This document shows positions 1 through 64,000 of a stretch of DNA of 64,000 bases, piece after piece. Each line of letters starts with the position of its first letter. Within the stretch, counting starts at the first letter, position 1. Origin of the DNA: Sulfurimonas sp. (GTDB lineage: Bacteria; Campylobacterota; Campylobacteria; Campylobacterales; Sulfurimonadaceae); assembly GCF_029027585.1 (NCBI RefSeq), contig NZ_CP093397.1, forward strand, positions 1,849,405 to 1,913,404, written 5' to 3'. Both the position numbers and the translations under genes were made by a program. The notes under the pieces were generated by a model. It was not told the DNA's origin. It did not search any database and worked only from the letters and a program-made list of their open reading frames with translations.

Positions 1-881
1 CTTCTGATTTCAGGTTCTGTTGTTCGTACTGTATGAAAAAAATTATGTTCTTCAAGCGATCTATTAGGAACAGTAAAATCAACGCATCCACCACCAAGGT
101 CTTGTGAAAAAGCAGAAGAGTTTACTAAATCATTACTATTTGGTAGACTAGCTACACTTTTTTTAATTTCTTCTTCATCTAAAGTTGATAAATCTGCCAC
201 TAAGATAATATTTTTAGGTAGTTCACCATCTTCTAGAGATATAGGAATTTGTTCTGATTCTAAACCGGCAATAAATACATAGGCATCATCATATGTTATA
301 TGCTTTTCTAATTCTGAATAAAAATAACCAGAATTATTAAGTTTAGCGGATAAAAGAGCTTCATACTCATTATTATTCTCTCTCCTAGCCATGATAATGA
401 TTTGTAAACCTGTAAGATCATGTTGTGCTGACGAATCAATAAGTTTTCCACTGATTTTTTTATAAAATATTGTTTTTTTATCAGGTTTTTGAAGCTTAAT
501 TATTTTAGGGTTTATTTCTATACTGTATTTTTCTGTTGTATCTTGCTGGCTTGGAGATGCCTTTGAATCATGTAAATTGTAATAGGAAGTTTGAACTTTA
601 CCTAAGAGTTCTCCATCAGGTGCAAAGACCTCTATGGTTACATTGTTGTCATAAATAAACTCTTTCTTAGGAAGAAAAAATCGAAATTCACCATTTTTTT
701 CAATATCTATCCTATCTTTACCAAAAATATTTGATTGAGTGTCTTTTCCTGTTTTGAAAATTTGAAGATAACTGACTATCAAGTAGTGCCCCAAATAGGC
801 TATCTCTATTTCTTGCTCTTTATTATTTTTAATCCAGTTTGTTGTAGGTACTAACCTACCATTAACACTTCTTTGTTCCAT
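1..881 (-). CDS. N-terminal part of a large protein of unknown function (runs off the left edge)
   Basis: An uninterrupted reading frame begins with ATG at 881 and stays open for 293 codons to the window edge, so only the N-terminal part is seen. A good ribosome site (AAAGGA) lies 7 bases before the ATG, which supports this start. There is no signal peptide or membrane segment. The visible part looks like beta-rich, adhesin- or scaffold-like sequence: residues about 60-100 and 140-220 read as two carboxypeptidase-regulatory-like or Ig-like segments. It ends in a Gly- and Cys-containing stretch, LGGGCVDFTVPNRSLEEH, followed by a VRTTEPEI motif. I cannot name a family with confidence. The real gene is probably much longer. 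It is separated from the next operon by 385 bases and may be the first gene of its own transcript. Confidence 0.75.
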   Translation of the reverse strand, partial: MEQRSVNGRLVPTTNWIKNNKEQEIEIAYLGHYLIVSYLQIFKTGKDTQSNIFGKDRIDIEKNGEFRFFLPKKEFIYDNNVTIEVFAPDGELLGKVQTSYYNLHDSKASPSQQDTTEKYSIEINPKIIKLQKPDKKTIFYKKISGKLIDSSAQHDLTGLQIIIMARRENNNEYEALLSAKLNNSGYFYSELEKHITYDDAYVFIAGLESEQIPISLEDGELPKNIILVADLSTLDEEEIKKSVASLPNSNDLVNSSAFSQDLGGGCVDFTVPNRSLEEHNFFHTVRTTEPEIR

Positions 882-1266
882 GAAATATCCTTTATATGTA
901 AATATACAAGTAATCTTAGATATATCACTTAAAAAAGGTTTTTTTCAAAATCAACCTATCATAATAAAATGATATATTACATGGTTATACCATTTACAAC
1001 ATTAAATAATCATTTATTATAATGCCCCTAAAATCTAAGATATCAGTTTAGTAAGATTTATTTTCAAAGAAGCTAAAATAATAATTATTGAGATAAATTA
1101 TGAGTATAAAAAAAAAGGCAGACAGGACTATCCCCTATTTAAGAGACACTTATCTAGTCAGTTAACAACACATTATTTTCAACCTTTTTTAATCTATATT
1201 TAAAATGCACTTTTATGATTTTTTTTTCTAACTAATATTATATTTAGTGTGTACTTTTAACGGCTG
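882..1266. other. Intergenic region with no gene recognised
   Basis: This 385-base AT-rich stretch separates two minus-strand genes. It should hold the promoter for the large gene that starts at 881 and the end of the operon that stops at 1267. I see no strong hairpin followed by T residues, no tRNA and no repeat array. A 21-codon frame at 1100-1165 has no ribosome site and no recognisable content. Confidence 0.5.
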
Positions 1267-1998
1267 TTATGTCTGAAAATTTGCATAAATTGGGTTATGA
1301 TCGGACACATTTTCCGTGTCTATAGCCTCTGCGTTAATTAGGTCAAGCTCTCTATAAAAAATATGATCAAGTGGTTTCAAAAAGACATGTTTTATATTAT
1401 GTGACATTTTAACCTCTACCTTGGTTAATCCAAGTTCATTTTGAAATTTTTTCAACTCTTCTATCCTTTTATCATTCCAACTATTAAAATCACCAACAAC
1501 AATCATTGGACCCTTATGTTTTATAAGCATAGATTTGATTTCTTGAACTTCTTGTTTAAAACTTTTTATAGGAACAAAATTAATAGCATGTATATTAACC
1601 AAACAAAGTAGCTTACCATTCGTTAATAAGTGCTGCGAAACAATAAAACTTTTATGAGTGGTAATTCCAGCTTCTTTGTTTTTAGTCAATTTACAAGCAA
1701 TATTTTTAAAAGCAACTTTAGCCGCAGTAAGAACACCATAAATATTTTTTTTTGTTTCCATATTACTGGCAATTGCATATGAATAGTCTTGTAATTCATA
1801 AGGTTCTCGTTTTGGATATTGTACTTCTTGAAATAAGAGAAAATCGCTAGGCTTTGCTAGTAAAAGTTCTTTAAGTTTATTTTTAAATAAAATATTTTGA
1901 TTTTCTTTATGTATATTCCAAACAAGAATAGAAAATGATTCTTTTAGAAAATTATTTTGATGTTTTAGTTTTTGTGGATAAGATTGTGGTTTTAACAT
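1267..1998 (-). CDS. Endonuclease/exonuclease/phosphatase (EEP) superfamily protein
   Basis: The 243-residue protein has the spaced motifs of the metal-dependent EEP fold: WNIHKEN near residue 27 (the Asn), FLLFQEVQYP near 54 (the metal-binding Glu), VVGDFNSWND near 167 (the Asp/Asn pair) and a C-terminal SDHNP (the Asp-His pair). These residues cut phosphodiester or phosphate-ester bonds, so the fold is well supported, but the substrate (DNA, RNA or a phospholipid head group) is not shown. There is no signal peptide, so it is probably cytoplasmic. It is the last gene of the minus-strand operon, starting 8 bases after the cardiolipin synthase stop. That position next to two phospholipid genes makes a lipid role possible, but this is an inference only. 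Confidence 0.8.
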   Translation of the reverse strand: MLKPQSYPQKLKHQNNFLKESFSILVWNIHKENQNILFKNKLKELLLAKPSDFLLFQEVQYPKREPYELQDYSYAIASNMETKKNIYGVLTAAKVAFKNIACKLTKNKEAGITTHKSFIVSQHLLTNGKLLCLVNIHAINFVPIKSFKQEVQEIKSMLIKHKGPMIVVGDFNSWNDKRIEELKKFQNELGLTKVEVKMSHNIKHVFLKPLDHIFYRELDLINAEAIDTENVSDHNPIYANFQT

Positions 1999-2006
1999 TA
2001 TATTTC

Positions 2007-3401
2007 TTAAAGTTGTGGGGCTATTATACGCATAAAGTTTTCAAATATACGGCGAGATTTAGATGCTTTAGCTATTTGTTTTTGAGAATTATTCATCAAG
2101 TTCTGCATCCACACATCTACTTTAGATAGGGTATCCTTATCATAAATAAAACTTACTATTTCATAATTAAGTAGTAATGAACGATTATCTATATTAACTG
2201 AACCAATCATTGACGCAGCATCATCAAAAAGGATAACTTTTGCATGAAGCATATTACCATTATAAAGAACAAGATTTATATTGGCTTCATCAAGTTCTCG
2301 CATATAAGAGGTTCGAGCTAAATCAGCAAAAAACTGATTTGATTTTTTTGGTGTTATTAGCTTAACATCGACACCCTTGTGTTTAGCAATTTTTAAAGCA
2401 TACATTAAATTTTCATCAGGAATAAAATAAGGTGTTACTATCCATACCCTTTGTTTTGCAGAATATATAGCACTTAATAGTGATTTATATAAGGCATCAC
2501 CCTTAATATCTGGTCCAGATGGCACTACTTGGATTGAGGCATCACCATAATTTTTTTTATTTGGTATAGTCGCTTTACGAATAGGAGAGTGATTTGCATA
2601 AGCCCAGTCATCTTCAAAAACTTGGGAATATTGATAAGTTGCTTCCCCTTGTGTTTTGAAGAGTATATCTTCCCATTGATCTTTAGTTTTATTTGCTCCC
2701 ATATATTCACAAGAGAGATTCATTCCACCAGATAATAAAGTTTCTTCATCAAAAAGATATATTTTTCTGTGATTTCTAAGATTGATATAATTTCTATAAG
2801 GTAAACGCAATAAAGGCATAAAAAAAGAGACTTTTCCACCTGCTTGTCGTAACTCTTTAAAAATATTTTGAAAAAAATAAATTTTATATGAACCAAGTGA
2901 ATCTATAAGCAGACGAACTCTAACACCTTCTTTGGCTTTTATAGTTAATTCTTTAATGATTTCTTGAGTTAACACATCATTTTTAAATACATAAGTGCTC
3001 ATACTAATACTTTTTTTAGTCTTTTTAATCTCATCCATCATATTAGTATAAGCTACATTGGCTTGTGTTATAAGCTCAAAACTATTATGTTGGCTTGCTC
3101 CTGGAATCCCATTAAAGCGTAAAATACCATCCATTACATTTACTTCTATATTTGATATGTTTTCACTACTTTTAAGACTAAGAGATGACATACCATTTTT
3201 AGTTGACTGTTTGCGTACACCAATCAAAAAATACAATAAAACTGAAAAATAAGGTACAACGATAATAAAAAGTAGCCAAGAAATCATACTAGTAGGAGTG
3301 CGTCTTTGATAAAGCATATGAAGCATTGTAAAAAGAATCAAAAGTTCTCCAATAATAAAAACACCATGAAGTACCAAGAAGTTTAAAAAGCTATTTTGCA
3401 T
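2007..3401 (-). CDS. cls: Cardiolipin synthase (phospholipase D family)
   Basis: This membrane enzyme joins phosphatidylglycerol molecules to make cardiolipin. Two hydrophobic segments lie at about residues 5-28 and 35-58, as in the ClsA type. They are followed by two HKD motifs: HRKIYLFDEETLLSGGMN in the middle and HAKVILFDDAASMIGSVN near the C-terminus. Both have the His, Lys and Asp needed for the two-step phosphatidyl transfer. The chosen start is the ATG at 3401, 8 bases after the pgpA stop. A longer frame from a TTG at 3437 would overlap pgpA and adds residues not typical of the family. The length (464 residues) is normal. PgpA, encoded immediately upstream, makes phosphatidylglycerol, the substrate of this enzyme. 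Confidence 0.93.
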   Translation of the reverse strand: MQNSFLNFLVLHGVFIIGELLILFTMLHMLYQRRTPTSMISWLLFIIVVPYFSVLLYFLIGVRKQSTKNGMSSLSLKSSENISNIEVNVMDGILRFNGIPGASQHNSFELITQANVAYTNMMDEIKKTKKSISMSTYVFKNDVLTQEIIKELTIKAKEGVRVRLLIDSLGSYKIYFFQNIFKELRQAGGKVSFFMPLLRLPYRNYINLRNHRKIYLFDEETLLSGGMNLSCEYMGANKTKDQWEDILFKTQGEATYQYSQVFEDDWAYANHSPIRKATIPNKKNYGDASIQVVPSGPDIKGDALYKSLLSAIYSAKQRVWIVTPYFIPDENLMYALKIAKHKGVDVKLITPKKSNQFFADLARTSYMRELDEANINLVLYNGNMLHAKVILFDDAASMIGSVNIDNRSLLLNYEIVSFIYDKDTLSKVDVWMQNLMNNSQKQIAKASKSRRIFENFMRIIAPQL

Positions 3402-3409
3402 AATTATCG

Positions 3410-3916
3410 TTATATGAAATTTTGAAGTTGTAGCCAACCCTGCCAGATAAGTGAACTGACAATTCCAGCTGCAAAACCAGCGATGATATCATCACCCATT
3501 ACACCTATTCCACCTTTCGTTTCTCTATCGATTCTACCGATGATAGATGGTTTTGCTATGTCGAAGTATCTAAATAGTGCAAAAGAAAGTATAGACTGAA
3601 TTAAAAAACCATTTTCAAATGAACTGACTTCACCCAAACTTACACTTATAGCAGGCGCAACGCTAAGGGCAAACCACATTCCTGCTAACTCATCTATGAC
3701 AATGCGTTTATCATCATGGATGCCAGATATTTCTTCGTATTTATTTATAGATTTTATCGCGATAATACTAAGCAGAGCAGTCGCTAAAAAAAGTGTTTGT
3801 GAATCAAAATAGATAAGGATTAGCATACCAAGAGGTAATGAGACAAGTGTTCCAACTGTCCCAGGAACTTTTGGAAATAATCCACTATATCCAAGTGTTA
3901 TAAAAAACCAATTCAT
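3410..3916 (-). CDS. pgpA: Phosphatidylglycerophosphatase A
   Basis: PgpA removes the phosphate from phosphatidylglycerophosphate at the inner membrane to give phosphatidylglycerol. The 168-residue length is close to that of the E. coli enzyme. Family landmarks are the N-terminal GYSGLFPKVPGTVGTL segment, the acidic DDKRIVIDELAGMW stretch that holds the likely metal-binding Asp and Glu residues, and the C-terminal GGIGVMGDDIIAG motif. Several hydrophobic helices separate these motifs. The gene lies 8 bases after the sat-like gene and 8 bases before cls, so transcription with both is very likely. The pair forms two consecutive steps of anionic phospholipid synthesis. Confidence 0.95.
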   Translation of the reverse strand: MNWFFITLGYSGLFPKVPGTVGTLVSLPLGMLILIYFDSQTLFLATALLSIIAIKSINKYEEISGIHDDKRIVIDELAGMWFALSVAPAISVSLGEVSSFENGFLIQSILSFALFRYFDIAKPSIIGRIDRETKGGIGVMGDDIIAGFAAGIVSSLIWQGWLQLQNFI

Positions 3917-3924
3917 TTATTTGC

Positions 3925-5115
3925 CTAAGTAAGAGATGTTGTTTGGTAAAGTTTCATAAGTTCAAGATAGAAATCTGCTTCAGTATGCTCTTTTAAAAGC
4001 CCTTCAACAGGTAAAATATCATAGTATAACTTTTCAAGATTTTTAAATCTATTTGGAAAAATATGAGATAATATTCGTGCTGAAATTTCTTTTCTCATAA
4101 GCATAGTTGGTGGTAAAATACCTAACTCTAAGAGTTCTAAGATTGAATCAGAATGGTAAGATATTTGATGATGTTGACCATGGGGACAAATATTTTTACT
4201 TACAAGAGTTGTACATTTGTCACAATAGACATATTCGCTTGCTATGGTTATCTCTATTTCTATCCCTATTACTCTGTCAATGATAGATTTGTTTGAGTTA
4301 CAATCATAAAACATACCAAGTCCGGCATGGTTTATACCTATCGTAAGTCTATCACAACCATAGTTTTTTGCAACTATTGCATCTATAATTATTTCATTAT
4401 AACCTGCAAAAATATAACTATTTTCTAAGGGAACAATAACGACATGATTTTTTGTTAAAAAGTTACTAATAAAATAATCTAAAGATTCTTTTCGTATATC
4501 GTAAGATAGATTTGATTCAGTATATGAGCGTAGTAAAAATATGACTAAAAGGTCAGTGTTTTCAAGAGCTTGTCTGATTAATCTTTCATGTGCACGATGT
4601 AAAGGATTTGCTGCCATAACGATGGCTGTTGTATGTTTGGCATCTATGCGATGTTTAGCATTATTTATAATTTCTTGATTAGTATTTAAAGGTTTATTTA
4701 AAAGTATATACTCACCACTTACAGCTAAAGAACCGAGTCTGTTTAAAGTAGTCATAACACCTGGATGACTTGTATCATCTGTACCATATATCTGTTTGAT
4801 TCTTTCACTTTTATCTATCTTAAAAACCTCTTCAACTATTAAAGTTGCAAATGGTTCTTGGTTAAAAAGTATTTCAAGCTCATCTCCAGTTTTTAAAGAT
4901 TTTAAGACTTGGGCATTCATCTTACCTGAAGGAGCAAGTATGAAAGGAAATGGAAAAGTTTTTCCATTAATTAGACCACTTTTAAGAACCTTTTTACTTC
5001 TCTGTGCATTCATCAAGGATGTTGCAGGGGCAAGTAAGCCATTCTTTAAAAGTTCCAGAGCAGAAGCTGCTTCACTGTCTATAAGAAGAGTTTTATTTTT
5101 TCTTGACGATATCAT
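3925..5115 (-). CDS. ATP-sulfurylase-like protein with altered sulfate site
   Basis: The 396-residue protein has the overall layout of dissimilatory-type sulfate adenylyltransferase (Sat): an N-terminal PUA-like part, then the nucleotidyl-transferase domain with NPLHRAHE at residues 170-177, and a zinc-type set Cys298, Cys301, Cys310, His312. The ATP-binding HxxH is intact. The usual QxRNP motif reads MAANP, so the sulfate-binding Gln and Arg are absent. The usual GRDHAG reads GINHAG, which loses another conserved Arg. Normal ATP sulfurylase activity is therefore doubtful. It resembles Cj1609 of C. jejuni in position (between the HP1021-type regulator and pgpA). The start overlaps the upstream regulator gene by 23 bases, which suggests coupled translation. 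It may be an adenylyltransferase with another substrate; this is inference. Confidence 0.75.
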   Translation of the reverse strand: MISSRKNKTLLIDSEAASALELLKNGLLAPATSLMNAQRSKKVLKSGLINGKTFPFPFILAPSGKMNAQVLKSLKTGDELEILFNQEPFATLIVEEVFKIDKSERIKQIYGTDDTSHPGVMTTLNRLGSLAVSGEYILLNKPLNTNQEIINNAKHRIDAKHTTAIVMAANPLHRAHERLIRQALENTDLLVIFLLRSYTESNLSYDIRKESLDYFISNFLTKNHVVIVPLENSYIFAGYNEIIIDAIVAKNYGCDRLTIGINHAGLGMFYDCNSNKSIIDRVIGIEIEITIASEYVYCDKCTTLVSKNICPHGQHHQISYHSDSILELLELGILPPTMLMRKEISARILSHIFPNRFKNLEKLYYDILPVEGLLKEHTEADFYLELMKLYQTTSLT

Positions 5116-5992
5116 ATTTTTTTCGTTTTTCCCATAAACTTTTTCTACTTATTCCTAATCTTTTAGATAGTTCAATATCAGGAAATTTATATTGGTAATT
5201 TAAAACGATATATTTAACATAATCTTCAATCGGAAGTATATCACCTTGGTCAAAAATATTATTTTCACTTTTAATTTCCAAAACTCTATATTCTACATTC
5301 TCTATCTTATCTGTACTTGAAACAATAACTTTTTTGTTAGAAATAAGGGAACAGAAGTTCTTTCTTTCCCCTTTTTTAAGAGTTTGATAGTCAGTTATGT
5401 AGATAATAGCATCTTGGTTTAACGATTCTAACTCATTTAAAGCTTTTTGGTCAGTCAAAGTTATGAAGTGAATAGGTAAATCTTTTTCATATGCATGCTC
5501 AAACGCAAAAGCATCTGAGTATTTTTGAAATGATGATGATATAAATATAGGAAGGTCTATCGTGTTATGGTCATGTTTATGCGTTACTGATGAAAAAGAG
5601 TGTGTTAAGTATTTTTTGTAAGCTTCATCTCTCTTTTTTAGTTTTTCATAATCTTGGTAATGGTTTATCTTTCTGATGAGTTCTTCAATCATAAAAGGCT
5701 TTAAAATATAGTCTTTTGCTCCAGCACTAAGTGGTTTTGAAACTGTATCGTTTGAAATATATGAAACCATTAAAATTATTATGGCTTTTTTAAATGTTTC
5801 TATTACTGGGTTGAAATCTTGCCCATTGATGTTTGTAGAAAGTAAAACAACATCATAGTCCTTATTTTTAATTGCATCTCTTGTTGAAGTACACATATCA
5901 CAAATATGCCCTAACTCACCTAGTTTAGTAGCTATACTTTGTGCTAAATAAACTTCATTTTCTATAATTAGTATTTTCAAATTTTTGTCCAA
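5093..5992 (-). CDS. HP1021-type atypical orphan response regulator
   Basis: The protein has an N-terminal receiver-like domain (about residues 5-120) and a C-terminal Fis-like helix-turn-helix (about 272-292, with LSKRLGISRKSLWEKRKK). The size (299 residues), domain order and position directly after ispDF match HP1021 of Helicobacter pylori and Cj1608 of C. jejuni. Those proteins act as transcription and replication-origin regulators that respond to redox state without a partner kinase. The receiver here is atypical in the same way: the phosphate-accepting Asp is replaced by Ser52 (VVLLSTNI) and the first acidic pair is reduced (IIENE), while Lys98 of LKPF remains. Phosphorylation is therefore not expected. 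Two cysteines at 31 and 34 could matter for redox sensing, but this is speculative. The gene overlaps ispDF by 16 bases. Confidence 0.88.
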   Translation of the reverse strand: MDKNLKILIIENEVYLAQSIATKLGELGHICDMCTSTRDAIKNKDYDVVLLSTNINGQDFNPVIETFKKAIIILMVSYISNDTVSKPLSAGAKDYILKPFMIEELIRKINHYQDYEKLKKRDEAYKKYLTHSFSSVTHKHDHNTIDLPIFISSSFQKYSDAFAFEHAYEKDLPIHFITLTDQKALNELESLNQDAIIYITDYQTLKKGERKNFCSLISNKKVIVSSTDKIENVEYRVLEIKSENNIFDQGDILPIEDYVKYIVLNYQYKFPDIELSKRLGISRKSLWEKRKKYDIVKKK

Positions 5993-7098
5993 TCAAAGTA
6001 TTTTAAATTTGCATTTGCAATAACTCCAACCCCTTCACTTCGACCAATAAAGCCGAGTTTTTCAGTTGTTGTAGCCTTTATGTTTACACGAGAACTATCA
6101 CATCTAAGTATCTTAGCAATAGTTCTTCGCATCTCTAGTTTATAATTGCCAATCTTTGGCGTTTGTGCCGCTATGGTTAAGTCAATATTTACTATGATAA
6201 AACCAAAGTCATATATCTTTTTAACCACTCTTTGTAGTAGAATCTTTGAGTCAATATCTTTAAACTCATCACTACTATCAGGAAACATCATACCAATATC
6301 ACCCATTCCTGCTGCACCTAAGAGAGCATCTATTAAAGCATGGATAGCTACATCTCCATCACTATGAGCTTTAAAACCAAAGTCAGAGTCGATTTTGACA
6401 CCGCAAAGGTACATCTGTGTCGTTTCATCAAAAGCATGAACATCAAAACCAGTACCACTTAAGATGTCATTTGATGGTTTCTCTAAACATGAGAGCAAAT
6501 TCAAATCTTTTACAAAAGTAATCTTATTTGCTTCGCTTTCACCTAAAATAAACTCTCTTGAGCCACCATTTGCAACTATCGCACTACTCTCATCTGTAAA
6601 CTCTTTATCTGTATCTAGAGCAGATTTCAAGATATTAGTACGCGATAGTTGTGGTGTTTGAATTCTTTTTACTTTATCTCTATTTATAGTTTCATTTTCA
6701 TAAACTATGGTGTCACTAACTTTTAAGTATGGAACTATGCAGTCAGCTTTTCCTTTTTTTGAGATTATTTTTTTTAAAAATTCTTCATTTATGCAAGCTC
6801 TTGCAATATCACTAACTATGACAAAATCACTTTGTACTTCTTTTAAAGCATTAAGTAAAGATTTTTGTCTAGTTGATGAACCTTGAACAAAAGTGAAAGA
6901 ATCATAGTTTTTCATAAATTCTATATCTTCTTTTGCAGAAGTTATAATGATTTTATCAAAAAGTTTAGTTTCTACACACTTTTGTGCTACTTCTTGCCAT
7001 AAAGGTTTATGCCCTATACGAAGCCATTGTTTCTTAGAACAGCACTTAAAACGACTTGAACTACCAGCAGCTAACAATACAAGCGTTAAATCATTCAA
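5977..7098 (-). CDS. ispDF: Bifunctional IspD/IspF isoprenoid enzyme
   Basis: This 373-residue fusion carries two enzymes of the methylerythritol phosphate pathway for isoprenoids, needed here for quinone tails and undecaprenyl carriers. Residues about 1-200 form IspD, a cytidylyltransferase, with the nucleotide-binding LLAAGSSSRFKCCSKKQW loop. Residues about 215-373 form IspF, the cyclodiphosphate synthase, with GTGFDVHAF (the metal-binding Asp-x-His), AHSDGDVAIHALIDALLGA and GDIGMMFPD. The fusion is the normal state in Campylobacterota. It is the first gene of the minus-strand operon and overlaps the HP1021-like gene. The promoter should lie in the 171-base divergent region shared with thiC. 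Confidence 0.96.
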   Translation of the reverse strand: MNDLTLVLLAAGSSSRFKCCSKKQWLRIGHKPLWQEVAQKCVETKLFDKIIITSAKEDIEFMKNYDSFTFVQGSSTRQKSLLNALKEVQSDFVIVSDIARACINEEFLKKIISKKGKADCIVPYLKVSDTIVYENETINRDKVKRIQTPQLSRTNILKSALDTDKEFTDESSAIVANGGSREFILGESEANKITFVKDLNLLSCLEKPSNDILSGTGFDVHAFDETTQMYLCGVKIDSDFGFKAHSDGDVAIHALIDALLGAAGMGDIGMMFPDSSDEFKDIDSKILLQRVVKKIYDFGFIIVNIDLTIAAQTPKIGNYKLEMRRTIAKILRCDSSRVNIKATTTEKLGFIGRSEGVGVIANANLKYFDWTKI

Positions 7099-7245
7099 GC
7101 ATATACCTCTTTTTAAAAAGTGTTACGAAATTATACACTTTAAAAGCTTTTTTTTATCTTTTTAGTAAAAAATAAAACACTACTCTAAGACCTTAATGCT
7201 ACTTTAACTTTATTTGATTATATTTCCACTATACAATTTATATAA

Positions 7246-8646
<1,401 letters not shown>

Positions 8647-8658
8647 ATAAACTTGTTT

Positions 8659-8685
8659 TAAATAAGACAAAAATTGTCTTATTTA
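8659..8685 (+). terminator. Perfect 12-bp inverted repeat after thiC
   Basis: Twelve bases (8659-8670) pair perfectly with 8674-8685 around a 3-base loop. The arm sequence is AAATAAGACAA plus one more pair. The hairpin starts 13 bases after the thiC stop and 40 bases before mrp. It is AT-rich and its right arm is T-rich, so a weak rho-independent terminator is the simplest reading. The perfect symmetry and the possible -10 box (TATGAT, 8684-8689) next to it also allow an operator for mrp. Confidence 0.5.
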
Positions 8686-8724
8686 TGATAGTATGCGAAA
8701 ATAAATAAAAATAAGGAAGAATGA

Positions 8725-9834
8725 ATGACTAATGAAATAGTAAATTCAGCACTTTCAAAGGTTATGTATCCAGGTTTTACTAAAGATATTGTAACTTTTG
8801 GTTTTGTAAATAGTATAAAAATAGATGGTAATGATGTTAGCTTTAATGTAGCAATCACATCAAGTGCTCCAGAAGTTGCACAACAAATCATTGATGAATC
8901 TACAAAAGAACTTAAAGCTGTTGGTGCTTCAAATGTCACCTGTAATATAAATGCTCCAAAAATGCCAGATGCCGCTCCAGCACCAAAAAGTAAAAATATT
9001 GCTCCACAAGTTAAAAACTTTTTAATGGTTAGTTCTGGTAAAGGTGGAGTTGGTAAATCAACAACTTCTGTAAATGTTGCCATTGCTCTTGCTGCGCAAG
9101 GTAAAAAAGTTGGTCTATTAGATGCAGATATCTATGGTCCAAATATCCCTCGTATGATGGGTCTTGATGGTATTCGTCCTGAAGTAAATGGAAATAAAGT
9201 TCTTCCTCTAAAAGCTTATGGTCTTGAAGTTATGTCTATGGGTTCACTTATGGAAGAAGGTCAGTCACTTATGTGGCGTGGTGCTATGATTATGAAGGCA
9301 ATCGAGCAGTTCTTAAGAGATATTCTTTGGAGTGAGTTAGATGTTTTAGTGATAGATATGCCTCCTGGAACAGGTGACGCTCAGCTTACTTTAGCTCAAA
9401 GTGTTCCTGTAACTGCTGGTCTTGTTGTTACAACTCCTCAAGCAGTTTCTATTGATGATTCTCGTCGTTCATTAGATATGTTCAAAAAACTTAATATTCC
9501 TATCGCTGGAATCGTTGAAAATATGAGTGGTTTTATTGCTCCAGATACTGGTGTTGAGTATGATATCTTTGGTAAAGGAACTTCAGGTCCAATGGCTGCG
9601 GAGTTTGACACAGAAATAATTGCAGAGATTCCAATAGAGCCTTCTATTCGTGAGGGTGGAGATACAGGTCAGCCTATCACTTTTGTTTCTCCGTCTAGTG
9701 AGACCTCAAAAAGATATGCTAAAGCTGCTGAGTCTATTTGGGCTACTATTGAAGCGGTAAATGCTGATGGTGGTGCTACAAATGAAAGTGTTCAACCAAC
9801 CACACCACCAGGTGTAAGTGCTTGTAGCGTATAA
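8725..9834 (+). CDS. mrp: Mrp/ApbC-type iron-sulfur cluster carrier P-loop ATPase
   Basis: Mrp proteins carry iron-sulfur clusters and hand them to target enzymes, such as the quinone and respiratory proteins of this cell. An N-terminal MIP18-like domain (about residues 1-80) precedes the P-loop ATPase with the deviant Walker A SSGKGGVGKST near 103-113, the switch region LLDADIYGPNIPR and VLVIDMPPGTGD. The usual CxxC cluster motif after ENMS is missing: residues 265-276 read ENMSGFIAPDTG. The protein ends with a single cysteine (SACSV). Cluster binding must therefore differ from that in E. coli ApbC or need other ligands. The ATG at 8725 follows AAGGAAG. In Campylobacter, mrp is likewise close to ispDF. 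A terminator hairpin follows the stop. Confidence 0.93.
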   Translation: MTNEIVNSALSKVMYPGFTKDIVTFGFVNSIKIDGNDVSFNVAITSSAPEVAQQIIDESTKELKAVGASNVTCNINAPKMPDAAPAPKSKNIAPQVKNFLMVSSGKGGVGKSTTSVNVAIALAAQGKKVGLLDADIYGPNIPRMMGLDGIRPEVNGNKVLPLKAYGLEVMSMGSLMEEGQSLMWRGAMIMKAIEQFLRDILWSELDVLVIDMPPGTGDAQLTLAQSVPVTAGLVVTTPQAVSIDDSRRSLDMFKKLNIPIAGIVENMSGFIAPDTGVEYDIFGKGTSGPMAAEFDTEIIAEIPIEPSIREGGDTGQPITFVSPSSETSKRYAKAAESIWATIEAVNADGGATNESVQPTTPPGVSACSV

Positions 9835-9841
9835 ACTTTTT

Positions 9842-9862
9842 GTAACCCCGTTTTGGGGTTAC
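9842..9862. terminator. Terminator hairpin between mrp and the diguanylate cyclase gene
   Basis: A perfect 8-bp stem (GTAACCCC / GGGGTTAC) with a 5-base loop starts 7 bases after the mrp stop. It contains four G-C pairs in a row, which stands out in this AT-rich sequence, and a T-rich stretch follows on the plus strand. It lies between the ends of two convergent genes and may serve both. Confidence 0.8.
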
Positions 9863-9868
9863 TTCTAT

Positions 9869-11719
9869 CTAACGAACATCCTTACCTTCTGACATTTCTT
9901 TTTTATACTTAACTATTTTATTTCTACCAGTTGTTTTTGCAACATAAAGAGCAGTATCTGCTAACTTGATACACTTCCAAATAGTATCTGCATCTTCATT
10001 AAACATAGAGATACCAATACTTATAGTTTTTTGCATCGCGTCACCTGCTCCAACATCAAAACTCAAATCACCAAAAGCACGATGAATTTTTCTTGCAACC
10101 TCTAAAGTTCCTTCGACAGTTGCATTATCTAAAATAATAACAAACTCTTCTCCACCATATCGTATAGCTAAGTCAGATTCACGAATATTTTCTTTAAGAA
10201 CCTTAGCAATTTCAACAATTACCATATCGCCAACATCATGTCCATAAGTATCATTTACTTTTTTAAAGAAGTCTATATCTATCATCATTATGGAGTAAAT
10301 TTCTTTTTTTCTACCAACCTGACTCATAATTCGTTCAATGACTTCTTCTAAAAATCTTCTATTGTTAAGCCCTGTCATTGAATCTCTTCGAGATGTGTCT
10401 TTTAATTTTCCCATAAGAATATGAGAACTAATCACAGGTTTTGCAGCTTCAAGATAGTGTCTTATTCTTGAGATATAAGTATTTTTATCGTTGATTTCTT
10501 CTTTATCTTTTCCAATAATTGATATGATTAAAGAAATCTCACCATTGATTGCAAATGAAAAACATAGATAGTTTTCTTTTTCCTTTTTGCATGATTGACA
10601 TAGGTCAGGAAACTCACTAGAGAGAGTTATACTTTTTGTTCTATAAGCTCTACATAAAGAAGCATCTTCTTTCACTCCTTCTTTACAAATTAAAATATCA
10701 TCATTTGTGTTATAGTGAAGTTTTCTTGTATTTGTAGTATTGTTTACCTCATAAAGTGCAAAATTTACAATGTTGTATTTACTTTTAATAATATTTACTA
10801 AACGCATATAAACATCAAATTTTGTTGCATCTAGTTCTATCGTTTTTTTGAATTTATACACATCTGATAGCTCATTTATGATAATTTTTGATTGTTCTAG
10901 CGGGTTGTCATTTGACATATTCATTTGAGGGATTATAGTTCCTAGATTTTGCTTGATATTTCCAAAAGCATCTTGCATCTTTGAAAATAGCGTGTTCATA
11001 TGACTGACAATATCTTTAGCTTCTCCATCTACACTAGTTTCAAATCTATGTGTAAAATCTCCACCATAAGCTTTTTGTATTCCATCTTGAAGGTTTGAAA
11101 AAAGTTTTATATACGGTGAAATATAGTAGTTTAAAAGAAATAAAACAATAAACAAAAAGACTATATTTATTCCAAGAATTTTCAGTATTGTAAACATACC
11201 ACTTGTTCGCATCTCACTAATATCAAACTCCATACTTATAACACCTAGAGTATCTCCAATCTTGACATCATGGCAACTCAAACAGTTTGTATTAGCATGA
11301 TTTACAGTTGCTTTGTAAGGTATAGAAACTCTAAGTAAAATTTCATTTGCATCTTCTATAATCTTTTTTACACTGCTTCCACTTCTGAGAACTTCTTTAT
11401 CTATAGCATCTCTAACTGTTTCAAAGTTCATACCTTCGCCATATTGTTTTATGACATTTTCACTTCTTACAAGCCATAAAGATTTTACTACATCACCTCT
11501 TGAGATTTGATTTAAAAAGTATGACCTATTGTCCATCATGCCATTTATCATATGAGCAGTTAGTCCATCTTTTACAATAGTAGCGGCAAGTTTTGACTTT
11601 TCCATAGCACTTTTGATGCTGTAATCACGAAAGTTTAAAGATATATTGATAATTGTTGCAGTTGTTAGAGCAAGTAGCATTAGAGCTACAATCAGAAGAA
11701 GTTTTGACTTTGTTTGCAT
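9869..11719 (-). CDS. Membrane diguanylate cyclase with periplasmic c-type heme motif
   Basis: This sensor makes the second messenger cyclic di-GMP. A transmembrane helix at about residues 7-28 is followed by a periplasmic Tll0287-like region that ends in CLSCH (Cys146, Cys149, His150), a covalent heme c motif. A second helix lies at about 178-200 and then a linker of HAMP type. A cytoplasmic GAF-like region follows; it contains five cysteines, including a CQSC pair. The C-terminal GGDEF domain has GGEEF at 522-526 and an RESD product-inhibition site at 513-516, so it should be active and limited by its own product. The heme suggests control by oxygen, nitric oxide or redox state. It stands alone between mrp and glmS. 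Confidence 0.9.
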   Translation of the reverse strand: MQTKSKLLLIVALMLLALTTATIINISLNFRDYSIKSAMEKSKLAATIVKDGLTAHMINGMMDNRSYFLNQISRGDVVKSLWLVRSENVIKQYGEGMNFETVRDAIDKEVLRSGSSVKKIIEDANEILLRVSIPYKATVNHANTNCLSCHDVKIGDTLGVISMEFDISEMRTSGMFTILKILGINIVFLFIVLFLLNYYISPYIKLFSNLQDGIQKAYGGDFTHRFETSVDGEAKDIVSHMNTLFSKMQDAFGNIKQNLGTIIPQMNMSNDNPLEQSKIIINELSDVYKFKKTIELDATKFDVYMRLVNIIKSKYNIVNFALYEVNNTTNTRKLHYNTNDDILICKEGVKEDASLCRAYRTKSITLSSEFPDLCQSCKKEKENYLCFSFAINGEISLIISIIGKDKEEINDKNTYISRIRHYLEAAKPVISSHILMGKLKDTSRRDSMTGLNNRRFLEEVIERIMSQVGRKKEIYSIMMIDIDFFKKVNDTYGHDVGDMVIVEIAKVLKENIRESDLAIRYGGEEFVIILDNATVEGTLEVARKIHRAFGDLSFDVGAGDAMQKTISIGISMFNEDADTIWKCIKLADTALYVAKTTGRNKIVKYKKEMSEGKDVR

Positions 11720-11804
11720 ATAAAATCACTTGTGTTGAGATTTTTGAAATTAATTAATCATCATAACAAAGAATATGTTAAGTTTGTATAAAGTGTTTAA
11801 AATG

Positions 11805-13619
11805 TCACTCTACCGTAACACTTTTAGCTAAATTTCGTGGCATATCTACATCATTTCCCAGTCTTACAGAAATCTCTAAAGAAAGCAGTTGAACAACAAC
11901 CATCATCTCAAAAAACTCTAACATATAATCTTTACATTTTGAGATAGCTATAAAATCATCAGCTTTATCAAACTCTTTTGAACTAATAGCACAGATAGTA
12001 GAATCTCTAGCACTTAACTCTTCTACATTACTTTTTGATTTTTCATAATGCAAGTGTTCTGGAAGTAGAGCAATAGTAAAAAGTTCAGGGTCCGCAAGTG
12101 CGATAGGACCATGTTTCATCTCTCCAGAAGGATAACCTTCAGCATGAAGGTATGAAATTTCTTTTAGTTTTAATGCTCCTTCAAGTGCTAGTGGATAGAA
12201 TATATCTCGGCCAATAAAGAAAAAACCATGCCCGTGAAGGTATCGTTTTGAGAGTCTTTTTAGTTTTTCATGCATCTCATCAGTTACTTTAACAGATGCT
12301 GGAACTTCTCTTAAGAGGGAGATTTGTCTTGAAATTTCACTAGATGCAAGAGTGTTTTTGATCTTAGCAATATAAAGACTCATCATCCAAAATATTGTAA
12401 CTTGAGTTGCAAATGCTTTTGTAGATGCCACACCTTTCTCAATCCCAGCGCGGGTTAAAATAGTTGCATCTGCTAGTCTTACCATTGAAGAATTGTCAAC
12501 ATTACAAATAACTAAAGTTCTTAAACCAGCATTTTTTGCCATTTTCAATGTTTCTAAAGTGTCTGCTGTTTCTCCACTTTGTGATATCACAACAAAAAGA
12601 GTATCTTTTGCCATTATGGGCTCTCTGTATCTGAATTCACTTGCTATCTCAACAGAAGTTCTGATTTTTGCGTATCTTTCAAAAAGGTATGAAGCAGTTA
12701 ATGCTGAATGGTAAGAAGTTCCACAAGCGCAAAGTTTTATCTCATTAATACTAGCAAAAAAATCTTTATCAAGTTCATCAAAAATAATCTCATCATCGTT
12801 AAGTCGTCCCATCAAAGTATCTGAGATAACATCACCTTGTTCATATATCTCTTTTTCCATAAAAAATCTAAATCCATCTTTTTGGGCAGAGAGTTTGTTT
12901 TGAGAAAGTTTGCTGAAAATAGCCTCTTTTTGTTTTGCATCTTTATCTAAAATTACAATTTCATCAGGTCTAACATAACCATAATCACCATCTTCAAAAT
13001 AGTTTACTTCTTTTGCTTTACCAATAAGAGGAGTATCAGAAGATGCAAAATATTTTTCACCTTCTTCATTAATACCAAAAAGCATAGGTGAACCATGTTT
13101 TGCAAAAAAGATAGTTTTAGGTTCGGACTTTGTAGTAAGTAAAATAGCATAGGCACCATCTAACTCATTTATGGTTTTACTAAAAGCTTCAAAAGCATCT
13201 GCGCTAGATTTTAAGTTTTTTTCAAACTGATGAACTATGACTTCTGTGTCAGTTTGGCTTAAAAATTTTACTCCACTATATATAAGTTCTTTTTTTAACT
13301 CTGCATAATTTTCTATAATGCCATTATGAACAACATAAGAACTCTCGCCAAGATGGGGATGTGCATTTAGTTCAGTTGGTTTTCCATGTGTTGCCCATCT
13401 AGTATGACCAATCCCAACAGCAAAACCCTCTGTTGTAAAATCTTTTGTTTTTTCTTCAAGGTTTATAAGTTTTCCAATGGCCTTGTAGTTTGAAAATTCC
13501 CCATTTTGTAAAACTGCGATACCTGCAGAGTCATAACCTCTATACTCTAACTCTTTGAGTCCATCAAGTAAAATTTCTTTAGTATTTTTTTCGCCTATGT
13601 ATCCAACAATTCCACACAT
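11805..13619 (-). CDS. glmS: Glutamine--fructose-6-phosphate aminotransferase
   Basis: GlmS makes glucosamine-6-phosphate from fructose-6-phosphate and glutamine, the first step towards UDP-GlcNAc for peptidoglycan, lipopolysaccharide and the amino sugars of the glycan locus in this window. The protein starts MCGIVGYIG, so Cys2 becomes the N-terminal nucleophile that releases ammonia. The glutaminase domain (about 1-230) contains the GHTRWATHG segment. Two SIS sugar-isomerase domains follow, and the C-terminus DMPRNLAKSVTVE is the typical ending. The length of 604 residues is normal. The ATG overlaps the glnD stop by one base (TAATG), so the two are probably translated together, linking nitrogen sensing with amino-sugar synthesis. 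Confidence 0.97.
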   Translation of the reverse strand: MCGIVGYIGEKNTKEILLDGLKELEYRGYDSAGIAVLQNGEFSNYKAIGKLINLEEKTKDFTTEGFAVGIGHTRWATHGKPTELNAHPHLGESSYVVHNGIIENYAELKKELIYSGVKFLSQTDTEVIVHQFEKNLKSSADAFEAFSKTINELDGAYAILLTTKSEPKTIFFAKHGSPMLFGINEEGEKYFASSDTPLIGKAKEVNYFEDGDYGYVRPDEIVILDKDAKQKEAIFSKLSQNKLSAQKDGFRFFMEKEIYEQGDVISDTLMGRLNDDEIIFDELDKDFFASINEIKLCACGTSYHSALTASYLFERYAKIRTSVEIASEFRYREPIMAKDTLFVVISQSGETADTLETLKMAKNAGLRTLVICNVDNSSMVRLADATILTRAGIEKGVASTKAFATQVTIFWMMSLYIAKIKNTLASSEISRQISLLREVPASVKVTDEMHEKLKRLSKRYLHGHGFFFIGRDIFYPLALEGALKLKEISYLHAEGYPSGEMKHGPIALADPELFTIALLPEHLHYEKSKSNVEELSARDSTICAISSKEFDKADDFIAISKCKDYMLEFFEMMVVVQLLSLEISVRLGNDVDMPRNLAKSVTVE

Positions 13620-16133
13620 TATTTTGAGTCCTTAGTTAGTAGTTCATAAATTTTATCGACATTATTGCATATATCATTTTGTTTTTCCATTAAGAAGCTA
13701 TCGCGAACTTTATGTTTAGTTGAGTGGATTTTTGCTGTTACAATATTTATGTCAAGTTTCTCAAATATGTCCATTATGTATGCTAAAAGACCGATTTGAT
13801 TTTTAGTATTTACCTTTACCTCTGCATGTGTAAGTGAATGTTCACAATCAATAATAATTTCTTCTCTTTTGATAGTTATCTCTTTTAGTTTAACTATCCT
13901 TTTCATGTCAAAAGCTTTTTTAACTAACTCTTGAACTTCTTTCAGTTCATCTCCATCTACATTTTTAATAAACTCTATCTTAAAATATTTTAAATCATCA
14001 AAAAGTGTAAATATCTCCATAGATGCAACATCAAGATGACGGAGTGTTGCTAAAAGATAACCAACATTCAGAGGAACTCTTCTATATATTTCAATACTTA
14101 AAGAGTTTTCTCTATGAATAAGGTAAGAATAATCTGAGGTGTTTTTTGCTTTTTTTGCAATTCTTACAAGGTCAAGTATCGTGTGTTTAAAGAAAAAGAG
14201 ATTTGATTCTACACGAAGAAGTTTTGCTTGAAGATCTTTTGGAAGTTCTTTAAATTCTTTAGAATTTTTCACTCTTTTTTCTATGGCAATTCTCTTAGAA
14301 GCATCTGTGATTCGGTCACTATTTTGTGAAACTTCTAAAGCACTTGTATATAAATCATGAAGTAATTTAGAATTAAATGAGTTATATGTAGTTTCACTAA
14401 CACCGTTTATATCGGCATAAGTTAAAATATAAAGTAGTCTTAAATTTTTTATATCTTTAACACTTGACATAAATTTATAAAGAGTTTTTTCGTTATAAAT
14501 ATTTTCTTTAAATGCAACATTACTCATCAAAACATGATACTTAACCAATAAAATTGCACGCTCAATCAATGCTTGACTTAGATGAAGTTTAGTCGCAAAA
14601 GGAAGTATAAGTTTTGCTCCAACTTCGCTATGGTCTTGTTTTCTGCCTTTTCCTGTGTCATGAAGCAGTACAACTATTTTTAGTAAAAGTTTTTCATCAA
14701 TAGATAGTTCATTGTGTAACTCTTGAATAAAAGGCTCTTTTATGTTTTCCAACGCTTGAATTGATTTAATAGAATGAATATCAACAGGATAATGATGATA
14801 ACCATCAAACTGAGGAAGATGAAGAACTTTTCTAAAACTTGAAAAAGAGTAGATGCAAGATACCAGCGTCCCAAAAAAGTTTTAAAAAGCAGTAAATATT
14901 GTCTTTTTTCAAAAGGTCTTTTAATAGCATATATGTTTTATTTGACAGTGGGTATGGTATCTTTGTATAGGTTAACTGATTTAAAAATCCTGCATCAAAA
15001 TGGTAAGACTTATCAGGTATTGAAATTAATATTTCTAAAACATCGTTGATCGGTTGAATTTTTAGATTGAATGAAGCGTATAGTCTATCATCTAAAAGAT
15101 AGATGCCTTTACTTAGTCTATTGTTTTTAAACTTTTTTACATAACTCATATTGGTAATATATGGCTTAACCATTTTTTTAACAAAGATTTGTGTGAAGTT
15201 GTTTATACGCCATTGTGCTTGAAGGACTTTTGTGAGCATTTTAAGTTCAGTTTTAAAGCCTAGCATCTTAGAAACTTGAGGCATGAGTTCCAATATAAGT
15301 TTATCTTCTTGTTTATGTGCAATTAGGTGAAGCGCACTTCTAACTCGATATAAGAGTTCTAATGCTATTCGATACTCTTTATACTCTTCATCAGAAAAAA
15401 GTGTTTGACTTAAATCTCGTAAGTTATCAACGCCATAAATAGTTTGAGCTACCCAGATAAGTAATTGTGTATCTCTAAGACCACCAACACTCTCTTTTAT
15501 GTTTGGTTGCATAGAAGTTGGGTATTTTTTGCGTCTAATTTGCGCTTCTTCAACTTTTGCCAAGATAAACTCTTTTTGTTCAAAGAGTCTGATTTTGTTT
15601 AGTTCTTTTTGCGTAGAGTGCCAAGTAAATGGTGAGCCTGTTATTAGGCGAGATTCCATTAGAGAGGTTTTTATAGTTATATCTTCAGTAGATGCTTTAA
15701 ATAAATCACTTGTTTCGTGGACTCTATGCCCTAGTTTTAAACCAGAATCAAGAGCAAGATAAAAAAGTTTTTCTATGATGAGTTGAGTATTAAAGCCTTC
15801 AACATCTTCATAAACTATGAGAAGGTCAATATCACTGTGAACACAAAGTTGCTCTCTTCCATAACTCCCAAGTGCGACAATCGCTATAGGAATAGAACTT
15901 CTCATAGGCAAATAGTTTCCAAAAACTCGCCTTAAGATAGTTTTATACATTAAAGATATGATAGAGTCCAGTTTTTTTGTATGTTTAACTAAAAAGTCTT
16001 TACCCTGAGAGTTTTCAAAAAGCTCAGGAAGAGAGTCTTTATAGCTCTCTATGTAGGTCTTGAAAAGTTTTGAAAGCTCAAAATCTGAACCATTTTTTTC
16101 TATGATGTCTTCTATTTGTAATAATATATCCAA
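13619..16133 (-). pseudogene. glnD: PII uridylyltransferase GlnD, interrupted by a one-base frameshift
   Basis: GlnD adds and removes UMP on the PII protein according to glutamine level. The N-terminal nucleotidyltransferase domain (GSYGREQLCVHSDIDLL) is read from ATG at 16133. That frame goes off course after FWDAGILH and stops at 14832. The next frame already reads FSSFRKVLHLPQFDGYHHYP, a normal GlnD segment before the HD domain, and continues through LLHDTGKGRKQDHS and the C-terminal ACT region to 13619. The two halves join perfectly if the five-A run at 14842-14846 (plus strand) had one A fewer. The repaired protein would have 837 residues, a usual size. The HD-domain His of the DIHS segment lies upstream of any start available to the second half, so two independent genes are unlikely. 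A sequencing error is possible. Confidence 0.88.
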
Positions 16134-16169
16134 AAGTTTATGCCTAATAATGTTTTTATGATTATAAGA

Positions 16170-16175
16170 TATAAT
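16170..16175 (+). promoter_or_regulatory. Likely -10 box (TATAAT) for the salvage gene run
   Basis: A perfect TATAAT lies 27 bases before the ATG at 16203, in the 69-base divergent region between glnD and the small monooxygenase-fold gene. No clear -35 box is seen, which is usual for Campylobacterota housekeeping promoters. A ribosome site (AAGGAT) follows at the expected distance. Confidence 0.5.
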
Positions 16176-16202
16176 TTCTCAAAACATAATTAAGGATAAA
16201 GA

Positions 16203-16490
16203 ATGTCAATAACAAAAAGAGTAACATTTATAGCAAAAGAGGGTAGTGAAGCAAAAATGAAAGAGCTTTTAACTGCAATGGTGCTCCCGAGTAAAGTAGA
16301 AGATGGATGTATTTTTTATGATATTTTTGTATATGAAAATAACCCAAGAAAATTCATGGCAGTAGAATCTTGGAGAGATGATGCAGCACTTGATGGACAT
16401 AAATCAACAGAGCATTATGCAACTTATAAATCTTCTTTTGAACCATACTGTGATAAAAAATATAGTGATGAACTAGAAATTTTAGGATAA
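16203..16490 (+). CDS. Antibiotic biosynthesis monooxygenase (ABM) fold protein, LsrG-like
   Basis: The 95-residue protein is a single ABM ferredoxin-like domain. Typical features are the MSITKRVTFIAKEGSEAKMK start, the central GCIFYDIFVYENNP strand and ESWRDDAALDGHKSTEHY with the conserved Trp and His. Relatives include LsrG, which isomerises phosphorylated autoinducer-2, and YgiN, a quinol monooxygenase. It ends 3 bases before an LsrK-like kinase gene. That context favours an LsrG-like role on phosphorylated AI-2 or a related phospho-sugar, but sequence alone does not separate the two activities. A TATAAT box and a ribosome site lie upstream, so it opens the plus-strand run. Confidence 0.8.
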   Translation: MSITKRVTFIAKEGSEAKMKELLTAMVLPSKVEDGCIFYDIFVYENNPRKFMAVESWRDDAALDGHKSTEHYATYKSSFEPYCDKKYSDELEILG

Positions 16491-16493
16491 GTT

Positions 16494-18056
16494 TTGAACT
16501 ACTTAATGGCAATTGACGCTGGAACAGGAAGCGTTCGAGCAGTTATCTTTGATACAGAAGGAAATCAAATAGGCGTAGCTCAAAAAGAGTGGACTCATTT
16601 AGAAGAAGATGGAGTACCAAACTCTATGAGTTTTGATTTTAAAAAAAACTTTGAACTAGTAGTTTGGTGCATAAAAAATGCAATCTTAGATGCCAACTTA
16701 AAGGCTGAAGATATAATCGCTCTAAGTGCTACGAGTATGCGTGAGGGAATAGTTCTTTATGATGAAAATGGTGAGGAACTTTGGGCAGTTGCAAATGTCG
16801 ATGCAAGAGCGGATAAGGAAGTAAAATATTTAAAAGAAAATTTTTCTGGTATTGAGCAAGAGTTTTACAACTTGTCTGGACAAACTTTTGCTTTAGGAAC
16901 TTTACCTAGAATCATGTGGCTTAAAAATAATAAACCCAAAGTCTATGAAAAAGTAGCCAATATCTCTATGATAGGAGATTGGATTTTAGCAAAGTTAAGT
17001 GGAGTTATAGCAACAGACCCTAGTAACGGTGGAACGACTGGAATTTTTTCTTTAAAGAATCGTGATTGGGTTAGTGGAATGGCTGATAAAGTTGGCATAA
17101 AAAGTGATATATTTCCTAAAGTTTTAGAAGTTGGAACTTTGATGGGAAATGTTAGTGAAGAAGCTTCTAAACTCACAGGACTAACATGCAAAACTAAAGT
17201 AGTCATGGGTGGTGGAGATGTGCAACTTGGAAGTGCAGGGCTTGGCGTGGTTGAGTTAGGTCAAGTTGCAGTTTTAGGTGGTTCGTTTTGGCAACAAGTT
17301 GTAAATATACCTAGTGACACACTGCCTCCTTCTGATATGAGCATAAGAGTAAATCCTCATGTGATTTCAAATCAATCACAAGCTGAAGGCATAACTTTTT
17401 TTAGTGGTTTGGTAATGAGATGGTTTAGAGATGCTTTTTGTGAGATAGAAAAAGAAGAAGCTAAAAAACGGGGCATAGATACCTATGCCGTTTTAGAAGA
17501 AAAAGCAGCAAAAGTTCCTGTTGGTTCACACGGGATTTTACCGATATTCTCAGATGCTATGAAGTATAGAAAATGGTATCACGCAGCTCCTAGTTTTTTA
17601 AATCTTAGTATAGATGCTAACATTTGTAACCGTGCTTCAATGTTTAGAAGTTTACAAGAAAATGCAGCTATCGTGAGTGCAATAAATTTAGAAAAAATAG
17701 AAGAATTTACAAATATAAAAATAGAGAAAATAGTTTTTGCTGGTGGTGCATCTAAGGGTGCATTATGGTCACAGATTTTAGCAGATGTAACAGGATGTAG
17801 AGTGCAAATACCTAAAGTCACAGAAGCAACTGCTCTAGGTGCTGCAATGGCGGCAGGAGTTGGTGCAGGTATATATGAGTCAATAGAAAAAGCTGCAAAA
17901 AAATTGGTTGTTTGGGATAAAACTTATGAACCAAATCTAGAAAACAAAAAACTCTATGATGAGATTAAATATAGGTTTAGTAAAGCTTATGAAGCACAAC
18001 TAAAGTTAGTTGATGATAATATCACGACTTCAATGTGGAAAGCACCAGGCTTATAA
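16494..18056 (+). CDS. lsrK: Autoinducer-2 kinase (LsrK-like FGGY kinase)
   Basis: This 520-residue kinase has the two-domain FGGY layout. The first phosphate loop is AIDAGTGSVRAVIFD, and the second domain has FAGGASKGALWSQILADV and TEATALGAAMAAGVG for ATP binding. Its length and start (MNYLMAIDAGTGSVRAV) align best with LsrK, which phosphorylates the AI-2 precursor DPD, rather than with xylulose or glycerol kinases. The start is taken as TTG at 16494, which gives the family N-terminus; an ATG at 16506 is four codons later. The partner transporter genes lsrACDB and the regulator lsrR are not seen, so the substrate is either made inside the cell or enters by another route. A different sugar substrate remains possible. 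Confidence 0.82.
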   Translation: MNYLMAIDAGTGSVRAVIFDTEGNQIGVAQKEWTHLEEDGVPNSMSFDFKKNFELVVWCIKNAILDANLKAEDIIALSATSMREGIVLYDENGEELWAVANVDARADKEVKYLKENFSGIEQEFYNLSGQTFALGTLPRIMWLKNNKPKVYEKVANISMIGDWILAKLSGVIATDPSNGGTTGIFSLKNRDWVSGMADKVGIKSDIFPKVLEVGTLMGNVSEEASKLTGLTCKTKVVMGGGDVQLGSAGLGVVELGQVAVLGGSFWQQVVNIPSDTLPPSDMSIRVNPHVISNQSQAEGITFFSGLVMRWFRDAFCEIEKEEAKKRGIDTYAVLEEKAAKVPVGSHGILPIFSDAMKYRKWYHAAPSFLNLSIDANICNRASMFRSLQENAAIVSAINLEKIEEFTNIKIEKIVFAGGASKGALWSQILADVTGCRVQIPKVTEATALGAAMAAGVGAGIYESIEKAAKKLVVWDKTYEPNLENKKLYDEIKYRFSKAYEAQLKLVDDNITTSMWKAPGL

Positions 18057-18075
18057 GTTACGCTCTGTAACTTTT
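18055..18075 (+). terminator. Weak hairpin overlapping the lsrK stop
   Basis: A 7-bp perfect stem (AAGTTAC / GTAACTT, 18055-18061 and 18067-18073) with a 5-base loop overlaps the last base positions of the lsrK stop codon and is followed by only two more T residues. It could slow or partly stop transcription before metK. Confidence 0.35.
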
Positions 18076-18103
18076 ACCAAAATTAAAGGTAGTTTTTCAA
18101 ACT

Positions 18104-18131
18104 AGTTTTAAGAGAGACATCTCTTTTAACT
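18104..18131 (+). repeat. Imperfect inverted repeat in the metK leader
   Basis: Arms 18104-18115 and 18120-18131 pair at 10 of 12 positions around a GACA loop, 22 bases before the metK ATG. The RNA hairpin could be a terminator or attenuator, or a regulator binding site. It does not look like any SAM riboswitch class I know. Confidence 0.4.
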
Positions 18132-18152
18132 GATAACAATTTAGGGAAAAAA

Positions 18153-19352
18153 ATGTATTTATTCACAAGTGAAGTAGTAGCCCCAGGTCATCCTGATAAA
18201 TGTGCAGATATTATATCTGATAGCATCGTTGATGCATTAATCATAAAAGATTCTAAATCAAGAGTTGCCAGTGAAGTTTTTGTAGCTGGAAAACATGTAA
18301 TAGTTGGTGGAGAAGTTACTTCAAAAGCTAACTTTAGTGATGGGGATTATGAGCAAATTGTTAAAGACGCTCTTATAAACATTGGTTATGATGGAAAAAG
18401 TGCTTTTACAAGAGAGCAATGTCTATTTCCTGAGGATGTTAAAGTTCAAATCTTACTTAATTCCCAATCTCCAGATATTAACCAAGGTGTTGATCAAGAA
18501 GATGGTGAAACTGGTGCAGGTGATCAAGGAATCATGTTTGGTTATGCTTCAAATGAAACGGCTGATTATATGCCAGCAGCTATTACTTATGCAAGAATTT
18601 TATCTGACAAAGTTTACCACTACGCACTAAAGCACAATCATAAACTTGGAGTTGATATAAAAACACAAGTTACACTTGATTATGGGAATAAAGAAAATTT
18701 TGAAAATTGTAAACCAGAGTCTATTCATACTATTGTTGTTTCTGCTCCTTCAAATGAAAATATGGATATAACAGAAGTTAGAGAGCTTCTTCAAGGTCTA
18801 ATAGATGACTCTGGACTTCCAACAGAACTTTATGACCCTAAAAAAACAATTGTTCACTTGAATCCAACTGGAAGATATGTAAATCACTCTCCACTTCACG
18901 ACAGTGGTTTAACAGGACGAAAATTAATCGTTGATAGTTTTGGTGGTTACTCTCCGATAGGCGGAGGAGCACAATCTTCAAAAGACTATACAAAAGTTGA
19001 TAGAAGTGGACTTTATGCAGCTAGATGGGTTGCAAAACATATTGTTGCTGCTGGATTTGCTAAAAAATGTTCAGTTCAACTCTCTTATGCAATAGGTGTT
19101 GCAAAACCTACTTCTGTTTCTGTTGATACTTATGGAACAGTTTGTGAAGGTTTAGATGATGATAAATTATCAACTTTTGTAAGTGAAAACTTTTCATTAA
19201 CTCCAAACTGGATTACTGCAAAATTTGCTCTTGATAAACCAAGTAAAGAAACTTTCCTATATGCAGATGTAGCTGCTCGTGGTCAAGTTGGTCAAAGTGA
19301 TTATCCTTGGGAAAAACTAGATTCTTTGGAGCTATTTAAAAAGTTAAAATAA
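18153..19352 (+). CDS. metK: S-adenosylmethionine synthetase
   Basis: MetK makes SAM from methionine and ATP. The 399-residue protein has the N-terminal SEVVAPGHPDKCADIISD segment with the catalytic His, the ATP-site loop GAGDQGIMFGYASNET, and the GGGAQSSKDYTKVDRSG region with the phosphate-binding lysine. All fit an active enzyme. AGGGA lies before the ATG. The gene stands 96 bases after lsrK, with hairpins between, and 16 bases before mtnK. Its presence upstream of genes that process the by-products of SAM use (methylthioribose, possibly AI-2) suggests common control of supply and clean-up. Confidence 0.97.
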   Translation: MYLFTSEVVAPGHPDKCADIISDSIVDALIIKDSKSRVASEVFVAGKHVIVGGEVTSKANFSDGDYEQIVKDALINIGYDGKSAFTREQCLFPEDVKVQILLNSQSPDINQGVDQEDGETGAGDQGIMFGYASNETADYMPAAITYARILSDKVYHYALKHNHKLGVDIKTQVTLDYGNKENFENCKPESIHTIVVSAPSNENMDITEVRELLQGLIDDSGLPTELYDPKKTIVHLNPTGRYVNHSPLHDSGLTGRKLIVDSFGGYSPIGGGAQSSKDYTKVDRSGLYAARWVAKHIVAAGFAKKCSVQLSYAIGVAKPTSVSVDTYGTVCEGLDDDKLSTFVSENFSLTPNWITAKFALDKPSKETFLYADVAARGQVGQSDYPWEKLDSLELFKKLK

Positions 19353-19368
19353 TCCTTGGGAGGTAGAG

Positions 19369-20592
19369 ATGGAGTATAAAGAGTTAGATGTAAAAAGTGT
19401 TATATCGTATCTAAAAAATGTTGATGAGGTTATGGACTACTTTGGTAGTGATGACTTAGAAGCAATAGAGATAGGCGATGGTAATTTAAATTATGTCTAT
19501 CTAGTTAGCTCAATCTCAAACCCAAAAAAAGCACTTATAGTTAAACAGGCTGTTCCTTACCTTAGATGCGTAGGTGAAGAGTTTGCTCTTTCACGCCAAA
19601 GAATGACTTTTGAAATAAGAGCACTTTTAAAATTTAAAAATATTGTAACTAGTTTTATTCCTAAAATCTATCATTCTAGTGAAGATATGTCCATAGTAGT
19701 GATGGAGTATCTTGATTCTCATATTATTTTAAGAGATGGACTTATGGCAAAGCTTAAATATCTGAATTTTAGTGAGCATATTTCTACCTACTTAGCAAAC
19801 ACACTTTTTAAAACTTCATCTCTTTGTTTAGACTCAACGCAAAAAAGAGAACTTGTAGATGAGTTTAATGCAAATAGTGAGCTTTGTAAACTTACGGAAG
19901 ACTTTGTATTTACTTTTGCTTTTATGCAAAATGAAACTAATGATGAAGAGAATGTAAAAAACAATCCACTAGCAAAAAAGCTTTTCTCAGACATGGAGTT
20001 TAAGGCAAAAGTATTAGATTTAAAATATAAATTTATGACAGCTTCAGATGCTTTGATTCATGGAGATTTACATACTGGTTCGGTGATGTTAAATGACAAA
20101 GAAACATTTGTTATAGACCCAGAGTTTGCTTTTGTTGGACCTTTTGGTTTTGATATTGGCGCACTTTTGGCAAATCTTGTAAATAACTATATTCATCATA
20201 GTGTTGTAACAAAAGATGAGGATTTTAAAAAATACCTTCTTCAAATGATAAAAGAAGTTTTAGAACTTTTTAATAAGAAATTTTTGAAACTATGGGAAGT
20301 TCAGAGTGATTCTGCTTTACTTATAGATGGATACATAGATGCTAATACAGCCTCAAAATATAGAGAAAAGTTTTTAAAAGAGATACTAAGAGATAGCGTA
20401 GGCTTTGCAGGTTGTAAGATGGCAAGACGAGTTTTTGGTGTTGCTGGTGTTGCTGAGATTCGAGGTATAGAAAATGAAAAATTACGCTTAGATGCTGAGG
20501 CTTTAGTTTTAAAAATAGCTAGAGAATTTGTTATGAAATATGAAAAAATAGATAGTATTGAAGATATATTGGAGATAATAATTGCAGGGTAA
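19369..20592 (+). CDS. mtnK: S-methyl-5-thioribose kinase
   Basis: MtnK phosphorylates methylthioribose, the sugar left when MTA nucleosidase removes adenine. The 407-residue protein has the kinase-like fold of the APH family: IGDGNLNYVYLV as the nucleotide loop near residue 36, a Lys in ALIVKQAVPYLR, the catalytic loop LIHGDLHTGSVM and the metal-binding FVIDPEFAFVGPFGFDIG. The paired Arg residues of the substrate site are plausible in the C-terminal part (GCKMARRVFGVAGV). It follows metK by 16 bases with an AGGTAGAG ribosome site and overlaps mtnA by 11 bases, so the three genes form one operon. Confidence 0.93.
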   Translation: MEYKELDVKSVISYLKNVDEVMDYFGSDDLEAIEIGDGNLNYVYLVSSISNPKKALIVKQAVPYLRCVGEEFALSRQRMTFEIRALLKFKNIVTSFIPKIYHSSEDMSIVVMEYLDSHIILRDGLMAKLKYLNFSEHISTYLANTLFKTSSLCLDSTQKRELVDEFNANSELCKLTEDFVFTFAFMQNETNDEENVKNNPLAKKLFSDMEFKAKVLDLKYKFMTASDALIHGDLHTGSVMLNDKETFVIDPEFAFVGPFGFDIGALLANLVNNYIHHSVVTKDEDFKKYLLQMIKEVLELFNKKFLKLWEVQSDSALLIDGYIDANTASKYREKFLKEILRDSVGFAGCKMARRVFGVAGVAEIRGIENEKLRLDAEALVLKIAREFVMKYEKIDSIEDILEIIIAG

Positions 20593-21649
20593 ATATAGAG
20601 CCTTATGGCTAAATGAAGAGAATTTTTTAGAAGTTATCGACCAGAGAAAACTTCCCTTTGAGTATGTAACAAAAGTTTTAAAAACTACTGATGAAATTGT
20701 TGAAGCGATAAAAGATATGACAGTTCGTGGAGCTGGGGTTATAGGAAGTGTTGCAGCTTTTGGCATCTACATTGCATCTATGGAAGTTAAAAGTTACGAT
20801 GAGTTAAAAGAAAAATCAAAATTTATTAGAGATTCTCGTCCAACTGCAGTAAACCTTATGTGGGCAGTTGATAAGATGATGGAGCATTTAAAAAATTCAA
20901 CTAACTTAGTATTAGATGCTAAAAAATATGCCATAGAACTAAATGATGAGGAAGCAAAAGAAAGCCAAAATATCGCAAAACATGGTGCTGACATAATTGA
21001 AGAAATTTTAAAGAAAAAAAGTAAAACTAAGATAAATATTTTAACTCACTGTAATGCTGGTTGGCTGGCAGTCATAGATGAAGGAACTGCTTTAGCTCCA
21101 ATCTATGAAGCACAAAAAAGAGGGATAGATGTTCATGTTTGGGTAGATGAAACAAGACCTAGAAACCAAGGTGCATCTTTAACTGCTTGGGAGCTAACTC
21201 AAAGCAAAGTAAATCATACAATTATTGCAGATAATACAGGCGGTCATCTTATGCAAATAGGCGAAGTTGATATGGTTATCACAGGTGCTGATAGAGTAAG
21301 TGCAAATGGCGATGTGGCAAATAAAATAGGAACATATTTAAAGGCGCTTGCTGCAAAAGATAATGGCGTTCCTTTTTATGTAGCTATCCCAGCATCTACC
21401 TTTGACTTGGATATAAGAGATGGAATGAAAGAGATTCCTATAGAGCTAAGAAGTGAAGATGAAGTTAAGTATATGAAAGGTATAGATGCTTCTGGAGTTG
21501 TAAGAGAAGTTTTAATCACTCCAAAAGATTCACCTGCAATAAATTATGGTTTTGATGTTACCCCTGCCAGACTTATCACTGGGTTGATTACAGACAAAGG
21601 TTTATGTGAAGCAGATTTTGATAAAATAAGTGAAAAGTTTAATACTTAA
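20582..21649 (+). CDS. mtnA: Methylthioribose-1-phosphate isomerase
   Basis: MtnA converts methylthioribose-1-phosphate to methylthioribulose-1-phosphate. The 355-residue protein is an eIF2B-alpha-like isomerase with MTVRGAGVIGSVAAFG, TAVNLMWAVDKM, the catalytic Cys in ILTHCNAGWLA, VDETRPRNQGASLTAWEL, and the catalytic Asp in VITGADRVSANGDVANKIG. The start is a TTG at 20582 inside the end of mtnK, which gives the family opening QGKYRALWLNEENF. The usual next genes of the methionine salvage route (mtnB, mtnC, mtnD) are absent from the window. Instead an aldolase fusion follows at 23175, after two inserted genes. Confidence 0.95.
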   Translation: MQGKYRALWLNEENFLEVIDQRKLPFEYVTKVLKTTDEIVEAIKDMTVRGAGVIGSVAAFGIYIASMEVKSYDELKEKSKFIRDSRPTAVNLMWAVDKMMEHLKNSTNLVLDAKKYAIELNDEEAKESQNIAKHGADIIEEILKKKSKTKINILTHCNAGWLAVIDEGTALAPIYEAQKRGIDVHVWVDETRPRNQGASLTAWELTQSKVNHTIIADNTGGHLMQIGEVDMVITGADRVSANGDVANKIGTYLKALAAKDNGVPFYVAIPASTFDLDIRDGMKEIPIELRSEDEVKYMKGIDASGVVREVLITPKDSPAINYGFDVTPARLITGLITDKGLCEADFDKISEKFNT

Positions 21650-21670
21650 AAGATTTTAGGAGTAATAATT

Positions 21671-22627
21671 ATGGATAATCATTTAACAGAGATAGAGATA
21701 AAAGATTTTAAATGCTTCAAAGATTTTAAGGCTGATGGGTTTAAGAGAGTTAATCTAATTGGTGGGAAAAATAATGTTGGGAAGACTGCTTTTATGGAGG
21801 CTTGTTATGTTAATGTGAGAGCTTTAAATATAAAAAGTTTTATTGGTGCTCTACATGGCATTAAATTTATGCGAGAAAATTTGAATATACTTGCCGGAGA
21901 AAATGCTAATTCGAAAAAATATATTGAACAAAGCAATAAAATATTTACAAAATCTAATGTTAATTTAGCTTTCTTCGAAATAGAAGATATGGAAGGAGTT
22001 AAACAATATATCTTTGATTTTAATAAACAATATATAAAAGTGAATATTAATGATTTTTCATATGAGACAAGTGATTTTGAGAATATTGATTTTATTGATA
22101 ATTTTGGATTATCAAATAATGATATTGTTAGTAAATATTCAGCAATACAAAAGAAGGATGAAGAGAATTTTTTAAATAATATTCTTAATAAATTTGATGA
22201 AAGAATTACAGCTTTCAAGGTAATTAATGAAACACCTCAATGTCAAATTGGAAAGAATTATTTTGAAATCACTGAATTTGGGGATGGTACAAGACATCTT
22301 ATTTCAATAGTTACTGCACTTTATAGTTGTGAAAATGGGTATCTATTTATAGATGAAATTGATAATGGAATCCATTATTCTAAACTTGATGAAATTTGGA
22401 CAAGTATATTAGAAACCTCTAAAAAATTAAATGTTCAAGTATTTGCAACAACTCATTCAAAAGAGTGTATAGAATCTTATGCTAGAGTTGCTAAAAAATT
22501 ATATGATAAAGATATTGCTTTTATAGAACTTGGTAAAAATAAAAATAATGAGTTAGACTCTATCGTTATGGATAGTGAGATGTTTTTAAGACACATTGAT
22601 ATGGGTAATGAGGTTAGAGGATGGTAA
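21671..22627 (+). CDS. AAA family ATPase, OLD/ABC-like, candidate defence ATPase
   Basis: The 318-residue protein begins with an SMC/RecF-like strand (TEIEIKDFKCFKDF) and Walker A GGKNNVGKT at 31-39. The C-terminal half has a signature-like FGDGTRHLISI, Walker B YLFIDEIDNGIHYS (acidic pair near 228-229) and an H-loop FATTHSKE (His262). This is the layout of OLD-type and PARIS AriA-type ATPases. The long inserted middle segment (about 60-200) is AT-rich and lacks known motifs. It overlaps the following TOPRIM-like gene by 7 bases, so the two are probably one functional unit. It sits between mtnA and the aldolase gene, where an ATPase of this kind is not needed for metabolism. A defence role is inferred from this architecture. 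Confidence 0.82.
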   Translation: MDNHLTEIEIKDFKCFKDFKADGFKRVNLIGGKNNVGKTAFMEACYVNVRALNIKSFIGALHGIKFMRENLNILAGENANSKKYIEQSNKIFTKSNVNLAFFEIEDMEGVKQYIFDFNKQYIKVNINDFSYETSDFENIDFIDNFGLSNNDIVSKYSAIQKKDEENFLNNILNKFDERITAFKVINETPQCQIGKNYFEITEFGDGTRHLISIVTALYSCENGYLFIDEIDNGIHYSKLDEIWTSILETSKKLNVQVFATTHSKECIESYARVAKKLYDKDIAFIELGKNKNNELDSIVMDSEMFLRHIDMGNEVRGW

Positions 22628-23154
22628 TTATTGCTTATGAGGGCAAAACTGATAAAGAGTTTTTAAATTCTCTTTTAAGTACTTATCAGTTACCGCAAAA
22701 TGAAGTCACTTATTTTAATTTTAAAGGCAAAGATAACATACTAAATGGCGCTCATTCATATTATAATGAGATTGAGAAAAAGTATATTGATAAAATAAAT
22801 AAAATATTGATTGTTGTAGATGCTGATAATGAGAAAGACCCTAATCCAAATAGAGGATATGAAGCTTCAGAGGAAGCATTAAAAAATTTAATAAAAGACT
22901 TGGATTTCAATATTGATATAGAATATCACATAATGTGTGATTGTAATAAAGAAGGAAATTTGGAATCTTTTTTACTCTCTGTTCTTGATGATACACAACA
23001 AGAATGTATAAAAACTTTTAAAGAGTGCTATAAATATGAATTAACGGATAAATGGGCATATAATACTTTTTACAAACAAAAGAAACACCCTTTCGATTTT
23101 TCACATGAAAATTTCAATGAATTAAAGAAAAAATTACAAAATTTATTTAACTAA
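22621..23154 (+). CDS. TOPRIM-like protein (DUF3226-like), partner of the AAA ATPase
   Basis: The 177-residue protein opens with VIIAYEGKTDKEFLNSLL, in which the Glu is the first acidic residue of a TOPRIM fold. The second signature is ILIVVDADNEKDPN, the Asp-x-Asp motif. Further on, CDCNKEGNLESFLLSVL resembles the last conserved block of DUF3226/OLD-nuclease TOPRIM proteins. These residues bind metal in TOPRIM nucleases. The gene overlaps the ATPase gene by 7 bases. The pair therefore looks like a split OLD-family nuclease or a relative of PARIS (AriA plus AriB). The family name is my recognition by motif and not a database hit. Confidence 0.7.
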   Translation: MVIIAYEGKTDKEFLNSLLSTYQLPQNEVTYFNFKGKDNILNGAHSYYNEIEKKYIDKINKILIVVDADNEKDPNPNRGYEASEEALKNLIKDLDFNIDIEYHIMCDCNKEGNLESFLLSVLDDTQQECIKTFKECYKYELTDKWAYNTFYKQKKHPFDFSHENFNELKKKLQNLFN

Positions 23155-23174
23155 ATTACAAAAAAAGAGAGAAA

Positions 23175-25136
23175 ATGAAAAGTTTATGGAATAATAACGA
23201 GGCAAAAAAATATAAAACAGATTTAGACTTAAGAGTTTATACCTCAAGACTTTTAGGACAAGAAAGCTCTTTAGTTTTGCATGGTGGTGGAAATACTTCT
23301 GTAAAATCGAGCGCTACAAATCTTTTCGGTGATGAAGAAGAGATACTTTATGTAAAGGGAAGTGGTTGGGACTTAGCAACTATTGAAGCTGAAGGTTTTG
23401 CTCCTGTAAAGATGGGTATGCTTCTTAAAATGGCGAAGTTAGAAAAGTTGAACGATCCAGATATGGTTAAATATCAACGCCTTGCTATGACAAATCCATC
23501 TGCTCCAAACCCTTCTGTTGAAGCTATTCTTCATGCTATTATCCCTTTTAAATTTGTTGATCATACACACACAGATGCTGTTGTGACTATTACAAATACA
23601 AAAAATGGCGAAGATAGAATTAAAGAGCTTTATGGAGAAAAGGTTTTAATTATTCCTTATATCATGCCAGGATTTGTTCTTGCAAAACTAATTTTTGATA
23701 TGACTAGAGATGTTGATTGGTCTAAATTAGAAGGTATGGTTTTGATGAATCATGGTCTTTTCACTTTTAATGACAATGCACAAAAGTCTTATGAAAAAAC
23801 TATAGAGTTAGTTGATAAGGCTGAAAAATATTTAACTAATAATGGTGCAGTTATAGATGTAACTGATGATAAAACTACTATTGGGATTTTAGAATTAGCA
23901 AATATAAGACGAGAAGTATCAAAACTTAAAAAACATGCAACTATTTCAATACTAAATGATTCAAATGAAGCTATAAACTTTTCAAAACAAGATATTCAAA
24001 AGATAGCAATTCAGGGTCCTTTAACTCCTGATCATGTTATAAGAACAAAAAGAGTTCCAGTAATATTAAGAGATGGTGCTAAGATGGATTTAGCTTATTT
24101 CGTTGAGGATTATAAAAAGTATTTTGAAGAAAATAAAACTGATGAAACACTTTTAAATCCAGCTCCAAACTTTGCAATACTAAAAAATAATGGAAGCCTC
24201 TCTTTTGGTAAAAATGCAAAAGAAGCTAACATCATCAAGGATATAAATGAGCATTCGTTTGAAGCGATTTTAAAAGCTGAAAAACTTGGAGGTTATAAAG
24301 CTTTAAGTGCAGCAAAAATATTTGAAGTTGAGTATTGGTCGCTAGAGCAAGCAAAACTAAAAAAGAGTGGAAATTCTCTTGAATTTGCTGGAAAAGTTGC
24401 ACTTGTAACGGGTGGAGCAAGTGGCATCGGTCACTCTATAGCACAGATGCTAAATGCTAAAGGTGCAGCAGTAGTTGTTCTTGATATAAACCCTGAGGTA
24501 GAGCAGATATTTAATAAGGCTGATGCTAAAGGTGTGAAGTGCGATTTAACTTCAAGTTCTGATATAAAAAGTGCTATTGAAATAGCTGTGAAGAGTTTTG
24601 GTGGGATAGATATAGTTGTAAGTAATGCAGGTATTTTTACTCCAAGTGAAAACCTTGATACCTTAAGTGATGAAAATTGGGATAAAAGTATGAGTATAAA
24701 TTTAACTTCTCATCAAAAACTTATAAAACAAACAGCACCATTTTTAAAATTAGGTATAGACGCTTCTATTGTGATGGTAGCATCTAAGAACTTTCCAGCA
24801 CCAGGAAAAGGAGCGGCTGCTTACTCTGTTGCAAAAGCAGGTCAAACTCAATTAGCAAGAATTGCGGCACTTGAACTTGGTGAATATGGTGTTAGAGTAA
24901 ATACTCTGCATCCTCATGCTGTTTTTGATACTGCAATTTGGACAGATGAAGTTTTAGCCAATCGTGCAAAAGCTTATGGAATGAGTGTTGAAGAATATAA
25001 AACAAATAATGTTCTTAAGACTGAAATATGTTCTAATGATGTAGCAGAGTTAGTCTGTGCAATGGCTGGAAAGTCATTTGCTAAAACAACAGGTGCGCAA
25101 GTTGCCATAGATGGTGGAAGTGATAGGATTATATAA
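23175..25136 (+). CDS. Class II aldolase / short-chain dehydrogenase fusion (RhaEW-like)
   Basis: The 653-residue protein fuses two enzymes. Residues about 1-380 are a class II (AraD/FucA-type) aldolase with HGGGNTSVK near 36-44, a catalytic-type Glu116 (NPSVEAILH) and zinc ligands His130 and His132 (VDHTHTDAV), plus a third His in LMNHGLF. Residues about 405-653 are a Rossmann dehydrogenase with TGGASGIG, NAGIF and the YSVAKAG pair Tyr550-Lys554. RhaEW splits rhamnulose-1-phosphate into DHAP and lactaldehyde and oxidises the latter. Here, after mtnK and mtnA, the likely substrate is methylthioribulose-1-phosphate or 5-deoxyribulose-1-phosphate, giving DHAP and an aldehyde that the second domain would reduce or oxidise. 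The substrate is inferred from context. Confidence 0.85.
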   Translation: MKSLWNNNEAKKYKTDLDLRVYTSRLLGQESSLVLHGGGNTSVKSSATNLFGDEEEILYVKGSGWDLATIEAEGFAPVKMGMLLKMAKLEKLNDPDMVKYQRLAMTNPSAPNPSVEAILHAIIPFKFVDHTHTDAVVTITNTKNGEDRIKELYGEKVLIIPYIMPGFVLAKLIFDMTRDVDWSKLEGMVLMNHGLFTFNDNAQKSYEKTIELVDKAEKYLTNNGAVIDVTDDKTTIGILELANIRREVSKLKKHATISILNDSNEAINFSKQDIQKIAIQGPLTPDHVIRTKRVPVILRDGAKMDLAYFVEDYKKYFEENKTDETLLNPAPNFAILKNNGSLSFGKNAKEANIIKDINEHSFEAILKAEKLGGYKALSAAKIFEVEYWSLEQAKLKKSGNSLEFAGKVALVTGGASGIGHSIAQMLNAKGAAVVVLDINPEVEQIFNKADAKGVKCDLTSSSDIKSAIEIAVKSFGGIDIVVSNAGIFTPSENLDTLSDENWDKSMSINLTSHQKLIKQTAPFLKLGIDASIVMVASKNFPAPGKGAAAYSVAKAGQTQLARIAALELGEYGVRVNTLHPHAVFDTAIWTDEVLANRAKAYGMSVEEYKTNNVLKTEICSNDVAELVCAMAGKSFAKTTGAQVAIDGGSDRII

Positions 25137-26170
25137 TGAAACGCTTAAACTTTGAAGAAGCGCTTGGGCTTTATGAAATGGACTTTTTTACTCTTGGAGT
25201 TATGGCAGATGAAAGACGAAAAGAACTTCATGGAAAAAAAACATACTTTAATATAAATCGGCATATAAATCCTACAAATATCTGTGCTGATGTTTGTAAA
25301 TTTTGTGCTTATTCGGCAACTAGAAAAAACCCAAACCAGTATACGATGACGCATGATGAGATTATGGAAATTGTAAAAGATGTTGCGAGTCGAGGTGCGA
25401 AAGAAGTTCATATAGTTTCAGCACATAATCCAAATACTGGACTTGAGTGGTACTTAGAAATTTTTAAAAAAATAAAAACTGCTTATCCGCATCTGCATAT
25501 AAAAGCACTTACAGCTGCTGAAGTCGATTTTTTAGCAAGAGAATATAACAAAAGTTATGATGAAATACTAGACCTTATGGTAGAAAACGGTGTTGACTCT
25601 ATGCCTGGTGGTGGTGCTGAAATCTTTGATGAAAAAGTGCGTGATTTTATATGTAAGGGTAAAGTTACTTCTGATCAGTGGCTTGAGATACATGAAAAGT
25701 GGCATGCAAGAGGCAAAATGTCAAATGTAACTATGCTTTTTGGTCATGTTGAAAGTCGAGAAAATCGTATAGACCATATGATGAGAATACGAGAACTTCA
25801 AGATAAAACTGGTGGTTTTAATGCTTTTATACCTCTTGTTTATCAAAGAGAAAACAACTATTTAAAAGTTAAAGATTTTATGACTGCAAATGAAATCTTA
25901 AAAACAATGGCAGTGAGCCGTTTAGTTTTAGATAATGTACCTAATCTAAAAGCTTATTGGGTTACAAGTACTGTAAACCTTGCTCTTTTAGCACAAGAGT
26001 TTGGAGCAAATGACTTAGATGGAACGATAGAAAAAGAGTCGATAAATTCTGCTGCTGGAGCTGCTAGTGCGAAAGGTGTAAACTTAGAAGATTTTGTAGC
26101 ACAGATAAAAAACAGTGCTTTTATACCTGTTGAAAGAGATAGTTTATATAATGAAATTAAAGAGTGGTAA
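25136..26170 (+). CDS. mqnE: Aminofutalosine synthase MqnE
   Basis: MqnE is a radical SAM enzyme that joins 3-enolpyruvoyl-benzoate derivatives with SAM to form aminofutalosine, an early step of the futalosine route to menaquinone. The cluster motif is NICADVCKFCAY (CxxxCxxC), and MPGGGAEIFDEKVR near residue 157 is a hallmark that separates MqnE and MqnC from other radical SAM proteins. The 344-residue length fits. Its ATG overlaps the stop of the aldolase fusion by one base, so the two are cotranscribed. The next step in this phylum is done by MTA/SAH/aminofutalosine nucleosidase, which links this gene functionally to the salvage genes upstream. Confidence 0.92.
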   Translation: MKRLNFEEALGLYEMDFFTLGVMADERRKELHGKKTYFNINRHINPTNICADVCKFCAYSATRKNPNQYTMTHDEIMEIVKDVASRGAKEVHIVSAHNPNTGLEWYLEIFKKIKTAYPHLHIKALTAAEVDFLAREYNKSYDEILDLMVENGVDSMPGGGAEIFDEKVRDFICKGKVTSDQWLEIHEKWHARGKMSNVTMLFGHVESRENRIDHMMRIRELQDKTGGFNAFIPLVYQRENNYLKVKDFMTANEILKTMAVSRLVLDNVPNLKAYWVTSTVNLALLAQEFGANDLDGTIEKESINSAAGAASAKGVNLEDFVAQIKNSAFIPVERDSLYNEIKEW

Positions 26171-26980
26171 ATGAATGTAACGGTTGTAGTTCCAACATAC
26201 AATCGATACAAAGTTTTAAAAAGAGCATTAGCATCTATATATTTGCAAACTTACCAGCCAAAAGAAGTCATAGTTATTGATGATGGCTCAACTGATGAAA
26301 CCCCACAAATAACAAAAGATTTTCCAAATATAAAATATATCTATCAAAAAAATGCAGGAGTTTCAAGTGCTAGAAACTTAGGTGTTAAAAATGCAAAATA
26401 TGAGTGGATAGCATTTTTAGATTCTGATGATGAGTGGCATGAAGATAAACTACAAGAGCATCTAGACTTTCATACAAATAATCAAAATATTTTTATGAGT
26501 TATACAGATGAAAAATGGATAAGAAATAATAAAGAAGTAAAAATCCCAATAAAATATCATAAACATGGAGGAGAAATTTTTAAAGAGTGTCTCTCTCATT
26601 GTATCATCGCTCCTTCTGCTACACTGATTCATAAAGATTTATTAAATGATATTGGAGTGTTTGATGAGGATTTAGAAGTTTGTGAAGATTATGATTTATG
26701 GTTACGAGTTTCTATTAAATATGAAATAGGTCTTATTGATAAAAAACTCATTACAAAATATGGTGGAGATGAAGACCAACTTAGTATGAAGTATTGGGGT
26801 ATGGATAGATTTAGAGTTAAAGCATTGGAAAAACTTTTGATACAAGCCTCTAGTAAGTTTGAAACTCTTATAAAGAATGAATTAATTAAAAAATATAGTT
26901 TACTTCTTAAAGGTGCAAAAAAACATGATAAAATACAAGAAATTAATATTTATGAAAAAAGATTAGAGGATTTAGGTTGA
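26171..26980 (+). CDS. Family 2 glycosyltransferase
   Basis: This 269-residue protein has a GT-A fold typical of GT2 enzymes: VVVPTYNRYKVLKRALAS at the start, VIVIDDGSTDETP with the first Asp pair, NLGVKNAKYEWIAFLDSDDEW with the DxD metal site, and the C-terminal CEDYDLWLR with the likely base. No membrane segment is seen, so it acts at the cytoplasmic face of the membrane on nucleotide sugars. It starts directly after the mqnE stop and overlaps pglB by 4 bases. The link to pglB suggests it adds a sugar to the lipid-linked oligosaccharide used for N-glycosylation, as PglI does in C. jejuni, but its donor and acceptor are unknown. Confidence 0.88.
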   Translation: MNVTVVVPTYNRYKVLKRALASIYLQTYQPKEVIVIDDGSTDETPQITKDFPNIKYIYQKNAGVSSARNLGVKNAKYEWIAFLDSDDEWHEDKLQEHLDFHTNNQNIFMSYTDEKWIRNNKEVKIPIKYHKHGGEIFKECLSHCIIAPSATLIHKDLLNDIGVFDEDLEVCEDYDLWLRVSIKYEIGLIDKKLITKYGGDEDQLSMKYWGMDRFRVKALEKLLIQASSKFETLIKNELIKKYSLLLKGAKKHDKIQEINIYEKRLEDLG

Positions 26981-29106
26981 ATAATATATCATCACAAACA
27001 AAATTAACAGTAGGTTATATAGTTATTGCATTTGCATTTTCAGTAGCGATGCGCATGATTTGGGTTTATCACTTTAGTGGATTTGAGCCATATATGTTTA
27101 ATGGTCAGTTTATGATAAATACAAATGATGGTTACTATTGGGCAGAGGGTGCTAGAGATATACTTAGTGGAGTTTCTCAAAAAAATGATTACTCTTCAAT
27201 TACTACAGCTACTTCCAATCTAACTGCATTTTTTGTTTATATTTTGCCATTTTCTTTTGAGAGTATTATATTTTACATGCCGGCTGTTTTAAGTTCATTA
27301 GTTGTTGTGCCAATTGTTTTAATTGCAAAAAGCATTGATAATTTAGAGTTAGGTTTTATTGCTGCTCTTTTGGCATCTGTAGCTTGGAGTTATTATAACC
27401 GTACTATGGTTGGTTACTATGATACGGATATGTTAAACATAGTTTTACCTATGTTTTTACTTTGGTCTATCATTTGGGCAATTCAAACAAATGAAGATAA
27501 ATATCTTCTTATTACAGCATTAGATATTTTAGTATATAGATGGTGGTACCCACAAAGTTATGCTTTAGAATTTTCATTTTTTGGTTTGATATTGCTTTAC
27601 ACTTTGATATGGGATAGAAAAAATCTTTATAATTATAAACTATTGGCAATTATGATGTTTGCTATGTTAAATATTGATGGATTTATTCGTTTTCCTATTG
27701 TTATTGGGTTATATTATGCTTTTAAGCAAGAGAAATTTCAAAAATATATTTATACTGTTTTTGCTATTGCAGTAGTTGCATTTTTTGTCACTGGTGGTTT
27801 TGATCCGATTTGGTATAGATTGAAAATTTATGTATTTAAAGATACTTTAATGGTTACAAAAGATGGACTAAGTCTTCATTTTTATTCAGTTATGCAAACC
27901 ATTAGAGAAGCAGGACAGATTCCATTTGAAACTTTTGCCAATCGTATAAGTGGACATACAATTACACTTATTTTATCTATTGTAGGGTATATATATTTAG
28001 TTTATAAACATAGAATCATGATTTTAGGGCTTCCTATGATTGGGCTTGGTTTTTTAGCTTTAGCAGGAGGACTTAGGTTTACTATATATGCTGTTCCTTT
28101 AATGGCATTTGGAATAGCTTTTTTAATCACAGAACTTTCATTAGAGATGCCAACTAAAAAATTAAAATACTTAAGTATTATTGCTTTTACTTTAGCAATT
28201 TTGTATCCAAATTATAAGCATATAGATTCATATAAAGTTCCAACAGTTTTTGATGTTGATGAGGTGAAAGTTTTAGATAAGTTAAAAACCATAGCTGGTA
28301 GAGAAGACTATGTTATTTCATGGTGGGATTATGGTTATCCTATCCGTTATTACGGAGATGTTAAAACATTAGTTGATGGTGGAAAGCATAGTGGAAGTGT
28401 GAATTTCCCTGTTAGTTATGTTTTAACTAATCCTCCGCATGAAGCTGCGAAAATGGCTAGACTAGATGTAGAATACACAGAGAAAGCTTTTGAAATTAGA
28501 GATAGAAATATAGATTTAGAAGAGTCCAAACGAGTAATACTAAAAACAAATATCGAAGAGATGACAAAAAGCTATGGCTTTAAAGATACAAATGACTTTT
28601 TAGACTCTTTATCAACTGATATAAAGTTACCAAGTAAAACAAGAGATATTTACTTGTATTTACCTTTTAGGATGCTTAGCATCTACCCAACTGTAAAGGT
28701 GTTCTCAAATTTAAATCTGATGAATGGAGAACAAAAGAGAGAACCATTTTTCTTTATGAGTAGAAATTTTAAAGAGACTCAAAATACTATAGAACTTGGA
28801 AATGGAATTTCGTTAAATAAAGCACAAGGTATAATAAATATTGGGGGAGAAAAAGTTGGAGTTAAAAGAATTGTAACAACTTACTATGATAAAAATGCAC
28901 AGTTACAAAAAAATATAAGAATGATAAATTACAATTCACCAGTAACTTTAATTTATATGTCAGCATATAAAACTTTTTTAGTTGTAGATGAACAAACATA
29001 TAATTCTCTTTACATTCAGCTTATGGTTTTAGAAGAGTATGACAGAAACCTTTTTGAGCAAGTTCTTACAAATTTACATGTAAAAGTTTATAAGCTTAAG
29101 ATATAA
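26977..29106 (+). CDS. pglB: Oligosaccharyltransferase PglB (STT3 family)
   Basis: PglB transfers a lipid-linked oligosaccharide to Asn residues of exported proteins. The 709-residue protein has a large N-terminal membrane domain (a dozen or so hydrophobic helices up to about residue 415) with the first acidic loop motif NTNDGYYWAEGARD. The periplasmic domain carries the signature WWDYG starting at residue 449. It also has LVDGGKHSG and the bacterial MxxI motif at Met566-Ile569, which reads the +2 Ser/Thr of the sequon. These positions are nearly those of C. jejuni PglB. The start is a TTG that overlaps the stop of the glycosyltransferase gene. The rest of a classical pgl cluster is not adjacent, but a PglK-like flippase lies at 52 kb. 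Confidence 0.96.
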   Translation: MNNISSQTKLTVGYIVIAFAFSVAMRMIWVYHFSGFEPYMFNGQFMINTNDGYYWAEGARDILSGVSQKNDYSSITTATSNLTAFFVYILPFSFESIIFYMPAVLSSLVVVPIVLIAKSIDNLELGFIAALLASVAWSYYNRTMVGYYDTDMLNIVLPMFLLWSIIWAIQTNEDKYLLITALDILVYRWWYPQSYALEFSFFGLILLYTLIWDRKNLYNYKLLAIMMFAMLNIDGFIRFPIVIGLYYAFKQEKFQKYIYTVFAIAVVAFFVTGGFDPIWYRLKIYVFKDTLMVTKDGLSLHFYSVMQTIREAGQIPFETFANRISGHTITLILSIVGYIYLVYKHRIMILGLPMIGLGFLALAGGLRFTIYAVPLMAFGIAFLITELSLEMPTKKLKYLSIIAFTLAILYPNYKHIDSYKVPTVFDVDEVKVLDKLKTIAGREDYVISWWDYGYPIRYYGDVKTLVDGGKHSGSVNFPVSYVLTNPPHEAAKMARLDVEYTEKAFEIRDRNIDLEESKRVILKTNIEEMTKSYGFKDTNDFLDSLSTDIKLPSKTRDIYLYLPFRMLSIYPTVKVFSNLNLMNGEQKREPFFFMSRNFKETQNTIELGNGISLNKAQGIINIGGEKVGVKRIVTTYYDKNAQLQKNIRMINYNSPVTLIYMSAYKTFLVVDEQTYNSLYIQLMVLEEYDRNLFEQVLTNLHVKVYKLKI

Positions 29107-29112
29107 ATATTT

Positions 29113-29907
29113 ATGAAATATTTAGTATCTATACTTTTGCTAGTTTGTTCTCTATTGGGGCAAAAGCCAGAATTATTTCTTTTAAATAAATATAGCACAA
29201 ATATAGATGTAACTTCTTGGTATATGAGTGAAAAACTTGATGGCGTTAGAGCTTATTGGAATGGAAAGAAACTAATATCTCGAAATGGAAAAGTTTTTGC
29301 TACTCCTAATTTTTTTATAAAAGATTTTCCTAAACATAAATTAGATGGAGAGCTTTGGAGTCAAAGGGATGACTTCTCAAATGTATCTTCGATAGTAAAT
29401 AGAAAAAATCCTCATGAGGCTTGGAAAAATTTAACTTACAATATTTTTGAAGTCCCAGATGCTAAAGGCAATCTTTTAGAACGACTAAAAATAGTTAGAA
29501 CTAATAAATACATTAAAGTAATAAAACAAATAAAAGTAAAAGATAAGAAGCATCTAGACTCTTTTTTAAAAAGTGTAGAAGAAAATGGTGGAGAAGGTGT
29601 TGTCGTTCGTGATGGAAGTTTAAACTACTATGCAAAACGAAATAATAATGCACTAAAAGTAAAGAGTTATATAGATGAAGAATGTGAAGTAGTAGGATAT
29701 AACGAAGGACATGGAAAATATAAAGGCTTAGTAGGTTCACTCTCTTGTAAAATGGATAATAAACAAGTCATAAAGATAGGAAGTGGCTTGAAAAATCCTC
29801 AAAGAAAAAATCCTCCCAAAATTGGTGCTATAATTACTTTTAAATATTATGGTTTAACCTCAAAAGGAAATCCTAGGTTTCCAGTCTTTTTGCATGAGAG
29901 AAACTAA
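29113..29907 (+). CDS. Exported ATP-dependent DNA ligase (Lig E type)
   Basis: The 264-residue protein starts with a short signal-peptide-like segment (MKYLVSILLLVCSLLG), so it should act in the periplasm. The adenylylation motif is SEKLDGVRAYW, whose Lys would take AMP. Further ligase motifs are LDGELW, GGEGVVVRDG (motif IV) and LKVKSYIDEECEVVGY (motif V), followed by an OB-fold C-terminus. There is no zinc finger or HhH region, so this is the minimal Lig E form found in Haemophilus, Neisseria and Campylobacter. It lies between pglB and pgi. Lig E has been linked to DNA uptake and biofilm DNA; a ComEA-like gene is two genes further on. Confidence 0.9.
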   Translation: MKYLVSILLLVCSLLGQKPELFLLNKYSTNIDVTSWYMSEKLDGVRAYWNGKKLISRNGKVFATPNFFIKDFPKHKLDGELWSQRDDFSNVSSIVNRKNPHEAWKNLTYNIFEVPDAKGNLLERLKIVRTNKYIKVIKQIKVKDKKHLDSFLKSVEENGGEGVVVRDGSLNYYAKRNNNALKVKSYIDEECEVVGYNEGHGKYKGLVGSLSCKMDNKQVIKIGSGLKNPQRKNPPKIGAIITFKYYGLTSKGNPRFPVFLHERN

Positions 29908-29918
29908 AAAGAAGAGAT

Positions 29919-31121
29919 ATGAAATATACGAATAATTTTAATCCAACCATTTCAGATACAAAACTGTTTAACGAGATAGAAAAAGAAAAAAAAGATATAG
30001 GTTATTATAACCTTGTATATCAAGATACTTCATTGTTTAAAGAGTATGCCTCATCTGTAAAGCAAAAAAATATTATGGTTATTGGCATCGGTGGAAGTAC
30101 ACTTGGAACTTATGCCATTTACAAGTTTTTAAAACATTCTAAGACACTTAGTAAAAAACTTTACTTTTTAGAGACAACAGACCCTATAGATATACGCTCA
30201 AAAATAGAAGCAGTTGATTTAAAAGATACACTGTTTGTAGTTATTTCAAAGTCTGGAACAACAATAGAAACTATTTCTATATTTAAGTATATCAATTCAC
30301 TTGTTAAATGTGATAAAAATAATACTTTAATTATTACAGAAAATGACTCTAAACTTAAATCATACGCAGATAAAAATAGTATAAAAACTTTTGATATTCC
30401 AAAAAATGTTGGTGGAAGATTTTCTGTTTTTAGTGCAGTAGGATTACTTCCTTTAGCTATTGTAGGTTTAGATATAGATGAACTTTTAAGTGGTGTTAAA
30501 AATACACATGATTCATTTTTTGATAAAAAAGATGTTTTTCATAGACTCTTAAAAAAAGCAAGATTTTTTACAGAGTATAAAAATAGATTTAATATAAATG
30601 TAGTTTTTTCTTACTCTTCAAGACTTGAAGGTTTTAACAAGTGGTATATTCAACTCTGGGGAGAGAGTTTAGGTAAAATAGACATAAATAACACACCACA
30701 AGGTCTTACACCCATTGGAATTATTGGACCAATAGACCAACATTCTTTTTTACAACTTATAGTGGAAGGTAAAAGAGATAAAACAGTGACTGTGATAAAA
30801 GTAGATGATTTTTATAGTAATTTGAAAATCCCACACATAAAACTTGAAGGTTTAGAAGAGTTAGACTATATAGATGGCTTAGAATTTTCTTCTCTTATAA
30901 ATTCTCAAGCAGATGCAACCATAGAGTCCATAAATAACTTAAATGATATACCCTGTGACGAAATAACAATAGATGCTGTTAATGAAGAAGCGATAGCTGG
31001 TTTGATGTATGAGTATGAACTTCTAACTTCTATCTGTGCAAAGTTTATGTATATAAATGCTTATGATCAACCAGGTGTTGAGAGTGGTAAAATAATACTT
31101 AAACAGAAGTTGAAAAAATAA
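29919..31121 (+). CDS. pgi: Glucose-6-phosphate isomerase
   Basis: Pgi interconverts glucose-6-phosphate and fructose-6-phosphate, feeding both glycolysis and the sugar nucleotides of the nearby glycan locus. The protein has two SIS subdomains with VIGIGGSTLGTYA near residue 50, VISKSGTTIET near 110 and the QLWGESLGK block, with the catalytic Glu, near 250. A C-terminal DQPGVESGK motif contains the conserved Lys region. At 400 residues it is the short form common in Campylobacterota, compared with about 550 in E. coli. It begins 11 bases after the ligase gene with an AAGAGA ribosome site. The 63-base gap to the next gene may contain a separate promoter. Confidence 0.93.
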   Translation: MKYTNNFNPTISDTKLFNEIEKEKKDIGYYNLVYQDTSLFKEYASSVKQKNIMVIGIGGSTLGTYAIYKFLKHSKTLSKKLYFLETTDPIDIRSKIEAVDLKDTLFVVISKSGTTIETISIFKYINSLVKCDKNNTLIITENDSKLKSYADKNSIKTFDIPKNVGGRFSVFSAVGLLPLAIVGLDIDELLSGVKNTHDSFFDKKDVFHRLLKKARFFTEYKNRFNINVVFSYSSRLEGFNKWYIQLWGESLGKIDINNTPQGLTPIGIIGPIDQHSFLQLIVEGKRDKTVTVIKVDDFYSNLKIPHIKLEGLEELDYIDGLEFSSLINSQADATIESINNLNDIPCDEITIDAVNEEAIAGLMYEYELLTSICAKFMYINAYDQPGVESGKIILKQKLKK

Positions 31122-31184
31122 GAATATTTGTCTTTTTATAGGCTTTTTAGATATACTGACCAAAATTAAAATAAAGGTTGTTAT

Positions 31185-31430
31185 ATGAAGTTATTTGTGA
31201 TGATTGTTTTAGGATTTAGTTTGTTGTTTGGTGCAGTTGATATTAATACAGCGTCTAAAAAAGAATTGAGTAGTTTAAATGGTATTGGCGCTGTTAAAGC
31301 AGAAGCGATTATTGCTTATAGAAAAAGCAACTGTTTTAAAAATGTAAAAGAACTTGAAAAAGTAAAAGGCATTGGTAGTAAAACTGTTGAGAAAAATAGA
31401 AAAATTTTATCTGCTAGTTCTTGTAAGTAA
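31185..31430 (+). CDS. ComEA-like exported helix-hairpin-helix DNA-binding protein
   Basis: The protein has 81 residues. An N-terminal hydrophobic segment (FVMIVLGFSLLFGA) is a signal peptide or anchor. The rest is a double helix-hairpin-helix unit: VDINTASKKELSSLNGIGAVKAEAIIAY followed by LEKVKGIGSKTVEKNRKIL, shown here in two parts of the same domain. Such ComEA proteins bind double-stranded DNA in the periplasm during natural transformation. The exported DNA ligase two genes upstream fits the same process. Two cysteines near the C-terminus could form a disulfide. A strong terminator follows. Confidence 0.88.
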   Translation: MKLFVMIVLGFSLLFGAVDINTASKKELSSLNGIGAVKAEAIIAYRKSNCFKNVKELEKVKGIGSKTVEKNRKILSASSCK

Positions 31431-31444
31431 GTAACTCATAAAAT

Positions 31445-31473
31445 AGCCACACAAATTACATATGTGTGGCTTT
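31445..31473 (+). terminator. Rho-independent terminator after the ComEA-like gene
   Basis: A perfect 9-bp stem (AGCCACACA / TGTGTGGCT, 31445-31453 and 31463-31471) with a 9-base loop ends in TTT. It lies 15 bases after the stop and 80 bases before the first gene of the glycan locus, so it separates the two units. Confidence 0.85.
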
Positions 31474-31552
31474 AGACTCACTTCCGATGATATATTTATC
31501 ATATAAAAAGAAACTTCAGATACAATACATACTAAAAAAACAATCGGTGAAA

Positions 31553-32635
31553 ATGAAAATATTAGTGACTGGTACAGCAGGTTTTATCGGTAGTCATTTA
31601 GCAATAAAGTTACTTCAAAGAGGTGATGAAGTTGTTGGACTTGATAATATTAATGACTATTATGACCAAAATGTCAAGTATGGAAGACTTCAACGAGGCG
31701 GGATTATTAGCAATATTGAAGATGGTGAAAATATAAAATATAATGAATTTTTAACCTCTTCTTCGTACCAAAATTATAAATTTATAAAACTAGATTTGCA
31801 AGATAAAGAAAATATTGATAAACTTTTTAAAGAAGAAAAATTTGATAAAGTGATAAATTTAGCCGCTCAAGCTGGAGTTAGATATAGTCTGACAAATCCA
31901 TCTGCATATATTAGCAGTAATATTGAAGGGTTTATGAATATACTTGAAGCTTGCAGATATAACGACATAAAAGGTCTAGCTTATGCAAGTAGTTCCTCTG
32001 TTTATGGACTAAATGAAGCTCAACCATTTTCAACAAGTTCAAATGTTGATCACCCTATGAGCCTTTATGCTGCTAGTAAAAAATCAAATGAACTTATGGC
32101 ACATACATATTCGCATCTGTACAACATTCCCACAACAGGTTTACGCCTTTTTACAGTTTATGGACCATGGGGTAGACCAGATATGGCACCATATCTTTTT
32201 ACAAAAGCAATTATTGAAGATAAACCTATTGATGTTTTTAACTATGCAGAGATGCAAAGAGATTTTACATATGTAGATGATATAGTTGAATGTATCTTAA
32301 GAGTAAATGACAATCCTCCAAAAGGTAATAAAGAATGGGATGGAATGAACCCAGATCCATCAAGTTCCCCCGCTCCATATAAAATATATAATATTGGAAA
32401 TAATAATCCTGTAAAACTTATGGACTTTATAGAAGCTTTAGAGAAAAAAATAGGAAAAATTGCTAAAAAAAATATGCTACCTATTCAAGCTGGAGATGTA
32501 GCAAGTACATATGCTGATGTTAGTGATTTGATAACAGATTTGGATTATAAACCAGAAACTACTATTGAAGAAGGTATTAATCATTTTGTTGATTGGTATG
32601 TTGAATTTTTTAAAATAGACTTGGAGCAAAAATAG
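31553..32635 (+). CDS. UDP-glucuronate 4-epimerase-like protein
   Basis: This extended short-chain dehydrogenase (360 residues) probably turns UDP-glucuronate into UDP-galacturonate. It opens KILVTGTAGFIGSHLA (NAD site) and has DNINDYYDQNVKYGRL, a segment typical of the LspL/CapI glucuronate epimerases. The active site has SSSSVYG and MSLYAASKKSNEL with Tyr and Lys. A longer frame reaches back to 31466, but that would run into the terminator. The ATG at 31553, with GGTGA upstream, gives the family N-terminus. It is the first gene of the glycan locus and overlaps the dehydrogenase gene by one base. Confidence 0.92.
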   Translation: MKILVTGTAGFIGSHLAIKLLQRGDEVVGLDNINDYYDQNVKYGRLQRGGIISNIEDGENIKYNEFLTSSSYQNYKFIKLDLQDKENIDKLFKEEKFDKVINLAAQAGVRYSLTNPSAYISSNIEGFMNILEACRYNDIKGLAYASSSSVYGLNEAQPFSTSSNVDHPMSLYAASKKSNELMAHTYSHLYNIPTTGLRLFTVYGPWGRPDMAPYLFTKAIIEDKPIDVFNYAEMQRDFTYVDDIVECILRVNDNPPKGNKEWDGMNPDPSSSPAPYKIYNIGNNNPVKLMDFIEALEKKIGKIAKKNMLPIQAGDVASTYADVSDLITDLDYKPETTIEEGINHFVDWYVEFFKIDLEQK

Positions 32636-33882
32636 TGAAAAATAAGATATGTGTAATAGGCTTAGGTTATGTAGGTTTACCATTGGCTCATGCTTTTAGT
32701 GAAAAGTATGATGTTGTTGGCTATGATATAAATAATAAAAGAGTTAATGAGTTAAATAGTGGGATAGATGCAACCCTAGAACTAACTGAAGAGCAAGTTA
32801 AAAAAGCTCTTTCAAATGGTATTCGTTTTTCTACTAACTTAGAAGATATAAAAGAGTGCAATATATATATTGTAACAGTACCAACTCCAATAGATGAACA
32901 AAATGAACCAGATTTAACTCCTATAATAAAATCAACTGAAGCTATAGCCCCTGTAATTAATAAAAATGATATCGTTATATACGAGTCTACTGTATATCCA
33001 GGTGTAACAGAAGAAGTGTGTGTTCCAATATTAGAGAAGATAAGTGGACTGAAATTTAATGAGGATTTCTTTTGTGGATACTCTCCTGAGAGAATTAATC
33101 CAGGTGATAAAGAACATACAGTTACGAAGATACTTAAAATCACTTCAGGTTCAACTCCTTATATTGCAAAAAAAGTAGATGAATTATATAAATCAATCAT
33201 AACAGCTGGAACTCATTTAGCTCCTTCTATTAAAGTTGCAGAAGCTGCTAAAGTTATAGAAAACACACAAAGAGATGTAAATATAGCACTTATTAATGAA
33301 CTTGCTATGATATTTGATATTATGGATATCGATACAAATGCGGTAATAGATGCTGCTGCAACAAAGTGGAACTTTATAAAACTTACTCCAGGTTTAGTTG
33401 GTGGACATTGTATTGGGGTAGATCCTTATTACCTGACACATAAAGCACAATCATTAGGATATGTACCAAACTTGATACTAGGTGCAAGACAGATAAATAA
33501 TGGCATGGGAAAATATGTAGCAGAGAGAACTATAAAGTTGATGATACAAAAGGGAATCAATATAAAAAATTCTAAAGTACTAATACTTGGAATTACATTT
33601 AAAGAAAATTGTCCAGACATTAGAAATACTAGAGTTATAGATATTATTGATGAACTTAAAGATTATGGATGTGATATTGACATAAGCGATTATTGGGCTG
33701 ATGAAACTGAAGTGATGAATGAATACAAACTTAAATTACATAATGATATGGATATAAATGCTTATCAAGCAGTAGTTGTAGCAGTAGCTCATGATAAATA
33801 TAAAAGTTTGAAATTTAATAATGAAAAGCAAGTTGTATTTGATATAAAATCTATATTAGAGAATAGTGATGGAAGACTATAA
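32635..33882 (+). CDS. UDP-HexNAc/UDP-hexose 6-dehydrogenase (TviB/WbpO type)
   Basis: This enzyme oxidises C6 of a UDP-sugar to a carboxylate using two NAD. The 415-residue protein begins KICVIGLGYVGLPLAHAFS (NAD site) and contains DATLELTEEQV, IVTVPTPID, CGYSPERINPGD and the catalytic cysteine Cys259 in GLVGGHCIGVDPYY. These details match TviB and WbpO, which act on UDP-GlcNAc or UDP-GalNAc, better than UDP-glucose dehydrogenase, but the exact substrate is not proven. The start is a GTG that shares a G with the stop of the epimerase gene (TAGTG). The two genes together would supply uronic acids for an acidic glycan. Confidence 0.92.
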   Translation: MKNKICVIGLGYVGLPLAHAFSEKYDVVGYDINNKRVNELNSGIDATLELTEEQVKKALSNGIRFSTNLEDIKECNIYIVTVPTPIDEQNEPDLTPIIKSTEAIAPVINKNDIVIYESTVYPGVTEEVCVPILEKISGLKFNEDFFCGYSPERINPGDKEHTVTKILKITSGSTPYIAKKVDELYKSIITAGTHLAPSIKVAEAAKVIENTQRDVNIALINELAMIFDIMDIDTNAVIDAAATKWNFIKLTPGLVGGHCIGVDPYYLTHKAQSLGYVPNLILGARQINNGMGKYVAERTIKLMIQKGINIKNSKVLILGITFKENCPDIRNTRVIDIIDELKDYGCDIDISDYWADETEVMNEYKLKLHNDMDINAYQAVVVAVAHDKYKSLKFNNEKQVVFDIKSILENSDGRL

Positions 33883-33885
33883 TAT

Positions 33886-35325
33886 ATGACAAATATAATT
33901 TTATGTGGTGGTAATGGAACAAGGTTGTGGCCAATAAGTAGAACACTTATGCCGAAACAGTTTGTAAAACTATTTGATACCCCAGGGCAGCCTCTCTTGA
34001 AGGGCAATTCACCTTCTGATAAATCACTATTTCAATTAACAGTTGAGAGAAACTCTAAAGTATGTGATAGTCAGTTTATAGTGTCAAATACAGAACAATA
34101 CTTTTTAGCAGTGGATCAACTTGAAGAATTAAATAAAACTAAAAATAAATATTTACTAGAACCAATTGGAAGAAATACTGCACCTGCTATTGCTTTATCT
34201 TGTATGGCCTTAGAAAAAGATGAGATAGTATTAGTTACTCCATCTGATCATCTCATAAAAAATGAATCAGAATATAAGAAAGTCTTAAATAGAGCAGAAG
34301 AGTTAGCAAATGATGGTTTTCTTGTAACATTTGGTATTGAACCAACATTTGCTGAGACAGGATTTGGTTATATAGAGAGTGAAGGTTTAGATGTAAAAGC
34401 TTTTCATGAAAAACCAGATGCTAAAACTGCCGAGCAATATTTAGAAGCTGGGAACTATTATTGGAACAGTGGCATGTTTTGTTTTAAAGCAGGTGTATTT
34501 TTGGAAGAGCTTAAAAAATATTCTCCAAAGATTTATGAGGCATGTGAAAAAGCTATTGGAACCGATGCTTTAGCTTCGGCAAAAGGCAAGGGTGAAACCT
34601 CACTTTCGAATCTTATTAGAATTAAACATGAAGAAATGCTAGCTATTCCGGAAGACAGCATAGACTATGCCGTTATGGAAAAATCTAGTATTGTTAAAGT
34701 TATAGCTTCAGATATAAAATGGTCTGATGTTGGAAGTTTTGATTCTCTGTTTGAAGAACTACCAAAAGATGAAAATAATAATACAATAAATGAAAATCAC
34801 ATTTCAATAAATTCAAAAAATAACCTAATTTATGGGAAAGAAAGAAAAATAGCAACAGTAGATATTGAAGACATGATTATTGTTGATACTGGAGATGCTA
34901 TACTAATAAGTAAGAAGGGGAGCTCTCAAAAAGTAAAAAAAGTTGTAGCAGAGATTAAAAAAACAACTGACTTGCATAATATCCATTTAACAGGTCATAG
35001 ACCATGGGGAACATATACTGTACTTGAAGATTCCCAAGGTTATAAAATAAAACGGATAGAAGTAAACCCTGGCAAAAGATTAAGTCTACAAAGACATAAA
35101 TATAGAAATGAACACTGGATAATTGTTAGTGGAGTAGCAACAATTACCATAAATGAAGATACATTTGTACTAAATCAAAATGAATCTACATATATAAAAG
35201 CAGGTAATATTCATAGACTTTTAAATGATACAAATGAACCATTAGTTATAATAGAAGCACAAGTAGGTAGTTATACTGGTGAAGATGATATAGAGAGAAT
35301 TGAAGATGATTATAAAAGGGATTAG
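33886..35325 (+). CDS. manC: Mannose-1-phosphate guanylyltransferase / mannose-6-phosphate isomerase
   Basis: ManC makes GDP-mannose from mannose-1-phosphate. The nucleotidyltransferase domain (about 1-340) has NIILCGGNGTRLWPISR, the FHEKPD motif with the Lys contacting the sugar phosphate, and NSGMFCF. The C-terminal cupin isomerase domain (about 360-479) has RPWGTYTVLED, RLSLQRHKYRNEHW with metal-binding His and Glu, and IKAGNIHRL. The length of 479 residues is standard for the bifunctional type. It lies 3 bases after the dehydrogenase and 4 bases before gmd, so the GDP-sugar genes are cotranscribed. A phosphomannomutase gene is not in the window. Confidence 0.96.
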   Translation: MTNIILCGGNGTRLWPISRTLMPKQFVKLFDTPGQPLLKGNSPSDKSLFQLTVERNSKVCDSQFIVSNTEQYFLAVDQLEELNKTKNKYLLEPIGRNTAPAIALSCMALEKDEIVLVTPSDHLIKNESEYKKVLNRAEELANDGFLVTFGIEPTFAETGFGYIESEGLDVKAFHEKPDAKTAEQYLEAGNYYWNSGMFCFKAGVFLEELKKYSPKIYEACEKAIGTDALASAKGKGETSLSNLIRIKHEEMLAIPEDSIDYAVMEKSSIVKVIASDIKWSDVGSFDSLFEELPKDENNNTINENHISINSKNNLIYGKERKIATVDIEDMIIVDTGDAILISKKGSSQKVKKVVAEIKKTTDLHNIHLTGHRPWGTYTVLEDSQGYKIKRIEVNPGKRLSLQRHKYRNEHWIIVSGVATITINEDTFVLNQNESTYIKAGNIHRLLNDTNEPLVIIEAQVGSYTGEDDIERIEDDYKRD

Positions 35326-35329
35326 ATAG

Positions 35330-36448
35330 ATGGAAAATAAAGTAGCACTTATTACAGGTATAACAGGACAAGATGGTTCGTACCTTGCAGAATTCTTACT
35401 AAAAAAAGGTTATATAGTTCATGGCATAAAAAGAAGAAGCTCTCTTTTTAATACAGATAGAATAGACCACCTTTATCAAGACCCACATGTTGAAAATAGA
35501 AACTTGATATTACATTATGGTGATATGACGGATAGTATGAATCTTACTCGTATCATCCAAGAAGTTCAACCAGATGAAATTTATAATCTTGCTGCCATGA
35601 GTCATGTAGCAGTATCTTTTGAAACACCTGAATATGTAGCAAATGCAGATGGTACAGGAACACTTAGAATACTGGAAGCTGTGAAACTATTAGGCTTATC
35701 AAATAAAACAAAAATATATCAAGCATCTACATCTGAGCTATATGGAAAAGTACAGGAAACACCACAAAGTGAAACAACACCTTTTTATCCAAGAAGTCCA
35801 TATGCTGTTGCTAAAATGTATGCGTACTGGATAACAGTAAACTACAGAGAAGCTTATGGAATGTTTGCCTGTAATGGGATACTTTTTAATCATGAGTCAC
35901 CTGTAAGGGGTGAAACATTTGTAACAAGAAAAATAACTAGAGCAGCATCTAAAATTGCATTAGGTCTACAAGATAAACTTTATCTCGGTAATCTAGACGC
36001 AAAAAGAGACTGGGGACATGCAAAAGACTACATAAAAATGATGTGGATGATTTTGCAAGCAGATAAACCTGAAGACTGGGTAATCGCTACAGGAGAAACT
36101 ACCACTGTTAGAGACTTTGTAAAGATGTCTTTTGCTTATGCAGGAATTGAGTTAGAATTCAAAGGTGAAGGTGTTGATGAAAAAGCATTTGTAGTATCTT
36201 GTTCAAATTCTAATTATCAAGTTGAAATAGGAAAAGAAATAGTGTGTGTTGATCCTAAATACTTTCGTCCTACAGAAGTTGATTTACTCTTAGGTGACCC
36301 TTCAAAAGCAGAGAAAAAACTAGGCTGGACGAGAGAATATAAACTAGAAGAGTTAGTAAATGATATGATGAAATCAGACCTAAAACTAATGACAAAAGAC
36401 GTTTACCTTCAAGAGGGTGGATATAAAACTTTGAGTTATTTTGAGTAG
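35330..36448 (+). CDS. gmd: GDP-mannose 4,6-dehydratase
   Basis: Gmd converts GDP-mannose to GDP-4-keto-6-deoxymannose, using bound NADP. The 372-residue protein has [19 protein letters not shown] at the N-terminus, the [14 protein letters not shown] segment, the catalytic QASTSELYG (Thr and Glu) and [13 protein letters not shown] (Tyr and Lys). The [16 protein letters not shown] region, which binds the GDP sugar, is complete, so it should be active. It follows manC by 4 bases and is followed by fcl, giving the usual GDP-fucose set. Confidence 0.97.
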
Positions 36449-36460
36449 GACTATTTTGTA

Positions 36461-39359
<2,899 letters not shown>

Positions 39360-39360
<1 letters not shown>

Positions 39361-40439
39361 TGAATAATAATAGTTTTAAAATAGGCAATAGTGAAATAAA
39401 TGCAGACTCAAAAACATATTTTATAGCTGATATAGCAGCAAATCATGGTGGTGATTTAGAAAAAGCAAAAGAGTTGATTTATATGGCTAAAGAGGCTGGT
39501 GCTAATGCTGCAAAATTTCAACATTTTAAGGCAAAGACCATTGTAAGTGATTATGGTTTTAAAACACTTGGTTCTAAAGCAAGTCATCAAAAAGCTTGGA
39601 CAAAGTCCATTTATGAGGTTTATGAAGATGCTGAAGTACCTTTAAACTGGACAGAAACACTTTTTGAAACATGTAAAAAAGCTAATATAGATTTTTTTAC
39701 ATCTCCTTATGATATAAATGAAATAGATTTTATTGATAAATATATACCTGCTTATAAAGTTGGTTCTGGAGATATTACATTTCATGATATTGTAATGAAA
39801 ATGGCAAATTATGAAAAACCTATTTTAATTGCTACAGGCGCGTCAAAATTAGATGAAGTTATAGATTTAATGCAAAAAGTAAAAAAAGTTAATAATGATA
39901 TTGTTTTAATGCAGTGTAATACAAACTATACTGCTAACGATGAAAACTTTAAATATATACAACTTAATGTATTAAAATCGTATGCACAACTATTTCCAAA
40001 TGCAATATTAGGTTTATCTGATCATACGCTGGGACATACTACAGTTTTAGGAGCAGTTGCACTTGGGGCTAAAGTTATTGAAAAACATTTTACTGACAAT
40101 AATGATTTAGAGGGACCTGACCATAAATTTTCAATGAATCCAAAGACTTGGAGAGAAATGGTTGATAGAACTAGAGAGCTGGAATATGCACTTGGAAGAT
40201 CTATAAAAAAAGTTGAAGATAATGAAAAAGAAACTTGTATATTACAAAGACGTTGTTTAAGAGCGGTAATGGACTTGAAACAAGGTGATATTATCACAAG
40301 TGACATGTTGGAAGTTTTAAGACCAGCACCAAAAGGTGCAATTTTACCTTACGAAATAAATGAGATAATTGGTAAGAAACTTAACAATAATGTTGTATCT
40401 GGAGCAGATATTAAATGGAGTGATATTAAAAATGATTAG
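39360..40439 (+). CDS. neuB: NeuB-family sialic/nonulosonic acid synthase
   Basis: NeuB-type enzymes join phosphoenolpyruvate with a six-carbon sugar to make a nine-carbon keto acid. The 359-residue protein has YFIADIAANHGGDLEKAKEL, AAKFQHFKAKTIVS, YKVGSGDITF, LIATGASKLDEV, GLSDHTLGH and EKHFTDNNDLEGPDH, all typical of the TIM-barrel. A C-terminal SAF antifreeze-like domain covers about 300-359. Whether the product is a sialic, legionaminic, pseudaminic or other acid is not settled by these motifs. Its neighbours include an N-acetyltransferase, an aldo/keto reductase and SpsF-type nucleotidyltransferases, and not the usual NeuA or NeuC. Confidence 0.93.
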
Positions 40440-40962
40440 TGGTACAAATATTGGATTAAGAGCTATTGAAAAAGATGATTTACCGCAATTAAGGCAATGG
40501 AGAAATAATCCAGAATTAAGAAAGTATTTTCGAGAAACCGATGAGATTAATATTGTAAATCAGGAAAAGTGGTTTGAAACTGTAATTGCTAAGAACTCTA
40601 TCCACAAGATGTTCTCAATAGTTAAATTGGACACAGATGAACTAATGGGTGCGTGTGGACTTTGTTATATTGATAGTGTTAATAGAAGTTCAGATTTTTC
40701 TATATATATAGGTTACGATAATCTTTATATAGATGATAAATATGCTGTAGAAGCAGCAGAATTAATGAAGGATTATGGATTTAATGTATTGAATTTACAT
40801 AGACTATGGGCTGAGATATATAGCATTGATGAACCTAAAAAGATCTTTTTTAATACATTGGGATTTTCATTGGACGGAGATTTCAGAGAGACATATTGGT
40901 ATGATGGTCAATGGCATAATTCCTTATTTTATTCATTGTTGAGCACAGATGAAAACAATTAA
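40432..40962 (+). CDS. GNAT-family N-acetyltransferase
   Basis: The protein (176 residues from ATG at 40432) is a RimJ/RimL-like acetyltransferase: GLRAIEKDDLPQLRQWRNNP at the start and a C-terminal LNLHRLWAEIYSIDEPKKIFF acetyl-CoA-binding helix region (given as two motifs joined by a turn). A longer frame from 40369 is rejected because it would overlap neuB by 71 bases. From the chosen ATG the overlap is 8 bases. PseH, which acetylates the 4-amino group of a UDP-sugar in pseudaminic acid synthesis, is of the same superfamily, and the place next to neuB supports an amino-sugar substrate. Confidence 0.85.
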   Translation: MISGTNIGLRAIEKDDLPQLRQWRNNPELRKYFRETDEINIVNQEKWFETVIAKNSIHKMFSIVKLDTDELMGACGLCYIDSVNRSSDFSIYIGYDNLYIDDKYAVEAAELMKDYGFNVLNLHRLWAEIYSIDEPKKIFFNTLGFSLDGDFRETYWYDGQWHNSLFYSLLSTDENN

Positions 40963-41869
40963 ATGGAATGAGTACGAACTATCTAAACTTTGTTTGGGCA
41001 CAGTTCAATTTGGCTTAGATTATGGCATAGCAAATAAGTCTGGAGAAATATCTCAAAGTAGTGTAAATATGATACTTAAATATGTAGTTGCTAATGAAGT
41101 AAATAGTTTTGATACCGGTTCTATGTATGGAAATAGTGAAGAGAAAATAGGTCATTTTTTTAAAAATCAGAATAAACTAAATATAAATATTATTTCAAAA
41201 ATAAAATCAGATTTTTTTATATTAGACGTGGACGAAGCCGTAAAAAATATTAGTAAATCATTAAACTACTTGGACATCCCTTCACTCTTCGCATTACTCT
41301 TACATAATTGTGACGCACTTAAAAATTGGACTTCCAATAATGATAAGTTGATTTCAGTTCTTAAAGAACAAGGATTGATAAGTTACTTTGGTATCTCAAT
41401 ATATACAGATAAAGAGTTTAATTTAGCATTAAAAAACAAAAATGTTGATGTAATCCAAATTCCGTTTAACCTACTTGATCAAAGAGCAATATCAAAAAAT
41501 TGGCTTGTGAAGGCAAAAGAAAAAAATAAATTGATTTTTATAAGAAGTGTTTATTTACAAGGTCTTATATTAATGGATTCTAATAATATACCAGATAATT
41601 TGAGAAAAGCAAAAAAATATATAGAAATCATAGAAGAAGTTTCTAGTGAATTAAATATAACAAAGAATGAGTTAGCATTGTCTTTTGTTGATCAAATGGC
41701 AAAAGAAGCTATTCTTTTATTTGGTTGCGATAATTTAGAACAAGCTATTGAAAATACTCTTAATTACAGTAACTTACCAGAATTAAATGATGAAACATTA
41801 GATTATTTAACTGATAGTTTATCTGCTACTGAAGAAGATATTTATAATCCAACGAAGTGGAATAATTAA
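40949..41869 (+). CDS. Aldo/keto reductase
   Basis: The 306-residue protein is a TIM-barrel NADPH reductase. Typical blocks are LCLGTVQFGLDYGIANKSG near the start, VNSFDTGSMYGNSEEKIG with the catalytic Asp and Tyr, LFALLLHNCDALKN in the position of the usual His motif, and YFGISIYTDKEF. It should reduce a carbonyl of a sugar or keto acid. It overlaps the acetyltransferase gene by 14 bases and the next gene by one base, so it belongs to the NeuB cassette. Its exact substrate is unknown. Confidence 0.88.
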   Translation: MKTIKWNEYELSKLCLGTVQFGLDYGIANKSGEISQSSVNMILKYVVANEVNSFDTGSMYGNSEEKIGHFFKNQNKLNINIISKIKSDFFILDVDEAVKNISKSLNYLDIPSLFALLLHNCDALKNWTSNNDKLISVLKEQGLISYFGISIYTDKEFNLALKNKNVDVIQIPFNLLDQRAISKNWLVKAKEKNKLIFIRSVYLQGLILMDSNNIPDNLRKAKKYIEIIEEVSSELNITKNELALSFVDQMAKEAILLFGCDNLEQAIENTLNYSNLPELNDETLDYLTDSLSATEEDIYNPTKWNN

Positions 41870-42639
41870 TGAATTTAGCAATACTACAGGCTCGCATGAG
41901 TTCGACTAGATTACCTAATAAAGTATTAAAGAAAGTAAATGGTAAAGAGCTTTTAGCCTATGAATGTGAAAGACTTTTAAAATCTAAAAAAATTGATAAG
42001 CTAATTATTGCAACATCAAATGATAAAAGTGATGACGCAATAGAAAATTTTGGAACTGAGAATAATATAAAGGTGTTTAGAGGTTCATTAGATGATGTAT
42101 TATCAAGATATTATGAATGTGCAAAAGAGTTTAGAGATAAAGAAAATATTGATGATTTAAATATTATAAGAGTTACTGGAGATTGTCCAATTATAGACAC
42201 TGAAGTTATTGATGAAGTTATTAAATCTTTTGAAGAGAATGATTGTGAATATACTTCAAATACACTAACCCCAACATATCCAGATGGTATGGATATAGAA
42301 ATTTGTACATTTTCTGCTCTAGAATATACATATAAAAATGCAACTTTTAAGTCAGATAGGGAGCATGTAACGCTATATATAAAAAATAGTGATAAGTTTA
42401 AAAAATTTAATTATGAAGCTAAAAATGATTTTTCTAATTTACGATTAACTGTAGACGAACAAAATGACTTTGATTTGATAAAAAATATTTTAGAAAACTT
42501 ATATCCAGTTAATCATGATTTTACATATCTTGATGTTATATCATACATGACGAAGAATCCAAATTTATTTTTTGTAAACTCTAATATACAGAGAGATGAA
42601 GGCTTAGATAAATCACTAAAAGAAGATGGGAGAAAATAA
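41869..42639 (+). CDS. SpsF-type cytidylyltransferase-like protein (first copy)
   Basis: The 256-residue protein starts LAILQARMSSTRLPNKVLKK, the nucleotide-binding loop shared by CMP-sugar synthetases and SpsF. Further motifs are IIRVTGDCPIIDTEVIDEVI with metal-binding Asp residues and DREHVTLYI. It probably activates the keto acid made by the NeuB enzyme or another sugar with CTP. It lies between the aldo/keto reductase and a methyltransferase with one-base overlaps on both sides. A second related gene is at 44647. Confidence 0.85.
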   Translation: MNLAILQARMSSTRLPNKVLKKVNGKELLAYECERLLKSKKIDKLIIATSNDKSDDAIENFGTENNIKVFRGSLDDVLSRYYECAKEFRDKENIDDLNIIRVTGDCPIIDTEVIDEVIKSFEENDCEYTSNTLTPTYPDGMDIEICTFSALEYTYKNATFKSDREHVTLYIKNSDKFKKFNYEAKNDFSNLRLTVDEQNDFDLIKNILENLYPVNHDFTYLDVISYMTKNPNLFFVNSNIQRDEGLDKSLKEDGRK

Positions 42640-43325
42640 TGGATACAAAAATATGGACAGAAGAAAGTGATAATTATACAAGAAGAGCTATTGAAGTTCA
42701 TGGAGAAGAATTATATAACACTTCTGATAGGCTTGAGTCTTCAAAAGATGTATTTGATAATATAAGTAAATTTATAAAAAAACCTAAATCTATACTAGAT
42801 GTTGGTTGTGCCTTTGGTGCTAGTATAGAAGCTTTAAAAGATAGATTTAAAGAGGCTTCTTTTTTTGGCATTGACCCTGGTAAAGAATCTATTCAAATAG
42901 CAAGTAAAAACTTATCAAATGACAATATATCATGCATAAATGGATTTAGTCATGAGTTGCCTTATGAAGATGATAAATTTGATATTATTATATTTTCAAT
43001 GGTTTTACAATGGATACCTAGAAAAAAATTAATTAGAACCATTTCAGAAGTTGATAGAGTTCTAAAAGTCGGAGGAATAGTGTGTATACAAGAGTTTCTA
43101 GCAAATAAACCTGTAACTTCACAGTCTAGACATGATGAAGAAATTTATATATTTAAGGATGACTATGCATCTTTTTTTACTTCATATCCTTGGTATAAAG
43201 AAGTTTATAGAGATCTTAAAAAAACTGAAGATGGTGAAGACCAACAAAGAAATATTAGTATTGTCAAAAAATATAATATTGAAGATGTGTATACACTAAA
43301 GCAAGCTGCAATGGAGAAAGTATAA
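42639..43325 (+). CDS. Class I SAM-dependent methyltransferase
   Basis: The 228-residue protein has a Rossmann methyltransferase core: ILDVGCAFGASIEALK (SAM-binding motif I), FFGIDPGKESIQIA with the acidic residue of motif II, and FDIIIFSMVLQWIPRKK near the middle. This UbiE/COQ5-like layout does not identify the acceptor. The position between two SpsF-type genes suggests it methylates the same nonulosonic or amino sugar, for example on N or O. It is directly followed by the class III aminotransferase gene without a gap. Confidence 0.85.
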   Translation: MDTKIWTEESDNYTRRAIEVHGEELYNTSDRLESSKDVFDNISKFIKKPKSILDVGCAFGASIEALKDRFKEASFFGIDPGKESIQIASKNLSNDNISCINGFSHELPYEDDKFDIIIFSMVLQWIPRKKLIRTISEVDRVLKVGGIVCIQEFLANKPVTSQSRHDEEIYIFKDDYASFFTSYPWYKEVYRDLKKTEDGEDQQRNISIVKKYNIEDVYTLKQAAMEKV

Positions 43326-44636
43326 ATGGGTAAATCACAAGAACTATATAAAAAAGCAAAAACTTTAATACCAGGTGGTACACAACTTTTATCAAAAAGA
43401 CCAGAAATGTTTCTTCCAAACTTATGGCCAAGTTATTATAGTAAAGCAAAAGGTTGTAAAGTATGGGATCTTGATGGTAGAAAGTATCAAGATTTTAGTT
43501 ATATGGGTATTGGGGCTAATATACTTGGATATGCAGATAAACATGTAAATAAAGCCGTTAAAAAAGCGATAGATGATAGCAGTATGTGTACTCTTAATGC
43601 TCCTGAAGAAGTTGAATTGGCTGATAAACTTTGTGAAATTCACCCTTGGGCTGATATGGTACGGTATGCTAAAAGTGGAGGTGAAAGCGCAACTATTGCT
43701 ATAAGAATTGCAAGAGCTAGTACAAAAAAAGATATAGTACTTTTTTGTGGTTATCATGGTTGGCATGATTGGTACCTTGCAAGTAACTTAGGTGATGATA
43801 AAAATCTTGAAGGGCATCTTCTACCCGGGCTTAGTCCATTAGGAGTTCCAAAAGGGTTGAAGGGTACATCTTTTCCATTTGCTTATAATGATAAAAAAGC
43901 ATTTGATGATTTGATAAAAAAATATGATGGAAAGATTGCGACTGTTATTATGGAACCACTTAGAAATACTTATCCAGATGCTGGATTTTTAGAGCATATA
44001 AGAAAAGTAACTAAGCAAAAAAATATTGTACTTATTTTTGATGAGATAAGTGCTGGATTTAGACTTTGTCTTGGCGGTAGTCACCTAATATTTAAAGTAG
44101 AACCAGATATTGCATTATTTGGAAAAGCATTCTCTAATGGCTATCCAATGGCGGCAGTAATAGGTAGAAGATCAATAATGGAAGCCGCGCAGGAATCTTT
44201 TATCAGTAGCACCTACTGGACAGATAAAATTGGATTGGTCGCAGCACTTGAAACTATAAAAAAATATAAAAAAAACAAGGTAGAAAAAGTACTTGATAAA
44301 AATGGTACTATGATACAAAATGGTTGGGAAAAATTAGCACATAAAAATAATTTAAATATATCAATCATGGGTATTAAACCATTAAGCTATTTTTCTTTTA
44401 ATTATGAAAATGATAAAGAGATAAAAACTCTTTTTATACAAGAAATGTTGAAAAATGGCTTTTTAGCCACTACTGGTTATTATGCATCTTTCGCACATAA
44501 AAGTGATGATATAAATGATTATTTAAAATCTGTTGATCATGTTTTTAAACTTATAAAAAAAGCTATCAAAGATAATAATGTCAAAGAACTTTTAGATAGT
44601 GAAGTTTGTCACGGAGGATTTAAAAGATTAACTTAA
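43326..44636 (+). CDS. Class III aminotransferase (GSA-aminotransferase-like)
   Basis: The 436-residue PLP enzyme resembles glutamate-1-semialdehyde 2,1-aminomutase. It opens AKTLIPGGTQLLSKRPEMF, has YAKSGGESATIAIRIAR and FCGYHGWHDW for cofactor binding, FDEISAGFR with the Asp for the PLP ring, and Lys267 in LFGKAFSNGYP for the Schiff base. The true heme-pathway enzyme is normally outside glycan loci. This copy, within the NeuB cassette and between SpsF-type genes, more likely puts an amino group on a sugar or keto acid. It begins one base after the methyltransferase stop. Confidence 0.9.
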   Translation: MGKSQELYKKAKTLIPGGTQLLSKRPEMFLPNLWPSYYSKAKGCKVWDLDGRKYQDFSYMGIGANILGYADKHVNKAVKKAIDDSSMCTLNAPEEVELADKLCEIHPWADMVRYAKSGGESATIAIRIARASTKKDIVLFCGYHGWHDWYLASNLGDDKNLEGHLLPGLSPLGVPKGLKGTSFPFAYNDKKAFDDLIKKYDGKIATVIMEPLRNTYPDAGFLEHIRKVTKQKNIVLIFDEISAGFRLCLGGSHLIFKVEPDIALFGKAFSNGYPMAAVIGRRSIMEAAQESFISSTYWTDKIGLVAALETIKKYKKNKVEKVLDKNGTMIQNGWEKLAHKNNLNISIMGIKPLSYFSFNYENDKEIKTLFIQEMLKNGFLATTGYYASFAHKSDDINDYLKSVDHVFKLIKKAIKDNNVKELLDSEVCHGGFKRLT

Positions 44637-44646
44637 GGAATTTGTT

Positions 44647-45375
44647 GTGAAAATAATTGCAAGTATAGAATGTAGAATGACCTCTAGTAGACTTCCCGGT
44701 AAAGTATTAATGAATGCCTTAGATAATATGAGTATGCTGGAAGTCATGGTTAAAAGAGTTAAACACTCAAAACTTATTGATGGGATTATTTTAGCCACCA
44801 CAATTAATAAAGATGATGATGTTATAGTTGAACTAGCAAAAAAACTAAATGTTGATTACTTTAGGGGCAGTGAAGATGATGTTCTTAGTAGAGTTGTACA
44901 ATCGCATGAAAGTGTAAAAAGTGATGTTATTGTAGAGTTAACTGGAGATTGTCCATTAATTGATCCAGCATTAATTGATCAATGTGTAAAAGTATATTTA
45001 GATAACAACTATGATTATGTATCAAATAACTATAAAAGAACTTTTCCTGATGGAAGTGATGTGCAAGTTTTTTCATTAGATGTATTACAAGAAGCAAATT
45101 TAAATACTAAAAATCCTTTAGATAGAGAACATGTATCAAAATATATATATGAAAATGCCAGATATTCAATATATACAATTGAAGCAATAGATAGCTATTA
45201 TTGGCCAACTTTAGCTGTAACATTAGATGAAAAAGAAGACTATGAGTTGCTAAAAGATATCTTTAATTATTTTGATAACATTGATTTTACTACTTTAGAC
45301 TATATAGAGTATTTAAAGAATAACATGGACTTATTGGAGATTAATGCACATATTAAGAGAAAGGGATTAAATTGA
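44647..45375 (+). CDS. SpsF-type cytidylyltransferase-like protein (second copy)
   Basis: The 242-residue protein is a paralogue of the gene at 41869: IIASIECRMTSSRLPGKVLM for the nucleotide loop, FRGSEDDVLSRVV, VELTGDCPLIDPALIDQCV and DREHVSKYIYENA. The two copies are clearly diverged, so they probably activate two different sugars. It starts with GTG at 44647, 10 bases after the aminotransferase gene, and overlaps the oxidoreductase gene by 4 bases. Confidence 0.85.
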   Translation: MKIIASIECRMTSSRLPGKVLMNALDNMSMLEVMVKRVKHSKLIDGIILATTINKDDDVIVELAKKLNVDYFRGSEDDVLSRVVQSHESVKSDVIVELTGDCPLIDPALIDQCVKVYLDNNYDYVSNNYKRTFPDGSDVQVFSLDVLQEANLNTKNPLDREHVSKYIYENARYSIYTIEAIDSYYWPTLAVTLDEKEDYELLKDIFNYFDNIDFTTLDYIEYLKNNMDLLEINAHIKRKGLN

Positions 45376-46349
45376 TACTTAGTGTTGCTTTGATAGGTAT
45401 TGGAAATATTGGTTATACATATGATATGTCTGTTGATAAAAAATCAGCATTATCTCATGCTAAAGCTATTTATTTGCATGATGACTTTGAATTAAAATAT
45501 ATTGTAGATATGCAAGATTCATATAAAGACAAAATTATTGATATGTTTCCTAAAGCTAATTTTTACAATAATTGGAAAGATATATTAGATAAAAATATTG
45601 ATATTCTTGTCATTGCCTTACCAACTCATTTACACTATAGCTGTTTAAATGACTTTAAGAAAAAAGATATAAAGTATTTTATTGTAGAAAAACCATTATT
45701 TGACAATTCTGAAAATATCGATTTGCCAAAAGAGATAGAAGATAAAATCATTGTAAATTATTTTAGAAGATTTGAGCCATTATTAATTGATATTAAAAAT
45801 AATATATCAAAAGGTATTTATGGAAAGCCAATAAAAGTCCTTAATAAATATGCAAAAGGTTTGAAACATAATGGTTCGCATAATATTGATTTAATGAATT
45901 ATTTTTTCAAAGATTTACAAATACAAAATGTGAAGATCTTAGATAAAATAAATGATTATAGTTCTGAAGATAACACATACGATTTATTTATAAAAGTAGA
46001 AAGTCAAGAAAATGAATTTAGTATTTTTTTTATAGGTGGAGATGAAACAAAGTATAGTATATTTGAAATTGAATTAATTTTTGAAAATACAAGGATTAAA
46101 ATAGATGATTTTGGAAGACTATTAAATATTTCTTATGTTATTAATGACCCTGATTATGATGGGTATAAAATGCTTGATAATAAGAACAATAGCATAGAAA
46201 CTAATTATAAATTTTCTATGTTAAATCTTTATAATTATATTGCACAAATGCATCAAGATAATCTAAAAAATATATCATCTTTTAATGATGAAAATAAAAC
46301 AAGTAGTTTTTTAAATGAAATATATAAGGAAATTAAATGTCAGTATTAG
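45372..46349 (+). CDS. Gfo/Idh/MocA-family oxidoreductase
   Basis: The 325-residue protein has an N-terminal Rossmann fold (LSVALIGIGNIGYTYDM) and the DILVIALPTHLHYSCL and FIVEKPLFDN segments that hold the nicotinamide and the usual catalytic Lys in EKP. The C-terminal part is beta-rich and more diverged. Family members oxidise or reduce ring carbons of sugars such as UDP-GlcNAcA. With the DegT aminotransferase that overlaps it by 13 bases, it could make a keto sugar that is then aminated. The start is a TTG in the ATTGA overlap with the upstream gene. Confidence 0.82.
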   Translation: MILSVALIGIGNIGYTYDMSVDKKSALSHAKAIYLHDDFELKYIVDMQDSYKDKIIDMFPKANFYNNWKDILDKNIDILVIALPTHLHYSCLNDFKKKDIKYFIVEKPLFDNSENIDLPKEIEDKIIVNYFRRFEPLLIDIKNNISKGIYGKPIKVLNKYAKGLKHNGSHNIDLMNYFFKDLQIQNVKILDKINDYSSEDNTYDLFIKVESQENEFSIFFIGGDETKYSIFEIELIFENTRIKIDDFGRLLNISYVINDPDYDGYKMLDNKNNSIETNYKFSMLNLYNYIAQMHQDNLKNISSFNDENKTSSFLNEIYKEIKCQY

Positions 46350-47623
46350 CGATAAATGGTGGTGAAAAAGTAAGAACGGAGTTGTTTGAACCATACAATT
46401 TAATGGGACAAGAAGAAAAAGATGCAGTGAATAAAGTTATGGATACTGGGGTTTTGTCAAAATTCATAGGAGCTTGGGAAGATGATTTTTATGGTGGTTC
46501 AGAAATTCAAGCTTTTGAAAGAGAGTGGAGCGAAGAGTTTGGTATTAAACATACAGTTTCAGTTAACTCGAATTCATCAGGGCTACATGTAGCTTTAGGG
46601 GCATGTGGTATTGGCTATGGTGATGAAGTTATTGTCTCTCCTTATAGTATGTCTGTCTCTGCTACTGCTCCTTTAGTTTGGAATGCTACACCAGTATTTG
46701 CTGATATTAGTCCAAATCATTATAATATTGATATTGACTCAATTAAAAAAAATATCACGGAAAAAACAAAAGCCATCATTGTTGTTCATATTATGGGATG
46801 TCCTGCTGATATGGATGAAATCATGAAAATAGCTAAAACATATAATTTATTTGTAATTGAAGATGCTGCACAAGCACCTTATTCTATGTATAAGGACCAG
46901 AGAGCTGGAACTATTGGTGATATAGGGGTTTATAGTTTAAATTACCATAAACATATACACACAGGAGAAGGTGGTATGTGTGTAACAAATAATAAAGTAC
47001 TCTTTGAAAAAATGCAAATGATCAGAAATCATGCAGAATCAATTGTAGAAGCAAAAGGTGAAATAGATTTAGTAAACATGTTAGGGTTTAATTTTAGACT
47101 AACAGAAATTCAAGCAGCCATTGGAAGAGTACAAATTAAGAAATTAAGATCCGAGGTAAAAATAAGACAGCAATATGCAGAAATATTTAATAAGGCATTA
47201 AATAAGTATGAATTTATTGATATAACGAAGCTAGAGGATAGAACTCATTCGTATTATGTGCAAGCTTTTCAATTTCATGAAGAAAAAGTGGGGGTTAGTC
47301 GTGAAATATTTCTTGCTGCAGTACGTGCGGAGCTACAGCCCGTTAGGACAAGAGAAGATGAAGGTGTACCAGTATATGGAGGCTATGTAAAGCCACTACA
47401 TTTAATTCCTATGTTTCAAAAAAGAAAAGTATATTCAAATGGTAGTTTTCCATTTAATAAAAATGTAAGTTATGATCGAGGTATTTGTCCAGTAGTAGAA
47501 GATATGCATGATAAAAAATTATGGACTCATGATTTTGTAAAATCATCACTCAAAGAAGAAGATGTTTTCGATTTAGTTAAAGCCTATCAAAAAGTATGTG
47601 ATAATATTAATGAACTCAAATAG
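46337..47623 (+). CDS. DegT/DnrJ/EryC1-family sugar aminotransferase
   Basis: This 428-residue PLP enzyme aminates keto sugars. It has LAINGGEKVRTELF at the start, VSVNSNSSGLHVALGACGIG (cofactor phosphate), VVHIMGCPADMDEI, FVIEDAAQAPYS with the Asp that contacts the PLP ring, and Lys205 in NYHKHIHTGEGG. The MLGFNFRLTEIQAAIG block is also standard. The closest known tasks are those of PseC or ArnB. Together with the preceding oxidoreductase it can form an amino sugar for the NeuB cassette or for another glycan residue. Confidence 0.92.
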   Translation: MSVLAINGGEKVRTELFEPYNLMGQEEKDAVNKVMDTGVLSKFIGAWEDDFYGGSEIQAFEREWSEEFGIKHTVSVNSNSSGLHVALGACGIGYGDEVIVSPYSMSVSATAPLVWNATPVFADISPNHYNIDIDSIKKNITEKTKAIIVVHIMGCPADMDEIMKIAKTYNLFVIEDAAQAPYSMYKDQRAGTIGDIGVYSLNYHKHIHTGEGGMCVTNNKVLFEKMQMIRNHAESIVEAKGEIDLVNMLGFNFRLTEIQAAIGRVQIKKLRSEVKIRQQYAEIFNKALNKYEFIDITKLEDRTHSYYVQAFQFHEEKVGVSREIFLAAVRAELQPVRTREDEGVPVYGGYVKPLHLIPMFQKRKVYSNGSFPFNKNVSYDRGICPVVEDMHDKKLWTHDFVKSSLKEEDVFDLVKAYQKVCDNINELK

Positions 47624-48554
47624 TATACAAGAGGTTAAAGTATTCGCTTATGATGCTGCATCTGCAAATGTTGTGCTGGCATTTGTCTATTTTAATTTTA
47701 ATAACGAAAATTATAATGTTACGGCCTATCCCAAAGGGCCAGCTGTAAACATATTGCAAAAAGAGATGATAAATACAGCTAAAATTAAAGATGATGATCA
47801 CTATGCTTTTAAGATGGACGATATTGTTATTACTGGACTATCAGGGATATCAAGTAATTATGAGTTGGAAGTTATTAGAATAGCTAAAAAAAATAAAGTC
47901 TCTCAAATAATTTCTTTATTAGATGTTGCAAGAAGTATTGATGATAGATTTTTATTAAATATAGAGAATATAGAAGAATTTTTACCTTATAGGATTTTAA
48001 TCCCAACTGATAATCTGCAGGTATCAAAAGATAAAAAGATAAATAATCTTCTGGAAGAGTATGAAAACCCTTATTGGAAGTATGTTTACGAAAAGTATTA
48101 CAAAATACCACCACCAATTACAAATGACTTAATACAAAAGAGTATAGGAAATTATATAGTTTTTTTTACAGAGTATATAAAAGAACAATTTGGCGATACT
48201 TTAGGCTATGATGAATTCACAATTATGAGTGATTTTATTGATGTGTTTAGAAATACAAATATTTCTATTTATATAAAACTACATCCTAGTGAAGAAAAAA
48301 ATAAATATGATAAATATATTCCTAATGATAGTAAGATATATGTAATTAAAGATGAAATATCAACACAGGAAATATTATATTATGCAAAAGTTGTATTTGG
48401 ATGTATGACATCAGTGTTTTATGAGGCATTGTTATTACATAAACAATGTTTTAGTTTGCAATTAAATTATAAAAAAGATATTTTTGAATTAACATTAGAA
48501 AATAAAATAACTAGAGTTGAAACGAAAAAACAATTGACTGAATGTTTACAATGA
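47610..48554 (+). CDS. Putative glycosyltransferase-like protein, GT-B type
   Basis: The 314-residue protein is poorly recognisable. The N-terminal part (VKVFAYDAASANVVLAFVYF) and the C-terminal part resemble capsule-type GT-B enzymes: INIYIKLHPSEE-like text appears as SIYIKLHPSEEKNKY, and then EILYYAKVVFGCMTSVFYEALLL, where a donor-phosphate site would be expected. No membrane segment or signal peptide is seen. The ATG at 47610 is preferred to the GTG at 47598 although neither has a good ribosome site. The start overlaps the end of the aminotransferase gene. A role in adding or processing a nonulosonic acid is a guess from context. Confidence 0.6.
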   Translation: MNSNSIQEVKVFAYDAASANVVLAFVYFNFNNENYNVTAYPKGPAVNILQKEMINTAKIKDDDHYAFKMDDIVITGLSGISSNYELEVIRIAKKNKVSQIISLLDVARSIDDRFLLNIENIEEFLPYRILIPTDNLQVSKDKKINNLLEEYENPYWKYVYEKYYKIPPPITNDLIQKSIGNYIVFFTEYIKEQFGDTLGYDEFTIMSDFIDVFRNTNISIYIKLHPSEEKNKYDKYIPNDSKIYVIKDEISTQEILYYAKVVFGCMTSVFYEALLLHKQCFSLQLNYKKDIFELTLENKITRVETKKQLTECLQ

Positions 48555-48918
48555 AAATATTTACCATGTATATAAAAGATAATTTTAGCTAAAAAAGGGT
48601 ATTATTATCTAGATAAACAGCATATGTAGGAATACGATGTTAATAATGAGTATTTTAAATTTGATAACAGATAAAAAAATATTATATAATAACATGTTGG
48701 ATTAGTTAAGTTATTAATAAATACCGACTATATTTTATGGAACTTAGAGGCTACAAGAGAGTTTTATAAAATCTTTAAAGTTGATAAGCTTACTTTAGTA
48801 AAAATATTTACTAGAGTAAAAAACTATTACTAAACATAAAATTAGAAATTGTAGTCTATCAGAAAAAGATAATTTAATTGATATGTAAAAATAAAGTAAG
48901 AAAATATAAAGGAACATA
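48555..48918 (+). pseudogene. Gene-free stretch with a probable degraded gene fragment
   Basis: No intact gene is present in these 364 bases. A 46-codon open stretch at 48693-48833 without a start reads HVGLVKLLINTDYILWNL and continues with EATREFYKIF, which looks like real protein sequence. It is closed by stops on both sides, and the text resumes in other frames (KLLLNIKLEIVVYQKK). This suggests a decayed gene whose family I do not recognise. The last 20 bases hold the AAAGGA ribosome site of the methyltransferase gene at 48919. Confidence 0.4.
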
Positions 48919-50148
48919 ATGTACACAGAGATAGATAAATGTCGTATTAGTGGTAGTAAAAATTTAATAAATGTTTTATCATTAGGAGAGCAGCATTTAA
49001 CTGGTGTTTTTCCTGAAACTAAAGATCAGGAAATTACAAAAGGACCTTTAGACTTAGTATGGTGTCCTGATAGTGGATTGTTACAATTAAAACAATCATA
49101 CGACTCAAGTGAAATGTATGGTGATAACTATGGTTATCGTTCGGGGTTAAATCAATCTATGGTTGATCATTTATCACATAAAATAAATACGCTTGAAAAA
49201 TTTGTAGGCCTTACAAGCAGTGATATTGTTATTGACATTGGTAGTAATGACGCGACATCATTAAAGTCTTATAAAGCATCTTGTAAAAAAGTTGGTATTG
49301 ATCCAACTGGAAACAAGTTTAAGCAGTATTATACGGATGATATTGAGTTGATACCAGATTTTTTTACAGCTGATAAATTTATAAAAATTTTTGGTGAGAA
49401 AAAAGCCAAAATTATTACTTCAATAGCAATGTTTTATGATTTGGAAAGTCCTTTAGATTTTATTTTTGATATCGAAAAAATATTGACAATTGATGGAGTA
49501 TGGCATTTTGAACAAAGTTATATGCCATCTATGTTACGTACTAATGCTTATGATACTATTTGTCATGAACACCTTGAATTTTACTCATTTAGAGTTGTTA
49601 AAAACATGCTAGAAGAAAAAGGTATGAAGGTTGTTGATGTTCAGCTAAATTCTATTAATGGTGGGAGTTTTTCAATAACTGCATCTAAAAAAGATGCAAG
49701 TTTTAAATCAAATACACCTGTTATAAATTGGATGTTAAAACAAGAGGATGATTTAAGACTTGATACTCCAAAGCCTTATAGAGATTTTGAAGAAAGAGTT
49801 TTTAGACATAGAAATAATTTAAGAGATCTTATTTTATCTTTAGTTGAGGATGGTAAAACAGTATTAGGATATGGTGCTAGTACAAAAGGCAATGTACTTT
49901 TGCAATTTTGTAATCTTACTTCTAAAGAAATACCATATATAGCTGAAGTTAATCCTGAAAAATTTGGTAAATATACACCTGGAACTAAAATACCAATTAT
50001 TTCAGAAGAAGAAGCTAGAAAGCTGAAACCTGATTACTTCTTAGTATTACCTTGGCATTTTAGAGATTCAATCTTATCTAAAGAAAAACAATTTATATCT
50101 GATGGAGGTAAATTTATTTTCCCTTTACCTGAAATCGAAATTGTTTAG
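48919..50148 (+). CDS. SAM-dependent C-methyltransferase-like protein (three-domain sugar type)
   Basis: The 409-residue protein matches the three-part layout of sugar C-methyltransferases such as TylC3 and NovU: an N-terminal part with CRISGSKNL and WCPDSGLLQL, a SAM domain with DIVIDIGSNDATSLKSY, EQSYMPSMLRTNAYDTICHE with the active-site His-Glu, and a C-terminal domain with VLGYGASTKGNVLLQF and FLVLPWHFRDSI. The zinc-binding cysteines are fewer than usual. A good ribosome site (AAAGGA) precedes the ATG. It stands beside a Gmd-like gene and may add a C-methyl branch to a GDP-linked keto sugar. A second homologue is at 58335. Confidence 0.85.
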   Translation: MYTEIDKCRISGSKNLINVLSLGEQHLTGVFPETKDQEITKGPLDLVWCPDSGLLQLKQSYDSSEMYGDNYGYRSGLNQSMVDHLSHKINTLEKFVGLTSSDIVIDIGSNDATSLKSYKASCKKVGIDPTGNKFKQYYTDDIELIPDFFTADKFIKIFGEKKAKIITSIAMFYDLESPLDFIFDIEKILTIDGVWHFEQSYMPSMLRTNAYDTICHEHLEFYSFRVVKNMLEEKGMKVVDVQLNSINGGSFSITASKKDASFKSNTPVINWMLKQEDDLRLDTPKPYRDFEERVFRHRNNLRDLILSLVEDGKTVLGYGASTKGNVLLQFCNLTSKEIPYIAEVNPEKFGKYTPGTKIPIISEEEARKLKPDYFLVLPWHFRDSILSKEKQFISDGGKFIFPLPEIEIV

Positions 50149-50156
50149 AGTTTTAC

Positions 50157-51143
50157 TTGCATAAAAAAGCATTGATAACTGGTATTTATGGACAAGATGG
50201 AAGTTACATGGCTGAGATTTTAAAAGATAAAGACTATGTAGTTTATGGAATAGTAAAAAAAACATTATCATCTAATTCTGAGAGTATAAAAGCATATTTG
50301 ACGAGTATAGGTGTGGTGCCAATAGTATTTAATGTTGATTTATGTAACTACAATGATTTAAAAAATTTATTGTTAGAGCTATGCCCTGATGAGATTTACC
50401 ATCTTTCAGCTTATCATTATAGTTCAGAGAGTTCATTAAATAATGACTACCATGAGAAGTTATTATTTGAACATAATGTAGCCTCAACATTAAATATACT
50501 TAGTATTTGCAGTGAGTATTTAAAAAATACTAGGATTGTAACTGCTGGATCATGTTTAATGTTTGATAGTAGTAAGACAATTAAACAGAATGAGAAAACA
50601 CCTTTTTCTTCATCAAGTTTATATGGATTGGCTAAAATTACAGAAGCAAATTTGGTTAAATATTATAGAGATAAAGGGCTCCATGCATCAACTGCAATTT
50701 TATATAATCATGAATCATCAAGAAGAAAAGATAATTTTGTAACAAAAAAAATAATAAAAAATTTAGTTGCTGTTCAAAATGGAGAAATTGAAAAATTTAG
50801 TTTGGGAAATATTAACATAACTAAAGATTGGGGCTATGCTAGGGATTATACATATGGTATGTTTCTAATGTGCCAAAGTAGTAGTCCAAAGGATTATATT
50901 TTAGCGTCAGGAACTAGTCGTAGCATAAGAAATTTTATTGAAATAGCTGCAAAAATATTAGAGATTAAAAATTGGGAAAAACATATAGAAATTGATAGAA
51001 AGTTCCTAACAAGAAAGTTCAGTACAGAACTTAAAGGTGATTCATCACTTGCGAGCAGTGAACTTAAATGGAAAAGTATGCTAAAGTTAGAAAAATTAAT
51101 TGAATTAATGATTAAAAATGAACTCAATGAAAATTTGGAGTAA
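50157..51143 (+). CDS. GDP-mannose dehydratase-like SDR protein
   Basis: The 328-residue protein begins KALITGIYGQDGSYMAEIL, close to Gmd, and keeps NHESSRRKDNFVTKKII, the GDP-sugar-binding segment, and SLYGLAKITEAN with Tyr and Lys. The segment that in Gmd reads STSELYG is GSCLMFD here, so the catalytic Glu is a Leu. A normal 4,6-dehydratase reaction is unlikely; a reductase or epimerase role on a GDP-sugar is plausible. The protein is also shorter than Gmd (372 in this window). The start is a TTG, 8 bases after the methyltransferase stop. Its neighbour suggests joint action on a branched GDP-sugar. Confidence 0.8.
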   Translation: MHKKALITGIYGQDGSYMAEILKDKDYVVYGIVKKTLSSNSESIKAYLTSIGVVPIVFNVDLCNYNDLKNLLLELCPDEIYHLSAYHYSSESSLNNDYHEKLLFEHNVASTLNILSICSEYLKNTRIVTAGSCLMFDSSKTIKQNEKTPFSSSSLYGLAKITEANLVKYYRDKGLHASTAILYNHESSRRKDNFVTKKIIKNLVAVQNGEIEKFSLGNINITKDWGYARDYTYGMFLMCQSSSPKDYILASGTSRSIRNFIEIAAKILEIKNWEKHIEIDRKFLTRKFSTELKGDSSLASSELKWKSMLKLEKLIELMIKNELNENLE

Positions 51144-51146
51144 TAA

Positions 51147-51992
51147 ATGAAAGAAAAAATTTCTGCTGTTGTTTGTATATTAAATGAAGAAAAGAGACTC
51201 GAAGATTGTTTGCTTTTACTTTTAAAGAATAAACCAGATGAAATAATAGTAGTTGATGGTGGTTCGTCAGATAAAAGTGTAGAAATAGCAAAAAAGTATA
51301 CTAATAATATAATTGAAAGCAAAAACTCCAATTTAACACGCGATAGACAAAAAGGTATAAATGCAGCAAAAAATCAATATATTGCTATGATCGATGCAGA
51401 TCATCGCCTAGAAAAAAATACGCTTGAAAGTTTATTAAATGAATTAAATAAATATTCTTTTGATATTGGACAGTCTCAACTTAAATCATATGAAAATTTG
51501 AGTTGGTTAAATAGAGCAGAAGAAGAACAATGGAATTTAACACATAATATTTCAGAAACAAGAAAAATGATTGGTGTTGCACCAGCAATATACAAAAAAA
51601 GTATTTTTGATAAAGTTAAGTTTGATGATTATATTACTAAAACAATAGACGATACTGACTTTAGTTATCGTTTATCTTTGCATCCAGAATTCAAATATGG
51701 AATTTTAGATACGAAGGTTTCTCAATTACATGATCCTTCTTTAAAAAGTTATATGAAAAAGTTCAAATGGTATGGTATAGGAGATGGGGAATTTTGTATT
51801 AAAAACCCTAGAAGAATGTTCTCGATGATTTTTCATTTAGCGATAAGATATCCAGTTGTTTACTCAGTTAAATCGGCAATAAAATTTAAATTCTTAACAA
51901 TACCTTTTTTCATTTTACAAGGTAATGTTAGATTGTATTTTGCATTATCTACTATTATAAAAAATTATATGCAAATATTATTTAAAAAGTAA
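51147..51992 (+). CDS. Family 2 glycosyltransferase
   Basis: The 281-residue protein has the GT2 motifs ISAVVCILNEEKRLEDCL, IIVVDGGSSDKSVEIAKKY and YIAMIDADHRLE, where DAD is the metal site. A hydrophobic segment near the C-terminus (about 235-265) may tie it to the membrane. It should add one sugar to a lipid-linked glycan. The gene is 3 bases after the Gmd-like gene and 56 bases before the flippase gene pglK, so it probably builds the glycan that PglK moves. Confidence 0.87.
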   Translation: MKEKISAVVCILNEEKRLEDCLLLLLKNKPDEIIVVDGGSSDKSVEIAKKYTNNIIESKNSNLTRDRQKGINAAKNQYIAMIDADHRLEKNTLESLLNELNKYSFDIGQSQLKSYENLSWLNRAEEEQWNLTHNISETRKMIGVAPAIYKKSIFDKVKFDDYITKTIDDTDFSYRLSLHPEFKYGILDTKVSQLHDPSLKSYMKKFKWYGIGDGEFCIKNPRRMFSMIFHLAIRYPVVYSVKSAIKFKFLTIPFFILQGNVRLYFALSTIIKNYMQILFKK

Positions 51993-52022
51993 AAAATATC
52001 TTTTTATGATTTATAATTGCCT

Positions 52023-52046
52023 AAAGAAAAAGAAAAAGAAAAAGAA
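52023..52046 (+). repeat. Four perfect AAAGAA hexamers at the pglK ribosome site
   Basis: AAAGAA is repeated four times without change and ends 2 bases before the pglK ATG. It replaces a normal Shine-Dalgarno sequence, so changes in copy number would move or weaken the ribosome site. Confidence 0.85.
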
Positions 52047-52048
52047 AT

Positions 52049-53743
52049 ATGACACAGTTAAATAAAGTTAAAGCTATAATTAGTAAAAAAGATAAGTGGT
52101 TTTTAATAATACTTATTTTTATGAGTATTATATTATCTATAATAGAAACGGTTGGTATTACAGCTATTATGCCATTCATAACAACAGCCTCAAATCCAAA
52201 TATAATTTTAGAAAATGAATATTATAAATTAATTTATGATTTCTTTGATTTTAACAGCACAATGCAGTTTGTTATATGGTTTGGAGCCTTATTAATAGTT
52301 TTCTATATATTAAGAGGTATATACACTATTTTTTACACATATACTTTGAATAGATTTGCTTTCGGTAGATATCATAAATTTGCATTCGAACTTCTTCAGG
52401 GTTATACCAGTATTTCTTATAAGGAATTTATAAATAAGAATAGTTCCACATTAACCAAAACAATTGTTAATGAAGCTATGAATATTACATATTATCTTCA
52501 AAATCTTTTGATACTGTTTTCAGAAATATTTACAATTTCTTTTCTATATATAATCTTACTTTTTGTTGATTATAAAATGACACTAATCTTGACATTAATA
52601 CTTGTTATTAAAGTTTTATTTATTATGAAAACTATTTCTAAAAAAATTAAAAAAGAAGGTCTTAGAAGAAGTGAGTTTCAAGATGGTTTTTACAGGATAC
52701 TAGGAAAAGCATTTGGTAATTTTAAGTTTACAAAGTTGAGAGGAAATGAAGCAACAATTTTAAGAGAATTTTCCAATAAAAGTGAAGGTTTCTCTAAAAC
52801 AAATGTATTAAATAGTACTTTACAAGTTATGCCACGAATAATTTTAGAAGTAATAGGTTTTGGGATGTTGATTTCAATTGTGATGTATGTATTAGTAACT
52901 ACTAAAGATGCCACACAAATAATACCAATTGTTTCTATATATGCATTAGCTCTTTATAGAATGTTGCCAGCATTAACAAAAATATTAAATAGTTATAACC
53001 AAATGATGTATCTTTCAACTGCTTTAGATATAGTTTATGATGATTTAGTTGTTCCTGTTGATACAGAGGGCAATACCCAGTTGAATTTTAATGAGAAGAT
53101 TGAAGCCAGAAACATTTGTTTTTCTTATGATGATGAAAATGATATTCTTAAAAATTTGAATTTAACAATTAACAAAGGTGAAAAAGTAGCTTTTATTGGA
53201 GCAAGTGGTAGTGGAAAAAGTACATTGGTAGATGTTCTTATCGGTATATATAAACCACGATTAGGTGAAGTGTTGATTGATGGTATGATTCTAACTCCAG
53301 ACAACATTCGATCATGGAGAAAGAAAGTTGGATATATCCCCCAATCAATATATCTCTTTGATGGAACAGTATCTGAAAATATATCATTTGGTGATAAACT
53401 AGATCAGTCAAAAGTTATTGATGCATTAAAGAAAGCTAATATTTATGACTATTTAGAACAACAGGCTGAAGGCATAGAAACAAAAGTTGGGGAAGGTGGT
53501 ATTAAGTTAAGTGGTGGTCAGAAACAGCGTATAGGAATAGCAAGAGCTTTATATAATGAGCCAGATATTCTTGTTTTAGATGAAGCAACTTCGGCTTTAG
53601 ATATTGATACGGAAGAAAAAATTATGAAAGAAATATATAAATTAAGTTCAGATAAAACATTACTGATTATTGCACATAGACTTTCTACTATAGAAGGCTG
53701 TGAAAGGGTGATAGATCTAGAAAAATTAGATAGAGAGAATTAA
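52049..53743 (+). CDS. pglK: PglK-like ABC flippase for lipid-linked oligosaccharide
   Basis: PglK uses ATP to flip undecaprenyl-linked oligosaccharide across the inner membrane. The protein has 564 residues, the same as C. jejuni PglK by my recollection. About six membrane helices fill residues 15-300. The ATPase domain has Walker A GASGSGKST at 384-392, the Q-loop YIPQSIYLFDGT, signature LSGGQ at 487-491, Walker B ILVLDEATSALD and an IIAHRLSTI H-loop. The text IETVGITAIMPFIT in the first helix and the ALYRMLPALTKIL block resemble the known flippase. It is 25 kb from pglB and directly follows a glycosyltransferase gene, so it may serve N-glycosylation or the local glycan. Confidence 0.92.
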   Translation: MTQLNKVKAIISKKDKWFLIILIFMSIILSIIETVGITAIMPFITTASNPNIILENEYYKLIYDFFDFNSTMQFVIWFGALLIVFYILRGIYTIFYTYTLNRFAFGRYHKFAFELLQGYTSISYKEFINKNSSTLTKTIVNEAMNITYYLQNLLILFSEIFTISFLYIILLFVDYKMTLILTLILVIKVLFIMKTISKKIKKEGLRRSEFQDGFYRILGKAFGNFKFTKLRGNEATILREFSNKSEGFSKTNVLNSTLQVMPRIILEVIGFGMLISIVMYVLVTTKDATQIIPIVSIYALALYRMLPALTKILNSYNQMMYLSTALDIVYDDLVVPVDTEGNTQLNFNEKIEARNICFSYDDENDILKNLNLTINKGEKVAFIGASGSGKSTLVDVLIGIYKPRLGEVLIDGMILTPDNIRSWRKKVGYIPQSIYLFDGTVSENISFGDKLDQSKVIDALKKANIYDYLEQQAEGIETKVGEGGIKLSGGQKQRIGIARALYNEPDILVLDEATSALDIDTEEKIMKEIYKLSSDKTLLIIAHRLSTIEGCERVIDLEKLDREN

Positions 53744-53745
53744 GC

Positions 53746-54267
53746 ATGAAACTAGAGGGAAAAAATATATATCTAAGGCCTATAGAATTTAATGATTCAA
53801 ATGGTAACTATCCACATTGGTTTAATGATCCAATAGTTTGCAAATATAATTCACATGGAGATTATTTATATACTAAACAAATGGCGATTGACTATATTAA
53901 GATGATAGAAGCATCAAACATAGATGAAGTTTATGCTATATGTGATAAAAAAACGAATAATCATATAGGTAATATAGCTCTTCATAACATATCTCAAAAA
54001 AATAGATGCGCAGAATTTGCAATTCTAATTGGTGAAATTTCTTTTATGGGTCAAGGTATAGGTAAAGAAGCTGTAGAAATTATTATAGATTATGCATTTA
54101 ATATATTAAAGTTCCATCGTGTTTACTGTGGTGTTAGTCAACATAATGTCGCAATGCAAAAACTTGTATTAAATCTAAGGATGAAACAAGAGGGTGTATT
54201 GGTAGATGCAATGATTAAAAACGATCAATATGCTGATATATATTTATATGCGATAATAAACAATTAA
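53746..54267 (+). CDS. GNAT-family N-acetyltransferase
   Basis: The 173-residue protein is of the RimJ/RimL type, with GKNIYLRPIEFNDSNGNYPH at the start, a FAILIGEISFMGQGIGKEA acetyl-CoA loop (Gln/Arg-x-x-Gly-x-Gly/Ala type) and LKFHRVYCGVSQHNVAMQK near the C-terminus. It should acetylate an amino sugar of the glycan. It starts 2 bases after pglK and is separated by 57 bases from the next gene, so it likely ends a translational unit. The sugar substrate cannot be told from the sequence. Confidence 0.87.
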   Translation: MKLEGKNIYLRPIEFNDSNGNYPHWFNDPIVCKYNSHGDYLYTKQMAIDYIKMIEASNIDEVYAICDKKTNNHIGNIALHNISQKNRCAEFAILIGEISFMGQGIGKEAVEIIIDYAFNILKFHRVYCGVSQHNVAMQKLVLNLRMKQEGVLVDAMIKNDQYADIYLYAIINN

Positions 54268-54324
54268 ACACTAAAAAATAGATTGAATGATTTAAATGAG
54301 GAGCTTTATGATGGAAAATATTAG

Positions 54325-55923
54325 ATGAAAAAACTTGCTATTTATAAATTGTTAAAATCAAAATATTACGCTTATTACCTTGATAATATGACCAAGTTAT
54401 TTATCAATCATAATCGTAAAGTATGGAAAATACTTAATAATAAAGAAAAAAATTTAGATGGAGAAATTCTTTTTGAACTAAATGGTATGCATAGTGCAGC
54501 AATAGCAAGTAGTTATTTAGCAAATGCATTAAGTGAAAAATATCAATCAAAAATTGTAGGGTATTATTTATCTAAACCTAATTGGAAGACTTTATATGGT
54601 TTTTTAAAACGTGTTTATGAAAAAGTATATGCATCGTTTGGAATGTCTAAGATAGTTTATACTAAACTCGATAAGAGCTTACAAAGTGAGTCTTATACTT
54701 TATATGAAAAAGTATATACTTCATTAAATACAAAGAGAGATGTAGAAAATATTACTATTGATGGTGTATTAATTGGTGACCTTATTTATGATTCATATCT
54801 TCGGTCAATGAGTAAACCAACAGTAGATATAGAAGATAATAACTTTAGAGATTCCCTTAAAAACTCATTAGATATATATACTTTTTGGAAAAATTATTTT
54901 GACACGCATAAAATAAAAGCGATAAATGTAAGTCATTGTGTCTATAATCTAGCAATTCCACTTAGAATTGCAATTAGCAAAGAGATTCCAGCATTTCAAG
55001 TTTCTCCAGCATATGTATATAGCTTAAATAAAAATAATACACATGCGTATACAGATTTTTTTGGAACGAAAGAAATATTTAGTAAACTTTCTGTAGATAT
55101 TCAAAAAAAATGCTTTAGAACTAGCAAAACAAAAGATAGAACTTAGATTTCAAGGAAAGGTAGGTGTTGATATGGCTTACTCTAGTAAGTCAGCATATAC
55201 ACAACATAAAAATGAACGATTAATAAAAGAAAGCCAAGAAAAAAAGTTTTTATAGCTCTACATTGTTTTTTTGATAGTCCTCATTCGTATGGATATAATC
55301 TATTTCCAGATTTTTATGAATGGTTAGATTTTTTAGGTAATATATCTGAAGAAACAGAATATGATTGGTATCTGAAAACACATCCAGACTTTTTACCAGG
55401 TAATACACTAATTATAAATGAATTTCTGAAAAAATATACAAAATTCAATTTAATACCTTCTGATAGTTCCCATCATCAGATTATAGAAGAGGGCATTGAT
55501 GTCGCATTAACTACTTATGGAACCATTGGTTTTGAATATGCAGCATTGGGAGTACCTGTTATCAATGCATCTTTAAATAATCCACATATCGCATATAACT
55601 TTAATTTGCATCCAAAAAGTGTTGAAGAATACTCTGAAATGTTATATGATCTAGATAAAATAAATTTGAATATTGATAAAAATGAGGTGTATGAATACTA
55701 TTTTATGAGACATCTGTATAGATATGATAAATGGTTGTTTGATGATCATGACCAAATGATAAAAGATTTAGGAGGCTATTCTGAACAGTTTACCTCAAAG
55801 ATGTATGAATATTGGATGCAAAAATTTACTTCTTTAAAGCATAACAAAAAAATATTAGCATTAAACTCATTTATAGATTCTGGGGATTTTGTTCTAGAAA
55901 GTAAGCATTTTAAAAAGGATTGA
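54325..55923 (+). pseudogene. Putative GT-B-type transferase with two compensating frameshifts
   Basis: The gene reads in three pieces. The first frame (54325-55146) encodes LYKLL-like N-terminal text and the ELNGMHSAAIASSYLANAL motif, and then breaks at an eight-A run (55103-55110). One A fewer lets the next frame continue NALELAKQKIELRFQGKVG. This second piece breaks at the seven-A run 55239-55245, where one more A gives EKKVFIALHCFFDSPHSYG in the first frame again. That frame runs to 55923 through YLKTHPDFLPG and VALTTYGTIGFEYAALGVP, a nucleotide-sugar-binding-like segment. The repaired protein would have 532 residues and resembles capsule-type GT-B enzymes; I do not recognise a specific family. 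A six-codon frame (ATGATGGAA...) before it has the better ribosome site, so the start may also be disturbed. Confidence 0.75.
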
Positions 55924-55924
55924 G

Positions 55925-56698
55925 ATGAAAGTATTATTATTAGCAGGTGGATATGGAACAAGATTGAGTGAAGAGACAGATATAAAACCTAAGCCTATGC
56001 TAGAAATTGGTGGTAAACCTATATTATGGCATATTATGAAAAGTTATTCGCATTATGGATTTAATGACTTTGTTATACTACTTGGATATAAGGGCTATTA
56101 TATAAAAGAGTACTTTGCTAATTATTTTTTGCATCAAAGTGATGTTACAATTGACTTGAAAAATAATAATATGGAGATACATAATAATAGTAGTGAACCA
56201 TGGAAAGTCACATTGATTGATACGGGTTTAGATAGTATGACAGGTGGTAGAATTAAAAGAGCTAAAAAATATATAGGTAATGAAGCTTTTATGGTTACAT
56301 ATGGGGATGGAGTTAGTGATGTAAACATCAAGGAACTTGTAGAGTTTCATAATAAAAATAATAAAAAAGCGACAATGACTGCGATTCAACCTGCCGGAAG
56401 ATTTGGAGCATTAGATATAAAAACTAATCTTGTTAATCAGTTTGTAGAAAAACCTGCAGGTGATGGAAACTGGATAAATGGTGGTTTTATGGTTTGTGAA
56501 CCTGAAGTACTTGACTTAATAGAATCTGATGCTACTATATTTGAACAATATCCTTTGCAAACACTTGCAAATGAAGGTGAACTCAGTGCATTTAAACATA
56601 GTGGTTTTTGGCAATGTATGGATACATTAAGAGATAAAACAAGCCTTAATGAGATGTGGGACAAGAATGAAGCAAAATGGAAAGTGTGGAATGACTAA
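55925..56698 (+). CDS. rfbF: Glucose-1-phosphate cytidylyltransferase
   Basis: RfbF joins CTP and glucose-1-phosphate to make CDP-glucose. The 257-residue protein opens VLLLAGGYGTRLSEETDIKP with the nucleotide loop, has PMLEIGGKPILWHIMKSY, LIDTGLDSMTGGRIKRAK, which is characteristic of this enzyme, and TYGDGVSDV with the metal Asp. The FVEKPAGDGNWINGGFMV block holds the sugar-binding Lys. It starts one base after the preceding frameshifted gene and overlaps rfbG by 8 bases. It begins the CDP-deoxysugar module. Confidence 0.96.
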   Translation: MKVLLLAGGYGTRLSEETDIKPKPMLEIGGKPILWHIMKSYSHYGFNDFVILLGYKGYYIKEYFANYFLHQSDVTIDLKNNNMEIHNNSSEPWKVTLIDTGLDSMTGGRIKRAKKYIGNEAFMVTYGDGVSDVNIKELVEFHNKNNKKATMTAIQPAGRFGALDIKTNLVNQFVEKPAGDGNWINGGFMVCEPEVLDLIESDATIFEQYPLQTLANEGELSAFKHSGFWQCMDTLRDKTSLNEMWDKNEAKWKVWND

Positions 56699-57791
56699 TC
56701 TTTTTAGTAGTATATATTTAAATAAAACTGTGCTAGTAACTGGACATACTGGATTTAAAGGTTCATGGCTATGTTATTGGCTAGTTAAAATGGGTGCTAA
56801 TGTGGTTGGCTATTCACTCGAAGCACCGACAAATCCAAACCATATATCTCTTTTAGATATTGATATGATTTCTATTATTGGTGACATTAGAGACTTTGAG
56901 AAATTAAATAAAGTTTTTAAAGAGTATAAACCAGAAATTGTATTTCATTTAGCAGCTCAGCCACTTGTAAGACTATCCTATGATAATCCAATAGAAACAT
57001 ATGAGACTAATGTAATTGGTACTTTAAAAGTTTTTGAAGCTTGTCGAAAAAATAATGTAAAAGCTATAGTAAATATTACAAGCGATAAAGCTTACGAGAA
57101 TAAAGAATGGATATGGGGGTATAGAGAAAATGACTCGATGGGTGGATATGATCCATACAGTTCATCAAAAGGATGTGCTGATTTACTAGCTAACTCTTAC
57201 CGCAATTCTTATTTTAATGTAATAGAGTATAAGAAAAAGCATAACACACTTCTTGCCTCATGTAGAGCAGGAAATGTTATAGGTGGTGGGGACTGGGCGA
57301 AAGATAGGTTGATTACTGACATTATGGTTTCAGTATCTAAAGGTAAAAAGGTAAGTATAAGAAGTCCACACGCTACAAGACCATGGCAGCATGTACTTGA
57401 ACCACTTAGTGGGTATTTACATATTGGTCAAAAGCTTCTTGAAGAAAAAGTAGAGTTTGGAGACGCTTGGAATTTTGGACCATCAGATGAAGGAAGTATA
57501 ACAGTAGAGGAAGTAGTGAAAAATGTAAAAAATCATTGGGGTAAAATAGATTATGAAATTCATAGGAATCCAAATCAATTACATGAAGCAAATTTACTAA
57601 AGCTAGATTGTTCAAAGGCTCATATTATTTTAAAATGGAAAGATGTATGGAATAGTGCTACAACTTTTGAAAAAACTGTTAAGTGGTATAAGGCATATTA
57701 TGAAGAAGATAAAACAACTTTAACTTCTCAAGATTTACAAAGTTATATATCTGATGCAAAAAATAAAGGTTTAGAGTGGGCAAAAAATTAA
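56691..57791 (+). CDS. rfbG: CDP-glucose 4,6-dehydratase
   Basis: RfbG converts CDP-glucose to CDP-4-keto-6-deoxyglucose. The ATG at 56691 is chosen over an ATG-like start at 56649 because it overlaps rfbF by only 8 bases and gives the family N-terminus. The 366-residue protein has VLVTGHTGFKGSWLCYWL (NAD site), HLAAQPLVRLSYDNP, the catalytic NITSDKAYENKEW with Asp and Lys, and GGYDPYSSSKGCADL with Tyr and Lys. The GNVIGGGDWAKDRL segment is also diagnostic. It is followed by a 3,5-epimerase gene that overlaps it by 16 bases. Confidence 0.96.
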   Translation: MTNLFSSIYLNKTVLVTGHTGFKGSWLCYWLVKMGANVVGYSLEAPTNPNHISLLDIDMISIIGDIRDFEKLNKVFKEYKPEIVFHLAAQPLVRLSYDNPIETYETNVIGTLKVFEACRKNNVKAIVNITSDKAYENKEWIWGYRENDSMGGYDPYSSSKGCADLLANSYRNSYFNVIEYKKKHNTLLASCRAGNVIGGGDWAKDRLITDIMVSVSKGKKVSIRSPHATRPWQHVLEPLSGYLHIGQKLLEEKVEFGDAWNFGPSDEGSITVEEVVKNVKNHWGKIDYEIHRNPNQLHEANLLKLDCSKAHIILKWKDVWNSATTFEKTVKWYKAYYEEDKTTLTSQDLQSYISDAKNKGLEWAKN

Positions 57792-58345
57792 ATATAATTT
57801 CTACATATTTAGATGGATTGTTTGTAGTAAAACCAAATAAATTTACCGATGATAGAGGTTCGTTTTCTAGAGTTTATTGTGAAGAAGAACTTAAAGAAAT
57901 TTCAGATATTTCTATAAAACAGATAAACCATTCTATTAGTAAAGATAAAGGCACAGTTCGAGGTATGCATTTTCAGTATGAACCTAATGCTGAGGTTAAG
58001 ATGGTAAAGTGTATCAAAGGAAAAGTATTTGATGTTGTTGTTGATATAAGAAAAGGTTCACCTACATTTTTAGAAACTTTTTCAATAGAATTAACAGATG
58101 AGAATCAGAAAATGATATATATACCAAAAGGTTTTGCTCATGGTTTTCAAACACTTGAAGATGATACAGAATTACTTTATCTTCATAGTACTATTTATAC
58201 ACCATCAAATGAAGGTGCATTAAATGTGATTGACCCATTGTTAAACATAAAGTGGCCTTTGGATATAATCAATCTTTCAAAAAAAGACAATGAACATAAA
58301 TTTGTAGATAATAACTTTAAAGGAATAGAAATAAATGAATTGTAG
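57776..58345 (+). CDS. RmlC/RfbC-like sugar 3,5-epimerase
   Basis: The 189-residue protein is a cupin of the dTDP-4-dehydrorhamnose 3,5-epimerase family. It has FTDDRGSFSRVYCEEEL, INHSISKDKGTVRGMHFQYE with the catalytic His, KCIKGKVFDVVVDIRKGSPTF in the core (split here by a turn), and YIPKGFAHGFQTLEDDTEL. In this position it should epimerise the CDP-4-keto sugar made by RfbG at C3 and/or C5. No dTDP-rhamnose genes accompany it. The start is GTG at 57776 inside the end of rfbG, and the stop overlaps the methyltransferase gene by 11 bases. Confidence 0.9.
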   Translation: MGKKLNIISTYLDGLFVVKPNKFTDDRGSFSRVYCEEELKEISDISIKQINHSISKDKGTVRGMHFQYEPNAEVKMVKCIKGKVFDVVVDIRKGSPTFLETFSIELTDENQKMIYIPKGFAHGFQTLEDDTELLYLHSTIYTPSNEGALNVIDPLLNIKWPLDIINLSKKDNEHKFVDNNFKGIEINEL

Positions 58346-59549
58346 ATTTTGTAAAGCTGAGTTAAATAAAGTTTTTGTTGATTTGGTGAATGCACCTGCA
58401 TCTAACTCCTTTTTGACACAAGAACAACTAGATGAACCTGAAACTTTTTATCCACTTAAAATATATGTTTGTGGAGAGTGTAAACTTGTTCAAATTGACG
58501 AGTATAAAAAATCAGATGATATTTTTGATAAAGATTATGCTTATTTTAGTTCATTTTCTACAAGTTGGTTGGAACATGCAAAAAACTATGTTGATATGAT
58601 GATAAATAAATTAGCATTAAATACTAATTCTATAGTCACTGAAATAGCTTCAAATGATGGATATTTATTACAATATTTTAAAGAGAAGAATATACCTTGT
58701 ATAGGAGTAGAACCAACTTCAAGTACTGCAAAAGTTGCAAAAGAGAAAGGTATAAATGTTATAGAAGATTTTTTTGGTAGTAAATTGGCTGATACCTTAC
58801 AAAAATCAGACCTGATTCTCGGTAATAATGTATTAGCGCATGTTCCAGATATAAATGATTTTGTTCATGGGTTAAAAATAGCATTAAAAGAAAATGGAAC
58901 TATTACTATGGAGTTTCCTCATCTTTTAAATATCATAAAAGAGAACCAATTTGACACTATATATCATGAGCATTTTTCTTACCTTTCTTTTTATACTGTA
59001 AAACAAATATTTGAAAAGCAGGGACTTAAACTATATGATGTGGAAAAGCTTCCTACTCATGGTGGAAGTTTAAGGATTTATGCTACACACCTTGAGAATG
59101 AAAAAAAAGATATATTTGATAATGTAGCAAATTTACTTAATGAAGAAAAAGACTTTGGACTTTTTGATATAGAAATTTATAATAACTTCCAAGAAAAAGC
59201 TAATAAAGTAAAATATGATTTACTTTATTTTTTACTACAAGCTAAGAAAGAAAATAAAAAAGTGATAGCGTATGGAGCTGCTGCTAAAGGAAATACACTT
59301 TTAAATTACGCTGGTGTAAAAAATGATTTAATAGAATTTGTAGTAGATAAATCACCGTATAAGCAAGGAAAATTTCTACCCGCTAGTCATATACCTATAT
59401 TAGCAGAAGATGAAATAAAAAAAATGAAACCTGATTATATTATAATATTGCCTTGGAATATTAAAGGTGAAGTAATGCTTCAATTAGATTATGCAAAAGA
59501 ATGGGATTGTAAGTTTGTGGTTGCAGTACCAAAATTGGCTATAATATAG
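58335..59549 (+). CDS. Sugar C-methyltransferase (TylC3/NovU type)
   Basis: The 404-residue protein has all three domains of the family. The N-terminal zinc domain has CRFCKAEL (Cys3 and Cys6) and CGECKLVQ (second Cys pair). The SAM domain has IVTEIASNDGYLLQYFKEK and NNVLAHVPDINDFV, and YHEHFSYLSFYTVKQIF carries the catalytic His-Glu pair. The C-terminal domain has VIAYGAAAKGNTLLNYA and YIIILPWNI. It adds a methyl branch at C3 of a nucleotide-linked 4-keto sugar. Directly after rfbF, rfbG and the epimerase, the substrate should be CDP-4-keto-6-deoxyhexose. Confidence 0.93.
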   Translation: MNCRFCKAELNKVFVDLVNAPASNSFLTQEQLDEPETFYPLKIYVCGECKLVQIDEYKKSDDIFDKDYAYFSSFSTSWLEHAKNYVDMMINKLALNTNSIVTEIASNDGYLLQYFKEKNIPCIGVEPTSSTAKVAKEKGINVIEDFFGSKLADTLQKSDLILGNNVLAHVPDINDFVHGLKIALKENGTITMEFPHLLNIIKENQFDTIYHEHFSYLSFYTVKQIFEKQGLKLYDVEKLPTHGGSLRIYATHLENEKKDIFDNVANLLNEEKDFGLFDIEIYNNFQEKANKVKYDLLYFLLQAKKENKKVIAYGAAAKGNTLLNYAGVKNDLIEFVVDKSPYKQGKFLPASHIPILAEDEIKKMKPDYIIILPWNIKGEVMLQLDYAKEWDCKFVVAVPKLAII

Positions 59550-59553
59550 AATT

Positions 59554-59874
59554 ATGATTGATATAGAAAAGATAAAACCTGAAATTATTGAAAGATTAAA
59601 GCCTTTAAATCCTGACAAGATTATATTGTTTGGTAGTTATGCTTATGGTATTCCAAATGAAGATAGTGATATTGATTTGTTTATATTTAAAGATATTGAT
59701 AGACATTTACAAAGAGAATATAAATTAAAAGCAAGACAAAGTATAAGAACATTGATATCTAAATATAAAGTAGGTTTTGATCTATTAGTAGCAAGTGAAA
59801 CATTTGTCAAAAGTAGAAAAGATTATTTTTATAAAAAAGATATTTTAGAAAATGGGAAAATTATTTATGAATAA
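59554..59874 (+). CDS. MNT-type nucleotidyltransferase antitoxin
   Basis: The 106-residue protein is a minimal nucleotidyltransferase: KIILFGSYAYGIPNEDSDID has the GSxxxG and Asp-x-Asp motifs, and a third acidic residue follows in VGFDLLVAS. Such MNT proteins are antitoxins that inactivate HEPN toxins by adding AMP to them. It starts 4 bases after the C-methyltransferase gene and overlaps the HEPN gene by 8 bases, the normal order and spacing of an MNT-HEPN pair. No sugar-pathway role is apparent, so it looks like an inserted module. Confidence 0.9.
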   Translation: MIDIEKIKPEIIERLKPLNPDKIILFGSYAYGIPNEDSDIDLFIFKDIDRHLQREYKLKARQSIRTLISKYKVGFDLLVASETFVKSRKDYFYKKDILENGKIIYE

Positions 59875-60271
59875 GCCTGCTTCTTTAGAATGGTTGACCA
59901 TAGCTTTTCATGATTTTAAATCGGCTCAGATTTTATATGATGCAAATCATTATACAGATAGTATAGGTGGTGACCTGCAACAATCTATAGAAAAAATATT
60001 AAAATCAATAATTGCATTTAAAAATGAAAAAATACCTAAAACTCACGACTTATATGAGATTTATGATTTAATAAATGAAATAACTTTTGAAGAATATGAG
60101 ATAAAAATTTTAGAAATTGCGACAGAATATTTAAAGGAAGATAGATATCCAAATTCAAATTATAGTTTGCCTAAAAGAGAAGAGATAAAAGAGGTTTTGG
60201 ATTTTACAGAAAAGTTGTTTGAAAAAGTTTGTAATATTGTAGATATTAATTTATCAGAAGTTCAAGTATAA
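59867..60271 (+). CDS. HEPN-domain toxin, partner of the MNT protein
   Basis: The 134-residue all-helical protein has the HEPN layout: EWLTIAFHDFKSAQILYDAN, then DLQQSIEKILKSIIAFKN, the IPKTHDLYEIYDLI helix, and the DRYPNSNYSLPKREE block typical of the PF05168-like family. HEPN toxins cut RNA, often with an Arg-x4-6-His motif; that motif is not clear here. The ATG at 59867 is chosen (overlap of 8 bases with the MNT gene). An ATG five codons earlier is also possible. The pair sits between two genes of one deoxysugar pathway. Confidence 0.85.
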   Translation: MNKPASLEWLTIAFHDFKSAQILYDANHYTDSIGGDLQQSIEKILKSIIAFKNEKIPKTHDLYEIYDLINEITFEEYEIKILEIATEYLKEDRYPNSNYSLPKREEIKEVLDFTEKLFEKVCNIVDINLSEVQV

Positions 60272-60273
60272 AT

Positions 60274-61137
60274 ATGAAAATCCTAGTTACGGGTGCTACG
60301 GGTTTTATTGGAAATAATCTAATTAATGAATTATTAAAAGATAAAGAAAATAAAATTATTGCGACATCACGAAATATTGAAAAAGCTAAAAGATGTGATT
60401 GGTATAATAAAGTAGATTACATAGAGTATGATATAAACTCCAAAAATATAGATATTGATTTATATAGTCTGTTTAATATGCCAGATATGTTAATTCATTT
60501 AGGCTGGGAAGGACTTCCTCATTATAATGATTTAATACACATAGAAAAGAACTTATTAAAAAATTATAAATTTATTAAGAATTTAATTAAAAATGGGTTA
60601 AAAGATATAACAATAACTGGAACATGTCTTGAATATGGCATGAAGAATGGTTGTTTATCTGAGAATACAAATCCAAATCCATCAAATTCTTATGCAATAG
60701 CAAAAGATACATTAAGAAAATTTATTGTTGAATTAAACAAAGAATTCGATTTTAGTTATAAATGGATTAGATTGTTTTATATGTATGGAGACGGTCAATC
60801 AGAAAAATCATTAATATCTCTTTTGGATAAAGCAATAGAAAATAGTGATAAAGAGTTTAATATGTCCGGTGGTGAGCAGTTAAGAGATTTTTTACATATT
60901 AGTGAAGTTGTGAAAAATATTGTTTTAATTGTAAATCAAAAACAATATACTAATCAGGCTATAAATTGTTGTAGTGGGCAAGCACTATCCGTAAGGACTT
61001 TGGTAGAAAACTATCTAAAAGAAAGAAACTACAATCTTAACTTAAATTTAGGTTATTACCCTTATCCAAACTATGAGGCAATGGCTTTTTGGGGAGATAA
61101 TGCAAAATTAAAAAAAATAAAAGGAAAAAGTAAATGA
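60274..61137 (+). CDS. NAD-dependent epimerase/reductase of the deoxysugar module
   Basis: The 287-residue short-chain dehydrogenase opens ILVTGATGFIGNNLINELL and has LIHLGWEGLPHYND, TITGTCLEYGMKNGCLSE with the catalytic Thr/Ser and NSYAIAKDTLRKF with Tyr and Lys. It is of the type often placed last in CDP- or dTDP-deoxysugar pathways, where it reduces the C4 keto group. Here it would finish the branched CDP-sugar that leaves the C-methyltransferase. It starts 2 bases after the HEPN gene and shares 4 bases (ATGA) with the following methyltransferase gene. Confidence 0.87.
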   Translation: MKILVTGATGFIGNNLINELLKDKENKIIATSRNIEKAKRCDWYNKVDYIEYDINSKNIDIDLYSLFNMPDMLIHLGWEGLPHYNDLIHIEKNLLKNYKFIKNLIKNGLKDITITGTCLEYGMKNGCLSENTNPNPSNSYAIAKDTLRKFIVELNKEFDFSYKWIRLFYMYGDGQSEKSLISLLDKAIENSDKEFNMSGGEQLRDFLHISEVVKNIVLIVNQKQYTNQAINCCSGQALSVRTLVENYLKERNYNLNLNLGYYPYPNYEAMAFWGDNAKLKKIKGKSK

Positions 61138-61919
61138 TAGAAAATGTGAAAAAAGTATTAGGTAAATATTTAATGCCAGAATTAATATATTTTATACAAA
61201 AGAGAATATTTAGGAAAGATTATTCATTTGTTATGATAAATAATGTTGGTACATATCATGAAGATTCTTTAATAGTTACTGATAAAAATTTAGATTTTTT
61301 AAAAGAAAAATCTTTTTTGGACGCATATAATAATGCAGTTGAAAAAAATTTATACGTATCCCCAACTATAAGATGGCGTTTACATATGCTGTGTTGGGCT
61401 GCTTCAATAAGTTCTAATCTGGAAGGAGATTTCGTTGAATGCGGTGTTAATAAGGGTTTTTCATCAAAAATAATTATTGATTATTTAAATTTTGATACAT
61501 TAAATAAAAAGTATTATCTTATGGATACTTTCGAAGGCTTAGTTGAAGACCTACTGAGTGATGCAGAAAAAAACAAAAAAGGTGAAATTTATGAGCCTTG
61601 TATTGATATTGTAAAAAAGAATTTTAGAGAATATCGTAATGTAGAAATAATACAGGGCATGATTCCAGAAACACTTGATCAAGTTAAGTCAGATAAAATC
61701 TCTTTTTTACATATTGACATGAATTGTGTATTTCCTGAATCGGAAGCATTAAAATATTTTTGGGATAAATTAGTTAAAGGTGGTATAGTTATTTTTGATG
61801 ACTATGGCTGGGCAGTATATCATGCACAAAAGAAAGCTCATGATTTGTTTGCGGAAAGTAAAGGTGTGAAAATTGCAACTCTTCCTACTGGACAAGGGTT
61901 ATTAATAAAACCGTTTTAA
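61134..61919 (+). CDS. TylF/MycF-like sugar O-methyltransferase
   Basis: The 261-residue protein belongs to the macrocin O-methyltransferase family: LEGDFVECGVNKGFSSKII (SAM site), YLMDTFEGL, SFLHIDMNCVFPESEAL with a metal-binding Asp, and GGIVIFDDYGWAVYHAQKKA, a family signature with Asp-Asp. These enzymes need a divalent metal and methylate a hydroxyl of a deoxysugar, often after it is attached. Here the acceptor is likely the branched deoxysugar made by the genes just upstream. It overlaps the reductase gene by 4 bases. Confidence 0.88.
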   Translation: MIENVKKVLGKYLMPELIYFIQKRIFRKDYSFVMINNVGTYHEDSLIVTDKNLDFLKEKSFLDAYNNAVEKNLYVSPTIRWRLHMLCWAASISSNLEGDFVECGVNKGFSSKIIIDYLNFDTLNKKYYLMDTFEGLVEDLLSDAEKNKKGEIYEPCIDIVKKNFREYRNVEIIQGMIPETLDQVKSDKISFLHIDMNCVFPESEALKYFWDKLVKGGIVIFDDYGWAVYHAQKKAHDLFAESKGVKIATLPTGQGLLIKPF

Positions 61920-61946
61920 CAAAACAATTATTTAAAAGGAACTAAA

Positions 61947-62693
61947 ATGGATGAAATAGAAAAATTTGAAAATGAAAGAGTTGAGCTCATAAAATCAAAC
62001 GAAGTAAATAAGAGTTTAAAAACTTCAGCCATTGATTTTTTAACAAAATCGGCAGCAGTAAATTATTCATATAATTTTTCATGGATGGGCAGACCTATAA
62101 TTCAATACCCTCAAGATATCATAGCAATGCAAGAAATAATTTGGGAAGTTAAGCCAGATTTGATTATAGAAACTGGTATAGCACATGGAGGGTCTTTAAT
62201 ATTTTCTGCATCAATGCTTACCCTTTTGGAAGCTTGCGGTGAGATAGAAAATGGTCAAGTTTTAGGTATTGATATAGACATAAGAGCGCATAATAAAGAA
62301 GCAATTGAAACTCATCCTATGAGTAAAAAGATAACTATGTTTGAAGGCTCAAGTATAGATGATGTAATGATTGCTAAAGTTCATGAATTCGCTAAAAGAG
62401 GTAAGAAAATATTAGTTTGTTTAGATAGTAATCATACTCATGAACATGTATTGGCAGAACTCAGAGCTTATGCAAATTTAGCTAGTATTGGTAGTTATTG
62501 TATAGTATTTGATACATTAATTGAAGATATGCCTAAAGGATTTTATGATAGACCATGGGATAAAGGTGATAATGCAAAGACAGCTGTATGGGAATATCTA
62601 AAAGAAAATGATAATTTTGAAATAGACAAGCAGATAGATAATAAATTATTAATTTCTGTTGCTCCTGATGGATATTTAAAAAGAATAAAATAA
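61947..62693 (+). CDS. CmcI-family methyltransferase-like protein
   Basis: The 248-residue protein is of the CmcI/rhamnosyl O-methyltransferase family. Key segments are WMGRPIIQYPQDIIAMQEI, LIIETGIAHGGSLIFSAS (SAM site), VLGIDIDIRAHNKEAI with the acidic residue and VCLDSNHTHEHVLAELRAY, a strong family marker with Asp and His residues for metal. It probably methylates a sugar hydroxyl and forms a pair with the preceding TylF-like gene. A ribosome site (AAAGGA) lies before the ATG at 61947. Confidence 0.88.
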   Translation: MDEIEKFENERVELIKSNEVNKSLKTSAIDFLTKSAAVNYSYNFSWMGRPIIQYPQDIIAMQEIIWEVKPDLIIETGIAHGGSLIFSASMLTLLEACGEIENGQVLGIDIDIRAHNKEAIETHPMSKKITMFEGSSIDDVMIAKVHEFAKRGKKILVCLDSNHTHEHVLAELRAYANLASIGSYCIVFDTLIEDMPKGFYDRPWDKGDNAKTAVWEYLKENDNFEIDKQIDNKLLISVAPDGYLKRIK

Positions 62694-62722
62694 ATTTATT
62701 AATTAGATTAACCTAAAGGAAT

Positions 62723-63614
62723 ATGTTGGATGAAAAGCTAAAACCTATTGTTAGTATTGGTATGCCAGTGTATAATAATAAAGAGACTATTTCAGAAGCT
62801 ATTGATACAATATTGAATCAAAGTTTTAGTGATTTTGAATTAATTATTTCAGATAATGCTTCCACTGATGGAACAGAAGATATTTGTCATAGTTTCGCAG
62901 AAAAAGACTCTCGTATTACCTATACACGACAGAAAAAAAATACAGGACTTTATAATTTTGTATATGTTTATGAAAAAGCAAAAGGTGAGTTTTTTATGTG
63001 GGCACCTGCTCACTATAGTAGAAGTTTAGATTTTATTGAAAATAGTTTAGATGTACTAAAAAAAAAATCCAGAGTGCACATTTGCCGTGACTCCAAATTG
63101 TTGGATTGGAGAAGAAGAACATCCTGAAAATTTTTATAGGTTTTCTTTTGAAGGTACAGTATATGAGAGGGTATCAAAGTATATGAAACTTTATATGAAA
63201 TCACATGCTTGCTTTTATGGACTATTTCGTCGTTCAGCAATGGAAGGTGTAGAAAAATTAACAAATTATTATATCGCATTTGATAATGCATTTATAGTAA
63301 GACAGCTTCTTAAAGGTGAATTTAAAAGATCAAGTGATGGTTTGCTAGTAGTTGGTAAAGGACAAAGTTCGAACCCTGATTATATTTCAACTTGGCAAAC
63401 TAAACCAATACATTATATATTTCCATTATATGATTTTTCAAAAGATGTTATTATTATGATTATGAAATCAAAAGATATATTATTTCAAGAGAAACTTATT
63501 TTATTCATTAAGATTTTTATTGAAAATATGAAAGCATATAAAATGATTATTAGATATTGGTTAGTTAGAATAATAAAAAAAGTTGGTATTTATGACTTTA
63601 TTAAAAAGAAATAA
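62723..63614 (+). pseudogene. Family 2 glycosyltransferase interrupted at an A10 tract
   Basis: The ATG at 62723 follows AAAGGA and opens a GT2 domain: VSIGMPVYNNKETISEAID, ELIISDNASTDGTEDIC and the later EFFMWAPAH in the DxD position. The frame is lost at the ten-A run at 63058-63067 and stops at 63127. The following frame reads NPECTFAVTPNCWIGEEE and RRSAMEGVEKLTNYYIAFDN to a stop at 63614. With nine A residues the two halves join to give a 296-residue protein. It is therefore off as written. A tract this long is prone to slippage, so on/off switching is possible. Confidence 0.85.
63058..63067 (+). repeat. A10 homopolymer at the break of the glycosyltransferase gene
   Basis: Ten consecutive A residues lie exactly where the two reading frames of the GT2 gene meet. 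Deletion of one A restores a full frame; this is a typical contingency-type site. Confidence 0.85.
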
Positions 63615-63623
63615 AAACTAACT

Positions 63624-64000
63624 TTATAGAAAAATATCTTTTAGTTGAGTTTTGGTAAATAAAATATTACCAATAAATTTGGCACCATCTTTCGTTGCAT
63701 GTTCTGTATCAAAACTAATGAAATTACCATTATTAGTAAAAACTGGAACTTTTTTATCGTCATTCATTATTAATTTAAGAATATCTATATAATGATTTCT
63801 CCAAATCTCTTTCTCTATTTCATTAGCAATAAATGTACTACTATTTACACTCACACTATATTTAGGAATATTTTGAAAATCCTTATTAATCAAGAAGTTA
63901 TTATTGAATCCAAAGTTTTTTGTTCCAACCAGATAAAATTTACCTTTAGCTTCCATTTTAAGTAGCTGAAATAATTTTTTAGAATTAATTATAAGCTCTT
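63624..64000 (-). CDS. C-terminal part of an SGNH-hydrolase-like or acyltransferase protein (partial)
   Basis: This minus-strand frame is open to the right edge of the window, so the start is missing, and the ATG at 63956 is only an internal Met. The 125 visible residues end in FTNNGNFISFDTEHATKDGA followed by KFIGNIL. The Asp-x-x-His arrangement and the following Ala-Lys resemble the last block of SGNH hydrolases and of the SGNH domain at the end of OafA-type O-acyltransferases, which acetylate surface sugars. The upstream KFYLVGTKNFGFNNNF text also fits this family. It converges on the glycosyltransferase gene with a 9-base gap. Confidence 0.6.
   Translation of the reverse strand, partial: ELIINSKKLFQLLKMEAKGKFYLVGTKNFGFNNNFLINKDFQNIPKYSVSVNSSTFIANEIEKEIWRNHYIDILKLIMNDDKKVPVFTNNGNFISFDTEHATKDGAKFIGNILFTKTQLKDIFL

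Follow-up and report, generated by a model that had tools for sequence, protein, structure and literature searches.

The 64,000-nucleotide stretch of Sulfurimonas DNA analysed here (the window; its own genome is G000) encodes an ATP-sulfurylase-like protein for which we use the working name SATL, and whose gene is labelled sat or sulfate adenylyltransferase in other annotations (Table 1). No other PF01747 gene was found in this genome. SATL combines the PUA-like and PF01747 domains of the Sat-type ATP sulfurylases with the Sat fold: its AlphaFold model (mean pLDDT 82.8) best matched 1v47 (Z 31.9, rmsd 2.9 over 333 residues), and each of the twenty highest structure rows was a Sat, a PAPS synthetase or a Sat/APS-kinase chain, with Foldseek concordant. 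The next fold neighbours after Sat were CoaD and the NMN adenylyltransferases. Since the Sat chains could be aligned to the model only up to about residue 357, the C-terminal tail is an addition. The window protein falls short of the NCBIfam cut-offs for Sat (194.3 vs 387 for PRK04149, 134.7 vs 322.95 for sopT); of the true Sats scanned as a control, four in number, PRK04149 was passed by two and sopT by one, and the remainder missed by far less. As the first-pass annotation of this DNA had noticed, the HxxH pair (H173, H176) and the zinc-type cysteines (C298, C301 and C310, with H312 as fourth ligand) are intact, and MAANP and GINHAG stand at the sites of Sat motifs; these readings were confirmed in the open reading frame.

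Table 1. The SATL gene, its neighbours and the features of its product, in window coordinates
Feature	Position	Strand	Basis or remark
pgpA, phosphatidylglycerophosphatase A	3410..3916	-	PF04608 125.7 bits; 8 bases after SATL
SATL gene, 396 aa, ATG start	3925..5115	-	ORF; PF01747 168.5 bits; PUA_2 72.4 bits; AlphaFold model nearest Sat structures
HP1021/CemR-type atypical response regulator	5093..5992	-	PF00072; overlaps SATL start by 23 bases
ispDF, first gene of apparent operon	5977..7098	-	PF01128 + PF02542
PUA-like domain, residues 6-140	4696..5100	-	PF14306 match
ATP-sulfurylase catalytic-fold domain, residues 154-349	4069..4656	-	PF01747 match
MAANPLHRAH, residues 167-176, at the Sat QxRNPxHRAH site, without the sulfate-binding Gln and Arg	4588..4617	-	Q 0/80, R 0/80 relatives
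GINHAG, residues 260-265, GRDHAG equivalent	4321..4338	-	R 5/46, D 1/46, H263 37/46 representatives
Zinc knuckle C298-x2-C301-x8-C310-P-H312	4180..4224	-	all four ligands in 46/46
CPHGQHHQ, residues 310-317, family signature CPHGxHHH	4165..4188	-	C, P, H, G and next His in 46/46
YHSDSIL, residues 320-326, at the site of the Sat pyrophosphate motif SGTxxR	4138..4158	-	alignment
C-terminal tail, residues 356-396, with near-invariant F382-Y383	3928..4050	-	no counterpart in Sats; FY in 76/77 full-length relatives

SATL genes lie in a near-universal order, ispDF-HP1021-SATL-pgpA. Among the 39 wide loci, the gene-order scripts found HP1021 upstream in 34, ispDF upstream in 36 and pgpA downstream in 34, these counts being incomplete in that the HP1021 genes of L033 and L044 were missed though present in the gene-order table, and L068 was left without a SATL label. 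The conserved place beside HP1021 and pgpA, which the first-pass annotation had asserted, is thus borne out, but a conserved place is no proof that SATL interacts with its neighbours. None of the five true Sats that we compared occupies this place (0/5). In L181 a true Sat is preceded by an APS kinase, and inspection by eye found an APS kinase before Sat in L071 as well. An ORF of about 320 residues directly follows the true Sat in L071, L072, L073, L074 and L075 (the loci of G122, G162, G216, G120 and G280, respectively), and the ORF after the true Sat in L181 matched the pyruvate kinase barrel only (PF00224, 171.5 bits; TIGR01064, 228.9 vs a cut-off of 306.4).

In two f7 genomes (L057 and L058) SATL lies outside the operon and is divergent to queH. 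There it is followed by a lipoprotein-like ORF of 134-141 residues with no Pfam match (L057:7198-7599 and L058:7374-7796, both on the minus strand). A link to queuosine was rejected: QueH was present in 68/68 genomes, with or without SATL, and therefore forms no pattern with it. We likewise rejected a link to thiamine through the common neighbour thiC, which is found in 263/298 genomes and whose presence does not track SATL; for example, G016, G018, G062 and G065 have SATL without thiC, and G008, G030 and G095 have thiC without SATL. These four, and G067 and G070, which likewise kept SATL and have no thiC, belong to f2 g17 and g25; in several g14 genomes the thiC matches were either split (2-4 pieces) or very weak, which looks like a broken gene.

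A search of 298 sampled Campylobacterota genomes matched 239, including one (G122) with a true Sat only, which leaves SATL in 238/298. The traceable genomes that lack it are confined to a few groups: f2 g18, g30, g31 and g34, f6, and most of f7. We take g18 to be gastric Helicobacter and f7 to be Arcobacteraceae; SATL is apparently missing in groups with a reported HP1021 (H. pylori, Arcobacter). Scanning DNA for the signature CPHGxHHH[IVT] retrieved 414 relatives among 423 stretches, and in the best 80 of these 414, 79 titles named Campylobacterota taxa and one merely a 'bacterium'. In a tree of 46 SATLs and five Sats, the two groups were split by a branch with 100/100 support. We read SATL as an ancient Campylobacterales paralogue that has been passed on vertically. 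It is under purifying selection, with a median dN/dS of 0.08 in the window's genus and one sister-genus genome, a weak estimate because silent sites were saturated (13/153 pairs usable at dS <2). Two SATL ORFs (L084:445-2250, plus strand, and L086:1357-3207, minus strand; putative start codons) carry N-terminal extensions of about 200 low-complexity residues; a fused second domain was considered here and rejected, since by eye the extensions appear to be low-complexity only. In G262, SATL is spread over two ORFs (L079:1357-2124 and 2205-2579, minus strand), perhaps through a frameshift or an assembly error.

The substrate contacts of Sat are laid out, in the sections available, by a report on the A. 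vinosum ATP sulfurylase (PMC3779200). Sulfate is held by Gln199, Arg201 and the backbone NH of Ala299; the alpha-phosphate by Thr200, the NH of Arg201, and Asn202; the ribose by the NH of Gly295, the backbone O of Arg296 (in GRD), and His298; and pyrophosphate by Asn202, His205, His208 and Arg365 of the SGTxxR motif, while the Asp of the lid motif GxxKxxD holds Arg201. The first-pass annotation had counted the Gln and Arg of QxRN and the Arg of GRDHAG among the sulfate contacts. By this account the first two stand, and the third does not: its backbone O meets the ribose.

We aligned 80 distinct SATL sequences with five true Sats from Campylobacterota, and made column counts on 46 SATL representatives sharing <70% identity. 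The sulfate-site Gln and Arg, the Arg and Asp of GRD and the Thr and Arg of SGTxxR are all kept in the five Sats, whereas in SATL the sulfate-site Gln and Arg are both absent throughout (0/80 each; 0/46 each in the representatives), so that the lack of sulfate-binding residues claimed for the window protein extends to the whole family. The Thr and Asn of the QxRN region remain in 5 and 19 of the 46 representatives. At the SGTxxR site, a loss that the first-pass annotation had overlooked, Thr remains in 1/46 and Arg in 3/46 (gone in 43/46), and the lid Asp is found in 4/46, in the column that is the least certain part of the SATL/Sat alignment. The GRD columns hold Arg in 5/46 and Asp in 1/46; the Ile of GINHAG is peculiar to G000, most relatives reading G[Q/R/K]NHAG. 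At the ribose site the Gly295 column is kept in 42/46 and the His298 column in 37/46, and the HxxH histidines in 36/46 and 43/46, with the full pair in 34/46 and an incomplete one in 12/46. By these column counts, SATL has lost the sulfate and pyrophosphate sides of the site along with the lid, and has mostly retained the nucleoside side.

Strict conservation in SATL is found in the zinc knuckle, extended to CPHGxHHH..Y. Thirteen positions are invariant in the 46 representatives (E177, C298, C301, C310, P311, H312, G313, H315, G332, P335, P336, R341 and S345), and H316 and H317 are each present in 44/46. On the tree, C298, H312, H315, P336 and R341 required zero changes, and the minimum was 5 for H173, 3 for H176, 6 for H263 and 9 for G265. 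In the family, the histidines of the ATP site have disappeared on several separate occasions. Among the sequences closest to the window (set A2, the window and 47 named loci), H173, H176 and H263 are retained in 48/48 rows. In the window's clade the pocket may thus still be functional; these fully kept histidines suggest catalysis there.

SATL is dispensable for sulfate activation, since the window's own genome has cysH, cysD and cysN, all over curated cut-offs, and four Campylobacteraceae genomes (G120, G162, G216 and G280) have a true Sat besides SATL. Next to the cys genes of G000 lie cysK and a nirA/sir-like gene, and no APS kinase was found in this genome. We surveyed a panel of 75 chosen genomes, 47 with SATL and 28 without, the latter picked non-randomly among unmatched genomes. 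CysN was over its cut-off in 19/47 genomes with SATL (none over it in 28/47) and 14/28 without; CysH in 7/47 (none over it in 40/47) and 13/28, respectively. In four further genomes with SATL (G167, G083, G195 and G056) CysH was clearly matched without reaching its cut-off, and two of them, G167 and G083, also came just short of that for CysN. Most SATL-bearing genomes are therefore without visible CysH-type sulfate reduction. SATL is very probably not an ATP sulfurylase. The view of the first-pass annotation that the protein serves a non-sulfur role is accordingly supported as likely, with sulfate a very unlikely substrate.

Some evidence on the importance of the gene comes from Campylobacter. 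In C. jejuni, IspDF is Cj1607, with Cj1608 and Cj1609 downstream, according to the portion consulted of one study (PMC4435418). Cj1609, a 'sulfate adenyltransferase' by name, has the same named neighbours as SATL and is taken here as its orthologue from gene order. The accessible part of a transposon study (PMC10077673) reads Cj1609 as sulfate adenyltransferase and reports that it is essential in six strains of C. jejuni and four of C. coli; the gene is core, but its essentiality does not hold throughout the four Campylobacter species tested. By this report transposons are not tolerated in the SATL gene of C. jejuni or C. coli (PMC10077673), a result that could also reflect a polar effect on pgpA. 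SATL probably has another task, one on which the survival of some of these bacteria depends. A literature search that left most subscription journals outside found, in the texts it reached, no report testing the activity of SATL or Cj1609 or noting the missing residues, and a term search of the available text of the CemR paper gave nothing on Cj1609.

The reading we prefer, at a probability of roughly 0.42, is that SATL would be a zinc-knuckle protein that binds a nucleotide and transfers adenylyl groups little or not at all. It has retained the fold of Sat and, in the pocket, the nucleoside side, most members showing HxxH together with the ribose contacts G260 and H263. Because the grip on sulfate and pyrophosphate is gone but the ribose site is mostly intact, SATL would bind an adenine nucleotide or a similar ligand. 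The state of this ligand might then be relayed to a partner through the zinc knuckle, the CPHGxHHH..Y loop and the FY...LYQ tail, SATL acting as a sensor or scaffold, presumably without catalysis. The first-pass annotation had suggested that the protein may adenylylate another oxyanion or small molecule; since the pyrophosphate Arg is gone in 43/46 representatives and HxxH is incomplete in 12/46, a non-catalytic role would be at least as likely as adenylylation of another oxyanion. Tentatively, and at somewhat less than even odds, SATL would found a class of proteins that spans the order, derives from ATP sulfurylase and is essential in C. jejuni and C. coli. The function of this class would have shifted from sulfate chemistry to a zinc-knuckle/CPHGxHHH/tail surface, by which a nucleotide-like ligand is reported or used, and the label 'sulfate adenylyltransferase' would have hidden the class.

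The main rival, nearly as likely as the nucleotide-binding model, is that SATL is a working nucleotidyltransferase for a substrate other than sulfate, perhaps a small carboxylate handled by an acyl-adenylate route like that of citrate lyase ligase. The site of QxRN reads M-A-A-N-P, and the Pfam family Citrate_ly_lig was matched by 12/28 SATLs (E <=0.01) vs 0/5 true Sats (E <=0.1); TIGR00124 was matched by 6/6 SATLs scanned and 0/4 Sats, always far under its equivalog cut-off (31.4 vs 262.1 bits for the window SATL). The full HxxH in 34/46 representatives, and CoaD and the NMN adenylyltransferases as next fold neighbours, point the same way. The losses of the pyrophosphate Arg and of complete HxxH pairs weigh against a working enzyme, and service to citrate lyase is impossible in most hosts, CitF being absent in 43/47 SATL-bearing panel genomes. 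The likeness to these ligases leaves an acid-adenylating role open, but not that of citrate lyase itself, and we rejected SATL as the citrate lyase ligase (CitF in 4/47 genomes with SATL, none in G000). The acetate-tRNA ligase TmcAL was rejected too: the Pfam scan of SATL gave no PF05636, and this family matched 0/68 panel genomes, hence no replacement pattern.

The other explanations are much less probable. The PUA-like domain and the divergent queH in the two f7 genomes would fit a protein whose PUA-like and zinc parts bind RNA in tRNA or ribosome work, an improbable reading given that true Sats share the same PUA_2 domain and that QueH occurs irrespective of SATL. Less likely still is that the annotation is right, SATL being a genuine ATP sulfurylase whose sulfate site is unusual. 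Its fold (Z 31.9 to 1v47), its PF01747 score (168 bits) and its retained HxxH and zinc ligands agree with the annotation, but it lacks the sulfate Gln and Arg and the pyrophosphate Arg of a substrate site that, in the same sections of the A. vinosum report, is described as virtually identical among Sats (PMC3779200); moreover, it misses the NCBIfam Sat cut-offs, stands alongside CysDN in G000 and a true Sat in four genomes, and occurs in genomes with neither CysN nor CysH. Least credible is a relic kept by chance, its essentiality solely polar on pgpA directly downstream: the essentiality of Cj1609 indeed does not extend to all four Campylobacter species tested, in the accessible part of that study (PMC10077673), and several lineages have no SATL, but its presence in 238/298 genomes, low dN/dS, 13 invariant positions in 46 diverged sequences and retention even outside the operon (L057, L058) all speak against it.

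The SATL gene is currently taken as a sign of sulfate assimilation. A comparison of eleven Sulfurimonas strains lists 'Sat' for all of them, and in several as the sole step of the path, in the part of the paper available (PMC7952632), and an excerpt of another report terms the lone sat of a Campylobacterales genome 'conspicuous' (PMC4674564). If SATL is not a sulfurylase, such 'Sat' calls in Sulfurimonas are probably wrong and the puzzle of the lone sat is gone (PMC7952632, PMC4674564), and an essential Campylobacter protein, common to most of the phylum, is left without a function.

Compared with known systems, SATL is closest to the Sat-type ATP sulfurylase (PF01747 + PF14306; 1v47, 8a8d, 4dnx), with which it has in common the domain order, the fold over residues 5-355, the four zinc ligands and, in most SATLs, HxxH. 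Unlike this type, it is without the sulfate Gln and Arg, SGTxxR and the GxxKxxD lid; it has in addition CPHGxHHH..Y and a 40-residue tail, and sits in an ispDF-HP1021-pgpA setting with no cys genes. The likeness to the CysDN ATP sulfurylase lies only in the annotated reaction; the proteins are unrelated, and in G000 CysDN is the likely true sulfate-activating enzyme. With the citrate lyase ligase CitC (PF08218, TIGR00124), SATL shares a short stretch, M-x-x-N-P...H and the nucleotide-site helix, in a match of about 50-75 residues that lies far under the equivalog cut-off, and its hosts are mostly without citrate lyase.

What the first reader, a model, noticed from the sequence alone, without database searches (positions are those of the whole stretch)
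21671..23154. AAA ATPase plus TOPRIM-like pair inserted in a metabolic operon: candidate anti-phage system
Seen: an OLD/AriA-like ATPase (Walker A, Walker B, H-loop) overlaps by 7 bases a small protein with EGKTD and VDADNEKD motifs typical of TOPRIM folds. The pair separates mtnA from the aldolase fusion. Known: OLD nucleases, Gabija and PARIS combine ABC/AAA ATPases with TOPRIM effectors. Inference: this is a split two-gene relative, possibly of a type not yet tested.
Basis: partly seen in the sequence, partly recalled or inferred. Interest (0 to 1): 0.7.

Follow-up and report, generated by a model that had tools for sequence, protein, structure and literature searches.

The report
Mosaic AbiL-like two-gene phage-defence pair
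Two overlapping genes, an ATPase and a small TOPRIM nuclease-like protein, sit inside a metabolic operon and look like a known type of anti-phage suicide system, and comparison with relatives shows that their presumed sensor and effector parts have been exchanged like cassettes by recombination.

Summary
Gene A (21671-22627, 318 aa) is an ABC/SMC-type ATPase. Gene B (22621-23154, 177 aa) is a DUF3226 TOPRIM protein. They overlap by exactly 7 bases and separate mtnA from the aldolase-dehydrogenase fusion. The nearest defence models are AbiLi/PDC-M38A for A and PDC-M38B for B, so the pair belongs to a named kind (AbiL-like) rather than an untested one.

It is not housekeeping. It occurs in 18 of 135 genomes of the genus. 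The same mtnA junction is empty in six relatives and holds unrelated genes in four. Related pairs lie at other operon junctions (aldolase|kinase, kinase|mqnE, hisH|hisA, nos genes).

The unexpected result is modularity. The middle of A (aa 49-200) is hypervariable between conserved Walker-A and H-loop blocks. A's last ~40 residues co-vary with B, while the middle does not; 15 further pairs repeat this. Sharp DNA breakpoints just after the H-loop, different combinations at one orthologous site, and tandem arrays with identical DNA blocks show recombination.

Best model: A senses through its middle, docks B through its tail, and an infection signal frees or activates B. Defence, the phage trigger and B's substrate are inferred; nothing was assayed.

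The parts
21671..22627 (+). Gene A: ABC/SMC-type AAA ATPase, 318 aa, AbiLi/PDC-M38A-like
   Evidence: AAA_15 1.4e-16; AbiLi 6.8e-47, PDC-M38A 1.6e-46; predicted fold (pLDDT 71.5) matches ABC, SMC and retron/Septu ATPases
21671..21814 (+). Conserved N block (aa 1-48, Walker A), first homology block
   Evidence: mean 72% pairwise identity in 28 pairs; exact DNA tracts of 131 and 137 nt between neighbouring array copies in G070
21815..22270 (+). Hypervariable middle cassette (aa 49-200), inferred sensor part
   Evidence: mean 23% pairwise identity; does not track B (rho -0.01, 251/500 permutations); hold-out rho 0.07
22271..22507 (+). Conserved core (aa 201-279: signature-like FGDG, Walker B, H-loop), second homology block and exchange joint
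   Evidence: mean 59% identity; breakpoints at nt 813-829 of A, at the end of this block
22508..22624 (+). C-terminal tail of A (aa 280-318), travels with B; inferred docking part
   Evidence: rho 0.53 with B, 0/500 permutations; hold-out 0.69, 0/1000
22621..23154 (+). Gene B: DUF3226 TOPRIM protein, 177 aa, PDC-M38B-like, inferred nuclease effector
   Evidence: DUF3226 2.5e-13; PDC-M38B 6.8e-11; model pLDDT 90.2 nearest to PH0156 and OLD TOPRIM domains; E7, D67, D69 invariant in 43 of 43
22621..22627 (+). 7-base A/B overlap (ATGGTAA); a GAGG about ten bases upstream of the B start could serve as its ribosome-binding site
   Evidence: sequence; overlap recurs in most relatives
20582..21649 (+). 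mtnA, left neighbour; its tail is found as a fossil beside the pair in G166 and G117
   Evidence: IF-2B 7.4e-62; fossil E 2e-5 in G166
23175..25136 (+). Class II aldolase-dehydrogenase fusion, right neighbour
   Evidence: Aldolase_II and short-chain dehydrogenase domains; directly follows mtnA in six relatives without the pair

Best explanation
The pair is an AbiL/PDC-M38-like two-gene defence system carried as a passenger inside a housekeeping operon. A is an ATPase whose hypervariable middle (aa 49-200) recognises an infection signal. Its conserved Walker-A and H-loop parts run the ATP cycle, and its C-terminal ~40 residues hold B. B is a TOPRIM metal-dependent nuclease, silent while bound or unlicensed. 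When the middle of A meets its trigger, A changes shape and frees or activates B, which cleaves a nucleic acid (RNA or DNA, unknown) and stops growth before phage are made. New sensor-effector combinations arise by recombination through three conserved DNA blocks (A N block, A H-loop block, B 3' end), helped by tandem arrays. Shown here: genes, family matches, predicted folds, invariant catalytic motifs, sporadic distribution, different junctions, mosaic structure and breakpoints. Inferred: defence function, sensing by the middle, docking by the tail, nuclease activity and substrate, and the order of events.
For: Library matches to AbiLi/PDC-M38A and PDC-M38B. TOPRIM fold of B and ABC-type fold of A with retron/Septu ATPases among the top matches. 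Catalytic residues invariant in 43 pairs. Present in 18 of 135 genus genomes; the mtnA junction is empty in six and holds other cargo in four. The tail of A tracks B (rho 0.53, 0/500; hold-out 0.69, 0/1000; within the genus 0.79, 1/1000) while the middle does not (-0.01, 0.07, -0.03). Breakpoints: G137 shares A with G117 (N-to-core 89-93% nt) but tail and B with G016 (84-86% nt), chi-square 270.7, 0/2000; window/G040/G039 155.5, 0/2000. At the mtnA site three combinations occur: window (mid 4, B 2), G040 (mid 4, B 3), G039 (mid 9, B 3). Array copies share exact 131-137 nt tracts in the N block and 75-101 nt in B although their middles differ. Literature: F. nucleatum AbiLii inhibits E. coli growth (PMC3985639); in PARIS a hexameric ATPase sequesters a TOPRIM tRNase and releases it on a phage trigger (PMC12409363, PMC11455837).
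Against: No phage, toxicity or nuclease data exist for this pair. B matches AbiLii itself only weakly (3.1e-4, partial). In PMC3985639, AbiLi of F. nucleatum did not neutralise AbiLii, which does not fit simple sequestration. The middle of A is poorly predicted (pLDDT under 50 at 72-103), so a sensor fold is not shown. The pair lies in metabolic operons, not in a defence island, and no close copy was found in viral contigs or plasmids. In the pooled set of 43, middle and B do correlate weakly (0.23, 0/500), as expected if distant groups are pooled.
Confidence: 0.6

Rival explanations
1. The pair is a toxin-antitoxin-like or anti-plasmid/anti-mobile-element module rather than an anti-phage one. 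The same A-B mechanism is used, but the trigger is incoming DNA or loss of the module.
For: AbiLii from F. nucleatum is toxic in E. coli (PMC3985639). TOPRIM proteins also serve anti-plasmid Wadjet (JetD; PMC10568477). The pair is small and found at several sites.
Against: An addiction module would not obviously need a hypervariable, exchangeable middle. AbiLi did not neutralise AbiLii in PMC3985639. Library matches are to abortive-infection models.
Confidence: 0.18
2. The pair is a host housekeeping or regulatory module linked to SAM / methylthioadenosine salvage, in whose operon it lies (comparable to the archaeal OLD-family ATPase Cran1, reported to act in the cell cycle, PMC12796447).
For: In the genus at least eight of the pairs lie in or beside the same group of metabolic genes, co-directional with them.
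Against: Most relatives with that operon lack the pair. Others have it at hisH|hisA or among nos genes. The middle of A is hypervariable and mosaic.
Confidence: 0.07
3. The mosaic pattern has no functional meaning: the middle of A is weakly constrained and the conserved blocks simply recombine because they are alike.
For: The homology blocks coincide with ATPase motifs that are conserved anyway, and middle identities are near the noise level for distant pairs.
Against: Middle cassettes are under purifying constraint where recent (G137/G117: 90% aa identity, about 18 aa changes against 21 silent codon changes). The tail follows B, as a docking part should, with hold-out confirmation.
Confidence: 0.2

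Closest known systems
AbiL (abiLi/abiLii) abortive infection system of Lactococcus and its relatives
   Same: Two-gene operon of an ATPase and a TOPRIM-type protein; A matches AbiLi at 6.8e-47
   Different: B matches AbiLii only weakly (3.1e-4); the pair sits in housekeeping operons of Campylobacterota-like genomes and is mosaic, which I did not find described for AbiL
PADLOC candidate PDC-M38 (A and B)
   Same: Both proteins match (1.6e-46 and 6.8e-11); diverse relatives do too
   Different: A candidate in a model library; I found no paper describing its mechanism
PARIS (AriA/AriB)
   Same: Separate ABC ATPase sensor and TOPRIM effector genes; works-like model
   Different: AriA score is far weaker (8.3e-20) and no AriB model was hit by B
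OLD family nucleases, Gabija GajA
   Same: ATPase and TOPRIM parts; B fold matches OLD TOPRIM domains (Z 9.8-8.5)
   Different: OLD/GajA carry both parts in one chain; here they are two genes
DUF3226 proteins (fold match: PH0156, PDB 2p62)
   Same: B belongs to Pfam DUF3226 (2.5e-13); its best solved fold match is PH0156 (Z 10.9)
   Different: DUF3226 is a family of unknown function in Pfam; that PH0156 itself is a DUF3226 member was not tested here

Membership tests
AbiL | AbiLi-type ATPase | tested here: met
   AbiLi PDLC02336 6.8e-47
AbiL | AbiLii-type partner | tested here: inconclusive
   AbiLii 3.1e-4, partial, for window B; 4.8e-7 for a distant relative
AbiL | Abortive infection on phage challenge | not testable with these tools
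   needs experiment
PDC-M38 | PDC-M38A and PDC-M38B side by side | tested here: met
   1.6e-46 and 6.8e-11 for overlapping genes
PARIS | AriB (its own TOPRIM family) next to AriA | tested here: inconclusive
   A hits AriA at 8.3e-20, but no AriB model among B's seven hits up to E 10; HMM filters may hide weak matches
OLD / Gabija GajA | ATPase and TOPRIM in one polypeptide | tested here: not met
   two separate genes overlapping by 7 bases
TOPRIM superfamily (B) | TOPRIM fold with E and DxD acidic residues | tested here: met
   OLD TOPRIM matches Z 9.8-8.5; E7, D67, D69 invariant 43/43
ABC/SMC-type ATPase (A) | Walker A, signature-like motif, Walker B, H-loop | tested here: met
   G37, K38, T39, G204, G206, D228, E229, H262 invariant 43/43; fold matches

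The most novel reading that the evidence does not exclude
A combinatorial innate-immune system. Tandem ATPase/TOPRIM pairs exchange hypervariable sensor cassettes and tail-plus-effector cassettes through three conserved DNA blocks, so that new sensor-effector pairings are assembled and spread as passengers of housekeeping operons, in the manner of type I restriction specificity shuffling.
Probability: 0.45. Interest if true: 0.78.

Novelty: new variant of a known kind. Interest (0 to 1): 0.6.

Why it matters
If the middle of A senses and the tail docks the effector, natural recombination has already run the swap experiment. The cassette borders give direct, testable chimeras to map which part of an AbiL-like ATPase sees the phage and which part controls the TOPRIM nuclease; I found no published trigger or substrate for AbiL in the papers searched. 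It would also show how two-gene defence systems diversify without a dedicated mobile element, by travelling inside housekeeping operons.

Tried and rejected
Chance ORFs: rejected (family matches, conserved pairs). Housekeeping gene at a fixed place: rejected. Carriage by known viruses or plasmids: two scans of viral contigs gave no relative; B has no match in plasmids; A has only distant matches under 60% identity in plasmids and two partial ones in phage records. Foldseek alone put lumazine synthase-like Rossmann folds first for B at weak E-values; the second look with VIA-align ranked PH0156 and OLD TOPRIM domains first. Sequence searches of PDB found no meaningful relative of B. AriA/AriB chains were not seen among the listed PDB fold matches. 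Literature searches for DUF3226 with ATPase (0 papers), PDC-M38 and modular or hypervariable ATPase-TOPRIM defence found no description of this shuffling in titles or abstracts listed; the library lacks most subscription papers. A repeat search failed on a strand error and was replaced by a script.

Full report
WHAT IS THERE. Two ORFs lie at 21671-22627 and 22621-23154 on the + strand, overlapping by seven bases, between mtnA (20582-21649) and an aldolase-dehydrogenase fusion (23175-25136). A is an AAA_15/ABC-type ATPase of 318 aa; B is a DUF3226 protein of 177 aa. In the defence library A is nearest to AbiLi (6.8e-47) and PDC-M38A (1.6e-46), then AriA (8.3e-20); B is nearest to PDC-M38B (6.8e-11), with AbiLii at 3.1e-4. 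The predicted fold of B (pLDDT 90.2) is closest to PH0156, Z 10.9 over 164 residues, and to OLD TOPRIM domains, Z 9.8 to 8.5. The predicted fold of A (pLDDT 71.5) is an ABC-type head; Foldseek's top matches include retron and Septu ATPases. Motif residues of both proteins are invariant in 43 related pairs.

SITE AND DISTRIBUTION. A profile of A found it in 18 of 135 genomes of the genus and, at a stricter limit, in 24 of 298 of the class. At the mtnA|aldolase junction, six relatives have the two genes directly adjacent, four have other cargo (an HD-GYP sensor in three, one of these beside only a remnant of mtnA; a phosphate-binding protein plus chemoreceptor in one), and G039 and G040 have the pair. 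Other pairs lie at aldolase|kinase (G166, G117), kinase|mqnE (G042, G016), just upstream of mqnE without the kinase (G137), upstream of the aldolase (G008), and hisH|hisA (G143, G146), co-directional with the genes downstream. In G166 and G117 the pair is preceded by a fossil of the mtnA C-terminus (VCEADFDRITEKF in G166), although no mtnA was found in those (incomplete) assemblies. So this form of the pair probably came from an mtnA-adjacent place and took a scrap of flank along. Whether it moved or mtnA was lost beside it is not settled.

MOSAIC STRUCTURE. In 28 pairs mean pairwise identity is 72% for A residues 1-48, 23% for 49-200, 59% for 201-279, 37% for 280-318, and 43% for B. The tail of A correlates with B (rho 0.53; 0 of 500 label permutations reach it), the middle does not (-0.01; 251/500). 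I then fetched further loci and repeated the test on 15 pairs not used in that analysis: tail-B 0.69 (0/1000), middle-B 0.07 (221/1000). Within the genus: 0.79 (1/1000) and -0.03 (524/1000). In the pooled set of 43 pairs, middle-B is 0.23 (0/500), against 0.69 for tail-B, as pooling of distant groups would give.

BREAKPOINTS. G137 and G117 share A at 89-93% DNA identity from the start through the core, then fall to 48% in the tail and 57% in B, while G137 and G016 are 54% in the middle and 84-86% in tail and B. The switch is at nt 828-829 of A in the alignment (max chi-square 270.7, 0/2000). For G040 against the window and G039 it is at nt 813-816 (155.5, 0/2000). Both lie at or just after the H-loop block. 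A second border lies near nt 140-150, after Walker A. At the orthologous mtnA site three genomes carry three combinations of middle and B.

ARRAYS. One genome of another family in the order (G070) has 21 matches to A, with three or four overlapping A-B pairs in a row on three contigs, one of them among nos genes. Neighbouring copies share exact tracts of 131 and 137 nt in the N block, up to 45 nt in the H-loop block and 75-101 nt in B, although their middles differ. This fits recent gene conversion or unequal exchange between copies.

HOW IT PROBABLY WORKS. PARIS shows one way for such a pair: the ATPase holds the TOPRIM nuclease and a phage protein releases it to cut tRNA (PMC12409363, PMC11455837). 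F. nucleatum AbiLii is toxic in E. coli, but AbiLi did not neutralise it (PMC3985639), so licensing rather than plain sequestration may apply. The co-variation of A's tail with B points to the tail as the docking part, and the independent, hypervariable middle to the sensor. These assignments are inference from evolution, not shown by experiment.

VERDICT. A real, AbiL/PDC-M38-like pair, a known kind by composition, with a modular, recombining architecture that I did not find described in the papers I could search.

Noticed in passing
L090 (G070:C84) 7515-16142: Three tandem A-B pairs and a fourth diverged pair lie among what look like nos (nitrous oxide reductase) genes, with a PIN-domain-like ORF and another ATPase ORF with a small downstream gene (4022-5640) also in the cluster.
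   Followed up: partly
L068 7420-9732, L082 5174-7489, L084 5789-8107: An HD-GYP-type sensor protein of about 770 aa occupies the mtnA|aldolase junction (in L084 kinase|aldolase beside an mtnA remnant) in three relatives; L070 has a phosphate-binding-like protein and a chemoreceptor there, so the junction accepts varied cargo. Named from sequence appearance, no family search run.
   Followed up: partly
L121 8413-8478 and L123 8405-8458 (- strand): Short fossils of the mtnA C-terminus directly upstream of the pair in genomes where no mtnA was found.
   Followed up: yes
L085 2951-3097: A lone remnant of A (aa 1-49, 86% identical) between kinase and mqnE in G043, a decayed copy.
   Followed up: no
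L105 7019-7896: Between aldolase and kinase in G011 lies an ORF resembling REP-associated transposases, flanked by repeated GGAACCCGTACTTCAGTGCGGGC-like sequences.
   Followed up: no
L124 7474-9122 and L125 6949-8543: Diverged pairs at the same hisH|hisA junction in two genomes.
   Followed up: partly
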